Source: a virus
Virus record (IMG/VR): IMGVR_UViG_3300028392_000098
Location: 1 to 48,539 of that record
Strand: one strand, 5' to 3'
DNA: 48,539 bases
Under the pieces are notes generated by a model. That model did no database searches. It was not told where the DNA came from and saw nothing but the letters and a program-made list of their open reading frames with translations. Each line of letters opens with the position of its first letter. Within the stretch, counting starts at the first letter, position 1. The translations under genes and the position numbers were made by a program. This document shows, piece after piece, positions 1 through 48,539 of this stretch.

Positions 1-20
1 ACCCCAACAGCCTAATTAAC

Positions 21-34
21 GGGGCTTCGGCCCT
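21..34 (+). other. GC-rich UUCG-loop hairpin in 5' leader
   Basis: The sequence can fold as GGGC (22-25) and GCCC (30-33) around a TTCG tetraloop, with a possible G-T pair outside. No T-run follows, so it is not a clear terminator. It sits three bases before the ribosome binding site of the next gene. GC hairpins also precede the genes at 3701 and 20805. Confidence 0.4.
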
Positions 35-46
35 ATGGAGAACACC

Positions 47-250
47 ATGATTCGATTTAGCAAAGAAAACCTAATCAACGCTTTGGAAACAAAAATTGCA
101 AAGATGGAAGAGATGTGGGGCTTTGTTTCCACTAACGGTACAAACCAAATCAAAGATAAATCAGACTTTGACCGTGCTGTAGCTTATGGCGAATACAACG
201 AATTGTTGAATATTTATGAGTCTGTTAGAGATAACACATTTTTAAACTAG
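47..250 (+). CDS. Small hypothetical phage protein (67 aa)
   Basis: I do not recognise this protein. It is a soluble, charged 67-residue product with no membrane segment and a helical, Lys/Glu-rich first half. An upstream in-frame TTG or ATG is possible, but ATG 47 is chosen because GGAG lies at 37-40 with good spacing. The same GGAGAACAC-type leader recurs before the genes at 3701, 31989 and 47649 (minus). It opens a run of short same-strand genes that look like phage early genes. Function unknown. Confidence 0.75.
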   Translation: MIRFSKENLINALETKIAKMEEMWGFVSTNGTNQIKDKSDFDRAVAYGEYNELLNIYESVRDNTFLN

Positions 251-259
251 GAGCACAAC

Positions 260-517
260 ATGAAACGCGCATTTATCAAAGCATTCAATGAACTCAAGAA
301 GCTGGGTTGCCCAGTGTTCGAGCGTAGCGATTACGAAGGCCGCTTCTTAATCAGCGCTGAGGATCCAGAATCCTACAAGTGGGCTGACTACTACGCCTAC
401 GCTGATGGCCGCTGGAAGGGTGAGAACACCAGCCCTAAGCTGGAAGCTGTGCTCAAGAAGCATGGCCTGTACTGCGAGTGGGAAAACGCAGGTTGTTTAA
501 TTGTTTTCGAGGCTTAA
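260..517 (+). CDS. Conserved-type hypothetical phage protein (85 aa)
   Basis: An 85-residue soluble protein that begins MKRAFIKAFNELKKLGCPVF and has a Tyr/Trp-rich middle (YKWADYYAYADGRW) and the late motif KKHGLYCEWENAGCLIVFEA. From memory, similar short proteins occur in early regions of many proteobacterial phages, but I know no function for them. It starts 10 bases after the previous gene behind GGAG (251-254). Its stop is followed one base later by the next ATG, so it is probably co-translated with its neighbours. Confidence 0.8.
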   Translation: MKRAFIKAFNELKKLGCPVFERSDYEGRFLISAEDPESYKWADYYAYADGRWKGENTSPKLEAVLKKHGLYCEWENAGCLIVFEA

Positions 518-518
518 C

Positions 519-791
519 ATGAAAAACGTGACCATATCAAAACACATCAGGCTTGATCTAACTGCTGAAGATTGGGATCTGTACACCAACATGAAGGGCA
601 GTAGCATTGCCGCCGGCTTCCTGAACTTAAACGTAGCCCAAGTGCTCAACACAACAGAAGACTTCAGAGAAGCTGTTCGCGCCTGCGACAAAGTCATGGA
701 TCGCATGTCGCAATACGGCGCCAGCGATACAGAGCCAATGCATGTGCTAAGCAAAATCATTTCAAAGTTTTATGAGGTTGAATATGTCTAA
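519..791 (+). CDS. Hypothetical protein (90 aa)
   Basis: Unrecognised 90-residue protein, mixed helix and strand by eye, with no transmembrane segment or metal-binding cysteines. The ATG at 519 is one base past the stop of the upstream gene and is preferred over an in-frame TTG at 501 that would overlap it; GAGG lies at 510-513. The 3' end overlaps the next gene (start 784) by 8 bases, which suggests translational coupling. Function unknown. Confidence 0.75.
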   Translation: MKNVTISKHIRLDLTAEDWDLYTNMKGSSIAAGFLNLNVAQVLNTTEDFREAVRACDKVMDRMSQYGASDTEPMHVLSKIISKFYEVEYV

Positions 792-1143
792 TCGATACTG
801 GGACGACCGTGGTACCTACAACGAGGAATCTAAGGCTTTACAGGCTCTTATTCCTATGATGGGTGCCGTACCCTACCGCCGAACAAAGAACCAGCACCTA
901 GAGCGTTTTCGTAAGGCTGTGAACGCGTACTACGACCTGTACAACAACGGCCTGTGGAACCGCGCACGCGAGTTTGCAAATCTGTTCAAGCTGTACGGTT
1001 TGCGCGAAGTAATGCGCTACGGTGACCTCAACGAGAGCACTACCAAAGCAATTGAAACCACCATGGACGAATACATATTACTCGCGTATAAAGAGCAGGT
1101 TGCGCTTGGCAACATCAAAGCAAAGGAGGAAACCCATGCTTAA
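784..1143 (+). CDS. Hypothetical protein (119 aa)
   Basis: A 119-residue protein rich in Arg, Tyr and Asn, probably all-helical (RFRKAVNAYYDLYNNGLWNRAREFANLF). I recognise no domain. Start ATG 784 has GAGG about 8 bases upstream inside the previous gene; an in-frame ATG at 772 is less well placed. It overlaps the next gene by 8 bases. The Arg-rich helices could bind nucleic acid, but that is speculation. Confidence 0.75.
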   Translation: MSNRYWDDRGTYNEESKALQALIPMMGAVPYRRTKNQHLERFRKAVNAYYDLYNNGLWNRAREFANLFKLYGLREVMRYGDLNESTTKAIETTMDEYILLAYKEQVALGNIKAKEETHA

Positions 1144-1300
1144 CCAGACCACTAAGGTGTTCCCACGCAACGTGGAAAAGAATCCAGTAATCGAGGGACC
1201 GTTCCACAAGAAGCCATCTGAGTTTGGAATTCTAATGGCCGTCATTTTTGTGGTTGCGGTAATCGTAATCATTTTTGATTTATTTATTTGGAGAAGTTAA
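1136..1300 (+). CDS. Small single-pass membrane protein (54 aa)
   Basis: A 54-residue protein with a polar N-terminal half and one C-terminal transmembrane helix (GILMAVIFVVAVIVIIFDLFIW, about residues 31-52). The start at ATG 1136 lies behind a strong AAAGGAGG at 1122-1129, inside the end of the upstream gene. Its stop overlaps the next start (TTAATG). Small phage membrane proteins can act in membrane remodelling, superinfection exclusion or lysis, but nothing here discriminates. It lies far from the lysis genes at 32-35 kb. Confidence 0.7.
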   Translation: MLNQTTKVFPRNVEKNPVIEGPFHKKPSEFGILMAVIFVVAVIVIIFDLFIWRS

Positions 1301-1545
1301 TGAAAGAGACAAGCCAACTTGCGCGCCAATTACTTGGCCAAGAACATGTGAAGTTTTTCACGCAACAAGAGTTTGATGGTGAACTGGCAATAGCCAAAGC
1401 AGAGATCATGGCGGTAGCCATTGAGACGACTAAGCGCGCCATCATGATTGAGCGTGAAGAATGCGCCAAGCTAGCCGACGAATGTGTGGACATCGAGAAG
1501 CTAGGCGACGCTATCCGTAACCGTATACCAACACAGAGGCAATAA
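1300..1545 (+). CDS. Hypothetical helical protein (81 aa)
   Basis: An 81-residue acidic, helical protein with no recognised domain. ATG 1300 overlaps the previous stop by one base (TAATG) and has GGAG at 1290-1293. A longer version from TTG 1288 would overlap the upstream membrane protein and lacks a better ribosome site. Function unknown. It belongs to the same tightly spaced operon. Confidence 0.75.
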   Translation: MKETSQLARQLLGQEHVKFFTQQEFDGELAIAKAEIMAVAIETTKRAIMIEREECAKLADECVDIEKLGDAIRNRIPTQRQ

Positions 1546-1547
1546 CC

Positions 1548-1799
1548 ATGGACGCAGAAGACGAAGAATTCAACCGTGTAGAGATGGAGTCTCGAATCAA
1601 GCAGGAATACATCAGGGCTATGCGTAAGACAACACGCGAGGAAAAGATAAGCCGTCCTGCGGTCTATGAGGTGCCGATTAAACAGGCATCCGTGGCCATG
1701 CCTGACTACTTGCATCTGATGGAAGAACTAGCTGTGGCTCGAATTTTGATACGCGAGTTGGGTGACCGACTGGCTAAGTTGGAGAAGAAAAGTGATTGA
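1548..1799 (+). CDS. Hypothetical coiled-coil protein (83 aa)
   Basis: An 83-residue, strongly charged protein whose last 30 residues (LMEELAVARILIRELGDRLAKLEKKSD) form a good amphipathic coiled-coil. It starts at ATG 1548 with GAGG at 1535-1538. The gene overlaps the next one, which begins with GTG at 1792. It may oligomerise or bind a partner; I cannot say which. Confidence 0.75.
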   Translation: MDAEDEEFNRVEMESRIKQEYIRAMRKTTREEKISRPAVYEVPIKQASVAMPDYLHLMEELAVARILIRELGDRLAKLEKKSD

Positions 1800-2187
1800 C
1801 CTCATAAGCACGCATGAGGGCGTACAAGAAGATACACGTTGTGCGGCACATCTAATTGCTGGCGTAATTGCTATGGCCATAGAAGACCTATGCATGGTGC
1901 CCACGGACGAAGAGCTTAGGTACAACTGCAACCTGAACTACCACGCAATTGGATCGCTCAATTTTTTCTTCAACCCTAGATCAATGTTCCCTGCATATGC
2001 AAACATGATTGGATTGGATTCCACCAGCTTTAGAACGGCACTAGAGCGCCGCCAATACGAAGATGAGAGTGATAAGAAGACCAAGATCCCTTATCTGAAA
2101 GTCAATGACATCAAAGCTATGCGGTTACGCATCCACTGGTGGCAAAAAAGCCCTGTACAGAGCAGGCAATTGGAATTAGAACTTTAG
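1792..2187 (+). CDS. Hypothetical protein (131 aa), GTG start
   Basis: A 131-residue protein with a hydrophobic alpha-helical N-terminal third (CAAHLIAGVIAMAIEDL) and a basic C-terminal segment with RIHWWQK. The start is GTG 1792, overlapping the previous stop by 8 bases, with GGAG at 1781-1784; a longer start at 1762 would overlap deeply. I recognise no family. The stop is followed directly by an AGGAGG ribosome site for the next small gene. Confidence 0.7.
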   Translation: MIDLISTHEGVQEDTRCAAHLIAGVIAMAIEDLCMVPTDEELRYNCNLNYHAIGSLNFFFNPRSMFPAYANMIGLDSTSFRTALERRQYEDESDKKTKIPYLKVNDIKAMRLRIHWWQKSPVQSRQLELEL

Positions 2188-2196
2188 GAGGACATC

Positions 2197-2298
2197 ATGC
2201 TAGAGACAGTTGCTTGGGTTGTACTACTCTTGTGTTCAGGATTTGTGATATTTGCACTGGTGGCAGTGGTCATGCTGATGATGGATCAGGATGATTAG
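2197..2298 (+). CDS. Tiny transmembrane protein (33 aa)
   Basis: A 33-codon reading frame encodes a peptide that is almost entirely one transmembrane helix (VAWVVLLLCSGFVIFALVAVVMLMM) with an acidic DQDD tail. A near-perfect AGGAGG (2187-2192) sits 4 bases before the ATG, which is strong support for translation despite the length. It is the last gene before the first of two matched promoters. Function unknown; single-helix phage peptides often act on host membrane proteins. Confidence 0.6.
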   Translation: MLETVAWVVLLLCSGFVIFALVAVVMLMMDQDD

Positions 2299-2319
2299 TG
2301 AAAACACCTAGTAAATAAT

Positions 2320-2365
2320 CTAATTTTCTGTTATAGTTCCTATCACTGCAATGACGCAGGTTTAG
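2320..2365 (+). promoter_or_regulatory. Promoter copy 1: extended -10 plus 5' hairpin
   Basis: The block CTAATTTTCTGTTATA (2320-2335) is repeated exactly at 2965-2980. It contains an extended -10 (TG at 2329-2330, TATAGT at 2332-2337). Eight bases later comes a stem CTGC (2346-2349), loop AATGAC, stem GCAG (2356-2359), then GTTTAGGAG as ribosome site. A start about 7 bases after the -10 would place the hairpin at the 5' end of the mRNA. No convincing -35 box is visible, as expected for extended -10 promoters. Confidence 0.7.
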
Positions 2366-2374
2366 GAGAATCAA

Positions 2375-2968
2375 ATGGCAACAAACTTTTCACCCATCAT
2401 TGAAAATCCAGTAGCTTATGAGAATGCCGTCAAAAGCTACATCATTGGTAACGCACAAAAAACATGGCGTGCTAAAACTGAGCGTGCTAGTGAGATTGAA
2501 AGCGCTTTGGTAGTTGGTATGCTTCACAACGATCGTGGCGGATTCAGAGGCTATACCGACGACTTCATGGGTTCCATGGCTCAAGCCTTCTACACTTATG
2601 GCAAGCTGTCCCCTAAGCAGTGCGAAGCCATCCTAAAGGGCATAGACGCCCGTGCCGCACGCAAAGCAGAATGGGCTGACAAGAAGGCCGCTATCGACGC
2701 TACACGCGACTTCGTAGGCACCGTAGGCGAAAAGATCACCCTTACCCTCAAAGTCGTTCACATTGTCGAACTGGACGGTAGCTTTGGCACCGTGTACATC
2801 AACATCTGCGAAGACGCAAACAACAACACGATCATCTACAAAGGCAACGCCAAGGGCTTCCCAGAGAAGGGCGAGACTGCCACCATCACAGCTACCGTAA
2901 AAGAGCACGGTGTACGTAACGGCGTCAAGCAAACCGTTATCCAGCGCCCCAAGCTTGCAACACTCTAA
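2375..2968 (+). CDS. Phage protein with C-terminal OB-fold-like domain (197 aa)
   Basis: The N-terminal half is helical and ends in a segment of the kind FMGSMAQAFYTYGKLSPKQCEAIL, a pattern I associate with phage DNA-metabolism proteins. The C-terminal 80 residues (from DFVGTVGEKITLTLKV to GVRNGVKQTVIQRPKL) alternate beta strands in the way typical of OB-fold nucleic-acid-binding domains in phage proteins. Inference: a single-stranded nucleic-acid-binding protein. It has its own promoter, GGAG at 2363-2366, and its stop codon lies inside promoter copy 2. A second SSB-like gene sits on the minus strand at the right edge. Confidence 0.7.
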   Translation: MATNFSPIIENPVAYENAVKSYIIGNAQKTWRAKTERASEIESALVVGMLHNDRGGFRGYTDDFMGSMAQAFYTYGKLSPKQCEAILKGIDARAARKAEWADKKAAIDATRDFVGTVGEKITLTLKVVHIVELDGSFGTVYINICEDANNNTIIYKGNAKGFPEKGETATITATVKEHGVRNGVKQTVIQRPKLATL

Positions 2969-3010
2969 TTTTCTGTTATACTGTCATTACTGCAATCAAG
3001 CAGGTTTAGA
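2955..3010 (+). promoter_or_regulatory. Promoter copy 2: extended -10 plus 5' hairpin
   Basis: Exact copy of the 16-base CTAATTTTCTGTTATA block (2965-2980), here with TG (2974-2975) and TATACT (2977-2982) and a plausible -35 TTGCAA (2955-2960, spacing 16). The downstream hairpin keeps the stem CTGC (2990-2993) and GCAG (3000-3003), but the loop reads AATCAA instead of AATGAC. GTTTAG follows, as in copy 1, then AAAGG. The TAA stop of the upstream gene (2966-2968) is embedded in the promoter. Confidence 0.72.
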
Positions 3011-3022
3011 AAGGAAATCAAA

Positions 3023-3649
3023 ATGCAATCATCAACACAACTTCGCGGTAACTGCCAATGCTGTGGCCGCCAGCAGGCCGTAGTAGGTAGATGGATGGCC
3101 AAGCACGGCTACACAGTCGAGCACGGTTGGTTCCAAGGCGCCTGCTCTGGCGAGTCTAGTGAGCCTATGCAAAAGAGCCGCACACGCACAGACGGCATCG
3201 TGGCTCAAGTCCGCGCTGATGTAGCTAAGCTGTTAGAGCAAAAGAACAAGCTCGAAGCAGGCACAGCTAAGCCAGAGTTCATCAACCGCGGTACAGAGCG
3301 CAAGCCTGACCTAATCCCATTTGCTGAAGGCGATGAGTATCAGCAACGCATGACCACCAGAAAAGTCATTCACGAGATGACATTTAAAGCTAGCATGGGC
3401 GCCCAGTTCGCTGACATGCTGGTAGAAGTGGCCGACAAGTACCACGGCACACCATTGATCGAGGTAGAGAAAAAAGAGCCACCAACACCCATCTATCGCG
3501 GCGATAAGAAGATATCCCAGAACAAGAGCTACACATACGAATGCAGACGCGTAGAAGGTGGCCGTGTGTACTACGTGCTAGACAAGAACGGCGCTAGCCT
3601 CAATGGATGGATCGGTACACAAGCTTGGCGCAAGCTAGAGAACGCATAA
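3023..3649 (+). CDS. Zinc-binding-type phage protein (208 aa)
   Basis: The N-terminus carries GNCQCCGRQQAVVGRWMAKHGYTVEHGWFQGACSG, with Cys and His residues spaced as in a small zinc ribbon. I recall this N-terminal motif from many proteobacterial phage proteins of unknown function. The rest is charged and helical, and the last 55 residues (YTYECRRVEGGRVYYVLDKNGASLNGWIGTQAW) look like a small beta domain. It has its own promoter at 2955-3010 and is followed by a terminator, so it forms a single-gene transcription unit. Nucleic-acid binding is likely but unproven. Confidence 0.75.
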   Translation: MQSSTQLRGNCQCCGRQQAVVGRWMAKHGYTVEHGWFQGACSGESSEPMQKSRTRTDGIVAQVRADVAKLLEQKNKLEAGTAKPEFINRGTERKPDLIPFAEGDEYQQRMTTRKVIHEMTFKASMGAQFADMLVEVADKYHGTPLIEVEKKEPPTPIYRGDKKISQNKSYTYECRRVEGGRVYYVLDKNGASLNGWIGTQAWRKLENA

Positions 3650-3654
3650 CAACA

Positions 3655-3676
3655 GGGGGCTCAGCCCCCATCTTTT
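3655..3676 (+). terminator. Intrinsic terminator after zinc-binding protein gene
   Basis: GGGGGC (3655-3660), loop TCA, GCCCCC (3664-3669), then ATCTTTT and more T-rich sequence. It lies six bases past the stop of the upstream gene. The hairpin plus CTTTTAA and TTGGAG leader is closely matched at 20766-20798, so this looks like a repeated terminator-leader unit. Confidence 0.75.
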
Positions 3677-3700
3677 AACTTTTAATTATTGGAGAACACA

Positions 3701-3904
3701 ATGACGACAACAGAAGACTTTCAAACGCAGGTCAAAGGCCGCGAGTACAACAGCCACTTGTTTGTGGATGTATATGATGATGATGGCGTATGGTTGAGCG
3801 TTAATTCAAGCGCTGGCGGTACACGCATGATCATGAACAAACAGCAGGCCAAAGACATGATCGCCGCATTGATCCGCATCGTTAACCACATTGAGGCAGA
3901 ATAA
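3701..3904 (+). CDS. Hypothetical protein (67 aa)
   Basis: A 67-residue protein, beta-rich in the first 45 residues (HLFVDVYDDDGVWLSVNSSAGGTRMIM) and helical at the end. ATG 3701 is chosen over TTG 3689 because GGAG (3691-3694) lies immediately upstream. Its stop overlaps the next ATG (TAATG). Unrecognised. It follows the terminator at 3655 with no obvious promoter, so expression may depend on read-through. Confidence 0.7.
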   Translation: MTTTEDFQTQVKGREYNSHLFVDVYDDDGVWLSVNSSAGGTRMIMNKQQAKDMIAALIRIVNHIEAE

Positions 3905-4005
3905 TGTGGCCATTCCCTACACACCCATTGGTACCGTGGACGCCTAAGCAGATCCGCGAGTATGAGCAAAAGCAACGCAACCAACTGCCAGAGGCGCCAC
4001 TATGA
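3904..4005 (+). CDS. Micro-ORF, Pro/Gln-rich (33 aa)
   Basis: A 33-codon frame (begins MWPFPTHPLVPWTPK) exactly fills the space between two genes and overlaps both by TAATG and ATGA junctions. GAGG at 3892-3895 could serve as ribosome site. The perfect packing supports translation, but there is no homology evidence. It may be only a coupling peptide for the next gene. Confidence 0.5.
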   Translation: MWPFPTHPLVPWTPKQIREYEQKQRNQLPEAPL

Positions 4006-4472
4006 GCGTAGAAGCAATGAAACAGGCGCTTGATTTTATTGAGCGTATCAATAAAGACGGTTGGATATTGGCAGACTTTGAGCCTCAAATGTATGACACC
4101 ATCACATCCCTACGCCAAGCCATCGCAGAGGCAGAGAATCAAGTGTCCTACTCAAGCAACGGCACTGCTGGCAGAGAGAACATGACAGCACCAACTGGGT
4201 TTTTCTTTCAGATGCCAAAGGCAGAGAAGCAAGATGATGAATTGCAAAAGGTTCATAGCGCGTTAGCGTGTGCAATATGGGATCGAATGGAAGTTGAGGA
4301 ATTGTTGTTCAAACTGACTGGCGTAAAGTTGATACCTAAATCAAACACACCACAAAAACGCACATGGGTAGGACTGACAGATGAGGAAAGCGTTGAAATT
4401 CAAAAAATCAGCATTTGTTACGAACAAGCGGTTGAATTAACCGAAGCCAAACTCAAGGAGAAGAACGCATGA
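4002..4472 (+). CDS. Hypothetical early phage protein (156 aa)
   Basis: A 156-residue helical protein. The N-terminal 50 residues (MSVEAMKQALDFIERINKDGW to LRQAIAEAE) resemble the opening of several accessory phage proteins of the Ea22-like kind, and the motif RTWVGLTDEE near the C-terminus recurs in phages of beta-proteobacteria; both statements are from memory. No catalytic residues are apparent. It is coupled by ATGA at both ends. Function unknown. Confidence 0.7.
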   Translation: MSVEAMKQALDFIERINKDGWILADFEPQMYDTITSLRQAIAEAENQVSYSSNGTAGRENMTAPTGFFFQMPKAEKQDDELQKVHSALACAIWDRMEVEELLFKLTGVKLIPKSNTPQKRTWVGLTDEESVEIQKISICYEQAVELTEAKLKEKNA

Positions 4473-4543
4473 CAGTGGATGTTTTAAACAACGCTTTTTT
4501 GTTTTTTATGATTGGATTTTTTATATGGGCAATAAACAGATAA
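4469..4543 (+). CDS. Micro-ORF, single transmembrane helix (24 aa)
   Basis: A 24-residue frame starting in the ATGA overlap with the upstream gene and preceded by AAGGAG (4456-4461). The peptide is essentially one aromatic-rich membrane helix (AFLFFMIGFFIWAINR). Good ribosome site and exact overlap argue for expression; its size means it could also be chance. Confidence 0.5.
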   Translation: MTVDVLNNAFLFFMIGFFIWAINR

Positions 4544-4555
4544 GGAGAAGAACAC

Positions 4556-4768
4556 ATGACAACAGCTAAAAAACCCGCGTCAAAGAAAACAACAAAGACA
4601 GAACCACAGTTTGCTATGCCTATGGAGGTAAAAGAATGGATAGACCAAGCATCCAGCAGAATGGCACACATGACATCAGAAATCGCGCGCCTCAAAGAAG
4701 AGAACAAACAACTCAAACGTACCCACAAGCTAATGGAGCAAAGAGTAATGGGGATGAGCAGTGAATAG
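4556..4768 (+). CDS. Small coiled-coil protein (70 aa)
   Basis: A 70-residue protein with a Lys/Thr/Ala-rich, disordered, basic N-terminus and a C-terminal leucine-zipper-like coiled coil (IARLKEENKQLKRTHKLMEQRV). GGAG at 4544-4547 precedes ATG 4556. Overlaps the next gene by 8 bases. The basic tail plus zipper is compatible with DNA binding, but there is no recognised family. Confidence 0.7.
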   Translation: MTTAKKPASKKTTKTEPQFAMPMEVKEWIDQASSRMAHMTSEIARLKEENKQLKRTHKLMEQRVMGMSSE

Positions 4769-4946
4769 CCTAGACAAGTTCACACAGCTACAAAGCCTGA
4801 TGATGGGCTACGACAGATGTGGCTTGTATTGGAATAAACGCCTAAAAAGATGGGCGCTCATAACAGACGATGAGGAGCACACAGCTACTCTCATCGACAC
4901 AGACCTAGACAGGCTTATAAACTTATTGTTAAACTCAGACCTGTAA
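4761..4946 (+). CDS. Hypothetical protein (61 aa), GTG start
   Basis: A 61-residue mixed alpha/beta protein (GLYWNKRLKRWALITDDEEHTATLIDTDLDRLINLLL). GTG 4761 overlaps the previous gene by 8 bases; GGGGATGAG upstream (4750-4758) can serve as ribosome site. No recognised domain. It is the last gene before the packaging module. Confidence 0.65.
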   Translation: MNSLDKFTQLQSLMMGYDRCGLYWNKRLKRWALITDDEEHTATLIDTDLDRLINLLLNSDL

Positions 4947-4978
4947 TGCGCTGAAAGCATGCGCGAAAGGACTGAAAC

Positions 4979-5284
4979 ATGACCGAAGAGAAAAGAAAAG
5001 TTGGCCGCCCAATGGGTAAGCTACATCAGGACGATATACGCAAAAAGATACAAGTAAGTCTTTTAATAAAAAAGCTTGAGGAACATGCACTTAGTGCTGA
5101 CGATCAGGCAGAGATATCTAATAGCAAGATGAGAGCTATACAGATACTGCTAGGTAAGGCATTACCTGACCTAAGTAGCGTACAAATAAGTGGTGACGAC
5201 AACCAACCATTGGTGATTGAGAACAACGTCAATGTATTTGGTGAGTTGCTCAAGAGCATCAGACTGCAACGACAGGCAGAGTGA
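4979..5284 (+). CDS. terS: Terminase small subunit-like protein
   Basis: A 101-residue protein: basic GRPMGK start, then a helical segment DDIRKKIQVSLLIKKLEEHALSADD, then SKMRAIQILLGKALPDLSSVQISGDDNQP. This arrangement matches short DNA-packaging proteins found just upstream of large terminases in podoviruses; in that setting they recognise DNA and recruit TerL. Assignment rests on position two genes before terL plus this pattern. It is shorter than most TerS proteins, and an unrelated DNA-binding role is possible. Confidence 0.6.
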   Translation: MTEEKRKVGRPMGKLHQDDIRKKIQVSLLIKKLEEHALSADDQAEISNSKMRAIQILLGKALPDLSSVQISGDDNQPLVIENNVNVFGELLKSIRLQRQAE

Positions 5285-5286
5285 TC

Positions 5287-5598
5287 ATGATTCATCACAC
5301 ACCTGAAGGCCACCACATCAAGTTAGGGCTGAACTTCAGCCGAGCCAAGGGCGGCTTACGCCTGCTGTGGGCTTGGTATGACTTTGCCACCCATACGGCC
5401 ACAACTTACCGCTTGCGCATCCGCTTACACATGGCGCCTCGCATCATGTGGGAGGTTAAAAAGTTCAATGTGATCGATAGCTACCTGATGGCTCATGATC
5501 TTGAGCTTGTGCACAAAGAGGTTCTGGAAGACCTTAATGCCATGGAGTGCACCGTAAAGCGCACTAATGAGCCATACGCCCTAATTAAGCCGACATGA
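5287..5598 (+). CDS. Hypothetical protein between TerS and TerL (103 aa)
   Basis: A 103-residue protein with a beta-rich, aromatic N-terminal half (GLRLLWAWYDFATHTATTYRLRIRLHM) and a helical C-terminal half. ATG 5287 is preferred (AGG at 5274-5276); a GTG at 5281 overlapping the terS stop is the alternative. It overlaps terL by ATGA, so it is translated with the packaging genes. I know no family for it. A packaging accessory role is inferred from position only. Confidence 0.65.
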   Translation: MIHHTPEGHHIKLGLNFSRAKGGLRLLWAWYDFATHTATTYRLRIRLHMAPRIMWEVKKFNVIDSYLMAHDLELVHKEVLEDLNAMECTVKRTNEPYALIKPT

Positions 5599-7025
5599 GC
5601 GCCTTAGACGAGATCCTCTCCGACCCCGCGGTCATTGAGGAGTTTGCTCTTAGGACGCCTATCGAGCAGACTGTCATCAACTGGCAGTTGAAGTGGCTGA
5701 GCACACAGGCACACAAGCATCAGATAGAGCCTAACGGTGATTGGTGGAGCATATGGCTAATGCTGGCTGGCCGTGGTGCTGGTAAGACTAGAGCGGCGGC
5801 AGAGACGCTAGCATGGTGGGCATGGGAGCAACCTAATACCAGATGGCTTGTATCAGCGCCTACTAGCGGAGACGTGAAGGGCACCTGCTTCGAGGGTGAC
5901 TCTGGACTGCTCAACGTCATACCAAAGGAACTGGTAGCCGACTACAACAAAGCACTGCACGAGATCAGGCTTATCAATGGATCGTTTATCAAAGGCATAC
6001 CAGCGTCGGAGCCAGAGCGCTTCCGCGGTCCGCAGTTCCACGGTGGATGGCTAGACGAGCTTGCGGCTTGGGACTACCTGCAAGAGTCGTGGGACATGAT
6101 CCAGTTCGGTATACGTCTGGGCAACCGTACTAAGCTCATATGCTCGACCACGCCTAAGCCAAAGGACGTGGTGCTCGACCTGATAGGACGTGAGGGTGAC
6201 GACGTGACTATCACGCGCGCCAGCACGTACAGCAACATCAAGAACCTAGCTCCATCGTTCCAGAAGCAGATCTTGCAGTACGAGGGCACCAACCTAGGCC
6301 GTCAGGAGATCCATGCGGAGATCATCGACCCTGAAGAGGGTGGCATAGTCAAGCGTGATTGGTTCCGCCTGTGGCCAGATGGCAAGCCCTTCCCCAAGCT
6401 GGAGTACATCATCCAGTCCTATGACTGCGCGACCAGCGACAAGACCATCAACGACCCTACAGGATGCATCACACTGGGTGCATTCAAGCCATTGGATGGT
6501 GGCATGTGCGTGCTGGTGCTGGACTGCTGGCAGGAGCACCTACAGTATCCTGACCTACGCCCCAAAGTGATCGAGGAGTTCGAGGTGTTCTATGGCGATG
6601 GACGTGAGAAGAAACGCGTTGACCTATTGCTGGTGGAAGATAAGAGCGCTGGCATAAGTCTTATACAAGACTTGCAACGTGCGCACCTACCCGTGATGCC
6701 CTATAACCCCGGTCGCGCTGACAAGACGCAAAGGCTCAGCATCGTGGCCAACATCATTAAAGCTGGCCGTGTTTGGGTGCCAGAGCACAGCCAACGCAAA
6801 GGCTACGTGAGGGACTGGGCTGAAGGCATGGTGAGCCAGATCTGCTCCTTCCCTGAGACAGTACACGACGAGTTTGTAGACTGCATCAGTCAGGGCTTAC
6901 GGTACATGAGGGATGCTGGATGGATCAGCATTGATGTGGCACCGCGTGATGACTACGACGATGATGACATCTTCGACGCTGAGGAGTACAACAAGCGTAA
7001 GAAGGGCAACCCATATGCTGAGTAG
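5595..7025 (+). CDS. terL: Terminase large subunit
   Basis: ATP-driven packaging motor and headful/cutting nuclease. Walker A GRGAGKT at residues 59-65, Walker B ending in WLDE at 152-155, and coupling motif CSTTPKP at 183-189 define the N-terminal ATPase. The C-terminal RNase H-like nuclease shows SYDCAT (Asp 277), LLVEDKSAG (Glu 348, Asp 349) and HDEFVDC (Asp 425, Asp 429). Length 476 is normal for the family. It starts in an ATGA overlap. The TAG stop (7023-7025) is the first codon of an inverted-repeat arm. Confidence 0.95.
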   Translation: MSALDEILSDPAVIEEFALRTPIEQTVINWQLKWLSTQAHKHQIEPNGDWWSIWLMLAGRGAGKTRAAAETLAWWAWEQPNTRWLVSAPTSGDVKGTCFEGDSGLLNVIPKELVADYNKALHEIRLINGSFIKGIPASEPERFRGPQFHGGWLDELAAWDYLQESWDMIQFGIRLGNRTKLICSTTPKPKDVVLDLIGREGDDVTITRASTYSNIKNLAPSFQKQILQYEGTNLGRQEIHAEIIDPEEGGIVKRDWFRLWPDGKPFPKLEYIIQSYDCATSDKTINDPTGCITLGAFKPLDGGMCVLVLDCWQEHLQYPDLRPKVIEEFEVFYGDGREKKRVDLLLVEDKSAGISLIQDLQRAHLPVMPYNPGRADKTQRLSIVANIIKAGRVWVPEHSQRKGYVRDWAEGMVSQICSFPETVHDEFVDCISQGLRYMRDAGWISIDVAPRDDYDDDDIFDAEEYNKRKKGNPYAE

Positions 7026-7078
7026 GGGTGAACCCAGTTCGCGGCACAACAATTAGGGATGAACCCAGTTCACCCCTA
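7023..7078 (+). repeat. Duplicated palindrome spanning the terL stop
   Basis: Two direct copies, TAGGGGTGAACCCAGTTC (7023-7040) and TAGGGATGAACCCAGTTC (7054-7071), differ at one base. The second extends into GTTCACCCCTA (7068-7078), forming a compact hairpin with 7054-7064 (10 of 11 pairs, loop CCA). The same right arm pairs perfectly (11 of 11) with the first arm at 7023-7033. Two mutually exclusive stems are therefore possible. No T-run follows, so it is not a typical terminator; an operator, packaging site or RNA switch are options. Confidence 0.75.
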
Positions 7079-7133
7079 GACTTGACATAGTTGCAAAGGC
7101 ATAATCGATGCATCCCACAATGAAGGAATAGCC

Positions 7134-10100
7134 GTGGCTGACAACCAATCCGTTCCCATGCCCCCACACATCAAAGCAGAGCTAGCAAGGCTACGTGCTC
7201 TTATGGTGCCTGATGCTGAAGCCTACCGCCGACGTGAGATCGGATCTAAGCGTATGGAGGAGGAGGCTAAGAAGATACAGCCTCTGCGCCCATTGAGTGC
7301 GGCAGATACTGGCGACCAGTATCCATTGGCGGCAGAGGGCGGATCGATCAGGCGCTTTGATGTAGGTGGCTCCAACAGCATCAGCTTGGATGACTTAAAT
7401 GAGGCGCTTAGAGATCGAGCACCTACTATTCCTGAGCAGTTCAACAGATACATAGCGCCGCATATCCAACGAGGCTTAGACGCCATGTTGCCGTTCCGCC
7501 AGTTGGCGCAGAAGACATTCGAGCGAAACGTGTACAACCCTTTGAATGAGTCTGTAATCAATAACATAAGCTCGGCGATTAAAACATCAGGTACAAATGC
7601 AAACGATGTCAACGATGCCAAAATTCACATAGCTAATGCGGCCAGAAAAGCGATTGGCATGGAGCCACGGCCTGTTGAGTTTGATGCGCAGAAAGCACTG
7701 GGCAATATTAACGAAGGTGAGTTTGACAGGCAGTACGTTGACATGGACAAACGCCACGCACAACGTCTTGAAGAGTTAAAGAAACTAATAGCACAGCGCA
7801 AAGCCAACGGCGGTCAAGTAGACATGGACAGGATGCGCCTTGAGCTGATGAACAGGAAGTCCAAAGGCGGTGTAGCTCACCTTGCTATCGGAGGCCAAGG
7901 CCCACGCAATTGGGTGAGCGGATCCGTTGAGCAAGTCTTGCATCCATTGAAGCAAAGAACAGCGGTGGGAAGCGACCCTGCTGAGACTTTGGCAGAGATG
8001 AACCAAAAGTGGACACCAGAAGCAATCGAGCAAGTAGCACAGACACAGCCCAATGTCCGCGAGATGATTCCTCGCCAAAAGACAGAGCTAGAGCACAAGG
8101 TTCACCTGAACAAATGGATTCAGAGCAACTTAGGCAACTACATCAAAAAGCAGATGGCCACACAAAACGATCCAATCCGCAACCTAGCGGAGCAAGGCAT
8201 CGTCCACATTCCTAGCGAACAAGTTGGAATAAACAGATACAAAGCTGGCGAACATCGGACTACTCATGGTGGTGAGAGCTTTGGCAAGTCAGAAGAGGCA
8301 AAGGCTTGGGAAGATGCCGCAGACGTAGCGATTACTCCTACATCGATAGAGAAGTTACACAAGCGATTCCAAGAACCTTGGATGGAGAAGGCTGACCCAA
8401 GCACTAAGTTGTTACATGCAAGCAGTAACATGCAAGCCAGTAGTTTGGGCTTTGATCACTTGGTGGATGTATTAAAAGAAGACTTAGCCAGTGGGCGTAT
8501 TCGTCCTGAGCAGTTGAATAAGGTCAGCATTGAGCAGGCTGTACGTCGTGCACATGAGTACGATCAAGAGAAGAAGAAGGCTATGGCTGAGACGGCTCTC
8601 AAGGCTACCGAAGGCATGGCAGTCCACAAAGAGTATCCAGAAGGTTACAAGTGGATTGAGTTGGCCAAGCCAAAGATTGATGTCAACAAACCATTGCCAG
8701 AAGGATTTAGATGGGTTGAGCCAAAAAGTGGTTATGAGCGCTTAGAAGGCCCAAGCATTCTTGATCCTCAAAGAACCCGTAGATACCTTGGTGAAACAAA
8801 AGAAGAAGCCCTCAAGGTGGCGCATGAAAAATCAACGATTGGTGCTGAAGATGAAAAAGCTCTTGAGGAAGCCCTCAAGTACGAAGGCAACACCATGGGT
8901 CATTGCGTTGGTGGATATTGCCCTGACGTGCTGGAAGGCCGTACACGCATCTTCAGCTTGCGTGATGCCAATAATGAACCACACGTAACGATTGAGGTTA
9001 GACCTAACCAAGCGCGAAGCAAGTACGAAACTGATTGGTTCACAAGTCAACCTGAAGAATTGCAAGATGCAATTACAAAGCAAGCGCTTGCTGAGCACGA
9101 GGCGACAAAACAAAAGCGTACCCCAGAAGAGGATAGATTTACTTGGGGGCAGGCACTAAGCAACGCCATCAAGTCCCATATGGGTGAGGTGCCACAACAG
9201 ATTGTTCAGATCAAAGGCAAGGGCAATAAGAAGCCCAAGAAGGATTACATTCCATTTGTTCAAGACTTTGTAAAGAGTGGTAATTGGTCTGACGTTGGTG
9301 ACATACATAACGCTGAATTGCACAAGTGGGGCAAAAGATATTTGAACAAAGAAGATATAGAAGCTTTAACACCTGAAGAAGAAAGCGCATTCGCTAGTAG
9401 GAATCTAAACAAAGCGAATGGCGGGATAATACGTAAAGCCGAAGGAGGCGCTGTGAACCCATTTGACTATGAGAACCCTGAGCATGTAAGTACAGTTGCT
9501 GGGCATGTATCCAAGCACAAAGACTTTAAAGATCTGCCTGAAGCCCATACACGCTTAGGCGAAGTGCTTTCCTCTGGTAGCTACAAGCACATGGAAGACC
9601 CACGCGTACAGATGGGGCTACGTAAGGCTGGCCACAACTCTTACTACACACAAGAGAAGACTGGCAAGAAGCTCAACAAGATGGTGATCAACAAAGCCGT
9701 CGGCGGTGCTGTGCCATCAATGAATCAAATGCGTGCAGAGCTAATAGGCAAGAAGCCTGTAAGCCTGTCTGACTTATCTACCATCGGTGCTAACGAAGCG
9801 CCTAGCATGAACGTCAAGGCTTATGTCCCACCATCTGGCGGTGAACTACCTGTAGGTGGTGTGAGCATGGGTGACCAGCCATTGCCTATCGGCGGCATTG
9901 ATATGAGCCAACAACAAGGCGGCCAACAGTTAATGCCTGCTGGCATGGCTCCACCACAAGGAGCGCCACAAGGCCAGCCCCCACAAGCTGGTGGTATGCC
10001 CTCCCCTTTGGGCGCAGGAGCACCATCTCCACAGCCACCAAGCAACATCTTGCAGATGACTAAGCAAGGGCAAGCATTGAACGCTATGAGCCCACCACAG

Positions 10101-11915
10101 GCGCCTCCACGCATGGCTGTGGGCGGATCTGTACCTGCACCATACAAGATTGGTGGAAGTGACAACATGGCTCCAGTAGACAATGGATGGAAGCCAGACA
10201 ACGGTGTTACTACATTTAATATCGATAACGTACAGCAAATTGCTAAGGGTGGTTCTATTGAGAAGATGAAGCAAGAGATGAAGTCCAAGGGCACGCCATG
10301 TATGACGCATGACCATGGATATGCTGATGGAGGGCGTGCAGGAAAAAAGTCTTCTAAGGAACCAAAGAGCACGGTTAAGGCGTACAAATTGTTCCGCGTA
10401 CACAAGAAGCATCCCGGCAAGTTGTTCCCTCTTTTTGTCAACGCCAACGATCCCGTAGAGATGAACAAATGGGTGGACGCTCAAGAGGGTGAGATGGCTG
10501 GTAGCAAGGTGAAGAGCAAGATTGGCCCGCTGGCGTATCGACCCGGTTGGCACGCTGGTGATCTACCCGTCGCTACCCACATCGGTGAGAAGTCTGACCC
10601 TGAACTAACAGCACCAGACGTCCGTCCCCACAACCACGTATGGGCTGAGGTCGAGATGCCTAACGATGTCGATTGGCAAACAGAAGCCAATGAGCGTGGC
10701 ATGAACCCCAAGGGCAAGCTGATCGCACGCGAAGCACACATCACTGACCAGATCCCCAAGGGCGGTCACTACAGATACAAGACCAATTCCAACATGACAG
10801 GCAACTGGCTGATTGGTGGAGCGATGAAGGTCAACCGTATATTGCATGACAAGGAAGTCAAAGCAATCAACAAGGCGGCAAAGGCAAAAGATCTGCCACG
10901 TATGCAGAAACAAAACTTGGCTGACTATGGATTTAAAGAAGGCGGATCGGCAAGCCCTACGCAGAAGAGCCCAGACAAGTTCAGACCTAAAGTCACAAAG
11001 GCATCGGAGGCGTTGGGTAAGCATGAGGGAAAGCATTTGAAGGTTACACAGTCTGATCGCACAAAGGTGGGTGGCGGGTTCCTCGGAGGCCCGGGGTTTT
11101 CTGGTCTGCAACACCTTTACCCTTCACACAAAGACGTCGCGTGGGGCGTGAACTCATCAGGCGCCGCCTCCAAGATCGCTAACGCCAATGCCGCTCACCC
11201 AGAGGGTGATGTGTTGTGGTCTACATTGCTCGGCGCTCCTAACCAACACACATCAAACCAAATGGTGTTTGATATGCTGATGAAGCAGTTCAAGAGTGGT
11301 ATTAAGTCTGGCAAGATGACGCCTGAATTGCGTGATCGCATCAATGCTCAATTGGCCATGGCGGCAGACAGCGAAGGCAAGCCAATCTTTTCTAACGCAG
11401 ACATTGCAAGCAAGAACTTCTTTAAAAACCTCAATACTTTCGATCAACGTCGCGTTATGGCTGACTTAATGGGCGGTAAAGCTGTGGGTGGTAAGAAGGG
11501 GCAAATCTTGAACTACGACAAGACAGTGGCCGACACAACAGAGCCTGAGTTGCTTGGTGCACCTACACACGCAATTGGCCCTCGCCTATTTCAGTTGAGT
11601 GGACAGCGTTCTGTACAACCAGATCTAAACCCAGCATTCCCTCACATGTTGCATGGAGAAGACTTAGGTCAGATGTTCCATCCAGTTCCACGTCAGATCA
11701 TGTTGCCTGAGTTTCATGGCAAGATCAAACAAGCAAAAGGACGTGATGTTGGCTTTATGGACTTAACACGCAATACACCGTCACAGCATTTGTCTGAAGA
11801 ATTTCTCACACACTTGCAAAGACATGGATATAAAAAAGGCGGCAAAGTGAACCTATCCACAAATATGGATACCATTAACTTAGAATTAAGCCGCAGAACA
11901 AAGAAAGCTAAATGA
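7134..11915 (+). CDS. Large polyvalent protein with PcfJ-like module (1593 aa)
   Basis: A modular giant between terL and portal. About residues 480-720 form a PcfJ-like module (MGHCVGGY at 588-595, then GRTRIFSLRD and HVTIEV). About 775-855 is a helical module starting NPFDYENPEHV. Residues 900-1000 are a Pro/Gly/Gln-rich linker. About 1080-1260 is a conserved-type module (YKLFRVHKKHPGK, AYRPGWHAGDLP, VWAEVEMPNDVDW, MTGNWLIGG). About 1280-1560 is another (GGGFLGGPGF, LLGAPNQHTSNQ). Modules are separated by more than a dozen xGGx motifs such as KAEGGAV, MAVGGSV and YKKGGKV. Such proteins are thought to be carried in virions and delivered to the host. Start GTG 7134 follows GAAGGA. Individual activities unknown. 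Confidence 0.85.
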   Translation: MADNQSVPMPPHIKAELARLRALMVPDAEAYRRREIGSKRMEEEAKKIQPLRPLSAADTGDQYPLAAEGGSIRRFDVGGSNSISLDDLNEALRDRAPTIPEQFNRYIAPHIQRGLDAMLPFRQLAQKTFERNVYNPLNESVINNISSAIKTSGTNANDVNDAKIHIANAARKAIGMEPRPVEFDAQKALGNINEGEFDRQYVDMDKRHAQRLEELKKLIAQRKANGGQVDMDRMRLELMNRKSKGGVAHLAIGGQGPRNWVSGSVEQVLHPLKQRTAVGSDPAETLAEMNQKWTPEAIEQVAQTQPNVREMIPRQKTELEHKVHLNKWIQSNLGNYIKKQMATQNDPIRNLAEQGIVHIPSEQVGINRYKAGEHRTTHGGESFGKSEEAKAWEDAADVAITPTSIEKLHKRFQEPWMEKADPSTKLLHASSNMQASSLGFDHLVDVLKEDLASGRIRPEQLNKVSIEQAVRRAHEYDQEKKKAMAETALKATEGMAVHKEYPEGYKWIELAKPKIDVNKPLPEGFRWVEPKSGYERLEGPSILDPQRTRRYLGETKEEALKVAHEKSTIGAEDEKALEEALKYEGNTMGHCVGGYCPDVLEGRTRIFSLRDANNEPHVTIEVRPNQARSKYETDWFTSQPEELQDAITKQALAEHEATKQKRTPEEDRFTWGQALSNAIKSHMGEVPQQIVQIKGKGNKKPKKDYIPFVQDFVKSGNWSDVGDIHNAELHKWGKRYLNKEDIEALTPEEESAFASRNLNKANGGIIRKAEGGAVNPFDYENPEHVSTVAGHVSKHKDFKDLPEAHTRLGEVLSSGSYKHMEDPRVQMGLRKAGHNSYYTQEKTGKKLNKMVINKAVGGAVPSMNQMRAELIGKKPVSLSDLSTIGANEAPSMNVKAYVPPSGGELPVGGVSMGDQPLPIGGIDMSQQQGGQQLMPAGMAPPQGAPQGQPPQAGGMPSPLGAGAPSPQPPSNILQMTKQGQALNAMSPPQAPPRMAVGGSVPAPYKIGGSDNMAPVDNGWKPDNGVTTFNIDNVQQIAKGGSIEKMKQEMKSKGTPCMTHDHGYADGGRAGKKSSKEPKSTVKAYKLFRVHKKHPGKLFPLFVNANDPVEMNKWVDAQEGEMAGSKVKSKIGPLAYRPGWHAGDLPVATHIGEKSDPELTAPDVRPHNHVWAEVEMPNDVDWQTEANERGMNPKGKLIAREAHITDQIPKGGHYRYKTNSNMTGNWLIGGAMKVNRILHDKEVKAINKAAKAKDLPRMQKQNLADYGFKEGGSASPTQKSPDKFRPKVTKASEALGKHEGKHLKVTQSDRTKVGGGFLGGPGFSGLQHLYPSHKDVAWGVNSSGAASKIANANAAHPEGDVLWSTLLGAPNQHTSNQMVFDMLMKQFKSGIKSGKMTPELRDRINAQLAMAADSEGKPIFSNADIASKNFFKNLNTFDQRRVMADLMGGKAVGGKKGQILNYDKTVADTTEPELLGAPTHAIGPRLFQLSGQRSVQPDLNPAFPHMLHGEDLGQMFHPVPRQIMLPEFHGKIKQAKGRDVGFMDLTRNTPSQHLSEEFLTHLQRHGYKKGGKVNLSTNMDTINLELSRRTKKAK

Positions 11916-14449
11916 TGGATGAACTAGACCCACAGATCACAGAGAACGAAGACGGCAGTGCCGCAGTAGATCTACCTGAGATTGAAACGGAAGAACAGCC
12001 TGACGGTAGCGCCATAGTTACTATGGAGGAGGATGGCCCAGAGGCCAATCCAGACTTCTACGCCAACATGGCTGAAGACTACGACGACTTCAAGTTGATG
12101 ACGTTGGCTAGTCGGTACGTTGATTTGCTGAAGAAGGACAAAGATGCGCGTGAGCAAAGAGACAAGCAGTATGAAGAGGGTATTCGGCGCACTGGTATGG
12201 GGAATGACGCGCCCGGCGGTGCCACCTTCATGGGCGCTAGCAAAGTGGTACACCCTTCTATGGCTGAAGGATGTGTGGACTTCGCGGCACGCGCTATTAA
12301 AGAGATGTTTCCGCCTGACGGCCCCGTCCGAACCAAAATCCTAGGCAAGATGGATGAGATCAAGTCCGAGCGCGCAGAGCGTAAGCGTGACTATCTCAAC
12401 TGGCAAATCACCGAACAGATCGAAGAATTCCGTGACGAACAAGAACAATTACTTACACAATTACCGCTAGGTGGCTCACAGTACTTTAAGTTATGGTTTG
12501 ATGAGCAGAAAAAGCGCCCATGCGTAGAGTTTTTGCCTATCGATCGTGTGATTCTGCCCTTCGCGGCCAGTAACTTTTACACCGCAGAACGTGCGGCGGA
12601 AGTGCATGAGATTACGCACTGGGAATTCAATCGACGTATAGCTAGTGGCATGTATCGTGATATCGATATGGTGCAAGCCACCATGTCACCTGAGCTTACA
12701 AGACCACAGAAAGCCAACGACAAGATTGAAGGCAAGAAGTGGGAAGACAACGAAGATGGACTGCGCAAGGTCTATCACGTCTACACCTTCTTGGAGTTGG
12801 ACGACGACAAGTACACCAAGGGTGAGATGGCGCCTTACATCTTGATGATCGATGAACTTGATAACGAAGTCATTGGTTTGTACCGTAACTGGGAAGAGCA
12901 AGACGAAACCATGACCAAGTTAGATTGGATTGTGGAGTTCAAGTTTATTCCTTGGAGGGGCGCATATGCGATTGGGTTACCTCATCTTATCGGTGGCTTG
13001 TCTGCCGCTCTTACTGGTTCTTTGCGTGCCCTTTTGGATAGTGCTCACATTAACAACGCCGCGACGATGCTCAAGCTCAAGGGAGCGAAGATGTCGGGGC
13101 AGAGTCAGTCGGTGGATGTGACGCAGATTGTGGAGATAGAGGGCGCGCCGGGCGTCACAGACATCCGCCAGATCGCTATGCCTATGCCCTTTAACCCACC
13201 CAGCGCGGTTCTATTCCAGCTCCTAGGCTGGCTTGACAACGCGGCCAAGGGGGTAGTGACCACCAGTGAAGAAAAGATCGCTGACGTCAACGCTAACGCG
13301 CCTGTAGGCACCACACAGGCTTTGATTGAGCAAGGCGCCGCGGTGTTTAGTGCTATTCATGCACGATTACACGAAAGCCAAGCACGCGTATTGAAAATCT
13401 TATGCCGCCTAAACCGTTGGCACTTTGATGAGATGCGCAAGTCTGACGTGGTGGCAGATCTAGAGATCAACCGCCAAGACTTCTCAAAGAACACAGACGT
13501 GGTGCCAGTCTCTGACCCACACATCTTCTCTGAGACTCAGCGTATGGCTCAGATGCAGGCTGTGATTCAGTTGGCTGAGAAGCATCCTGACCAGTTCAAC
13601 ATGAGCGCTGTGTTGTCTCGTTCACTCAAGCAGATGAAGGTGCCTAACATCAATGAGTTGATGAAGGATGTGCCTGCGCCTGAACAGCGGACTTCTGCTG
13701 ACGAAAACGCGGCTATGCTGATTGGACAGCCAGCCTACGCGTACATGCAACAGGATCACATCGCTCACATACAGGATCACTTGCAGTTTGGCTTAAACCC
13801 ATTCTTGGGACAGTCGCCATTTGCGGATCCACAGTACCTAAACCACTTGATCGAGCATTTGAAGCAACACATGACTTTGTGGTACTTGAACCGCTCTAAC
13901 GGCTATGTGGCTCAAGCTAATAAGGGCAAGCCTGTGGATAACTACGATGATCCAAAGATGACCGCGGTAATCGACCAGTTGTACACAACGGTTGGCGCCC
14001 ACATCACGTTGGATGTTAAAGAAGTGTTCCAGCAGTTCATACCTGCCTTCCAGCAGTTGATACAGCAAGCACAACAGCGCGCACAGTCTGCCAAGCAGAA
14101 CCTGCCACCAGATGCACAGGTCGTTCACGACACAAGCATGGCAGAGACGCAACGCAAGACACAGGCAGATCAACAGCGTGCTCAAGAAGCACAATTGAAA
14201 ATATCTGCTCAATCTGCTGAGCACGACAAAGAGATAGCCGCCAAAATTGCAATAGAAAACGCTAAGATCACTGGTCAAGTGATTCAACAAAACACAGCCC
14301 AGCAAAACGCCTTGCAGATGCATGGCGCAGAGCAAGCTAACGACATGCAGAAGCACGCACTGGAGCAGGAAACAGCCATGCAACAAGCGGCTATGCAACA
14401 ACCGACGGAAACGTCACAACCTCAAGGAGCCGAAAATGGCAATATCTGA
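11912..14449 (+). CDS. Portal protein (845 aa)
   Basis: The dodecameric vertex channel for DNA entry and exit. Long P22-like podovirus portal layout: acidic N-terminus, TGMGNDAPGGATFMGASKVVHPSMAEGCVDFAARAIKEMFPPDGPV, a central wing and stem region, and a Gln/Ala-rich helical C-terminal barrel (about residues 700-845, QQAQQRAQSAKQ...). At 845 residues it is longer than P22 portal. The N-terminus holds DGSAAVDLPE (about residues 14-23) and a second DGSAIVTMEE; the first is also in the scaffold candidate. ATG 11912 overlaps the upstream stop by ATGA; ATG 11915 is an alternative. Confidence 0.9.
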   Translation: MMDELDPQITENEDGSAAVDLPEIETEEQPDGSAIVTMEEDGPEANPDFYANMAEDYDDFKLMTLASRYVDLLKKDKDAREQRDKQYEEGIRRTGMGNDAPGGATFMGASKVVHPSMAEGCVDFAARAIKEMFPPDGPVRTKILGKMDEIKSERAERKRDYLNWQITEQIEEFRDEQEQLLTQLPLGGSQYFKLWFDEQKKRPCVEFLPIDRVILPFAASNFYTAERAAEVHEITHWEFNRRIASGMYRDIDMVQATMSPELTRPQKANDKIEGKKWEDNEDGLRKVYHVYTFLELDDDKYTKGEMAPYILMIDELDNEVIGLYRNWEEQDETMTKLDWIVEFKFIPWRGAYAIGLPHLIGGLSAALTGSLRALLDSAHINNAATMLKLKGAKMSGQSQSVDVTQIVEIEGAPGVTDIRQIAMPMPFNPPSAVLFQLLGWLDNAAKGVVTTSEEKIADVNANAPVGTTQALIEQGAAVFSAIHARLHESQARVLKILCRLNRWHFDEMRKSDVVADLEINRQDFSKNTDVVPVSDPHIFSETQRMAQMQAVIQLAEKHPDQFNMSAVLSRSLKQMKVPNINELMKDVPAPEQRTSADENAAMLIGQPAYAYMQQDHIAHIQDHLQFGLNPFLGQSPFADPQYLNHLIEHLKQHMTLWYLNRSNGYVAQANKGKPVDNYDDPKMTAVIDQLYTTVGAHITLDVKEVFQQFIPAFQQLIQQAQQRAQSAKQNLPPDAQVVHDTSMAETQRKTQADQQRAQEAQLKISAQSAEHDKEIAAKIAIENAKITGQVIQQNTAQQNALQMHGAEQANDMQKHALEQETAMQQAAMQQPTETSQPQGAENGNI

Positions 14450-14594
14450 TGCAGAACAAAAAGGCCCAATGGTGCGTTATCACGCACGCTTGGCTCAAGG
14501 CGTAAAGCTGGACGGCACAAGCTTGGAGCCAAAGGGCGGAAGCCAAAAAGACAAGAAGCCACAAGGCGGTTTGTCGCAAGCTAAAAAGAAATGA
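14436..14594 (+). CDS. Small Lys/Gly-rich protein (52 aa)
   Basis: A 52-residue basic protein (begins MAISDAEQKGPMVRYHARLA and ends in GGLSQAKKK) overlapping the portal gene end by 14 bases. ATG 14436 lies behind AAGGAG (14424-14429). The polar, GG-containing, Lys-rich C-terminus resembles the tails of the GG-motif proteins further downstream. Unrecognised; possibly a minor virion component because of its place in the head operon. Confidence 0.65.
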   Translation: MAISDAEQKGPMVRYHARLAQGVKLDGTSLEPKGGSQKDKKPQGGLSQAKKK

Positions 14595-14770
14595 TTGACC
14601 CCGTTATTCACGTATTGAAGCTACGCCAAGGAGAGATTGCCTCATCTCTTGCTGTTGGCAACGCAATTACGTGGGAAGCGTATCAACGAATGGTTGGTGA
14701 GTATCAGGGACTGCAATTTGTGCTTGATACCATTAACCGAATGTTAGACGAAGACAGAAATCAAGAATAA
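14591..14770 (+). CDS. Small helical protein (59 aa)
   Basis: A 59-residue helical protein with sequence of the form LKLRQGEIASSLAVGNAITWEAYQRMVGEYQGLQFVLDTINRML. It begins in an ATGA overlap with the upstream gene, so translation is probably coupled. In several podovirus genomes a short helical gene of this kind sits after the portal gene; I know no function. Supported by exact packing and codon-like composition. Confidence 0.6.
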   Translation: MIDPVIHVLKLRQGEIASSLAVGNAITWEAYQRMVGEYQGLQFVLDTINRMLDEDRNQE

Positions 14771-14848
14771 GTCCCCCTAAAGGACGAGGCCGCGTTGAAA
14801 AACGCATAAATGACGCATCTGCAATTATGGTGCATTTTAGGAGTTAGT
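14771..14848 (+). promoter_or_regulatory. Structured leader of the GroES-like gene
   Basis: A 78-base leader in an otherwise tightly packed operon. It contains a hairpin GCGTT-GAAA-AACGC (14792-14805, GNRA loop), then CATAAA, then CTGCAAT (14819-14825) and a TGCA/TGCA pair (14820-14823, 14831-14834), ending in TTTTAGGAG. The CTGCAAT, short stem, TTTAGGAG order resembles the two early promoter leaders at 2346 and 2990, but without the conserved TTTTCTGTTATA block. A weak third copy or an RNA control element is possible. Confidence 0.35.
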
Positions 14849-15304
14849 ATGAGTGAGAAAGAAAAGATCCCAACGATCGAGGGAAGCGCGCAAGCGTCTG
14901 ATCCTCAAGAGCTGGAGTGGGCATTCCCGCAAGTGAATGCAGGTCAGACACCTCTTGGAGGGCGCGTAATTGTTCAGTTACGCCGCATCAAAAAGAAGGC
15001 TGGAATGATCATCATCGTCGATGAAACCAAAGAAAACGAAAAGTGGAACAACATGATCGGTAAGGTCGTGGCACTTGGGCCTTTGGCATACAAAAACCGC
15101 GACACCATGGAGTCTTGGCCAGAGGGAACTTGGGCACAAGTAGGTGATTTCGTGCGTGTACCACGCTGGGGTGGAGATCGTTGGGAGCGTAATGACCCCA
15201 ATGCAGACTCCAAAGAAGATCCAGTGCTGTTCATGACGATAAATGACCACGAAGTGATTGCAAAAATCACTGACGATCCGCTGTCTTTCAAAGCTTATGT
15301 TTAA
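14849..15304 (+). CDS. GroES-like co-chaperonin (151 aa)
   Basis: Residues 36-110 match the GroES fold: LGGRVIVQLRRIKKKAGMIIIVDETKENEKWNNMIGKVVALGPL and later VGDFVRVPRWGG. The stretch AGMIIIVD (51-58) corresponds to the GroES mobile loop, with the hydrophobic III/IIV tripeptide that binds GroEL. At 151 residues it is longer than host GroES (about 97), with an extra acidic N-terminus and a longer segment AYKNRDTMESWPEGTWAQ. Like T4 gp31, it probably caps host GroEL to fold the capsid protein; no GroEL is present here. The start ATG 14849 follows TAGGAG; an in-frame ATG at 14810 lacks a site. Confidence 0.85.
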   Translation: MSEKEKIPTIEGSAQASDPQELEWAFPQVNAGQTPLGGRVIVQLRRIKKKAGMIIIVDETKENEKWNNMIGKVVALGPLAYKNRDTMESWPEGTWAQVGDFVRVPRWGGDRWERNDPNADSKEDPVLFMTINDHEVIAKITDDPLSFKAYV

Positions 15305-15316
15305 GGGGACAAAAAA

Positions 15317-16297
15317 ATGAGTACAGATACCAAAGAACAGTTGGAATTGAACATTGAAGAGGGTAAAGACGGTTCCGCAGTCGTAGATTTGCCTGACAAC
15401 ATGATCAATGACGACGATTCAGACCAAAACAATCAGTCTTCTAATGAAAAATCAAAGGGTGGCGACGTTGATTCCGACGATGCAGACCATCCTGATGACA
15501 ATGCAGAGCTTAGGGAAGCTAAACGCAACATCCGCAAGGCCAAAAGACTAGCTCAGAGGGCTACAAGGGAAGAAAAAGACATTCGCCTTAGTCAATTACA
15601 GCGTGAGAATGAAGAATTCAAGCGCAGATTGTCGAATGTAGAGCGCGAAACCAAACAAGGGCAGATTTCACGCATCGATAAGAACATCGAGGACAGCCAA
15701 GTACGTTTGGAATACGCCAAGATGAAGCTTAAAGAGGCCGCGGAGAACAGTGACGGCGACGCAATGGTCGAAGCACAGACTTTGTGGCGTGATGCTGAGA
15801 ATCAACTTGTGCAACTGCAAGGAATTAAGAACCGTGCATCACAAGAGGCGCAAGAACAGCCTCGTCAAGAGTTGCCAGACCCAACAGTACAGCGTAATGC
15901 CGCTGATTGGATGAAGCGTAACTCTTGGTACAACCCAGAGTCAAACGAAACTGATAGTCGTGTCGCAAAGAAGGTAGATGAGTTGCTAGTAACCGAAGGT
16001 TGGGATCCATCTGATCCTGATTATTGGGATGAGTTAGATAGTCGCTTGCAAAAATCTCTACCACACCGTTACAATCAGAACACAAACGATAATTCCGTCG
16101 TTAGGAAACCGAGGAACGTAGTGGGAAGTTCTGGTCGTGAAGCTTCAGCCGCATTTGGGGGTAACAACCGCTCTCAGTTCATGCTTTCACCTGAAAGGGT
16201 CAAAGCAATGAAAGAGATTGGTGCATGGGACAACCCAGAACGCAAAAAGAAGATGATCGCCGAATTCGTCAAGTTCGATCGCTTGAACCGCAACTAA
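15317..16297 (+). CDS. Scaffolding protein candidate (326 aa)
   Basis: Acidic, Asn/Asp/Ser-rich first 65 residues, then a long charged coiled-coil (about 66-190, NIRKAKRLAQRATREEKDIRLSQLQ...), then a compact C-terminal part with DWMKRNSWYNPE and LSPERVKAMKEIGAWDNPERKKKM. Composition and place between portal and capsid fit an internal scaffold whose basic C-terminus contacts the MCP. The N-terminus contains KDGSAVVDLPD (about residues 17-27), nearly identical to a portal peptide but with different serine codons. Role is inferred, not shown by a family signature. Confidence 0.7.
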   Translation: MSTDTKEQLELNIEEGKDGSAVVDLPDNMINDDDSDQNNQSSNEKSKGGDVDSDDADHPDDNAELREAKRNIRKAKRLAQRATREEKDIRLSQLQRENEEFKRRLSNVERETKQGQISRIDKNIEDSQVRLEYAKMKLKEAAENSDGDAMVEAQTLWRDAENQLVQLQGIKNRASQEAQEQPRQELPDPTVQRNAADWMKRNSWYNPESNETDSRVAKKVDELLVTEGWDPSDPDYWDELDSRLQKSLPHRYNQNTNDNSVVRKPRNVVGSSGREASAAFGGNNRSQFMLSPERVKAMKEIGAWDNPERKKKMIAEFVKFDRLNRN

Positions 16298-16314
16298 TAC
16301 ATGGGAGTAATAAT

Positions 16315-16860
16315 ATGGAATCACGTTTAAAAAAATCTTTGAAGGCTGGCGGACGTCAGGAACGCGCAAGTGTGGAGGCAAGCCGCTCAGCCCCAGAGAC
16401 TAAGTTCATTTCTACGCAAGAACGTCGCAAGATGTGGGACGAGGAATGGACGCAATCAGCACTGCCAAAACTGCCCAACATGGATGGGTGGCACCTTTGC
16501 TGGCTTTCGACAACCAATAGCTACGATTCAATCGATAAACGGATTCGCAATGGGTACGTGCCAGTTAAATCTGAAGAGTTACCCGGCTATGAAGATTACA
16601 AGGTTAAATCTGGAGAGCAAATTGGGCATATAGCTTGTAACGAAATGTTGCTGTTTAAATTGCCAATGGATATTTATCAGGATCTCATGTTGTATCACCA
16701 CCATGACAAGCCTCGTGAGGAAAGCGACAAAGTTCGCGTTCAGCTAGAAAGTCTCCAAGGGCAAAGAGATAGCAACGGTAAGTCACTAGTTAATGTTGAA
16801 GGTGAAGGTCTTGGCTCTTTTGATCAGCAACCAAGCAAAGTCCCAGTTTTCGCTGGGTAA
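16315..16860 (+). CDS. Structural-block protein of unknown function (181 aa)
   Basis: A 181-residue protein. Basic N-terminus, then WHLCWLSTTNSYDSIDKRIRNGYVPVKSEELPGYEDYKVKSGEQIGHIACNEMLLFKLP, and an acidic helical C-terminus. I recall this central pattern from other podovirus-like genomes directly before the capsid genes, without known function. ATG 16315 has GGGAG at 16302-16306; the longer frame from 16225 would overlap the scaffold gene. A head assembly or minor capsid role is inferred from position. Confidence 0.75.
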   Translation: MESRLKKSLKAGGRQERASVEASRSAPETKFISTQERRKMWDEEWTQSALPKLPNMDGWHLCWLSTTNSYDSIDKRIRNGYVPVKSEELPGYEDYKVKSGEQIGHIACNEMLLFKLPMDIYQDLMLYHHHDKPREESDKVRVQLESLQGQRDSNGKSLVNVEGEGLGSFDQQPSKVPVFAG

Positions 16861-16881
16861 TCTTTAACTAAGGAGTTTTTT

Positions 16882-17481
16882 ATGTCTAGTACTAATGCTC
16901 CGTTTGGCTTGCGTCCTGCGTTCCATCCCTTTGGTTTGGATCGCGCTCAGGCGCTTGCTGGCGGTATTACGTCGGGTTACGGAACCCAAATCCTGAAAGG
17001 GCAACCTGTTGCCTATTCAGCTTCCGCTGGTGTAATCGTTCCTTTAACTACCGCTCCTGCATCTGGATCCGCTGTTGCGTGGTCTGGTGCTTTTGCAGGT
17101 TTTGAATGGACTGATACAACTGGTCGTCGCCGTGTCTCTAACTACTATCCAGCTAGCACCTCTTACACAGCAGGTTCTGCTATAGCTTATTTCTACAACG
17201 ACCAAAACATCGTTTATGAAATTCAAGCCGATGGTGCTATGGCACAAACCACGATTGGTAATGAATACAACTTCACCGCCACTACCGCAGGTTCTTCTAC
17301 TACTGGTCTGTCGCAAGCTACTTTAGGCTCTGCTACTGCCGCTGGTAACGGAGTCCAAGGTCAGATGCGTGTCGTTGATTTGGCACCGTATGTGGACAAT
17401 GCGTGGGGCGATAGCTACACCGTTGTTCGAGTTGTTAACGCTCAGTCTCAGTTCTTCGGTTCTGTGACTGCTATTGCATAA
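16882..17481 (+). CDS. Head decoration-type structural protein (199 aa)
   Basis: Opens with NAPFGLRPAFHPFG and is rich in Gly, Ala, Ser, Thr and Tyr, with beta-strand alternation throughout and no charged helices. Proteins with this N-terminal NxPFGLRPA pattern commonly precede the MCP in phage head operons and are annotated as structural. A capsid decoration or cement protein is the best guess. AAGGAG at 16870-16875 precedes the ATG. Confidence 0.75.
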   Translation: MSSTNAPFGLRPAFHPFGLDRAQALAGGITSGYGTQILKGQPVAYSASAGVIVPLTTAPASGSAVAWSGAFAGFEWTDTTGRRRVSNYYPASTSYTAGSAIAYFYNDQNIVYEIQADGAMAQTTIGNEYNFTATTAGSSTTGLSQATLGSATAAGNGVQGQMRVVDLAPYVDNAWGDSYTVVRVVNAQSQFFGSVTAIA

Positions 17482-17492
17482 GGAGCTAAATC

Positions 17493-18407
17493 ATGGCCGC
17501 ACCAATGCGCAGTACGGACTTTAGAAGTATTGTTGAACCTATCCTCAATGAATGCTTCGATGGAGTCTATGACCAACGTGCCGACGAGTGGAGCCGAGTG
17601 TTCCGCGAAGAAGACGGCATTCCACGTAATTACCACGAAGAGCCTGTCCTGTATGGATTCGGCGCCGCTCCACAATTGCCTGACGGTACTCCAGTTACCT
17701 ATCAGCAAGGTGGCGTACTCTTCTTGAAGCGCTATGTGTACAAAGTGTATGGCTTGGCCTTCGCTTTGACCAAAGTGCTTGTTGAAGACGGCGATCACAT
17801 CCGTATCGGTCAAGTTTATGCACGCCACTTGGCACAGTCTTTGGTGGAAACCAAAGAGTTGTTGTCAGCTAACGTGTTGAACACAGCCTTCAACTCCAGC
17901 TACCCCGGTGGCGACGGCGTTTCTTTGATCAACACTGCTCACCCAATCGTGAACGGTACGTTCAGCAACCAGTTGGCTACATCAGCTAACTTGTCGCAGA
18001 CATCATTGGAACAAATGTTGATCCAAATCCGCCAAGCTGTTGACAACAACGGTAAGAAGATTCGTTTGGTTCCACGTCAATTGATCGTGGCACCGGGCAA
18101 CATCTTCCAAGCCGAAGTGTTGTTGAAGTCTGTCCTCCGTACAGGCAACGCAAACAACGACATCAACCCCATCAAGGCAATTGGCTTGTTGGACGAGGGT
18201 GCCGCAGTTCTGTCACGTTTGACTTCATCTACCGCATGGTGGGTGCAGACCGACGCTCCAGAAGGCTTCAAGTTGTTGATGCGTCGTCGTCTTGAGAAGA
18301 CCATGGAAGGTGACTTTGAAACCGACTCCATGCGTTACAAGGCTACAGAGCGTTACGACGTAGGCTTTACAGATCCGCGTGCCGCTTACGGCACTGCTGG
18401 CGTCTAA
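17493..18407 (+). CDS. Major capsid protein (304 aa)
   Basis: Recognised from the pattern of HK97-fold, Mu gpT-related capsid proteins: N-terminal helix FRSIVEPILNECFDGVY, RNYHEEPVLYGFG, then LSANVLNTAFNSSYPGGDGVSLINTAHPIVNGTFSNQLAT and PRQLIVAPGNIFQAEVLLKSVLRT. Length 304 is typical. No N-terminal delta domain is evident, so assembly likely uses the separate scaffold upstream. AAGGAG at 17480-17485. It is closed by a strong terminator, consistent with a highly expressed gene. Confidence 0.88.
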   Translation: MAAPMRSTDFRSIVEPILNECFDGVYDQRADEWSRVFREEDGIPRNYHEEPVLYGFGAAPQLPDGTPVTYQQGGVLFLKRYVYKVYGLAFALTKVLVEDGDHIRIGQVYARHLAQSLVETKELLSANVLNTAFNSSYPGGDGVSLINTAHPIVNGTFSNQLATSANLSQTSLEQMLIQIRQAVDNNGKKIRLVPRQLIVAPGNIFQAEVLLKSVLRTGNANNDINPIKAIGLLDEGAAVLSRLTSSTAWWVQTDAPEGFKLLMRRRLEKTMEGDFETDSMRYKATERYDVGFTDPRAAYGTAGV

Positions 18408-18415
18408 AGCAAACA

Positions 18416-18447
18416 GGGCTGGTCTAAAAAGCCAGCCCTTTTTTTTT
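18416..18447 (+). terminator. Rho-independent terminator after capsid gene
   Basis: Stem GGGCTGG (18416-18422) and CCAGCCC (18432-18438), nine-base loop, followed by nine T residues (18439-18447). This is the most classical terminator of the window and lies eight bases past the MCP stop codon. Confidence 0.92.
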
Positions 18448-18484
18448 AATTTGTATTTGTCAAACTTTTCAAGGAGAAGACAAA

Positions 18485-19450
18485 ATGCCTCAATATTCTG
18501 ACGACCTATTTTTAGGTCCAGCCCAAACCTACATGGGTACGGGTCTGCGTCCTTACACCTCTACTTTTACTGGCTCGATTGCTACCACAACATTGACGGT
18601 AACCGCAATGCTGTCTGGCTCACCAATCGTGCTTGGTATGTACATCGACGGCACCAGCGTGACCGACGGTACTTACATCACTGCGTTTGTTACTGGTACT
18701 GGAGGTACGGGTACTTACACGGTTAACCAATCGGTGACCGCTTCTAGTACAACCATCTCTGCGCACACCAATACGACTCTTGATAATCCTTCTCCTATGG
18801 ACTTGGGTATTGGCCCTCTGGGTCGCATCTACGTTTGGGACGTCATTCCTCAAGCCGCCGTCACTAACAACATTGCCGCGTCGCAAACAACCACCACCGC
18901 TGGTCAGGCAGTCACTTTGACGGCTGGTACTTCGGTCAAGTCAGTTGTTCGCACTGACGGTACAACTGTTCTTCAGTTGGACTTGCCTCGCGCAATCAAA
19001 GTGAACTGCTCGACAACTGCTCGTGCTTTCACCGTCAGTGGTTACGACTACTACGGACAGGCAATGAGTGAAGTTATCACTGTGGTGACTGCCGCAACTG
19101 CTGTGACTGGTTTGAAGGCTTTCTACCAAATCAGTGGTGTGACTATTGCTGGCTCTGCAACTGCTGTTGTGGTTGGCACAAGCGACGTTCTGGGTCTTCC
19201 AGTTCGCGTGTTCAACGTGTCATACGTTGCTAGCGTCAAAAGCAACAACACATTAGCGCAAGACGCTGGTACGTTTGTCGCCGCAGACACTGCAACGGCA
19301 ACCACAGGTACTGGTGACGTTCGCGGTACATACGCCCCTGCCACTGCATCGAACGGTATCGTTCGTACAACAATGGGAATCTTGTTGCCTGCAATCGCTG
19401 TTGGGCCTAACGCTACTCGCGTTGGCGCTCTTGGCGTAACACAAGCCTAA
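18485..19450 (+). CDS. Virion structural protein with inserted beta module (321 aa)
   Basis: Frame residues [21 protein letters not shown] and, after an interruption, [22 protein letters not shown] read as one conserved-type structural domain. Between them, about residues 27-97, lies an [16 protein letters not shown] ... [22 protein letters not shown] module, a Gly/Thr-rich beta unit seen in many phage and bacterial surface proteins. The rest is beta-rich ([27 protein letters not shown]). AAGGAG at 18471-18476. A head or neck surface protein is likely. Confidence 0.75.
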
Positions 19451-19462
19451 AGGAGAGCAGTC

Positions 19463-20758
19463 ATGGGTCAATTCAAACCAATGGTCAAAATGATGACCAC
19501 AGAGCCTTCAGTAATCCTGAAGCTTAAAAAAGGCGGCAAAGTTGCTTCAAAGATGGACGGCGGTTACATGCCTATGCAATCTACTATGCCTGCTCAAGCA
19601 CCAGCAATGGCAAGTGCTCCTATGGGCATGGCTCCTAAAAAGCCTTCAATGATGGCTCGTCGTAAAGCGATGAACCCTATGATGATGGCCAAAAAAGGTG
19701 GCAAGGCTGACATGCATGAAGATGCCGCTCAAGATCGCGCAATGATCAAGAAGGCTATGGCTGGCAAGAAGTTCGCTTCTGGTGGCGCAATCGATAAAGA
19801 TGAAACCAAAACTACCATCAAAGGTAATGCTGGTAAGTTCGTTAATACCAAAGTTGTTGATGGTGACAAGACCGATAAGGCTTCTGGCACCAAAGGCATC
19901 AAGGAAAAGAACGCTGGTGGCTTCAAAAACGGTGGCACCATTGAAGGCAATGCAGGCAAGTTTTTGAACACCAAAGTGGTGGACGGCGACAAGGCTGACA
20001 AGGCTTCTGGTACTGGTGGCGTCAAGATGGGCAACGCTGGTGGCTACAAAAAAGGCGGCAACGTCAATTGGGAAAACCGTCCTGCTGACACAGCAAAAGC
20101 TGGTGTTACTAACGCAACCACTGGTGGCGTGAAGAACGGCAACGGCGGCGGCTACAAGAAGGGTGGTTCAACAAAAAAAGCCTACGCGACGGGGGGTACT
20201 GTTGATTCAGGCAAACCCGTCGCTATGCCACGCAAGCCTGTGTCACGTCCAGTGGCAAACAGCTTGCAGTCTGGCACCTTTGCTAAAGGTGGTGAGGTTA
20301 AAAAAAAAGAGGATAAACCCAATCTTCGATTGATTAAGACCCATACTGGCCCAAAAGGCCATGTAGCTAAAGTTTACAAAGACCGTGATTGGGAAGAGTA
20401 CAGAACCAAGTTCTACTCACCTGAAGGTAAGCATCTAAGCGAAGGTGATTCACACACCGACGACCTAGAAGATGCTCACATGACGGCCAAGCACGAAGTA
20501 AACAGAGGCTACGCCAAAGGTGGCAAGGCTAAGAAGTATGCTGAAGGTTCTTCCGTTACCCCCGCTGGTGATCCCAAAGTGGTTACAGACAAAGCAAGCC
20601 GTGAGCTTGAAGACGCGCTGAACCCTTTGAGCATGATCAAAGAAGGTTACGGAAAGATCAAAGACTACTTCACTAGCAAGCCAGCACCCGCAGGTAGCGT
20701 TACAAAAACTGAGAAATCAGTGACGGTGGCGCCCCGCAAACGCGGCGGAAGAGCATAA
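19463..20758 (+). CDS. Lys/Gly-rich repeat protein with GG motifs (431 aa)
   Basis: A basic, Met/Lys/Gly/Ala-rich, probably disordered protein. It contains KLKKGGKV near the N-terminus and then repeated YKKGG, FKNGG, FASGG, YATGG, FAKGG and YAKGG motifs. Residues 118-235 hold a tandem repeat: two 41-residue units (starting TIKGNAGKF and TIEGNAGKF) and a degenerate third. About residues 285-350 form a small folded domain (LRLIKTHTGPKGHVAKVYKDRDWEEYRTKFY). The motifs match those in the polyvalent protein at 7134. Possibly an internal, DNA-associated virion protein. AAGGAG at 19450-19455. Confidence 0.75.
   Translation: MGQFKPMVKMMTTEPSVILKLKKGGKVASKMDGGYMPMQSTMPAQAPAMASAPMGMAPKKPSMMARRKAMNPMMMAKKGGKADMHEDAAQDRAMIKKAMAGKKFASGGAIDKDETKTTIKGNAGKFVNTKVVDGDKTDKASGTKGIKEKNAGGFKNGGTIEGNAGKFLNTKVVDGDKADKASGTGGVKMGNAGGYKKGGNVNWENRPADTAKAGVTNATTGGVKNGNGGGYKKGGSTKKAYATGGTVDSGKPVAMPRKPVSRPVANSLQSGTFAKGGEVKKKEDKPNLRLIKTHTGPKGHVAKVYKDRDWEEYRTKFYSPEGKHLSEGDSHTDDLEDAHMTAKHEVNRGYAKGGKAKKYAEGSSVTPAGDPKVVTDKASRELEDALNPLSMIKEGYGKIKDYFTSKPAPAGSVTKTEKSVTVAPRKRGGRA
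19814..20167 (+). repeat. Tandem 123-bp coding repeat (2.9 copies)
   Basis: Unit 1 at 19814-19936 and unit 2 at 19937-20059 are each 41 codons. They share GNAGKF, NTKVVDGDK, DKASGT and NAGG in fixed order. Unit 3 (20060-20167) is degenerate but ends in the same GGYKKGG. The repeats keep frame inside the Lys/Gly-rich protein, and many differences are synonymous. Confidence 0.85.
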
Positions 20759-20765
20759 ACTGAGT

Positions 20766-20790
20766 GGGGGGCTACGTGCCCCCTACTTTT
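20766..20790 (+). terminator. Intrinsic terminator, second copy of terminator-leader unit
   Basis: GGGGGC (20767-20772), loop TACGT, GCCCCC (20778-20783), then TACTTTT. Eight bases beyond the upstream stop. The hairpin and following CTTTTAATTGGAG closely match the unit at 3655-3694, including placement just before a gene with no obvious promoter between. Confidence 0.72.
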
Positions 20791-20804
20791 AATTGGAGAT
20801 ATAT

Positions 20805-21224
20805 ATGGCTATAACAGCTACATCACAAACATTGTTTGATGGCGAAAGAATTGCCATCATGAAGTTTTACGCAACCATGAGCGCAACTGAAAATGAGTCT
20901 GCTGTTGTCAAGGTAAATCCTTCAACGTTGACTGCATCTGCCGCTGGCGGAGCTTGTGACGCCGTTACCATCTTAAAAGTGACGGCGTTGACTCATGGAC
21001 TTGAAGTTCAAATGAATTGGGTAGCTACGGCTCCCGTTGTAATTGAAACTATCCCGCAAAACAATGCGTATACGCAAGACTATTCCAAAATTGGCGGTTT
21101 AAACAATAATTCTGGCGCTGGAAAAACGGGTTCAATTTCGTTTACTACGCTTGATGGATCTGCTGGTGATTCGTATACCGTAGTTTTAGAAATGCAAAAG
21201 CATTACGTCAATCCATACGCTTAA
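20805..21224 (+). CDS. Beta-rich virion protein candidate (139 aa)
   Basis: A 139-residue protein of alternating beta strands (ERIAIMKFYATMSATENESAVVKVNPSTL, VTILKVTALTHGLEVQMNWVATAPVVIETIP, AGDSYTVVLEMQKHY). The final pattern, a strand ending YTVVLEMQKHY, is frequent in small phage virion proteins of unknown name. ATG 20805 behind GGAG (20795-20798) is preferred over TTG 20793. Likely a head or neck component by position. Confidence 0.7.
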   Translation: MAITATSQTLFDGERIAIMKFYATMSATENESAVVKVNPSTLTASAAGGACDAVTILKVTALTHGLEVQMNWVATAPVVIETIPQNNAYTQDYSKIGGLNNNSGAGKTGSISFTTLDGSAGDSYTVVLEMQKHYVNPYA

Positions 21225-21232
21225 GGATAATC

Positions 21233-21697
21233 ATGCCATTGATCAAATCAAAATCTGACAAAGCTTTTAAGTCCAACATCAAGGCAGAAATGGCCGCAGG
21301 CAAGCCCCAAAAGCAAGCCGTGGCGATCGCTTACAGCACCAAGCGTGCGGCCAAGAAAGCTGTTGGTGGTCGTGCTTCTGTCAATCCAATGGACTATGAC
21401 AGCGATGAGGACTATTACAACTCGCTTAAAGCAAAAGGTATAAAAGCCCCTCGCCCATACACTCAAGCGGATCGTGAGGCGATACGTACTGGCTCTATGT
21501 ATAAAGCCAAACAAGAAAAAGAAAAGGCTGACAACGCGGCTTTTTACGCTAAAAATGCTCAGAAGAATGCTGAGTATGACAAGCGTATTCTTGCGCAAGT
21601 AAATGAGCGCCGTAAAGCTTCTGGTGATACACCACTGGATAAGCTTCCAAATAGAAAGTCTGGCGGCAATGTCAAGAAAACTAACTCTTGTTGGTAA
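21233..21697 (+). CDS. Basic GG-motif protein with DUF6496-like N-terminus (154 aa)
   Basis: The first 43 residues (MPLIKSKSDKAFKSNIKAEM, GKPQKQAVAIAYSTKR) match the phage family I know as DUF6496. Then come AVGGRASVNPMDYDSDEDYY, resembling the GGAVNPFDYENPEH segment of the polyvalent protein, a charged helical region, and the tail KSGGNVKKTNSCW. The next two genes end in NSGW and CSGW. Probably a minor virion protein; activity unknown. Start ATG 21233, with AAGGA at 21224-21228. Confidence 0.75.
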   Translation: MPLIKSKSDKAFKSNIKAEMAAGKPQKQAVAIAYSTKRAAKKAVGGRASVNPMDYDSDEDYYNSLKAKGIKAPRPYTQADREAIRTGSMYKAKQEKEKADNAAFYAKNAQKNAEYDKRILAQVNERRKASGDTPLDKLPNRKSGGNVKKTNSCW

Positions 21698-21706
21698 GGA
21701 AATATC

Positions 21707-22081
21707 ATGGCAACAATTGCATCATTGGCAGGTTTAATGGGTGGCTCGGACGCTGGCGCTATGACTCCTGCCGCTCCTCAATCAATTGATTCAGGCACTG
21801 GTAGCGGAGGCGGAATAGGTCTTGGTGGTACTGGTGCTGGTGGTTCTGCGCAAGATGGCCTTGGCCAAGTTAACAGTGGAGCTTCCACGATTGCTAGTGC
21901 TATCGGCCAAGCTCAAAACGCATTAGGTAGTGGAGGTGGTGGATCAATGGCCATTGAAGGCAACAAAGCTTTTAAAAAAGGTGGTTCTGTAAAAAAGAAT
22001 TACACCAATGGCGGAAAAATCAATCTTGATGCCTGCGGTGTCTCGACATCGTCAAAAGGCAAAAAGAACTCTGGTTGGTAA
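21707..22081 (+). CDS. Gly/Ser/Ala-rich GG-motif protein with NSGW tail (124 aa)
   Basis: Residues 1-85 are low-complexity Gly/Ser/Ala (SLAGLMGGSDAGAM, GSGGGIGLGGTGAGG). Then FKKGGSVKKNYTNGGKINLDACGVSTSS and the C-terminal KGKKNSGW. Its KKGG motif matches the last residues of the polyvalent protein (YKKGGKVNL). No enzymatic motif. AAGGAA at 21697-21702. Likely a structural or injected minor protein of the same family-like cluster as its neighbours. Confidence 0.72.
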   Translation: MATIASLAGLMGGSDAGAMTPAAPQSIDSGTGSGGGIGLGGTGAGGSAQDGLGQVNSGASTIASAIGQAQNALGSGGGGSMAIEGNKAFKKGGSVKKNYTNGGKINLDACGVSTSSKGKKNSGW

Positions 22082-22084
22082 ACC

Positions 22085-22480
22085 ATGGCTAAACAAGGAC
22101 TATATGCAAACATTCATGCAAAACAGCAAAGAATTGCTGAAGGCTCTGGCGAAAAAATGCGCAGAGTTGGTAGCAAAGGCGCGCCTAGTGCTGATGCCTT
22201 CAAAGAGTCAGCAAAAACCGCCAAAATGAAAGATGGCGGTGTAAGCCTAGCTGTTGGTCGTGGTGAAAAACTATCGACAAAACAAGGCGCAGGGCTTACA
22301 AAAAAAGGTAGAGAAAAGTACAATCGAGAAACAGGTTCAAACCTCAAAGCACCACAGCCTCAAGGCGGCGCACGCAAGGATTCCTTTTGTGCACGTATGA
22401 GCGGTGTTGTGGAGCACGCTAAGGGCGATGCACCAAGGGCAAAAGCCTCTTTGAAGCGATGGAATTGCTCTGGTTGGTAA
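22085..22480 (+). CDS. DUF6321-like basic protein with CSGW tail (131 aa)
   Basis: Begins MAKQGLYANIHAKQQRIAEGSGEKMRRVG. Later comes KDGGVSLAVGRGEKLSTKQGAGLTKKGREKYNRETG. The C-terminal 45 residues (RKDSFCARMSGVVEHAKGDAPRAKASLKRWNC) are the cysteine-containing pattern I associate with DUF6321 in cyanophage and pelagic phage genomes. The very end is WNCSGW. Highly basic, so DNA contact is plausible. It starts four bases after the previous stop, so the three W-tailed genes are co-translated. Confidence 0.75.
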   Translation: MAKQGLYANIHAKQQRIAEGSGEKMRRVGSKGAPSADAFKESAKTAKMKDGGVSLAVGRGEKLSTKQGAGLTKKGREKYNRETGSNLKAPQPQGGARKDSFCARMSGVVEHAKGDAPRAKASLKRWNCSGW

Positions 22481-22489
22481 AGGAATAAC

Positions 22490-23563
22490 ATGGCTTATAG
22501 CGGCACCGTTGGACAAACAGTAGTCACCGTTCAAAATCTAATTGACAACGGTGCGCGACGTGCTGGGAAATTGGCTGAGGAACTGACGGTTGAGCAAGTA
22601 CAAAGCGCAAAGCAATCGCTGTTCTTTTTACTAAGCAACCTGATTAACCAAGGTATCCAGTACTTTGCCATCAAAAAGTACGTATACGGCCTGCAACCAA
22701 ACAAGTATGAGTACACCCTACCTGATGGCGGTGTAGACGTCTTAAACGCTCTTTATAGGTGGATGACACAGCCTACTGGTACCTACACCTCAAGTGCAGG
22801 CGGAACAGCCTCAAACGTGGCAGACGACGACACAACAACTTATTGCCTACAGACAAGTGCTAATGGCAACATCGTAGTCAACTACGGAACAAACAACCCA
22901 CAGTACATTGGCTCTATTGGATTGATGCCATACATTGCTGGTGGTGGATCTGCGACGTGGAGCTACCGCTACCAATCATCTATTGATGGAACAAATTGGA
23001 CAACGCTATACACAGCAACCGCGGTGACGGTGACGGATGGGCAGTGGATATGGGAAGACATAGACCCCGGCGCAAACGTCCTGTACTACCGCATACAAGC
23101 CTTCGGCACCACCACGCTAGGCGTGCGTGAGTGGTACTTAGGCGTGAACTCTACTGAGATCACCATGGCTCGGTTGAACCGAGATGACTACACCAACTTA
23201 CCAAACAAGAACTTTACGGCCAATCAGCCTTTCCAGTTCTGGTTGAACCGCACGATTCCTAATGCAACTATCACTTTGTGGCCAACACCACAGAGCGCGT
23301 TCTATCAAATGACTGTCTGGTATTCCAGCCAAGTTGAAGACGTGGGCGCCTTAGATGGCCAATTGGCTATACCTGATCGCTGGTTATTGGCTATACAAAG
23401 CATGCTAGCTCATCAAATGAGCTTGGAGTTACCTGCGGTTGATCTAGCGCGCATCCAGTATCTAGAAGCGCAAGCGGAAAAGTATTTCATCATGGCTGAG
23501 CAAGAAGAGCGCGACAAGTCGCCTATCTACTACTCACCAAACATCAGCGTCTATACAAGGTAA
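22490..23563 (+). CDS. Head-tail adaptor, gp4-like, with discoidin-like insert (357 aa)
   Basis: Residues 1-91 (NLIDNGARRAGKL, YALPDGG-type turn at YTLPDGGVDVLNALYR) and 225-357 (ITLWPTPQSAFYQMTVWYSSQVEDVG, LAIPDRWLLAIQSMLAHQMSLELPAVD, EERDKSPIYYSPNISVYTR) form a helical adaptor like P22 tail accessory factor gp4. Between them, about 92-224, is a beta-sandwich insert with GNIVVNYGTNNPQYIGSIGLMPY, SYRYQSSIDGTNWTTLYT and VLYYRIQAFG, typical of discoidin (F5/8 C) domains. The insert may be a surface-exposed sugar-binding decoration. A second adaptor-like gene is at 34751. Confidence 0.75.
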   Translation: MAYSGTVGQTVVTVQNLIDNGARRAGKLAEELTVEQVQSAKQSLFFLLSNLINQGIQYFAIKKYVYGLQPNKYEYTLPDGGVDVLNALYRWMTQPTGTYTSSAGGTASNVADDDTTTYCLQTSANGNIVVNYGTNNPQYIGSIGLMPYIAGGGSATWSYRYQSSIDGTNWTTLYTATAVTVTDGQWIWEDIDPGANVLYYRIQAFGTTTLGVREWYLGVNSTEITMARLNRDDYTNLPNKNFTANQPFQFWLNRTIPNATITLWPTPQSAFYQMTVWYSSQVEDVGALDGQLAIPDRWLLAIQSMLAHQMSLELPAVDLARIQYLEAQAEKYFIMAEQEERDKSPIYYSPNISVYTR

Positions 23564-23565
23564 GA

Positions 23566-23913
23566 ATGCCTAGGTTTTTAGACACTACAGGCAATGCATC
23601 GATAGCGATATTTATCTGCGACAGGTGCAAGATGAAGCGCGCGATCGTGGAGGAGATGCCCGATCCGAATTTCCCCGGCCTGCGAGTCTGCCAACAAGGC
23701 TGTGCTGATGAGAAAGATCCCTATCGTTTGCCTGCCCGTAAGACAGAGAAGATAACGCTTCGTTTTCCACGTCCTGACGTTTCAGTGGCCGTGGATCCTG
23801 ACGCAATCATCACAACAGGCAATAATCAGTACGATTTATCACCTGAACAAAACACTCAAACGCCTTCCAACAACGGAAACCTTGACACTTTGAGTCCATC
23901 ACCGGGGCAGTAA
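23566..23913 (+). CDS. Zinc-ribbon virion-associated protein (115 aa)
   Basis: Residues 17-47 contain CDRCKMKR and VCQQGCADEKDPYRLPARKTE, with two CxxC/CxxxC pairs spaced as in a zinc ribbon, followed by ITLRFPRPDVSV and a disordered Pro/Asn/Ser tail. From memory, this pattern occurs next to adaptor genes in podovirus-like genomes. Role unknown; a structural neck component is plausible. It begins two bases after the adaptor stop. Confidence 0.7.
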   Translation: MPRFLDTTGNASIAIFICDRCKMKRAIVEEMPDPNFPGLRVCQQGCADEKDPYRLPARKTEKITLRFPRPDVSVAVDPDAIITTGNNQYDLSPEQNTQTPSNNGNLDTLSPSPGQ

Positions 23914-23920
23914 ACACGAC

Positions 23921-25975
23921 ATGGCCAATATAACCATCACCCAACTACCAACCGCGTCAGCTTTGACGGGTTCTGAGCTTGTACCTGTTGTTCAAAGCGG
24001 CGTAACGGTACAAACCACCACTGGCGCAATCTCTGGTGCTGGTGCCCTCAACTACCCATTTTTGACTGTTGGATCAACTTCTGGTTTAACACAAGCACGC
24101 TATCTAACCGCTAACACTGGTTTGTCTCTTACTGATAATGGCGCTGGTACTACTCTGCGCATCAACATGACTGGCACCGCGGCCAGCTTGAATGGTGCTA
24201 GCACAGGAATCATTGTCAAAGACAGCGCCAGCACGGTTGTAAACCGCCAAATAACGGTTGGTTCAGGCATGACCGTCTCAAATGGCGATGGTATCTCTGG
24301 TAACCCTGTAATTGGGCTTAGCCAGCTTCTACAAAACATCTCTAGCACCACCGCAGTTGGCCTGTTAACGGTTAACGGAAACACTGTTACAGCGACCACA
24401 ATCGTTGGAACTACTAATCAGATTGGTGTTACTACAGGAAATGGCATAGGTGGGTCACCAACAATAGCGTTGGCGAGTAACCCAGTGGTGCCCGGCACCG
24501 CGGCCATCACCATCCCTAGCGGCACTACCGCTCAGCGTGCAGGCTCAAACGGCGCATTTCGCTACAACACCACCACAGCAACCTTTGAAGGCTATGCAAA
24601 CGGTGCGTGGGGCTCGATTACTACAGGTACAGGTGTTACCTCAGTTGCTACTGGAACTGGCCTTACAGGTGGCCCTATCACCTCCACAGGCACCATTTCA
24701 ATTGACAACACCACAGTAACTGCTGGATCATATGGTTCATCTTCTTCTGTGGGCACGTTTACTGTCAACGCACAAGGTCAACTGACTGCCGCGGCAAGCG
24801 TATCAATTACTGCAAGTGGCATCGGTGCAGTTGCATCGGTAAGCGGAACGGCGAATGAAATTACAGCATCAGGCTCAACAAACGTCACATTGAGCCTGCC
24901 AAGTGCTTTAACGTTTACAGGTAAAACAGTCACTGGCGGCGTGTTTAACATGACAACCGCAACCGTTGGCTCGGATACGGTTACAACAAACACTGCAACA
25001 CAAACGCTGACCAATAAGACTATCAGTGGTGCATCTAACACGCTGAGCAACATCGGTAACTCCAGCCTAACAAATAGTTCAGTGACAGTTGGAACAACCA
25101 GTATTGCACTGGGTGCAACTTCACTTACTTTGGGTGGGTTGACTTCTGTAGCGGTTACACAAGATCCAGTATCTGCTTTGCAGTTGGCCACCAAGCAATA
25201 CGTAGATTCTGTTGCCCAAGGTTTAGATGCAAAAGCATCTTGCGTATATGGCACTACAGGCAACATCACTTTGTCTGGTTTGGCGACCCAAGGTAATGGT
25301 GATTGGACGTCTACTCTGACTGCTGGCGATCGCATCTTGGTTAAGAGCCAGACTTCAAGCCAGTTCAACGGTATCTATTTGGCTAACGCCAGCACATGGA
25401 CGCGCGCTCTTGACATGGATACTTGGGCAGAAGTTCCAAGTTCATTTGTGTTTATTGAGTCTGGAACTACTTTAGCGGATACAGGCTGGGTCACTACAGC
25501 AAATGCTGGTGGAACAATCGACGTGACTGTAATGCCTTGGGTTCAATTCTCAGGCGCAGGCACATATACCGCAGGTACTGGCCTGACATTGACTGGTTCT
25601 CAGTTCAGCCTTACAGCACCTGTCACAGCCGCTCTGGGTGGATCTGGATATACCAGCTACGCAACAGGCGATATGCTGTATGCATCCGCATCGACAACGC
25701 TATCCAAGTTAACGCTTGGTACAAGTGGCTACGTATTGACTGCTGGTGCCTCTGCACCTGCTTATGTAGCCCAAAGCACTTTGTCAGTTGGGTCTGCAAC
25801 AAACGCAACGAACTCAACAAACACAGGCACAACAGTCGCTTCAAGTGGAGCCACAAACTATCTTGTTTTCAAGACGGCTACTAGCGGCAACCTGCCTGAA
25901 TTGGTAAACTCATCAATAACTTGTAATGCCGCCAATGGCACAATTACAGGCGGCATTACTGGCGGCACGTTCTAA
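23921..25975 (+). CDS. Tail fibre protein (684 aa)
   Basis: Gly/Ser/Thr/Asn-rich, repetitive beta protein. N-terminus NITITQLPTASALTGSELVPVVQSGVTVQTTT is the usual virion-anchor pattern of such fibres. About residue 410-440 holds TQDPVSALQLATKQYVDSVAQG, the LATKQYVD signature of phage tail fibres. The distal end reads SITCNAANGTITGGITGGTF, similar to the end of the fibre at 35391. Probably trimeric, for host binding. It is the first of four consecutive fibre/adhesin genes. Confidence 0.8.
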   Translation: MANITITQLPTASALTGSELVPVVQSGVTVQTTTGAISGAGALNYPFLTVGSTSGLTQARYLTANTGLSLTDNGAGTTLRINMTGTAASLNGASTGIIVKDSASTVVNRQITVGSGMTVSNGDGISGNPVIGLSQLLQNISSTTAVGLLTVNGNTVTATTIVGTTNQIGVTTGNGIGGSPTIALASNPVVPGTAAITIPSGTTAQRAGSNGAFRYNTTTATFEGYANGAWGSITTGTGVTSVATGTGLTGGPITSTGTISIDNTTVTAGSYGSSSSVGTFTVNAQGQLTAAASVSITASGIGAVASVSGTANEITASGSTNVTLSLPSALTFTGKTVTGGVFNMTTATVGSDTVTTNTATQTLTNKTISGASNTLSNIGNSSLTNSSVTVGTTSIALGATSLTLGGLTSVAVTQDPVSALQLATKQYVDSVAQGLDAKASCVYGTTGNITLSGLATQGNGDWTSTLTAGDRILVKSQTSSQFNGIYLANASTWTRALDMDTWAEVPSSFVFIESGTTLADTGWVTTANAGGTIDVTVMPWVQFSGAGTYTAGTGLTLTGSQFSLTAPVTAALGGSGYTSYATGDMLYASASTTLSKLTLGTSGYVLTAGASAPAYVAQSTLSVGSATNATNSTNTGTTVASSGATNYLVFKTATSGNLPELVNSSITCNAANGTITGGITGGTF

Positions 25976-25984
25976 GGAAAAATT

Positions 25985-27289
25985 ATGTCAGCAACAGGCT
26001 ATACCCCAATATCGCTGTACTACAGCACGACAGCCGCGGCTGTTCCACTCAACACTAACCTTGTAAGTGGTGAGTTGGCTATCAACATCCAAGATGAAAA
26101 GCTGTACTTTAAAAATGCGGCTGGTACTGTTAAGTTGCTGGCATCAAATGCAACATCTGCTCCAGTGCTTTCATTCTCTGCTGGCACGACAGGTTTTACT
26201 CCAAGCTCTGCAACCTCTGGTGCAATCACGCTGGCTGGAACATTAGCTCCAACCAATGGTGGCACAGGACTAACAACCTTAGCAACTGGTTCTTTGACTT
26301 ATGGTGCAGGAACAAGTGCGTTTAGCACCCTTGCAATAGGTACAGCAGGACAAATTCTGACCGTTAACTCTGGCGCTACGGCTCCTCAGTGGTCTACCTT
26401 GACTGGTGTGGCTGTCACGACCTTCTCTGCTGGTACAACTGGTTTTACGCCTTCTAGCGCAACTTCTGGCGCAATCACCTTGGCTGGTACTTTAGCGACC
26501 ACTAACGGCGGTACAGGTCTGACATCGTTCACTTCTGGTGGGGCTTTATATGCAACCTCTACCAGCGTATTGGCGACAGGCACTTTACCCAATACAGCGG
26601 GTGGTACGGGTCAATCTAGTGCGTTTACACAGTACGGAATTACGTACGCAAGTACAACAACTGCGCTAGCTACAACAGCGGCAGGCACTACAACCACAGT
26701 CTTGCATGGAAATGCTTCTGGCGCCCCAACTTTTGGCGCAGTGTCTTTAACTGCTGACGTATCTGGCATTTTGCCTATTGCTAACGGTGGTACAGGCGCA
26801 TCCACTTTGGCTGGTGCAAACATTGCCTTGATCAATACAGCACAAACATTTTCAGCAACTCAAACATTCAATGGCTCCAGTTCAACCGAAGCCATGAAGA
26901 TTTTGAACATTGCCGAACCTGCAAACGTAGTCGGTTCAGCCCCATCAGCAACGACTAACTTCTACGTCAACAGCGGTTCAGTTCAGTACTACACAACCAA
27001 CGCCGCCAACAACTGGACATTGAATATTGCTTTCTCGTCTGGCACTTCGCTCAATACTGCGATGGCTACGAACGATTCAATCTCAATCACTATGTTAGCA
27101 ACCCAAGGTTCTACTGCCTACTACAACTCTGCTGTGACGATTGACGGCACATCTGTTACTCCTAAGTGGCAAGGTGGAACAGCACCTACAAGTGGAAATG
27201 CAAGTGGCATAGATAGTTACACATATGTAATTTTGAAGACCGCATCTGCAACATACACCGTTCTTGCTTCTCAAACCAAGTTCGCATAA
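25985..27289 (+). CDS. Tail fibre protein with NGGTG repeats (434 aa)
   Basis: N-terminal segment YTPISLYYSTTAAAVPLNTNLVSGELAINIQDEKLYFKNAAGTVK is the typical start of many phage fibres. A 34-residue block, FSAGTTGFTPSSATSGAITL and onward to NGGTGLT, occurs twice, 83 residues apart, and NGGTG/AGGTG turns recur. The C-terminal 130 residues (STEAMKILNIAEPANVVGS, YTYVILKTASATYTVLASQTKF) form a separate beta domain. Likely trimeric fibre. AAGGAAAAAT leader before ATG 25985. Confidence 0.8.
   Translation: MSATGYTPISLYYSTTAAAVPLNTNLVSGELAINIQDEKLYFKNAAGTVKLLASNATSAPVLSFSAGTTGFTPSSATSGAITLAGTLAPTNGGTGLTTLATGSLTYGAGTSAFSTLAIGTAGQILTVNSGATAPQWSTLTGVAVTTFSAGTTGFTPSSATSGAITLAGTLATTNGGTGLTSFTSGGALYATSTSVLATGTLPNTAGGTGQSSAFTQYGITYASTTTALATTAAGTTTTVLHGNASGAPTFGAVSLTADVSGILPIANGGTGASTLAGANIALINTAQTFSATQTFNGSSSTEAMKILNIAEPANVVGSAPSATTNFYVNSGSVQYYTTNAANNWTLNIAFSSGTSLNTAMATNDSISITMLATQGSTAYYNSAVTIDGTSVTPKWQGGTAPTSGNASGIDSYTYVILKTASATYTVLASQTKFA
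26174..26524 (+). repeat. Duplicated 102-bp fibre repeat
   Basis: Copies at 26174-26275 and 26423-26524 encode almost the same 34 residues (two or so changes) while differing at many third codon positions. The period is 249 bp (83 codons). Silent divergence with kept protein sequence indicates an old duplication under protein-level selection. Confidence 0.8.
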
Positions 27290-27298
27290 GGATAACTA

Positions 27299-30200
27299 AT
27301 GCCTCGTTTATCCAAGATTGGAGCCGCCGCACTAGCCGCCTTTGGGTGGACAGGACTGCAATCGGTTACTGCTAACTTTTTAGTTGTCGCTGGCGGTGGT
27401 GGTGGCGGAAGAAGAAGTGGTGGTGGAGGTGGAGCAGGAGGTTATCGAACTTCTGCGGGAACATCTGGCGGCGGTGCATCTGCGGAATCTACATTAGTGC
27501 TTTCAACCAGCGTTACTTACACGGTCACAGTAGGCGCTGGCGGTGCGGCGGCAACGACTAACGCAGTTAATGGTGACAACGGCTCTAATTCTGTTTTTTC
27601 AACAATAACCTCAGTGGGCGGCGGTGGCGGCGTTTCGTTTTCCTCATCTACTGGTGGTTCAACTGGCGGTTCTGGTGGTGGCGGTGCGTATACAAACAAC
27701 ACGGCTGGCTCTGGAACAGCAAATCAGGGTCGAAGCGGCGGTAACGGAACAACGGTAGAGTCTGCCGCTTCTGGCGGTGGTGGCGGTGCTAGTACCCAAG
27801 GAACGGCGGCTAGTGGTACAACGGCGGGCGCTGGTGGCAACGGTGTAGCATCATCTATCTCTGGTTCTTCTGTAACTTACGCTGGCGGTGGCGGTGGTGG
27901 TGGAGAACTTGGCAGTAATGCATCAGGTGGCTCTGGAGGCGGTGGTGCTGGGTCAAGCACTAGCGGAGTTTCTGCAATAAATGGAACTGCCAATACGGGT
28001 AGTGGAGGGGGAGGTGGTAGTGCCTATAGCAATCCAGTAGGCGCTGGCGGCTCTGGCGTAGTCATCATTTCATACCCTGCCCCACAACAGTTTGGTGGTG
28101 GAGTAGTCACTACAAGTGGCTCTAATGTTATTCACACATTCAATACATCAGGAACATTGACTCCTTTGTCTTCTTTGACAGCGAGTTATTTGATTGTTGC
28201 TGGTGGCGGTGCTGGTGGTGTAAACCAAGGTGGTGGCGGTGGAGCAGGAGGCTTGCTTACAGGCTCTGGCTTAACCATTGATACCAACTCAAACTATGTT
28301 GTAGTTGTTGGTGCTGGTGCTACTCAAACGGGTAATAACGCCACTACAGCCAATGGTGGTAATTCTTCTTTTAGCATGGTCACAACTGCCGCAGTAGGCG
28401 GTGGTGGTGCTGGTGGTTACACAACCAATGGTGCTTCTGGCGGTTCTGGAGGCGGAGGCGGCGGCGCAAACGGTAGTGCTAGTAGTTACGCAGGCGGTGC
28501 TGGCACATCTGGTCAAGGCTTCGCTGGAGGTACAGGTACTGCTGTAGGTGTCTACACCGCAGGCGGTGGTGGCGGTGCTTCTGCTGTCGGTGCTAATAGC
28601 ACAATAACTGTTGGTGGTAACGGAGGTGCAGGTACTGCATCATCTATATCAGGCACATCAGTTACATACGCAGGTGGCGGTGGTGGTGGTGTTTATGCTC
28701 CAGCAGGACAAACCCCCGGCTCTGGTGGAGCAGGTGGTGGTGGCACAGGTGGTGGAACTACAGGTGCTGTTGCTGGAACTAACGGAACTGCCAATCTTGG
28801 CGGTGGCGGAGGCGGTGGTGCTGGTAGTGGAGGTCTTGGAGGCAACGGTGGCTCTGGCGTTGTAATCATCTCTTACGCAGGTGCTACACAGCAAATGGCT
28901 GGTGGTACTGTGACTATCTCTGGTGGTAATGTCATTCACACATTCACATCAAGTGGATACCTGACACCAATCAAGTATGTAAACAACTCTTTGCGTTTCC
29001 GTTCTAGTGCTAGTGCTTATTTGAATAGAACGCCTGCAACTTCCTCTAACCGCAAGACTTGGACATGGAGTGCTTGGGTAAAACGAGGAACATTAAGTTC
29101 TGGGTATCCAGTTTTGTTTATGGGTGGTGCAACCCAAACAGATACAGGCGCAACTTGTATTACTTTTGCACCAAATGACAGAATTTATGTCCAAGGTTAC
29201 AACACAAATTGGATAATTTCAAATGGTTCATATAGAGACCCAGCGGCTTGGTATCACATTGTTGTTGCAATGGATAGCACACAAGCAACTGCAACTAATA
29301 GGCTTAAATTGTATGTAAATGGTTCTGAAGTATCTTATAGCACCTATAACAACTTAACTCAAAATACTGATTACGGAATTAACCAAGCCGCATCACATAC
29401 TATTGCTTATCAATCGGTAGCATTTGGAAATACATATTTTGACGGATACATGACCGAAATCAATTTAATTGACGGTCAACAGTTAACACCAAACAGTTTT
29501 GGAACATTCAATTCTTATGGTGTATGGCAACCCATCACCTATGGTGGTTCGTATGGTACTAACGGCTTCTACTTGCCTTTTACGGGCGGGTCTTCTTACT
29601 ATGGAACATTCAATGGTTCAAACCAGTATTTGCAAGCCACATTACCTGCCACACTGACAGCGGCTTTTACTGTTGAGTTTTTTCTTTATAGAAGTGGAAC
29701 AGGTAATCAGTTCTGTTTTACTTTGGGTGATAGCAACACAAGCACTGGACTTGAATACTATATTGGCACAACTGGAACAGTTAACAATGTTTATTCCAAT
29801 GGCGCTCAAATTTCAACTACCTCAAATGTTCCAACAGCAAATGGTTGGAGTCATGTGGCAATTACTAGAGATTCCAGCAATGTAGTTAGGTTATTTGTCA
29901 ATGGAACGCAAGCAGGTAGCACATGGACAAGCGCTTCAGCGTTTTCTAGCACACTAAGAATTGGTGTTGAATACTACAACAGCGCAATCACAGGTTATGT
30001 AAATGGTAATGTGTCTAACTTTAGGGTTGTTAACGGCACTGCGGTTTATACAAGTAACTTTGTGCCTCCAACATCTGCGTTAACTGCTGTCTCTGGTACA
30101 TCAATACTGACTTTGCAAAGTTCAACAATCATTGACAACAGCGGAAACTCTTTGTCAATTACGAACAACAACACAGTCACAACGGTTCAAGCCTATCCAT

Positions 30201-30892
30201 TTACCATGCTGGCAAATCAGTCCAAGGACTACAGCCCCAATGGCAATAACTGGACAAATAACTACATTGGTGTAGTTGCAGGTTCAACGCTTGATGTAAT
30301 GACCGATGTACCAACACTAACAAGTGCGACAGCGGCTAATTATGATGTGTTAAATGCGATTGCTATAGTAAGCCCAACGGCTTCAATATCTGATGGGAAT
30401 TTGACGGCTACTGTGGGAAGAACAGGAGTTACTGGTCTTTACTCAACTATGGGTTTGGCTTCTGGTAAATTTTATTGGGAAGTTACTTATAACTCTGGGT
30501 ATGCAAATGCCTTATGCGTTGGTGTAAACCAAGTTGGAAATATTAGCACTTCAGCAGGAGCAGGACTTTTTACAGTTAATAGCGTTGGTTATTATGGTGG
30601 TAGCGGTAATGTTTACAACAACAGTAGTTCGCCTACTGCGTATGGTTCGGCTTATACATATGGAGATGTTGTTGGTGTTGCCCTTGATGCAACCGCAGGA
30701 ACAATAACTTTTTACAAGAACAACACAAGTCAAGGCGCTCTCACCCTTCCAACACAAGTAAGCCCGTGGATGGCGGTTCTTGATAATGGCGCAAGTGGAG
30801 GAACCCAATCTGCGTCAATTAACTTTGGTCAACAGCCATTCAAGTACACCCCACCAAGCGGGTATTTGGCTGTCAACACCTATAACCTATAA
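27299..30892 (+). CDS. Large tail adhesin: two Gly-rich domains, two LamG-like, one SPRY-like (1197 aa)
   Basis: Two homologous glycine-rich domains, about residues 28-270 and 295-560, each running from FLVVAGGGGGG or YLIVAGGGAGG to SGVVIISY and GG.V...NVIHTF. Two concanavalin/LamG-like domains follow: about 590-750 (KTWTWSAWVKRG, WYHIVVAMDS, LKLYVNGSEV) and 760-930 (FTVEFFLYRSG, WSHVAITRDSSNVVRLFVNG). The last 170 residues look like a SPRY domain (GLASGKFYWEVTYNSG, GDVVGVALDATAGTITFYKN). This domain set fits cell-surface glycan binding. The 3' part is visibly AT-richer than the capsid genes. Confidence 0.85.
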   Translation: MPRLSKIGAAALAAFGWTGLQSVTANFLVVAGGGGGGRRSGGGGGAGGYRTSAGTSGGGASAESTLVLSTSVTYTVTVGAGGAAATTNAVNGDNGSNSVFSTITSVGGGGGVSFSSSTGGSTGGSGGGGAYTNNTAGSGTANQGRSGGNGTTVESAASGGGGGASTQGTAASGTTAGAGGNGVASSISGSSVTYAGGGGGGGELGSNASGGSGGGGAGSSTSGVSAINGTANTGSGGGGGSAYSNPVGAGGSGVVIISYPAPQQFGGGVVTTSGSNVIHTFNTSGTLTPLSSLTASYLIVAGGGAGGVNQGGGGGAGGLLTGSGLTIDTNSNYVVVVGAGATQTGNNATTANGGNSSFSMVTTAAVGGGGAGGYTTNGASGGSGGGGGGANGSASSYAGGAGTSGQGFAGGTGTAVGVYTAGGGGGASAVGANSTITVGGNGGAGTASSISGTSVTYAGGGGGGVYAPAGQTPGSGGAGGGGTGGGTTGAVAGTNGTANLGGGGGGGAGSGGLGGNGGSGVVIISYAGATQQMAGGTVTISGGNVIHTFTSSGYLTPIKYVNNSLRFRSSASAYLNRTPATSSNRKTWTWSAWVKRGTLSSGYPVLFMGGATQTDTGATCITFAPNDRIYVQGYNTNWIISNGSYRDPAAWYHIVVAMDSTQATATNRLKLYVNGSEVSYSTYNNLTQNTDYGINQAASHTIAYQSVAFGNTYFDGYMTEINLIDGQQLTPNSFGTFNSYGVWQPITYGGSYGTNGFYLPFTGGSSYYGTFNGSNQYLQATLPATLTAAFTVEFFLYRSGTGNQFCFTLGDSNTSTGLEYYIGTTGTVNNVYSNGAQISTTSNVPTANGWSHVAITRDSSNVVRLFVNGTQAGSTWTSASAFSSTLRIGVEYYNSAITGYVNGNVSNFRVVNGTAVYTSNFVPPTSALTAVSGTSILTLQSSTIIDNSGNSLSITNNNTVTTVQAYPFTMLANQSKDYSPNGNNWTNNYIGVVAGSTLDVMTDVPTLTSATAANYDVLNAIAIVSPTASISDGNLTATVGRTGVTGLYSTMGLASGKFYWEVTYNSGYANALCVGVNQVGNISTSAGAGLFTVNSVGYYGGSGNVYNNSSSPTAYGSAYTYGDVVGVALDATAGTITFYKNNTSQGALTLPTQVSPWMAVLDNGASGGTQSASINFGQQPFKYTPPSGYLAVNTYNL

Positions 30893-30902
30893 GGAACAAG
30901 AA

Positions 30903-31979
30903 ATGCCAACAACATATGCAATTCCTGATGGTCGTACTGTGATGGCGGCTACGACTTATACGGGTACAGGTGCAAGCCAAACTCTCAATAACTCAGTAAA
31001 TGGCGTTGCCTTCCAACCAGATTTAATTTGGACAAAAAGCCGTGGAAGTGCTGGCAACCACAGTTGGATTGATTCTGTGCGCGGAATAACTCTTCAACTG
31101 TCAACAACTGCCGCTGGTGGTGCTGGAACAGCCGCAGAAGTAACAGATGCTACTGAAATTACAGCAATTACATCTACTGGATTTACTGTTGGAACTAGTA
31201 GTGGTGCGGGTTATTCAACAAACGGAAGTACAGTTACTTATATAGGCTGGCAATGGAAAGCAGGTGGTACAGCCGCATCAAACACTTCTGGTTCTATTGC
31301 TTCATCTGTAAGTGCAAACACTACTGCTGGCTTTAGCGTGGTGACTTATACGGGTACAGGTGCTAACGCTACTGTGGGGCATGGTTGCCAAGTTAATGGC
31401 GTTGCAACTGCTCCAAGCATGATAATTTGTAAAAGTAGAGGTGTTTCAGATTGGGCTGTTTATCACATAGTAACCACTGCGGCTGGTGTTCTTTGGTTAA
31501 ATTTAACTAATAATTATGGGGCATATAGTGCCGCATGGAATAGTACAACACCAACACCGTCAGTATTTTCTGTTGGAACTGCTGATGCAACAAATAAGGT
31601 TTCAACAGGCACGGTAGCATATTGTTTTGCCGCAGTAGCAGGGTATTCGGCTTTTGGCTCATACACAGGAAATAACAGCACTGATGGCCCGTTTGTATAC
31701 CTTGGATTTAGACCCCGATGGATTTTAATAAAATGTTCATCAGCAAGTTTAACCAATTGGCATTTACAAGATACATCACGCTCTCCATACAATGCGGCAA
31801 ATAATCTTTTATTTCCAAATTTAACCAATGGAGATTACACAACTGCTGGCGTTGAAATTGATATTTTAAGTAATGGTTTCAAAATAAGAGATACAAATGC
31901 TGATTACAACGCATCGGGCGCAACATTTGTATACGCCTGTTTTGCTGAAAACCCTTTTAAATACGCTAACGCTCGATAA
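30903..31979 (+). CDS. Tail fibre-type protein, DUF7483-like (358 aa)
   Basis: Beta-rich protein containing LIWTKSRGSAGNHSWIDSVRG, the YIGWQWKAGGTAASNTSGSI motif, FSVVTYTGTGANATVGHG, and late GPFVYLGFRPRWILIKCSS and FVYACFAENPFKYANAR. These recurrent motifs mark a family of phage tail proteins I recall as DUF7483. ATG 30903 follows AAGGAACAAG; the longer frame from 30780 would overlap the adhesin. Probably a distal receptor-binding component. Confidence 0.75.
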   Translation: MPTTYAIPDGRTVMAATTYTGTGASQTLNNSVNGVAFQPDLIWTKSRGSAGNHSWIDSVRGITLQLSTTAAGGAGTAAEVTDATEITAITSTGFTVGTSSGAGYSTNGSTVTYIGWQWKAGGTAASNTSGSIASSVSANTTAGFSVVTYTGTGANATVGHGCQVNGVATAPSMIICKSRGVSDWAVYHIVTTAAGVLWLNLTNNYGAYSAAWNSTTPTPSVFSVGTADATNKVSTGTVAYCFAAVAGYSAFGSYTGNNSTDGPFVYLGFRPRWILIKCSSASLTNWHLQDTSRSPYNAANNLLFPNLTNGDYTTAGVEIDILSNGFKIRDTNADYNASGATFVYACFAENPFKYANAR

Positions 31980-31988
31980 GGAGAACAC

Positions 31989-32336
31989 ATGAGCCACTAT
32001 GCAAAAGTAGAAAACGGTATCGTCACGCAGGTGATTGTTGCTGAAGAAGACTTTATTCAAACAGGCGCTTTGGGCGACCCTGCTGGATGGATTCAAACTT
32101 CATACAACACCCACGGTGGACAACACCCAGAGGATAGACCACTGCGTAAGAACTACGCAGGTATTGGTTACGCCTATGACTCAGGACGGGATGCGTTTAT
32201 TCCTCCACAGCCATATCCATCATGGACGCTGAATGAAGACACTTGTTTGTGGAATTGCCCTGTGGCTATGCCTACAGAAGGTGGGCCATTCACTTGGAAT
32301 GAAGAAGCCCAGACTTGGGATACGGTAACTGTTTAA
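31989..32336 (+). CDS. Tail assembly/structural protein of cyanophage type (115 aa)
   Basis: Begins MSHYAKVENGIVTQVIVAEEDF and contains WIQTSYNTHGGQHPEDRPLRKNYAGIGYAYDSGRDAFIPPQPYPSW. This short protein pattern is well known next to fibre genes in cyanophages and other aquatic phages, where it is virion-associated or a fibre assembly factor. AAGGAGAACAC leader. It closes the fibre block. Confidence 0.8.
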   Translation: MSHYAKVENGIVTQVIVAEEDFIQTGALGDPAGWIQTSYNTHGGQHPEDRPLRKNYAGIGYAYDSGRDAFIPPQPYPSWTLNEDTCLWNCPVAMPTEGGPFTWNEEAQTWDTVTV

Positions 32337-32354
32337 AACAACTAGGAGAGACGC

Positions 32355-32510
32355 ATGGAAAAACTACAAGTATCAACACAACTTTTGAACCAGATCATGG
32401 GCTACTTGGGCACACGCCCATACCAAGAAGTGTTTCAACTGATTGAGGCTATTCAGGCTGAGGCCAAGAACCAGCCCTCGGTTGAACCGACCGCTGAAGA
32501 TCATGAGTGA
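32355..32510 (+). CDS. Small helical protein (51 aa)
   Basis: A 51-residue peptide with pattern LLNQIMGYLGTRPYQEVFQLIEAIQAEAK and an acidic tail. AGGAG at 32344-32348 precedes ATG 32355, and its end overlaps the next gene by 8 bases (ATGAGTGA). Short proteins of this shape often sit at the start of phage lysis regions, but I know no function. Confidence 0.65.
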   Translation: MEKLQVSTQLLNQIMGYLGTRPYQEVFQLIEAIQAEAKNQPSVEPTAEDHE

Positions 32511-32721
32511 TATACACGAGCTTGCAACTGAGACGGACAAGAAACTGGCCGTTCACGAAGCAATTTGTGCGTCCCGTTATGAGGCTATCCAAAAGCGCTT
32601 TGACGACGGTTCCAAGCGTATGCAACGTATTGAGTACATCTTGTACTTGATCGCGGCTATGACGCTATTTGGGTCTACCAATGGTGCTGAATTGTTGATG
32701 AAGCTACTTGTGAAGGTGTAA
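32503..32721 (+). CDS. XhlA-like membrane protein of lysis region (72 aa)
   Basis: About 45 residues of amphipathic coiled coil (TDKKLAVHEAICASRYEAIQKRFDDGSKRMQRI) are followed by one transmembrane helix (YILYLIAAMTLFG) and a short tail. This arrangement is like haemolysin XhlA-type proteins, which cooperate with holins. Location two genes before further membrane proteins and the holin supports a lysis role; homology is not certain. Confidence 0.6.
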   Translation: MSDIHELATETDKKLAVHEAICASRYEAIQKRFDDGSKRMQRIEYILYLIAAMTLFGSTNGAELLMKLLVKV

Positions 32722-32724
32722 ACC

Positions 32725-33432
32725 ATTGACCCATTTAGCCTCTTACTCTTGGCGCAAAGTGCAGTCTCCGCCATCAAGGCAGGTTGCGACATGCTCCATC
32801 AGGGGCGTATGGAGATCGAAGGCGCTAAAAAGACTGTTGAACAGGCTATTGGCGACGTCAAAGCCATTAAAGGTGTCTGGGACTGGTTCATTGGTTTGTT
32901 CACAACCAAGCCCACCGCCGATGCTACCAAGCCTGTGGCGAAAAAGAAAATCGCCGCCCAGCAACAGTCCTACAACGAGTTGGAAGCTAAGCTCTTCAAC
33001 GACATTGGACTCCAACTTGGAACTCTCTTTGACGTACAACAGCAGATCAACGATCACTACCATGCACTAGAAGAAGAATCAAAGAACAAGTTTAACCCTG
33101 AGCAAAACACCAGCAAAAAAGCGATCGAGAGGGTGCTTATTGAGCTTCAGCTTGAAGATTTGATGCAGGACGTCAGAGAGATAATGGTGTACGCACCTCC
33201 TCAGCTTAAAAATCTGTACAGCAGGTTTTTAGTAATGCATGGAAAGATTGAGCGTGAGCAGGAATGGGCTAGGTCTGAGATGGTGCGCAGGGCTAGGTTG
33301 GCTAGGTGGCGCAAGGAACAGGATGAAATTTGGGTCATTGAAACAATAAGTGGGGTAATTGCCGTGATGTTCATATCAATGTTTTTTGGGTGGCTAATGT
33401 GGCAACTACGAAGCTGGTCTATTGGATATTGA
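32725..33432 (+). CDS. Membrane-anchored phage protein, probable ATT start (235 aa)
   Basis: The frame opens directly after the upstream TAA. The earliest credible initiation is ATT 32725 (IDPFSLLLLAQSAVSAIKAG), because GAAGG (32712-32716) sits at ideal distance and the residues before the next candidate, TTG 32749, already look like this protein. The body is charged and helical (IERVLIELQLEDLMQDVREI), and the C-terminus has one membrane helix (VIETISGVIAVMFISMFFGWLMW). Without ATT use the start is TTG 32749. It lies in the lysis region; function unknown. Confidence 0.65.
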   Translation: MDPFSLLLLAQSAVSAIKAGCDMLHQGRMEIEGAKKTVEQAIGDVKAIKGVWDWFIGLFTTKPTADATKPVAKKKIAAQQQSYNELEAKLFNDIGLQLGTLFDVQQQINDHYHALEEESKNKFNPEQNTSKKAIERVLIELQLEDLMQDVREIMVYAPPQLKNLYSRFLVMHGKIEREQEWARSEMVRRARLARWRKEQDEIWVIETISGVIAVMFISMFFGWLMWQLRSWSIGY

Positions 33433-33566
33433 TAGGAGTAGCCATATGCATCATTGTTGGAGTTACTTCGATGGCATATGTGGAAACCCTGTATATGCGC
33501 GCCCAACTCAAGCAAGAGATGAAAGAGCTACGCAAACTTAAACGTGAACTAAAGGAAAGCAAATGA
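33399..33566 (+). CDS. Small membrane/coiled-coil protein (55 aa), spanin-like shape
   Basis: A 55-residue frame overlapping the previous gene by 34 bases and the holin gene by 4 (ATGA). It has one N-terminal membrane helix (LVYWILIGVAICIIVGVTSMAYV) and a basic coiled coil (LKQEMKELRKLKRELKESK). This is the shape of an inner-membrane spanin, but there is no Rz1-type lipoprotein beside it and it is short. GTG 33399 is the probable start; ATG 33471 would cut the membrane helix. Confidence 0.55.
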   Translation: MATTKLVYWILIGVAICIIVGVTSMAYVETLYMRAQLKQEMKELRKLKRELKESK

Positions 33567-34069
33567 TGACACTATTTTCAACCCTACTGTCTTTCCTGAT
33601 GGGCGGTTTACCTAAGCTGATGGACTTCTTTCAAGACCGTGCTGATAAGAAGCATGAACTAGCCTTGGCGGCCATGCAGACTGAGCGTGAACTGACCTTA
33701 AAGAAGGCTGGCCTAGAAGCCCAAGAGCGCATCGAGCACATACAGACTGAGCAGGTGCAGATCAACGCTGAAGTCACCAACAACCAAACTGCCATGCAGG
33801 AGCGCCAAGCCCTGTATGCGCACGATATTGCTATCGGTCAGGGTGCTAGCCTATGGGTAATCAACGCACGCGCTATGGTGCGTCCTGCCATAACCTATGG
33901 GATGTTTATTTTGTTTGCCTTTGTAGAGATCTTTGGCTTTTGGTTTGCGTATCACAAGGAAGTGCCGTTTGATGTGGCTCTAGACCTGCTGTGGGATAAC
34001 GAGACACAGATCATTTGGGCATCTGTGGTGTCATTCTGGTTTGGCACGCAAGCATTTGGCAAGAAATGA
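33563..34069 (+). CDS. Holin, 3TM family-like (168 aa)
   Basis: Hydrophobic N-terminus (LFSTLLSFLMGGLPKLMDFF), charged helical middle (KKHELALAAMQTERELTLKKAGLEAQERIEH), then NARAMVRPAITYGMFILFAFVEIFGFWF and a last hydrophobic helix (IIWASVVSFWFGTQAF). This is the layout of the gene-transfer-agent-type 3TM holins. It lies one gene upstream of the lysozyme, as expected. It would form the membrane lesion that releases the endolysin. Confidence 0.8.
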   Translation: MMTLFSTLLSFLMGGLPKLMDFFQDRADKKHELALAAMQTERELTLKKAGLEAQERIEHIQTEQVQINAEVTNNQTAMQERQALYAHDIAIGQGASLWVINARAMVRPAITYGMFILFAFVEIFGFWFAYHKEVPFDVALDLLWDNETQIIWASVVSFWFGTQAFGKK

Positions 34070-34224
34070 TATTAAATCAAGGCAAAGTGGCTGGTGGTTT
34101 GGTAGAAGAACTGCTTGAAGTCATACACAAGTACGATGAAACTTTGTACATGGCAACAGTTATTGGTGCTTTGGAATTGGTTAAACAACAACTAATCCAA
34201 GACAGCATCGAGGAAGAAGAATGA
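34066..34224 (+). CDS. Small acidic helical protein between holin and lysozyme (52 aa)
   Basis: A 52-residue acidic protein with two helices (VEELLEVIHKYDETLYMATVIGALELVKQQLIQDSIEEEE). It overlaps the holin by ATGA and the lysozyme by ATGA, so translation of the three is coupled. It could be a lysis regulator such as an antiholin partner, but it has no membrane helix and I do not recognise it. Confidence 0.65.
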   Translation: MILNQGKVAGGLVEELLEVIHKYDETLYMATVIGALELVKQQLIQDSIEEEE

Positions 34225-34697
34225 ACATCAGCGCCCTTTGTATTGAGGATATAAAACACCATGAGGGGGTAAGGCAGAAGCCTTATCGGGACTCGGTGTA
34301 CCTCTGGACAGTGGGCGTTGGACACTTGATGTATGACTCACAGGCTAGGTTGCCTGTAGACCAAAGGGCGGCAGTTCAACTGCTTCCAGAAGATAACCGC
34401 GTGTACCCGATGGAGGAAGTCGATGCAATTCTTAGAGCAGATTTGGCTCGTTTTGAGCGGGGTGTATCAACTCTATGCCCAGTTCAACTTACCCAAGGTA
34501 ACTTCGATGGTCTTGTATCTTTTAGCTTTAATGTTGGTCTGGGAACACTACAGCGTTCAACCCTGCGTCAGAAGGTTCTTCGCGGGGATATTGAAGGTGC
34601 GGCAGACGAATTCTTGAAGTACAACAAGGCTGGTGGCAAAGTCTTAAAAGGACTTGTGACCAGACGCAATGACGAGCGTGCGCTTTTTCTGTCATAG
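34221..34697 (+). CDS. Endolysin, T4-type lysozyme (GH24)
   Basis: Cleaves the peptidoglycan glycan strand. The catalytic triad is in the expected spacing: Glu15 (HHEGVRQKPYRD), Asp24 and Thr30 (WTVGVGHL), the same 9- and 6-residue steps as T4 lysozyme E11, D20, T26. The later motif FDGLVSFSFNVGLGTLQRSTLRQKV and RRNDERALFL are also family-typical. At 158 residues it is full length. No signal peptide or membrane anchor is visible, so export should depend on the holin at 33563. Confidence 0.93.
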   Translation: MNISALCIEDIKHHEGVRQKPYRDSVYLWTVGVGHLMYDSQARLPVDQRAAVQLLPEDNRVYPMEEVDAILRADLARFERGVSTLCPVQLTQGNFDGLVSFSFNVGLGTLQRSTLRQKVLRGDIEGAADEFLKYNKAGGKVLKGLVTRRNDERALFLS

Positions 34698-34750
34698 GGT
34701 TGCCGCCATCATCAGGTAATGGGACAATAGGGTATATATAAAGGGCAATT
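34698..34750 (+). promoter_or_regulatory. Possible promoter or leader before second tail operon
   Basis: This 53-base gap follows the lysis genes. It contains GGTATATATAAAGGG (34731-34745); TATAAA or TATATA could be a -10 box, but no -35 or extended TG is seen, and the AAGGG may be just the ribosome site. I consider a late promoter possible, not shown. Confidence 0.25.
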
Positions 34751-35389
34751 ATGGCAACGACACCATCATGGGTGATGACATACGACTCACTGACGAGCAC
34801 GGTGCTTCAGTACCTTGAGCGTAGTGATCCTGCTGTCGTCGCCGCCATCCCCACATTCATCACCTTGTGCGAGTTTGAAATTGCGCAGGAAATCAAGACT
34901 TTGGGTCAGTTAACCGTTGCCAACGCAACAGTTACTCCAAGTGAGCCTACATTGGCTAAACCTGCGCGCTGGCGTAAAACGGTATCCATGAGTATCAATA
35001 ATGGTACGACGACGGAACCCGTCTTCTTGCGTAAGTTTGAATACCTCAAGAATTACTGGCCAAACGTGAGTAGTACAGGTTTGCCTAAATATTACGCAGA
35101 TACTGATTATGAGCATTGGTATTTGGCCCCTACGCCAGATCAGGCGTATGACTTTGAGGTTCTGTACTACGAGCGTATAGCGCCTTTAAGCTCAACAAAC
35201 CAGACCAACTGGCTTACCCAGTACGCACCCAATGCGATGCTGTACGGAACCCTGTTGCAGGCGATGCCGTTCTTGAAGAACGATGCGCGTGCGATATTCC
35301 AGCAAAAATACACCGAAGCCATTACCGCACTGAAGACGGAAGACGTCGCACGTGTTGGTGATCGTTCAGCTATAGCCGTGGACTCTTAA
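34751..35389 (+). CDS. Phage adaptor/tail tube-type protein (212 aa)
   Basis: Pattern MTYDSLTSTVLQYLERSDPAVVAAIPTFITLCEFEIAQEIKTLG, then PARWRKTVSMSINNG, LRKFEYLKNYWPN, GLPKYYADTDYEHWYLAPTPDQAYDFEVLYYERIAPLS and a helical C-terminus. This is the layout of the short adaptor proteins that follow the portal in podoviruses such as SU10-type phages. It is distinct from the longer adaptor at 22490, so the phage appears to have two connector proteins in different operons. Confidence 0.7.
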   Translation: MATTPSWVMTYDSLTSTVLQYLERSDPAVVAAIPTFITLCEFEIAQEIKTLGQLTVANATVTPSEPTLAKPARWRKTVSMSINNGTTTEPVFLRKFEYLKNYWPNVSSTGLPKYYADTDYEHWYLAPTPDQAYDFEVLYYERIAPLSSTNQTNWLTQYAPNAMLYGTLLQAMPFLKNDARAIFQQKYTEAITALKTEDVARVGDRSAIAVDS

Positions 35390-35390
35390 C

Positions 35391-36617
35391 ATGACAACAT
35401 ACCTAAATCCCTACACAGGACAGACTATCAACCCATCTCAGGTGGGCTATGAATACATCTCCCTGACCGCTGATACAGAACTACAGTGGCCAATCAACGG
35501 CAACACTTCAGACGTTGTCGCCAACATCATTGAGGTCGCGCCATCTGCCGCAGGCTTCAAGTTGATCATGCCACCTGCAACTCAGGTGTCTGATGGCCAA
35601 AGCGCTTTGATAAGAAACGTAGGCGCCTATCCTTTTACAGTAGTTAAAAACACCAACTATGCAACGATTGTGTCTGTTGCCTCTGGCGTAGCTGAATACG
35701 TCTATGTGACCAATAACACCACTGTTCAAGGTACATGGTCAACCGTGACATTTGGTACAGGCACTTCAGCCGCAAACGCCGCTGACTTAGCTGGATATGG
35801 CTTAACCCCAATCAGTACAACGCTCAACCAATCGTACCCCCTGACAAGCATTTTTTCTAACTACACGATGACCAATGTAGATAGGGCATCTTTCCTTGTC
35901 TGGCAAAGTGGTGCAGGCAACATGACATTGCCATCTGCATCTAGCGTAGGTAATAACTGGTTTGTGATGATTCGCAACAACGGTACAGGCATCTTGACCG
36001 TTTATCCAGCGGGTTCAGACACCATCGACAACAACGCACAAGCTCAGCTTCAACTGTCTGAATCGTTTGTGCTTGTCTCTAACGGATCTACAGGCTACAA
36101 CTCTTACGGATATGGCCAATCAGCAACGTTTGTATTTACCCAGCTAAATAAGGTGGTTACTGGCGGTACGGTAACCCTGAGCGTGGTTGAGGCATCTAGC
36201 TTGATCCAAGAGTACACAGGTGTTTTGACCTCAAACTGTATTGTGATTTTGCCGCCTACAGTTCAACTGTACTCATTGCAAAATAAGACTACAGGCTCTT
36301 TTACGCTGACGTTTAAAACAACTTCAATTGGAGCAACAACGGTTAGTCTTCCGCAAGGGCAAACAATTATTGCTATTTGCGATGGAACAAACGTCTATAA
36401 CGCTCAGACGTCTACATCAAGCACGATTGTTGCCCTAACAATTGGTAACGGTTCTGCGGCGGCTCCATCGCTTTCGTTCTCTGGCGACGCTACTACAGGT
36501 TTGTACTTGGCGGCGAGTGGACAGCTAGGGTTCTCTGCGGCTGGATCAAATGGGATGACATTGTCATCAAGTGGTTTGGCGGTGCCTAATGGTATTGCTG
36601 GGGGTACGTTTACATGA
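35391..36617 (+). CDS. Tail fibre/needle-type structural protein (408 aa)
   Basis: Starts TTYLNPYTGQTINPSQVGYEYISLTADTELQWPINGN, a pattern I recall from aquatic podovirus genomes next to the nozzle gene. The body is beta-rich with few charges. The distal end IGNGSAAAPSLSFSGDATTGLYLAASGQLGFSAAGSNGM ... NGIAGGTFT resembles the terminal region of many fibres and ends like the fibre at 23921. Probably a fibre or tail-tip protein attached to the nozzle. Confidence 0.72.
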   Translation: MTTYLNPYTGQTINPSQVGYEYISLTADTELQWPINGNTSDVVANIIEVAPSAAGFKLIMPPATQVSDGQSALIRNVGAYPFTVVKNTNYATIVSVASGVAEYVYVTNNTTVQGTWSTVTFGTGTSAANAADLAGYGLTPISTTLNQSYPLTSIFSNYTMTNVDRASFLVWQSGAGNMTLPSASSVGNNWFVMIRNNGTGILTVYPAGSDTIDNNAQAQLQLSESFVLVSNGSTGYNSYGYGQSATFVFTQLNKVVTGGTVTLSVVEASSLIQEYTGVLTSNCIVILPPTVQLYSLQNKTTGSFTLTFKTTSIGATTVSLPQGQTIIAICDGTNVYNAQTSTSSTIVALTIGNGSAAAPSLSFSGDATTGLYLAASGQLGFSAAGSNGMTLSSSGLAVPNGIAGGTFT

Positions 36618-38653
36618 CGGCAAAGGTTGTTGCTCTCCAGATCAAACCGGGCATCCAACGCGATGGCACCGTCTTCAACGCCCCTACGTATACCAGTGGC
36701 CAGTGGGTGCGTTTCCAAAACGCCTTACCCCGCAAGATAGGTGGCTACCGCGGCATCTTTTTGAACGCATCTGGCATATCGCGTGGCATGACCATGAGTT
36801 CTACCAATGGTTTGAACTACGTCATCTCTGGCACAAACAACAAGCTTCAGCAGTGGGCAACAGACAATGATGATGGCATCGGATCTGGCCCAACTGATTA
36901 CACGATGACTGGTTTTACTTCAAGCGCCAACAACTTGTGGCAGTTTGATATTGGTTATGACTCGCAGGGAGCGGGGGTAAATAACCTGATTGCGCACGCA
37001 GGACAAAACCTTGCCAACATCGACAGCATCGACAACACTCGCCCCTTGTATGGGCCATTTCCTGCCACCACTTTAGCTCCTGTAGGCGTTTTTACTGCTT
37101 CTGGAGTTACTAAGTCAGGTTCCAAGCTGGTCACATTTGCCGCCACTAATACCGCTATTGGTGCAGGCGTATCCGTCACTGGAAGTGGAATTCCATCAAG
37201 CACCACAGTAACGGCGGTTCAATCAATCTCCTACGGTGCAATTGGTGTAGTTTCCATCAATACAGTTGGATCAGGCTACACCAATGGAACGTATACAAGC
37301 GTACCCTTAATTGATAGTTATCTCAAAGGCTCTGGAGCTACTGCAACCGTTGTCATAAGTGGCGGTGTAGTTACTACGGTAACTCTGACAACGGGTGGAT
37401 CAAACTACGTTGCTCTAGACACTTTTACAGTAGCCGCCGCATCTGTAGGTGGAACTGGTAGTGGATTTCAGGGCACCATTGGAGCATTAGCTTCAACGTC
37501 TGCAACTTTATGGACAGCATTTTTAAGTAATGCGGCAACAGCATCTGCAACAGTTACTTTGAGCTTTGACGCAAACGTATCAGTGTCTGGTGGCGTGGTG
37601 ATGCTTCACCCTTACCTATTTGTGTACGGCAACTACGGACTGATCAAGAACAGTTCAGCAGGAAACTTCAATGACTGGGTGTCTGCGGATGCCAATGAGA
37701 CGTCTGTATCGACTGGTAAGGTGATCAAAGGTCTACCACTGCGCGGTGGTACTACATCGCCTGCTGGCCTGTTCTGGACGCTAGATTCCGTGGTACGGGT
37801 CACCTATTCACCCTCCACCGTTAACGGAATCAATTACTTCTGGAAGTATGACTTGATCACCAGCCAAAGCTCGATCATGTCTAGTCAGTGCGTCATTGAG
37901 TATGACGGAATCTTCTATTGGGCTGGAACTGATCGATTCTTGATGTACAACGGTGTTGTGCAAGAAGTACCTAATACGCAGAACATGAATTGGTTCTTTG
38001 ACAACTTGAACTACAACCAGCGCCAAAAGGTGTGGTGTACGAAAGTGCCGCGTTGGGGTGAGATATGGTGGTTCTACCCACGTGGGGATGCAACAGAGTG
38101 CAACGATGCAATCATCTACAACGTAAGGGAAAAGACGTGGTACGACGCGGGACAGTCGCCCGGCGCGTACCGCTCCGCAGGCACTTTCTCCGAAGTCTTC
38201 CGCCAACCTATCTGGGCTGGTAATGAAGAGAACAACATTGGCACCTACACCTTGTGGCAACACGAGACAGGCACCAACCAGATCTACCTGAACTTTGTAG
38301 ATGCGATTGACTCATACTTTGAGACGCCACCGCTAGGAACGTATGCAGGATTGGTGGGCTCGACGGCGCAACCGGGCGACAACGTCTGGACGCGCTGTGA
38401 GAGAGTTGAGCCTGACTTTGTGCAGTCAGAGCAGATGTACTTGATCGTCACTGGTAAAGGCTATGCTGATGATGTAGATCAGCCTTCAGATCCCTACTAC
38501 TTTGACCCTGACACCTTGAAGGTAGACATGCGTGAGCAACGTCGTGAGATGCGCCTGCGTTTTGGTTCTAACACCTTTAACGGCAACTATTTCATGGGTA
38601 AGGTGCTTTTGAGCCTCGATACAGGCGACGTTCGCGGAACAGGCAATCCATAA
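36614..38653 (+). CDS. Tail nozzle/hub, P22 gp10-like, with inserted module (679 aa)
   Basis: The N-terminus (IKPGIQRDGTVFNAPTYTSGQWVRFQNALPRKIGGYRGIF) and later YFWKYDLITSQSSIMSSQCVIEYDGIFYWAGTDRFLMYNGVVQEV and NDAIIYNVREKTWYDAG are typical of gp10-type beta-propeller proteins that seal packaged DNA. Residues about 165-320 are a Gly/Ser/Thr-rich insert (SINTVGSGYTNGTYTSVPL, GGVVTTVTLTTGGSNYVALDTF), absent from P22 gp10 as I know it. It overlaps both neighbours by a few bases. Confidence 0.82.
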   Translation: MTAKVVALQIKPGIQRDGTVFNAPTYTSGQWVRFQNALPRKIGGYRGIFLNASGISRGMTMSSTNGLNYVISGTNNKLQQWATDNDDGIGSGPTDYTMTGFTSSANNLWQFDIGYDSQGAGVNNLIAHAGQNLANIDSIDNTRPLYGPFPATTLAPVGVFTASGVTKSGSKLVTFAATNTAIGAGVSVTGSGIPSSTTVTAVQSISYGAIGVVSINTVGSGYTNGTYTSVPLIDSYLKGSGATATVVISGGVVTTVTLTTGGSNYVALDTFTVAAASVGGTGSGFQGTIGALASTSATLWTAFLSNAATASATVTLSFDANVSVSGGVVMLHPYLFVYGNYGLIKNSSAGNFNDWVSADANETSVSTGKVIKGLPLRGGTTSPAGLFWTLDSVVRVTYSPSTVNGINYFWKYDLITSQSSIMSSQCVIEYDGIFYWAGTDRFLMYNGVVQEVPNTQNMNWFFDNLNYNQRQKVWCTKVPRWGEIWWFYPRGDATECNDAIIYNVREKTWYDAGQSPGAYRSAGTFSEVFRQPIWAGNEENNIGTYTLWQHETGTNQIYLNFVDAIDSYFETPPLGTYAGLVGSTAQPGDNVWTRCERVEPDFVQSEQMYLIVTGKGYADDVDQPSDPYYFDPDTLKVDMREQRREMRLRFGSNTFNGNYFMGKVLLSLDTGDVRGTGNP

Positions 38654-38886
38654 TGTTGACGTATGACCCTCGCGGCATGGAATGGCCACTTTACTGTAGC
38701 TTGATGGCGGAACTGTTTTCGTCAAACGACATCGGTACGGTGCCAGAAGAACGCTGGAGGGATTGGGTGGACGGTATCAACGGTATCGGCTACTTTGCAC
38801 AATCTGCTATACCTGACCAAAGGCTATTTGACTCATGGCAGGAATGGGCTGAGCAAATGGTTGGAATAATGAATTTACAGGCGTAG
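38653..38886 (+). CDS. Small protein after nozzle gene (77 aa)
   Basis: A 77-residue, Trp-rich acidic protein (WPLYCSLMAELFSSNDIGTVPEERWRDWVDGINGIGYFAQSAIPDQRLFDSWQEWAEQMV). ATG 38653 overlaps the nozzle stop (TAATG). I recall similar small genes after gp10-like genes in uncultured podoviruses, without function. Possibly a virion assembly factor. Confidence 0.7.
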   Translation: MLTYDPRGMEWPLYCSLMAELFSSNDIGTVPEERWRDWVDGINGIGYFAQSAIPDQRLFDSWQEWAEQMVGIMNLQA

Positions 38887-38890
38887 AGTC

Positions 38891-39295
38891 ATGGCAATAA
38901 AACAAATGACAACTCAAGAAATCGTTCGAGATAGCGATGAATTACGCGGCTCCGATGCTGATTGGAAAAAGATTTACGCTGGCTTACATGAGTCGATTAA
39001 GTCCAATAAGTACAGAATTATGAGATGCAACAACACTTTGTTTTGGTACAAGATACTAGACCAAGGGTCTGCTCAGATGTTTATTTTCAATGCAGACACG
39101 CAAAAGAACTTTTTAAGAAATATGAAACAGTTTGCGGAAGCAATGAAAAATGCTGGCTTTCATACAGTGATGGGAATTACCACAAACCCGCAATTGTTTA
39201 CCATGATTTCTCGCATGGGAATTCAAATTGAAGTTGAAGACGCTGGCGTTGATGCTCAAAACCGCCCTTTGTATAAGGGGGTAGCACATGTGTGA
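38891..39295 (+). CDS. Virion-associated protein with acetyltransferase-like shape (134 aa)
   Basis: A 134-residue alpha/beta protein: NKYRIMRCNNTLFWYKILDQGSAQMFIFNADTQKNFLRNMKQFAEAMKNAGFHTVMGITTNPQLFTMISRMGIQIEVEDA. The helix NAGFHTVMGIT, then NPQLFTMISRMG, is reminiscent of the C-terminal part of GNAT acetyltransferases, but the acetyl-CoA loop is not visible. Similar genes occur just before ejection proteins in related phages. Treated as a virion protein of unknown function. Confidence 0.65.
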   Translation: MAIKQMTTQEIVRDSDELRGSDADWKKIYAGLHESIKSNKYRIMRCNNTLFWYKILDQGSAQMFIFNADTQKNFLRNMKQFAEAMKNAGFHTVMGITTNPQLFTMISRMGIQIEVEDAGVDAQNRPLYKGVAHV

Positions 39296-42062
39296 TCCAG
39301 TACAAGAAGCAAGTAATGCGTTTACTACTGCTGAAGATCTTGGCCAGACTGCAATTGACACGGTAGTAAAAGCGCCTGAGAAAATTCTTAAAACGGCTCA
39401 AACAATTGTTAGAACTGCTAACACTGCTGTTGATAACATCATAAGGAACCCACTTCCTACTATCGAAGTTGCTGTTTTGGTGGCTATGGGTGTGCCTCCA
39501 ATTATTGCATCCTCTGCTGTAACTGCCGCGAATGGTGGAAGCATGGAGAAGATTGCTCTAAGCGCCGCTACAGCTTTTGCCGCCGCAGAGATTGGCAATC
39601 AAGTTGGAGAGCAATACTCACCTATTGAAACTGAGACACTTAAACAGCTTGGCCCTCAGTACGCAGATGAAGCCCTGATCAAACAGATTGTTGTTAGCTC
39701 TTCTGGATCCGCCGCCGTAGCCGCTTTGAAGGGCGGTAGTTTTGAACAAGTATTGAAAGCCAGCGTATCTGGCTCTGTAGACGCATATATCAGCGACTCT
39801 TTAAAGTCTAGTGGATATAACAATGTTGATTCCAAGATACTTGCTAGTGCAACTTCAGCCGCAACAAGGGCTATTCTTAATGGTCAAGATGTAGCAACAG
39901 CAATTGGTAATTCAGTTGCGGCGACTGCACTGAGTGCAACAATTTCAGGAAAAGTTGACCAGATCAACAAGAATAATGAACTTGGCCAAGGCTTGTACGA
40001 CAGCTATGCATCTCTCAAAGATAAAGCAGATAGTTATTTCAAAGACACTGTCAATCCTGCACAAATAGACGAGAAGGCTCATTACGACGATTATGTTGCG
40101 GCAAGGAATGACTACCAAAAGATAAAAGATGAGTTTGATGCTCAGTACAAAATTTGGGATGACAACAAATATGTTGATGCAACTATAGCCAATAAAGCGG
40201 CAGATGCGGCTAACGCCTTATCACCTAAATTAGATACTGCTTCTACCTTTTTGAAGGCCGCTAGTGATGCATTCAAAGACAGCACTGGAGTTGCAGAAAA
40301 GTATCGCTCTACATACACAAATGAATATGTAAATGCGATTGAAGATGTCAATACCAAGTTAACAAACATCAACAAGGAAAACACTACGCTTGCTGGTGAC
40401 CTTGGCCCATTGGTAACCAAGTACGAACAACAAGCCGCTTTAGATAAGAGCAACATAACCAAAGAAGTTGGGGCTAATGCTGTAGAGGAAGCGCAAAAGC
40501 TTGCAGAACAACAGGCTAAAGAAGCTAAGTTTCAAAACTACGCTGACCAACAAGAAGCTGGTGGCGCAACTTCAGAAGACTTTTATGCCAAGAAGGCTGG
40601 CTTTGAAAACTTTGTAGATCAACAAAAAGCAAATGGTGCATCTCCACTTGATTTCTATGCGCAAAAGGCTGGTTTTAAAGATAGTGCAGATCAGCAAGCC
40701 GCGTTGGCAGTAGGAGTAAATACTGCTCAAGACTGGACTAAATACAAGGTTGCACAAGAGACAGCCCAATTTAATGCCGACAGAAGCGCAACGTCTTATG
40801 GGTTTAAAGATGCCGCAGATCGCAAAGTTGCGGAATCGGCTGGATTTACTGACTCATATAAATGGAGTCAATACCAATCGCTTTCTGATACAGGTAAGCA
40901 AAACTACGACGCCCAAGTAAAAGGTGGAATGCCTGTTGATAAGGCATTAGAGGCATCTGTAGCGCGTGATCAATTAGAAGGCAAAGACAACACGCCTGAG
41001 ATTGTTATTACAGCGCCTAGAGATCCATATACAGGCGACATACAGTATGACCTGAGTGGTAATCCAATCAAGTCTACAACTCCGACAACGACGGCCACTA
41101 AACCTACAACAGGTACCACATCTATAGGTAGCTCAGTGATACCTGCTGTTCTTGCCGCCGCTCCTTTGGCAGGTGCTCCAACCTTGTCTAGCACTCAAAC
41201 AGCAGACCCTAAATTGGATACTACTGCTAAGTATTTGTCTTCTTCTATTGGAGGGCAAAAGCTTGCCAATCTTGGAAAACTGACTCAGTTGTATGACACT
41301 CTGGATCCAGACGCAGAAGTTGTTAACACTGCTGACAACACCGAAACAACCGACACCTCAAACCTTGTTGACCCTATGACCTACAACCCAGACTTTTATA
41401 AAACCAAACTCATGGCCTCTGGTGGTTCAACCACGTCAAACTTGACGCCATTGACAAATTACGACATATCTTTGCCGCCTACGCCAGCAAACCTGTTGCC
41501 TGCCGCTCCAGTGGTTAAACAAGACTCAAGGCTCGGCACGCTCAGGAATTTGTTTAGCAGTATTGGCTCTCAAAAGATTGCCCATGCGGCAGAAGGTGGC
41601 CTGCCCCATAAGTACGCTGAAGCGGCGCCCAAAGGCCATAAGCCTGAGTTCATTACTGGATTGACTGGCTATTACGCAGAAGGTAAGGGCACAGGCCAAT
41701 CAGACGACATTCCAGCCATGCTTCATGATGGTGACTATGTAGCTGACGCTGACCTAGTTGCGGCGCTTGGTGACGGTTCTAGTAAGGCTGGCGCTGAGGC
41801 GTTAGAGAAGTTCCGCCGCCAAATTCCTCACAACGAAAACGATCACAAAGGCGATCCTGTACCTGCAAAGATCGCTGACGGTGAGTATGTATTCCCTGCA
41901 AGCTTTGTAACCGCTATCGGACGTGGCGACAACAAGGCTGGTGCTAAATTGCTAGATTCAATGCGCGAAGAGATCAGAGCGCACAAAAGATCTGCTCCAA
42001 CGTCTAAAATACCCCCAAAGGCAAAATCTCCTCTTGACTATCTCAAGATGGTGAAAGGTTAA
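39288..42062 (+). CDS. Large ejection/internal virion protein candidate (924 aa)
   Basis: Ala-rich helical protein with hydrophobic stretches near residues 58-100 (IEVAVLVAMGVPPIIASSAVTAA) that could insert in membranes, and repeats around residues 410-530 (EDFYAKKAGFENFVDQQ and LDFYAQKAGFKDSADQQ). It ends in two copies of a DDIPAMLHDGDYVADADLVAALGDGSSKAGAEAL-type module (about residues 808-850 and 855-900), a unit seen in large phage injection or tape-measure-like proteins. HAAEGGLPHKYAE matches the GG motifs elsewhere. Likely enters the cell with DNA to build the trans-envelope channel. Confidence 0.7.
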   Translation: MCDPVQEASNAFTTAEDLGQTAIDTVVKAPEKILKTAQTIVRTANTAVDNIIRNPLPTIEVAVLVAMGVPPIIASSAVTAANGGSMEKIALSAATAFAAAEIGNQVGEQYSPIETETLKQLGPQYADEALIKQIVVSSSGSAAVAALKGGSFEQVLKASVSGSVDAYISDSLKSSGYNNVDSKILASATSAATRAILNGQDVATAIGNSVAATALSATISGKVDQINKNNELGQGLYDSYASLKDKADSYFKDTVNPAQIDEKAHYDDYVAARNDYQKIKDEFDAQYKIWDDNKYVDATIANKAADAANALSPKLDTASTFLKAASDAFKDSTGVAEKYRSTYTNEYVNAIEDVNTKLTNINKENTTLAGDLGPLVTKYEQQAALDKSNITKEVGANAVEEAQKLAEQQAKEAKFQNYADQQEAGGATSEDFYAKKAGFENFVDQQKANGASPLDFYAQKAGFKDSADQQAALAVGVNTAQDWTKYKVAQETAQFNADRSATSYGFKDAADRKVAESAGFTDSYKWSQYQSLSDTGKQNYDAQVKGGMPVDKALEASVARDQLEGKDNTPEIVITAPRDPYTGDIQYDLSGNPIKSTTPTTTATKPTTGTTSIGSSVIPAVLAAAPLAGAPTLSSTQTADPKLDTTAKYLSSSIGGQKLANLGKLTQLYDTLDPDAEVVNTADNTETTDTSNLVDPMTYNPDFYKTKLMASGGSTTSNLTPLTNYDISLPPTPANLLPAAPVVKQDSRLGTLRNLFSSIGSQKIAHAAEGGLPHKYAEAAPKGHKPEFITGLTGYYAEGKGTGQSDDIPAMLHDGDYVADADLVAALGDGSSKAGAEALEKFRRQIPHNENDHKGDPVPAKIADGEYVFPASFVTAIGRGDNKAGAKLLDSMREEIRAHKRSAPTSKIPPKAKSPLDYLKMVKG

Positions 42063-42064
42063 TC

Positions 42065-43183
42065 ATGGCAAATTTACTTGAAAGTTCACAATCCACGGCG
42101 ACGGTTGCGCCAGATTTTTACAACAACTATCTGAGCGGCCTTGCCACAAAAGGCGCGGATGCCGCGGCTAATGCTAAATACGTCGGCGCTCAACCGCTAC
42201 AAGAACAAGCATTTACCGATGTAGGAAATGTGGCTGGCACTTATCAGCCAACTCAAACGGCGGCAGGTAATACGCTAACTAGCGCGGCTGATGCAAATTC
42301 TCCTTTGTCAGCGGCTTCGCCTTATTACCAAACAGCAAGCACTGACCCTTCACAGTTAGCTTCAAAGTACATGAGCCCATACATCACAAACGTGGTGAAT
42401 TCTTTGGGTGAGGCTGGCCAACGCAACATCATGCAGAACTTGGCACCTAGTGCAACTGCTGGCGCCGTAGGTAGCGGTCAATTTGGATCAACTCGTGGTG
42501 CTCAAGTTCTTGGACAAACTTTGTCTAACGCTAACCGTGACATCTTGGGTGCACAGTCTCAGTCATTGAACCAAGGCTACAACCAAGCATTGGCCGCCGC
42601 TGGACAACAAAATGCACTGCAAGCCCAAATGGGTACAAGCGCTGGTAGCTTGTCTAGCATGGGTACACAGAACCTTACTGCCGCTGGTAGAGCGCAGGCT
42701 GATCTGGCTAAACAGCAACAAGATCAAGCATTGGCTGATATCAACGCTAAGGCTACTCTGGGTAGCCAACAGCAGACTATTGCTCAAAACAAAGAGCTAT
42801 TTCCATTGAGCAACTTGACGACTGCGTCTGGCTTATTGCGTGGATACAGTGTTCCAACAACTACAAAGACTACTGCACAGATGTCGCCACTGTCTGCCGC
42901 CGCTACTATCGGTGCTGGTACCGCTGGTCTTATACAGCCCAAGTACGACAGCGCTGGTAATTTAATCAAAGGATCATCTTTGATGGATCAAATTACAAAT
43001 ATATTTAAACCAACAGCTCCTGTTAATACTACAAATACAGGCATTGGTGATCAAAATACTAATCCAGAAACAGGTAAATTTACTCCAGATGGATTGCCAG
43101 TTCTTTCTGATCCAAATAGCCCAACAGGTTTTTCAGATACTGATGGAAATCCAGTAAACCAAGACGGTACACCAGCGCCGTAA
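42065..43183 (+). CDS. Ejection protein candidate, Gln/Ala-rich (372 aa)
   Basis: A 372-residue Ala/Gln/Ser/Asn-rich protein. It contains PYYQTASTDPSQLASKYMSPYITNVVNSLGEAGQRNIMQNLAPSATAGAVGSGQFGSTRGAQVLGQTL and a long helical Gln/Ala region, then a disordered Asn/Thr/Pro C-terminus. The motif around SAAGSGQFGSTR-type sequence is common in podovirus injection proteins. It starts two bases after the previous stop. Assigned by composition and context. Confidence 0.68.
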   Translation: MANLLESSQSTATVAPDFYNNYLSGLATKGADAAANAKYVGAQPLQEQAFTDVGNVAGTYQPTQTAAGNTLTSAADANSPLSAASPYYQTASTDPSQLASKYMSPYITNVVNSLGEAGQRNIMQNLAPSATAGAVGSGQFGSTRGAQVLGQTLSNANRDILGAQSQSLNQGYNQALAAAGQQNALQAQMGTSAGSLSSMGTQNLTAAGRAQADLAKQQQDQALADINAKATLGSQQQTIAQNKELFPLSNLTTASGLLRGYSVPTTTKTTAQMSPLSAAATIGAGTAGLIQPKYDSAGNLIKGSSLMDQITNIFKPTAPVNTTNTGIGDQNTNPETGKFTPDGLPVLSDPNSPTGFSDTDGNPVNQDGTPAP

Positions 43184-43199
43184 TTTAAGGAGATAAATC

Positions 43200-44678
43200 A
43201 TGGCTGAAAAAGATCCAACAATGGGCGGGTTAAGTAGTTTTGGAAACATCAATACTTATGGCATGTCCCAAGAACAACTTGCCGATTACAACGATGCAAT
43301 AGAAAAGAACATAAATGCTCTTGAGCAACGCTATGCACAGCCTAATTGGTTCAAGATTGCCGCTGGTTTTGCTAAGCCTCAGCTTGGTGGTTTCCTTTCG
43401 TCTTTAGGTTCTGCCGCAGAAGCGCATGGTGAAACCGTAGAACAGCAACGTGCAATGGGATTTCCTATTGCCAAGATGCGTACTGAGTTAGCTCAAACTG
43501 GCTTGTTATTAACCAACAAGAAAAAGGCTTCTGAGATTGCTGAGCGTGCAAAACTTCAAAATCGCAGTTTGACTCCACAAGAGTTAGAAGAGATTGCTAA
43601 CCTTGACCCACAGCGCGGCCAGATGCTTACCCAAGCGCAAGACGTTCGTCAAAAAACTATTGCAAATAATAGGGCGCAGACTGAACAGAACTACAAGTCG
43701 CGTGGCTTGCCAGTTCCGCCATTAAATGAGATGGGATTGCCTGAGACTGGTAAGTTCCCAACTGGCGGTGGAAATCAAGGAAATGCAGACCCAGCGCGCA
43801 TCATGCCAACCGTACCAGCAGGCGGAACACCTGTAAGTGGAGCAAGCACAACAGGATCTACTATAAGCGGTGGTCCTGCGCCTGTAGAGGTGCCTGTAAC
43901 TACTACTGTAGCAAATAAACCAGTTGAAAAAATTGAGCTAAGGACGCCGGGTAGCGAGTTCAGCTCTTTAAATCCATCAGAATTTACAAAAGCTGGCAAT
44001 GAACGTCTATACACTCAACTTGATGAGCAGGGTGCAGAGCACATAAAGCGAATGAAAGCGCTTGGTGGTGATGCTGAACACCAAACGTATTTGCGTCCAA
44101 TTAAAGACGTATTGAAATATTCCGCTGACCCAAGATTTGAAAAAGTCATGGGTATCTTGGATGGACAAGGTTTGATATCTGGTTTGGCGACTTTGATCCA
44201 AAAAGGTATTAACGGAAGTGTTGGAGACTTTCATGCCGCACTGGCAATTCCTTTGGATGAAATTGCTCGTTCTACTTTACCCCAAGAAGAAAAGGCATTT
44301 GCGCAGAACTTGTTTCGTGCTTTAGCTCAGATGGAATTAAACAACCAAAAGGCTATTGGATTGAATCCAAGTTCAGCACGTAATGCAGAATTTGGATTGC
44401 TGGCAAATGCTTCTGCACATCCAGATACTTTGCCATCTGCCGCCCGTTTATACGCAAAACAATCTGAACTTGCTCAATTGCGTAACAGGGATTTGTACAC
44501 AGACATTCAAGACTTGGTTCACAACAGGCACAAGAAATATACGGTTGATCAAAACTCTCCAACCAAAATGTATTTGTACATGACGTCTCCATCACAACAA
44601 AGAATTGTTGAGCAATACGATAAAGCGTATGACAATGAGATGGAAAGATATTTGAAAGCAACTGGTGGAGGTAGGTAA
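43200..44678 (+). CDS. Internal virion/ejection protein candidate (492 aa)
   Basis: Helical N-terminal third (YAQPNWFKIAAGFAKPQLGGFLSSLGSAAEAHGETVEQQRAMGFPIAKMRTELAQ), a disordered Pro/Gly/Thr linker (about residues 170-240), and a helical C-terminal half (LRPIKDVLKYSADPRFEKVMGILDGQGLISGLATLIQKGI). No enzyme motif is visible, in particular no transglycosylase Glu motif. AAGGAG at 43187-43192. Position between two similar proteins supports an ejection role. Confidence 0.65.
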   Translation: MAEKDPTMGGLSSFGNINTYGMSQEQLADYNDAIEKNINALEQRYAQPNWFKIAAGFAKPQLGGFLSSLGSAAEAHGETVEQQRAMGFPIAKMRTELAQTGLLLTNKKKASEIAERAKLQNRSLTPQELEEIANLDPQRGQMLTQAQDVRQKTIANNRAQTEQNYKSRGLPVPPLNEMGLPETGKFPTGGGNQGNADPARIMPTVPAGGTPVSGASTTGSTISGGPAPVEVPVTTTVANKPVEKIELRTPGSEFSSLNPSEFTKAGNERLYTQLDEQGAEHIKRMKALGGDAEHQTYLRPIKDVLKYSADPRFEKVMGILDGQGLISGLATLIQKGINGSVGDFHAALAIPLDEIARSTLPQEEKAFAQNLFRALAQMELNNQKAIGLNPSSARNAEFGLLANASAHPDTLPSAARLYAKQSELAQLRNRDLYTDIQDLVHNRHKKYTVDQNSPTKMYLYMTSPSQQRIVEQYDKAYDNEMERYLKATGGGR

Positions 44679-46030
44679 TGGTTGCACCAACAAAACAAGA
44701 TGATGATGATTTACCTGCTGGTTTACGTAGTGCTACGCAAGTAACTTACGGCAAACAACCTGAGCCCAAGAAGAAAGATCAGCATGACGTCGTGCATGCG
44801 CCTCCAAAACAAATAACTTCTCCAACAGGAGCGGCTGTTCTTGATAACTTTATAAAAGAACTAGAAGATGCCAAATCAAGAGGCCAAAGACCTTTGTTGC
44901 ATCCTGAGCTAACTCCTGATACAGATACTAAATTGACTTCTAATATTCAGCCTGTAGCTGAAGAAGTTGTTGATCCAGATGCTCCTGAAGGTTTAAAGAC
45001 ATCTACAAAGGTTGATTACAACGTAACAAAAGCGCCAGAGCCTGAGCCATTTTTCACGCCTGCTAAGCAAGCTGAAATGGGCGTAGGTGCTATTGCTGGC
45101 GCTGTTGTTTCTCGTAAGCAACAAAAAGCACGAGCTCTTAATGCTGAAATAGAAGCACAAAAAGTTGCTCATCTTCCACCTGAGATGAGGCCAGTTAGCC
45201 CTGCGTCTTTACAGCGCTACATCAACAGCCAATTTAGCGTACAGATTCCACTGGAAAAACTTAACCAAATCACAGGTATGGATATCCGCACAATGAAAGA
45301 AGTGCAGGAGGCTAGGCGCATGATTGAAGGAACTGAAGCGCAAAGAGAGCCAGTTGTAAAAGATGTAGGTGGTCGCCGTAAAACTGTGGCTTACAGGAAT
45401 ACACCTGCTCAGTCGCCAATTGATATCTCACAGTTCGTTAATGAACCACCAAGCATCGCTCACCGTATTAGCAATGCAATTTCAGAAGGTACAAAGTCTG
45501 CGGCTACTGGTGCCTATAACCGTATGCGCCCTATTTTTGGCGGTATGGTTGCCGCACCTCAATTGTTGGAAGCTGGAACAGACTACTTGCACAACAAACC
45601 AGTAGATCTAACTCAAGTTGCATCTGGTTTTGGTGGTATTGGAATGATGACTCAAAACAAAACATTAGGTGCTTTGGGTGCCGCCGCACAACTACCTTAT
45701 GCAATTAAGCATAGAGAAGAGTTGTTGAACAACATGACTATGAACGACATCAATCCGCTTGCTTTCCCAGCAGGCACAGCAGAAAGCATGTCGTCGCCAA
45801 TGGAAGCTCCAACTTCGTTTGGAACTATTAGTGGTGTATTGCAAAGAGCTAATGAACAGCAACGAAAAAAGCTTGGTTACGACCAGCAACAACCTCAAGC
45901 ACCTCAAATGTCTTATGGTGAAAAAATGAGAGAAGAAAATAGAAGAGTATTTCCAAAAAAAGAGGGAACTCTTTTAGATTATTTATCTTTTCCAGCTTAT
46001 ATGGGCGCCGTAGCAGGGCGTCGTGACTAA
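44678..46030 (+). CDS. Internal virion/ejection protein candidate with internal peptide repeat (450 aa)
   Basis: An acidic, Pro-rich N-terminus holds two similar peptides: DLPAGLRSATQVTYG (about residues 11-25) and DAPEGLKTSTKVDYN (about 104-118). A small hydrophobic segment MGVGAIAGAVVS follows, then helical regions with KLNQITGMDIRTMKEVQEARRMIEG and a Gly/Ala-rich hydrophobic part (GFGGIGMMTQNKTLGALGAAAQL). The start overlaps the previous stop (TAATG). Last gene of the late operon, directly before the terminator region. Confidence 0.65.
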   Translation: MVAPTKQDDDDLPAGLRSATQVTYGKQPEPKKKDQHDVVHAPPKQITSPTGAAVLDNFIKELEDAKSRGQRPLLHPELTPDTDTKLTSNIQPVAEEVVDPDAPEGLKTSTKVDYNVTKAPEPEPFFTPAKQAEMGVGAIAGAVVSRKQQKARALNAEIEAQKVAHLPPEMRPVSPASLQRYINSQFSVQIPLEKLNQITGMDIRTMKEVQEARRMIEGTEAQREPVVKDVGGRRKTVAYRNTPAQSPIDISQFVNEPPSIAHRISNAISEGTKSAATGAYNRMRPIFGGMVAAPQLLEAGTDYLHNKPVDLTQVASGFGGIGMMTQNKTLGALGAAAQLPYAIKHREELLNNMTMNDINPLAFPAGTAESMSSPMEAPTSFGTISGVLQRANEQQRKKLGYDQQQPQAPQMSYGEKMREENRRVFPKKEGTLLDYLSFPAYMGAVAGRRD

Positions 46031-46111
46031 TCACGTAGGTGTGTCTCCCCGACGTGAAGGCAAGCAGTTGCCTTTCTTGAGCCCCCTACCGTGTTGGTAG
46101 GGGGTCTTTTT
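46031..46111. terminator. Three-hairpin terminator region between convergent operons
   Basis: Three stems in series: TCACGT (46031-46036) with ACGTGA (46052-46057); AAGGCAA (46057-46063) with TTGCCTT (46068-46074), followed by TCTTG; and CCCCCTACC (46082-46090) with GGTAGGGGG (46096-46104), followed by TCTTTTT. The last is a strong plus-strand intrinsic terminator. The interval to the convergent minus-strand gene end (46184) holds nothing else I can identify. Confidence 0.85.
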
Positions 46112-46183
46112 GTTAATGGTGAGCCATATACCAAGCTAACAAAACGATAGAAAAGCAAAATACCCAGAATTTAACGATTGACA

Positions 46184-46384
46184 TCATTTTCCGCGTACCT
46201 CCGCTAGCCTCTCACCGACCACTCGGTTCAACTGAGTAACCACCTTGATACAGCCTGCGCGCTCTTGTCTGGCGCCTTCCTCTGCATAGGCTTCAGCGAT
46301 TAGCTTTAGGTCTTCCTCAAGGAAATTATGGTTCTCTTCCAAGTTAATGCTACGGAAGATTTCATTGATGCGTTCTGGTGTCAT
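46184..46384 (-). CDS. Small acidic helical protein (66 aa)
   Basis: A 66-residue Glu-rich helical protein (MTPERINEIFRSINLEENHNFLEEDLKLIAEAYAEEGARQERAGCIKVVTQLNRVVGERLAEV). Short proteins with the helix of the form AEEGARQERAGCIKVV occur widely in phage early regions, function unknown. RBS AAAGGAG lies just upstream, and the start overlaps the preceding stop (TAATG). It is the last gene of the minus-strand operon. Confidence 0.72.
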   Translation of the reverse strand: MTPERINEIFRSINLEENHNFLEEDLKLIAEAYAEEGARQERAGCIKVVTQLNRVVGERLAEVRGK

Positions 46385-46701
46385 TAAAAATGCTCCTTTA
46401 TTGGACGACCTGATTTTTTCTTAGGTGTGCCGTCTTTTTTTAAACCATATGGTGCTTGGTTTGTCTTCTTGCGATAGGCAAACTCAGATTTCTTGCCAGT
46501 AACTTTTTCAAGTTCTTTTTCAAATTCCGCCTCAGTAATGCTAGAAGCTTGCTTCTCAAGATATTCTTCATTCAACCGCTCAAGGCTTACAGCTATTTTT
46601 TTTGATCCATCCATGTAGTCAATAAGACTTTTGGTTTTTTCTTGAATAGCCATTTTTATAAATTCAAACTCTTCTACATGTAATTGCAAATTGATTTTCA
46701 T
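46384..46701 (-). CDS. Charged helical protein (105 aa)
   Basis: Begins MKINLQLHVEEFEFIKMAIQEKTKSLIDYMDG, continues as a Glu/Lys coiled coil, and ends with a basic, Pro/Gly-containing tail (APYGLKKDGTPKKKSGRPIKEHF) of AT-hook-like composition. ATG at 46701 with GGAG at 46711-46708 is preferred to TTG 46713. The basic tail may bind DNA. Unrecognised family, in an operon with exonuclease and SSB-like genes. Confidence 0.7.
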   Translation of the reverse strand: MKINLQLHVEEFEFIKMAIQEKTKSLIDYMDGSKKIAVSLERLNEEYLEKQASSITEAEFEKELEKVTGKKSEFAYRKKTNQAPYGLKKDGTPKKKSGRPIKEHF

Positions 46702-46702
46702 A

Positions 46703-47479
46703 TCAAGCTCCAAATTTGTTTTTAAGAATCCAATAGCTGAGCAGATGCTGAAACATCTCCCAGCCGCGCTTTAAGTCTTCCTCAGACCACTCTACGATCT
46801 TTACTAGCCCTTCATGTGTGCGCGATACAAATACGTTTGCACAGCGTGCATCAGGTATGCCTAAGCCATAGCGGTAGGCTGAGAGTTGCATCAGGTGCTC
46901 GTCGTAGGCTTCTACCTTGTCATCAGGTGCAAAGTCTTTGGTCTTGACGTCAGCCACTATGCCGTAGGGAGCGACCTTGTCAGGCTTGCAGTACAAGTCA
47001 ACTTTGCCGCCAAACCCTAGTGGGCTAGAGAATGAACGCTCAACCAACCAAGGCTGAAAGGGGTCTAGCTTGAAGTGATCAAACAATGACTCTTCCACCT
47101 TGATACCACGAGTAGACTTCTTGCCAGCGAAGTGGCTCTCTATCTCCTCATGGATACGGGTACCTGCTTCTGCGGCACGTTTGCCCGTTTCCTTAGAGTC
47201 CGCCACAACGCGTGCAATGAACTCTTTCTCTGTCTCCCCATCCACCTTGGGTAAGGTCAACGCCGCTAGTAGCAACTGTTCGTTCTTCCACACGTCTAAC
47301 GCAGGCTTTGCGGAGACTTTTAGGATGGTGGTAACCGAAGGTACCAAGTTGAACTTACGTGCGTCTCTGAGCGTTGTAGGACGGTCTGAGCCGTCTTTTG
47401 CTTTGACGGTGTACTGTGGTGAGCCATCTTGGCCGTACCAATGAACTGACTCTGCTGATCGTGCAATTATTGTTGTCAT
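46703..47479 (-). CDS. RecB/Cas4-type PD-(D/E)XK exonuclease (258 aa)
   Basis: DNA exonuclease for recombination or genome processing. The family residues are all visible: His110 (AGTRIHEEIESH), Glu147 (VERSF), Asp161 (GGKVDLYCK), Asp177 and Lys179 (GIVADVKTKD), Gln198 and Tyr202 (MQLSAYRYGL). No Fe-S cysteine set is seen, so it is closer to phage RecB-like exonucleases than to Cas4 proper. It starts in an ATGA overlap with the upstream 57-aa gene. No RecT/Erf annealing protein lies in the window, but the SSB-like gene upstream is a natural partner. Confidence 0.88.
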   Translation of the reverse strand: MTTIIARSAESVHWYGQDGSPQYTVKAKDGSDRPTTLRDARKFNLVPSVTTILKVSAKPALDVWKNEQLLLAALTLPKVDGETEKEFIARVVADSKETGKRAAEAGTRIHEEIESHFAGKKSTRGIKVEESLFDHFKLDPFQPWLVERSFSSPLGFGGKVDLYCKPDKVAPYGIVADVKTKDFAPDDKVEAYDEHLMQLSAYRYGLGIPDARCANVFVSRTHEGLVKIVEWSEEDLKRGWEMFQHLLSYWILKNKFGA

Positions 47480-47649
47480 CTTTGTTCAATCCTTGTTTTT
47501 AAAATTTCTAATAATTGCTCTCGCAAAATACCCTCAATCTTCAGAACATCTTTAATTACAAGGTGGAAATCAACGTCATGTTTAAATTCCTTTGAGAATT
47601 TAACTTCTATTTCTCCATCGTTTGTTTTTGTGATGGTCGCAATCTTCAT
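47476..47649 (-). CDS. Small protein upstream of exonuclease (57 aa)
   Basis: A 57-residue protein, beta then helix (MKIATITKTNDGEIEVKFSKEF ... LVIKDVLKIEGILREQLLEILKTRIEQR). AGGAGAACAC lies directly upstream of the ATG, and the stop overlaps the exonuclease start by ATGA. Good ribosome site and exact coupling give confidence that it is real. Function unknown; it could be an accessory factor of the exonuclease. Confidence 0.7.
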   Translation of the reverse strand: MKIATITKTNDGEIEVKFSKEFKHDVDFHLVIKDVLKIEGILREQLLEILKTRIEQR

Positions 47650-47658
47650 AGTGTTCTC

Positions 47659-47904
47659 CTAAAACTTATACCGAGGCGCGCACGTAACCTCTGTAATGAC
47701 ATCGGCAATGTGGCCGTTTGTGTTTTTTTTACCAGTAATCATGACTGCGCGAAGATTGTTGTCTTGGCAGTCGTGAATAGCATTGATAACTTCTTGTCGG
47801 CTCATTGCTGAGACTTGTTTATCAATGATTAGTTGTTGGGTGGGATACGGGTTGCCTGATGAGCAACCAGCAAGCACCACCGCCAAGAGTGCTATGCATT
47901 TCAT
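47659..47904 (-). CDS. Phage-encoded lipoprotein (81 aa)
   Basis: A classical lipoprotein signal, MKCIALLAVVLAGCSSG, with lipobox LAGC (Cys14 to be lipidated). The mature domain of about 67 residues contains SRQEVINAIHDCQDNNLRAVMITGKKNTNGHIADVITEVTCAPRY. It is short and not Pro-rich, so it is not an Rz1-type spanin. It lies in the replication-type operon, so it is probably made early; superinfection exclusion, as with T5 Llp, is a reasonable guess. AGGAGAT-type ribosome site upstream. Confidence 0.75.
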   Translation of the reverse strand: MKCIALLAVVLAGCSSGNPYPTQQLIIDKQVSAMSRQEVINAIHDCQDNNLRAVMITGKKNTNGHIADVITEVTCAPRYKF

Positions 47905-47913
47905 GTGTATCTC

Positions 47914-48539
47914 CTAGAAGGGAATATCGCCGTCGTCTTCGTCAAAGCTTGTGGCAGGCGCCTTAGCTATGTCGTCTACAGTCTTTGTTTTCTTACCCAG
48001 CTTCTCCCACTCAGGCGAAGACTGGATCTTCTTCTTGAGGTTGTCGCTGAACGTCTCAAACATTGCCATGTCTGGATCAGTTAAGTTAAACAGTTCGTTC
48101 TTGTTGACCGCTTCAGGCAAACCGCCTTTCTTGATCATCGATGGAACTGGGGTTACGCCAGAGACGTTGACATACATCTTGCCGTCTTGGCCTGCGCGCT
48201 CGATGACGTTCAGCATGCACCAAGCATTCAGTACAGTCTTTAAGTCAAAGCGACGCATCTCTTCCTGTGTGAAAGGCTTACCGCGCCACGATTGCAAGTC
48301 ACCACGCAGGGTAGCCTTCTCAGACCACGACAGCGTGTAGTTCTTGAATATGGCGAATGGGCGACCATCACGCATTTTGAGGGGGGTTCCATCATCATTG
48401 GTGCCGTGGATCTCCCAGCCCAACATGATCTTGTGGAGGTACTTGATTTGACCCATGTACTCCGATTTTTGCGTACCCAAATCAATGATTCGGTAGCAAC
48501 GTGCTAAATGCATCCCTGACGGGGTAGCTTCAAAATTAC
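47914..48539 (-). CDS. SSB-like replication protein, 5' truncated by window edge
   Basis: The frame is open to the right edge. An internal ATG at 48513 exists, but the residues before it (NFEATPSG) already fit the family, so the true start lies outside. Family pattern: HLARCYRIIDLGTQKSEYMGQ, KIMLGWEIHG, GRPFAIFKNYTLSWSEKATLRGDLQSWRGKPFTQEE, LNAWCMLNVIE, KMYVNVSGVTPVP. This is a common phage protein next to recombination genes. The C-terminus FDEDDGDIPF mirrors the acidic tip of bacterial SSB (DDDIPF), which recruits host replication and repair proteins. Functional SSB is inferred. Confidence 0.8.
   Translation of the reverse strand, partial: NFEATPSGMHLARCYRIIDLGTQKSEYMGQIKYLHKIMLGWEIHGTNDDGTPLKMRDGRPFAIFKNYTLSWSEKATLRGDLQSWRGKPFTQEEMRRFDLKTVLNAWCMLNVIERAGQDGKMYVNVSGVTPVPSMIKKGGLPEAVNKNELFNLTDPDMAMFETFSDNLKKKIQSSPEWEKLGKKTKTVDDIAKAPATSFDEDDGDIPF

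Follow-up and report, generated by a model that had tools for sequence, protein, structure and literature searches.

The question raised by this locus is why three consecutive genes in the head region of a phage genome, whose products have different bodies, should all end in a short tail with a terminal tryptophan. The window is the whole stretch of DNA that was analyzed, 48,539 bases long and recorded in IMG/VR as a virus. The region around the three genes encodes, in this order, the terminase large subunit, a protein of 1593 residues with a PcfJ-like domain, the portal, a GroES-like protein, three further small proteins, the major capsid protein, the product of the gene at 18485-19450, P1, P2, P3, P4, P5, and the adaptor. 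The relevant features are as follows:

7134-11915, plus strand, protein of 1593 residues with a PcfJ-like domain (PF14284, E = 8e-8), between terminase and portal, without terminal tag
17493-18407, plus strand, major capsid protein (PF25209 and PF10124), left border of the cassette
18485-19450, gene between the capsid gene and P1
19463-20758, plus strand, P1, KGG-repeat protein of 431 residues that ends in RGGRA in the window
20805-21224, plus strand, P2, 139 residues, not KGG-rich, without tag, ending in NPYA
21233-21697, plus strand, P3, 154 residues, with a phrog_2423 module (residues 1-46), a basic linker, and the type-i tail KSGGNVKKTNSCW
21683-21694, plus strand, NSCW codons at the end of P3, read from the sequence and followed by TAA
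21707-22081, plus strand, P4, 124 residues, with a Gly/Ser-rich body and a type-ii tail, ending in SSKGKKNSGW
22010-22078, plus strand, type-ii tail GGKINLDACGVSTSSKGKKNSGW of P4, defined by alignment and body clusters and present on many unrelated bodies
22085-22480, plus strand, P5, 131 residues, with a phrog_16028 module (residues 1-49) and DUF6321 (residues 69-126), ending in LKRWNCSGW
22466-22477, plus strand, CSGW codons at the end of P5, read from the sequence and followed by TAA
22490-23563, plus strand, SU10-adaptor-like adaptor protein (PF24175, E = 9e-4, below the curated cut-off), right border of the cassette

The endings NSCW, NSGW, and CSGW of P3, P4, and P5, each directly in front of TAA, are present as stated in a preliminary description of this DNA, and the ending CTCTGGTTGGTAA is indeed exactly common to P4 and P5. 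No other gene of the window has a terminal W in our gene call. The same description had listed the genes starting at 19463, 21233, 21707, and 22085 as consecutive, which is correct for the last three but not for the first, because the untagged, non-KGG P2 lies between P1 and P3. With respect to the bodies, the assignment of P5 as DUF6321-like was right (PF19846, 58.6 bits at a curated cut-off of 28.5, E = 1e-15), and its N-terminal module is phrog_16028 (E = 2.2e-24); the predicted structure of P5 was of low confidence (mean pLDDT 65) and gave no fold match. The body of P4 is Gly/Ser-rich, as described, and had no Pfam or PHROG match in profile searches. A DUF6496-like body had also been suggested, but neither P1 nor P3 matched DUF6496 in Pfam at E-values up to 1; the N-terminus of P3 is phrog_2423 (E = 2.5e-16 with a profile of 52 positions). 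Full-length duplication of P3, P4, and P5 was rejected, as BLASTP among the three proteins gave nothing significant, the best match between P3 and P4 being KSGGNVKK to KKGGSVKK.

To place these endings in a broader context, genes were called in 238 loci with a simple custom codon-model caller, and the genes of the slot, defined as those between the capsid or structural gene and the adaptor, were taken from 162 loci. The 283 unique module or KGG proteins of the slot had W as their last residue in 161 cases, C in 80, Y in 7, and F in 4. Terminal W or C was thus found in 241 of these 283 proteins, compared to 7 of 1043 other unique proteins, where W occurred six times (0.6%) and C once (0.1%), and four of the six W endings were tag-like on inspection. 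The Fisher test for terminal W gives p = 2.5e-119, a value that is overstated because of the relatedness of the sequences and because these same proteins were the queries by which the loci were retrieved. A better measure is the number of body families; when the last 12 residues were removed before clustering, at least 12 unrelated bodies that end in W resulted, and family scans of ten W-ended bodies found nothing above the curated cut-off. A blind scan of all viral contigs with the back-translated pattern GGK[VIM]K-x-CW-stop matched seven contigs, all seven in the slot and in this clade, and one of them was new to the set; by our own rough estimate, less than one chance match is expected for such a tail of eight residues plus stop.

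Within the slot, W was the terminal residue in 26 of 26 P3 homologues and in 115 of 124 DUF6321 proteins, and the 15 P4 homologues ended in W (13) or F (2). The P1 homologues had a terminal C in 76 of 100 cases (RGGRAC, RGGSVKC); the end rule of P1 may be related to that of the other proteins or distinct from it. Other P1 homologues end in CNY, CNW, or GGSW, and one further copy (locus L001) ends in RGGRA like that of the window. The last residue of P2 homologues varies (A, S, G, and others). In one locus (L212:2732-4040), a tagged DUF6321 gene has as neighbors three unrelated genes in a row that carry type-ii tails, which makes four tagged genes in this locus, a number also counted in L228 and L238.

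Two tail types can be distinguished. Type i consists of [KT]GG[KS][VAM], up to a few residues, and [KN]SCW (in short form GG[KS][VAM]..SCW), and type ii, which by alignment is found in P4 and most singleton bodies, reads GGK[IV][NS]L..C.VST..K....[GNCS]W. DUF6321 proteins of this clade end in RW.C[PS][GN]W, in contrast to those of other phages, which reach no more than one or two residues past RW.C. W dominates at the last position and is replaced by F or Y in a minority of cases; the penultimate residue is mostly C, N, or S, and Ser and Lys precede it. The tripeptide PGW is written in 13 codon spellings, and all three stop codons occur after W. As codons and stops vary, the constraint acts on the protein, and a DNA-level or tandem-stop origin of the tails was rejected on the same grounds. 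Gene conversion within genomes was likewise rejected, as there was no excess identity (p = 0.18): the DNA similarity of tails is no higher within one genome than between different genomes.

The best evidence for a protein-level tag comes from split and fused genes, which can be regarded as a natural experiment. Four modules, namely A (MPSKSPAQ-type), B (phrog_2423), C (phrog_16028), and D (DUF6321), occur either fused or separate. In 66 fused C-D proteins, no W was found at the junction (0/66), and the GG after ..AKTAK was retained. In split versions, the GG..CW end was present in 14 of the 20 unique upstream halves and absent from the others, which end in AKVK, AKSK, GYRD, and, in one case, KYRF. 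The split arrangement of locus L179 is illustrative, with an upstream gene that runs on to ..AKMKDGGKMSKSCW-stop and a downstream gene that begins with MAKNPSLA... Where DUF6321 is extended past RW.C, an aromatic residue is back at the new terminus (IKGW, TPMW, VKNY). It is the terminal position that is kept, not the local sequence. The end rule is not uniform, as most P1 proteins have a terminal C and that of the window a terminal A. Some split halves are untagged.

Taken together, the gene comparisons show a tail that does not depend on the body, is constrained at the protein level, and has its fixed place at the very C-terminus, and we regard it as almost certain that this tail is a selected tag of some kind. 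The idea that it is a tag rather than a trace of paralogy is strongly supported by the unrelated bodies, the same tails on at least 12 body families, the variable codons, and the split and fused genes, in which the tag is confined to the final C-terminus. The collected homologues had been expected to decide whether the terminal W is independent of the body, which is what they indicate; neither random loss of the W motif among homologues nor recent full-length duplicates were seen.

MW202545, a circular genome from Manatee Spring that is complete, encodes a capsid protein with 96% identity to that of the window; its P1 ends in RGGPAKC and its P3 in KGGKVNW. The capsid protein of the window is 77% identical to the capsid proteins of the Caulobacter phages RW, GB2A, RLK, and KcrB, and about 40% identical to those of Pelagibacter, Roseobacter, Planktothrix, and DSL-LC04 phages. 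Some phages with related capsids have no tag. The cassette is accessory, as it is altogether absent from Caulobacter phage RW. Among genome contigs, the closest relatives of P5 are found on Betaproteobacteria and Burkholderiales MAG contigs, which suggests this group as hosts. The partner search compared tagged with untagged genomes. The product of 18485-19450, encoded by an upstream gene special to tagged phages, was rejected as an obvious receptor, as it is replaced in some tagged loci.

That the tag serves as a virion packaging, docking, or processing signal, as the preliminary description had proposed, is plausible on the basis of gene position, variable bodies, and precedent. The slot position between capsid and adaptor genes is, by itself, no proof of a virion location. 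Our tentative proposal, which may well apply, is that the tail is a docking peptide that packages accessory proteins into the head. P3, P4, and P5 belong to a cassette of accessory proteins in which the bodies are freely exchanged and the short C-terminal tail is retained. The terminal aromatic residue, its free carboxylate, and the preceding basic residues would fit into a pocket on a conserved morphogenesis protein, the putative receptor being capsid, portal, or scaffold. Docking would pull the tailed protein into the procapsid, with the head as presumed destination, and the packaged protein would probably be ejected into the host together with the DNA. A receptor that stays the same while its clients change would agree with the capsid protein, which is conserved across the tagged loci (median 93% identity), and with the exchange of bodies. 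Weak contacts could be added by the KGG motifs repeated inside P1, which are similar to those of the 1593-residue protein. More doubtful is the broader claim that a variable cassette of proteins delivered by these phages is loaded in general by means of the Trp-ended peptide, such that any protein with the tail would become virion cargo.

Other explanations have to be weighed against packaging. Being basic and Gly-rich and ending in an aromatic residue, the tails could bind DNA directly by Trp stacking and Lys contacts, and the proteins would then be DNA condensers or DNA-protecting factors and not clients of a protein receptor. The net charges of P3 (+17), P4 (+4), P5 (+17), and P1 (+38) and the Lys-rich positions ahead of the terminal residue are in line with this; however, nucleic-acid binding accounts neither for W as the very last residue nor for the single end tag on fused proteins, and P4 is only weakly basic; we consider this explanation unlikely. 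Short C-terminal peptides with a preference for the end residue are commonly recognized in cellular proteolysis and sorting, and the tail could be read in the infected cell, and not in the particle, by a host or phage protease, a chaperone, or another partner that determines stability or localization. Such cellular precedent and the position at the exact C-terminus would agree with a tag of this kind, but it is confined to head-region genes of one phage clade, other proteins of the same phages are untagged, and no partner was found, which renders this explanation unlikely.

The terminal W of P5 could also be an inherited old domain end (W.C..W), in which case only the P3- and P4-type tails would be tags, or the likeness would be coincidence. 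Roseobacter phage CRP-901 and many marine contigs encode the end RARH..KARYWSC[KR][AM]W, which resembles RKDSFCARM..KRWNC[PS]GW, and the terminal W of P5 may therefore be partly inherited. As a full explanation, inheritance is quite unlikely, since DUF6321 proteins elsewhere stop at RW.C or one residue later, the aromatic residue returns at the new end where the domain is extended in this clade, and the tails of P3 and P4 are independent of DUF6321. Finally, the tails could have no function, having spread by gene-end recombination or by loss of a first stop (TGA to TGG, TGC, or TGT) and being kept by descent. Each of these three codons is one base from TGA, and the type-ii tails are clearly related to one another, but codons and stops vary, there is no gene-conversion signal, Y and F replace W, the tails are conserved across divergent bodies, and tags appear precisely at split sites; we therefore consider a lack of function very improbable.

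If packaging via the tail were confirmed, a sequence rule would be available for spotting accessory, perhaps injected, and perhaps anti-defense proteins in a widely sampled, mostly uncultured group of freshwater phages, in which the bodies match almost nothing known, and the short portable tag might be used to load proteins into phage heads. The receptor question is open to testing, as the capsid protein is highly conserved and has cultured relatives. Two further observations concern other proteins of this phage. The adaptor, whose homologues carry the annotation tail adaptor, has an internal weak match to an F5/8 type C domain (E = 2e-4), possibly a lectin-like insertion in the head-tail connector. 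The product of 47914-48456 on the minus strand ends in DDGDIPF, as is usual for the C-terminal tip of single-stranded DNA-binding proteins of bacteria; this is a terminal-aromatic docking motif of another kind.

In comparison to known systems, the DUF6321 (PF19846) proteins of cyanophages and pelagiphages share with P5 the domain and the invariant SFCAR and W.C, but outside the clade they have no PGW or SGW. The protein of S-SM1 (T4-GC 119) is called hypothetical in its record, and the S-P4 and RB11-B records call theirs structural with no evidence visible for the label; in the first 150 kb of the 175 kb of cyanophage S-CREM2, no protein matched the DUF6321 pattern. In Synechococcus phage syn9, DUF6321 is the C-terminal part of gp114 (L255:4867-6198), a basic protein of 443 residues with several Cys-containing motifs, and the gene adjoins terminase and neck genes. 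A widespread marine phage family of about 85 residues ends in YWSC[KR][AM]W (for example YWSCKAW) and is represented by L244:7660-7917 of CRP-901 and by L289-L368. No curated name was found for it, and one record says HVA1 family; by its sequence, it is possibly a distant DUF6321 relative with its own terminal W. These small basic proteins resemble the cassette tails in the terminal W and the Cys three residues before it, but they are a single family, and other KGG proteins in those loci do not follow a terminal-W rule.

According to a prediction in PMC5512222, phages package their polyvalent proteins and inject them. The cassette proteins differ from them in being small, tagged, and without a recognized enzymatic domain. 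The 1593-residue protein resembles a polyvalent protein and may be one; it has the PcfJ-like domain and, by motif count, many GG-centered linkers similar to those of P1, and it has no tag. Its domain assignments are one PcfJ match and phrog_30118 (function unknown).

Targeting peptides of family 1 encapsulins are short, located at the C-terminus of the cargo, and bound by an HK97-lineage shell (PMC10960027). The cassette tails are likewise C-terminal peptides conserved on unrelated proteins, but the encapsulin peptides have another sequence, function in cellular compartments, and have demonstrated binding, whereas binding of the phage tails is proposed. In T4, a capsid targeting sequence on internal proteins, and in phage P1, the DarB signal, both N-terminal, direct foreign proteins into heads, and the T4 sequence is removed by the prohead protease (PMC3012670, PMC9024508). 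Like the cassette tail, which is found on at least 12 body clusters, these signals are short constant peptides on diverse accessory proteins with variable bodies. They differ in being N-terminal and demonstrated in heads, whereas the shared element described here is C-terminal and, unlike the T4 signal, has no known protease. If the tail acted as a general loading signal, which we put forward with reserve, it might represent the C-terminal equivalent of the system by which T4 packages its internal proteins.
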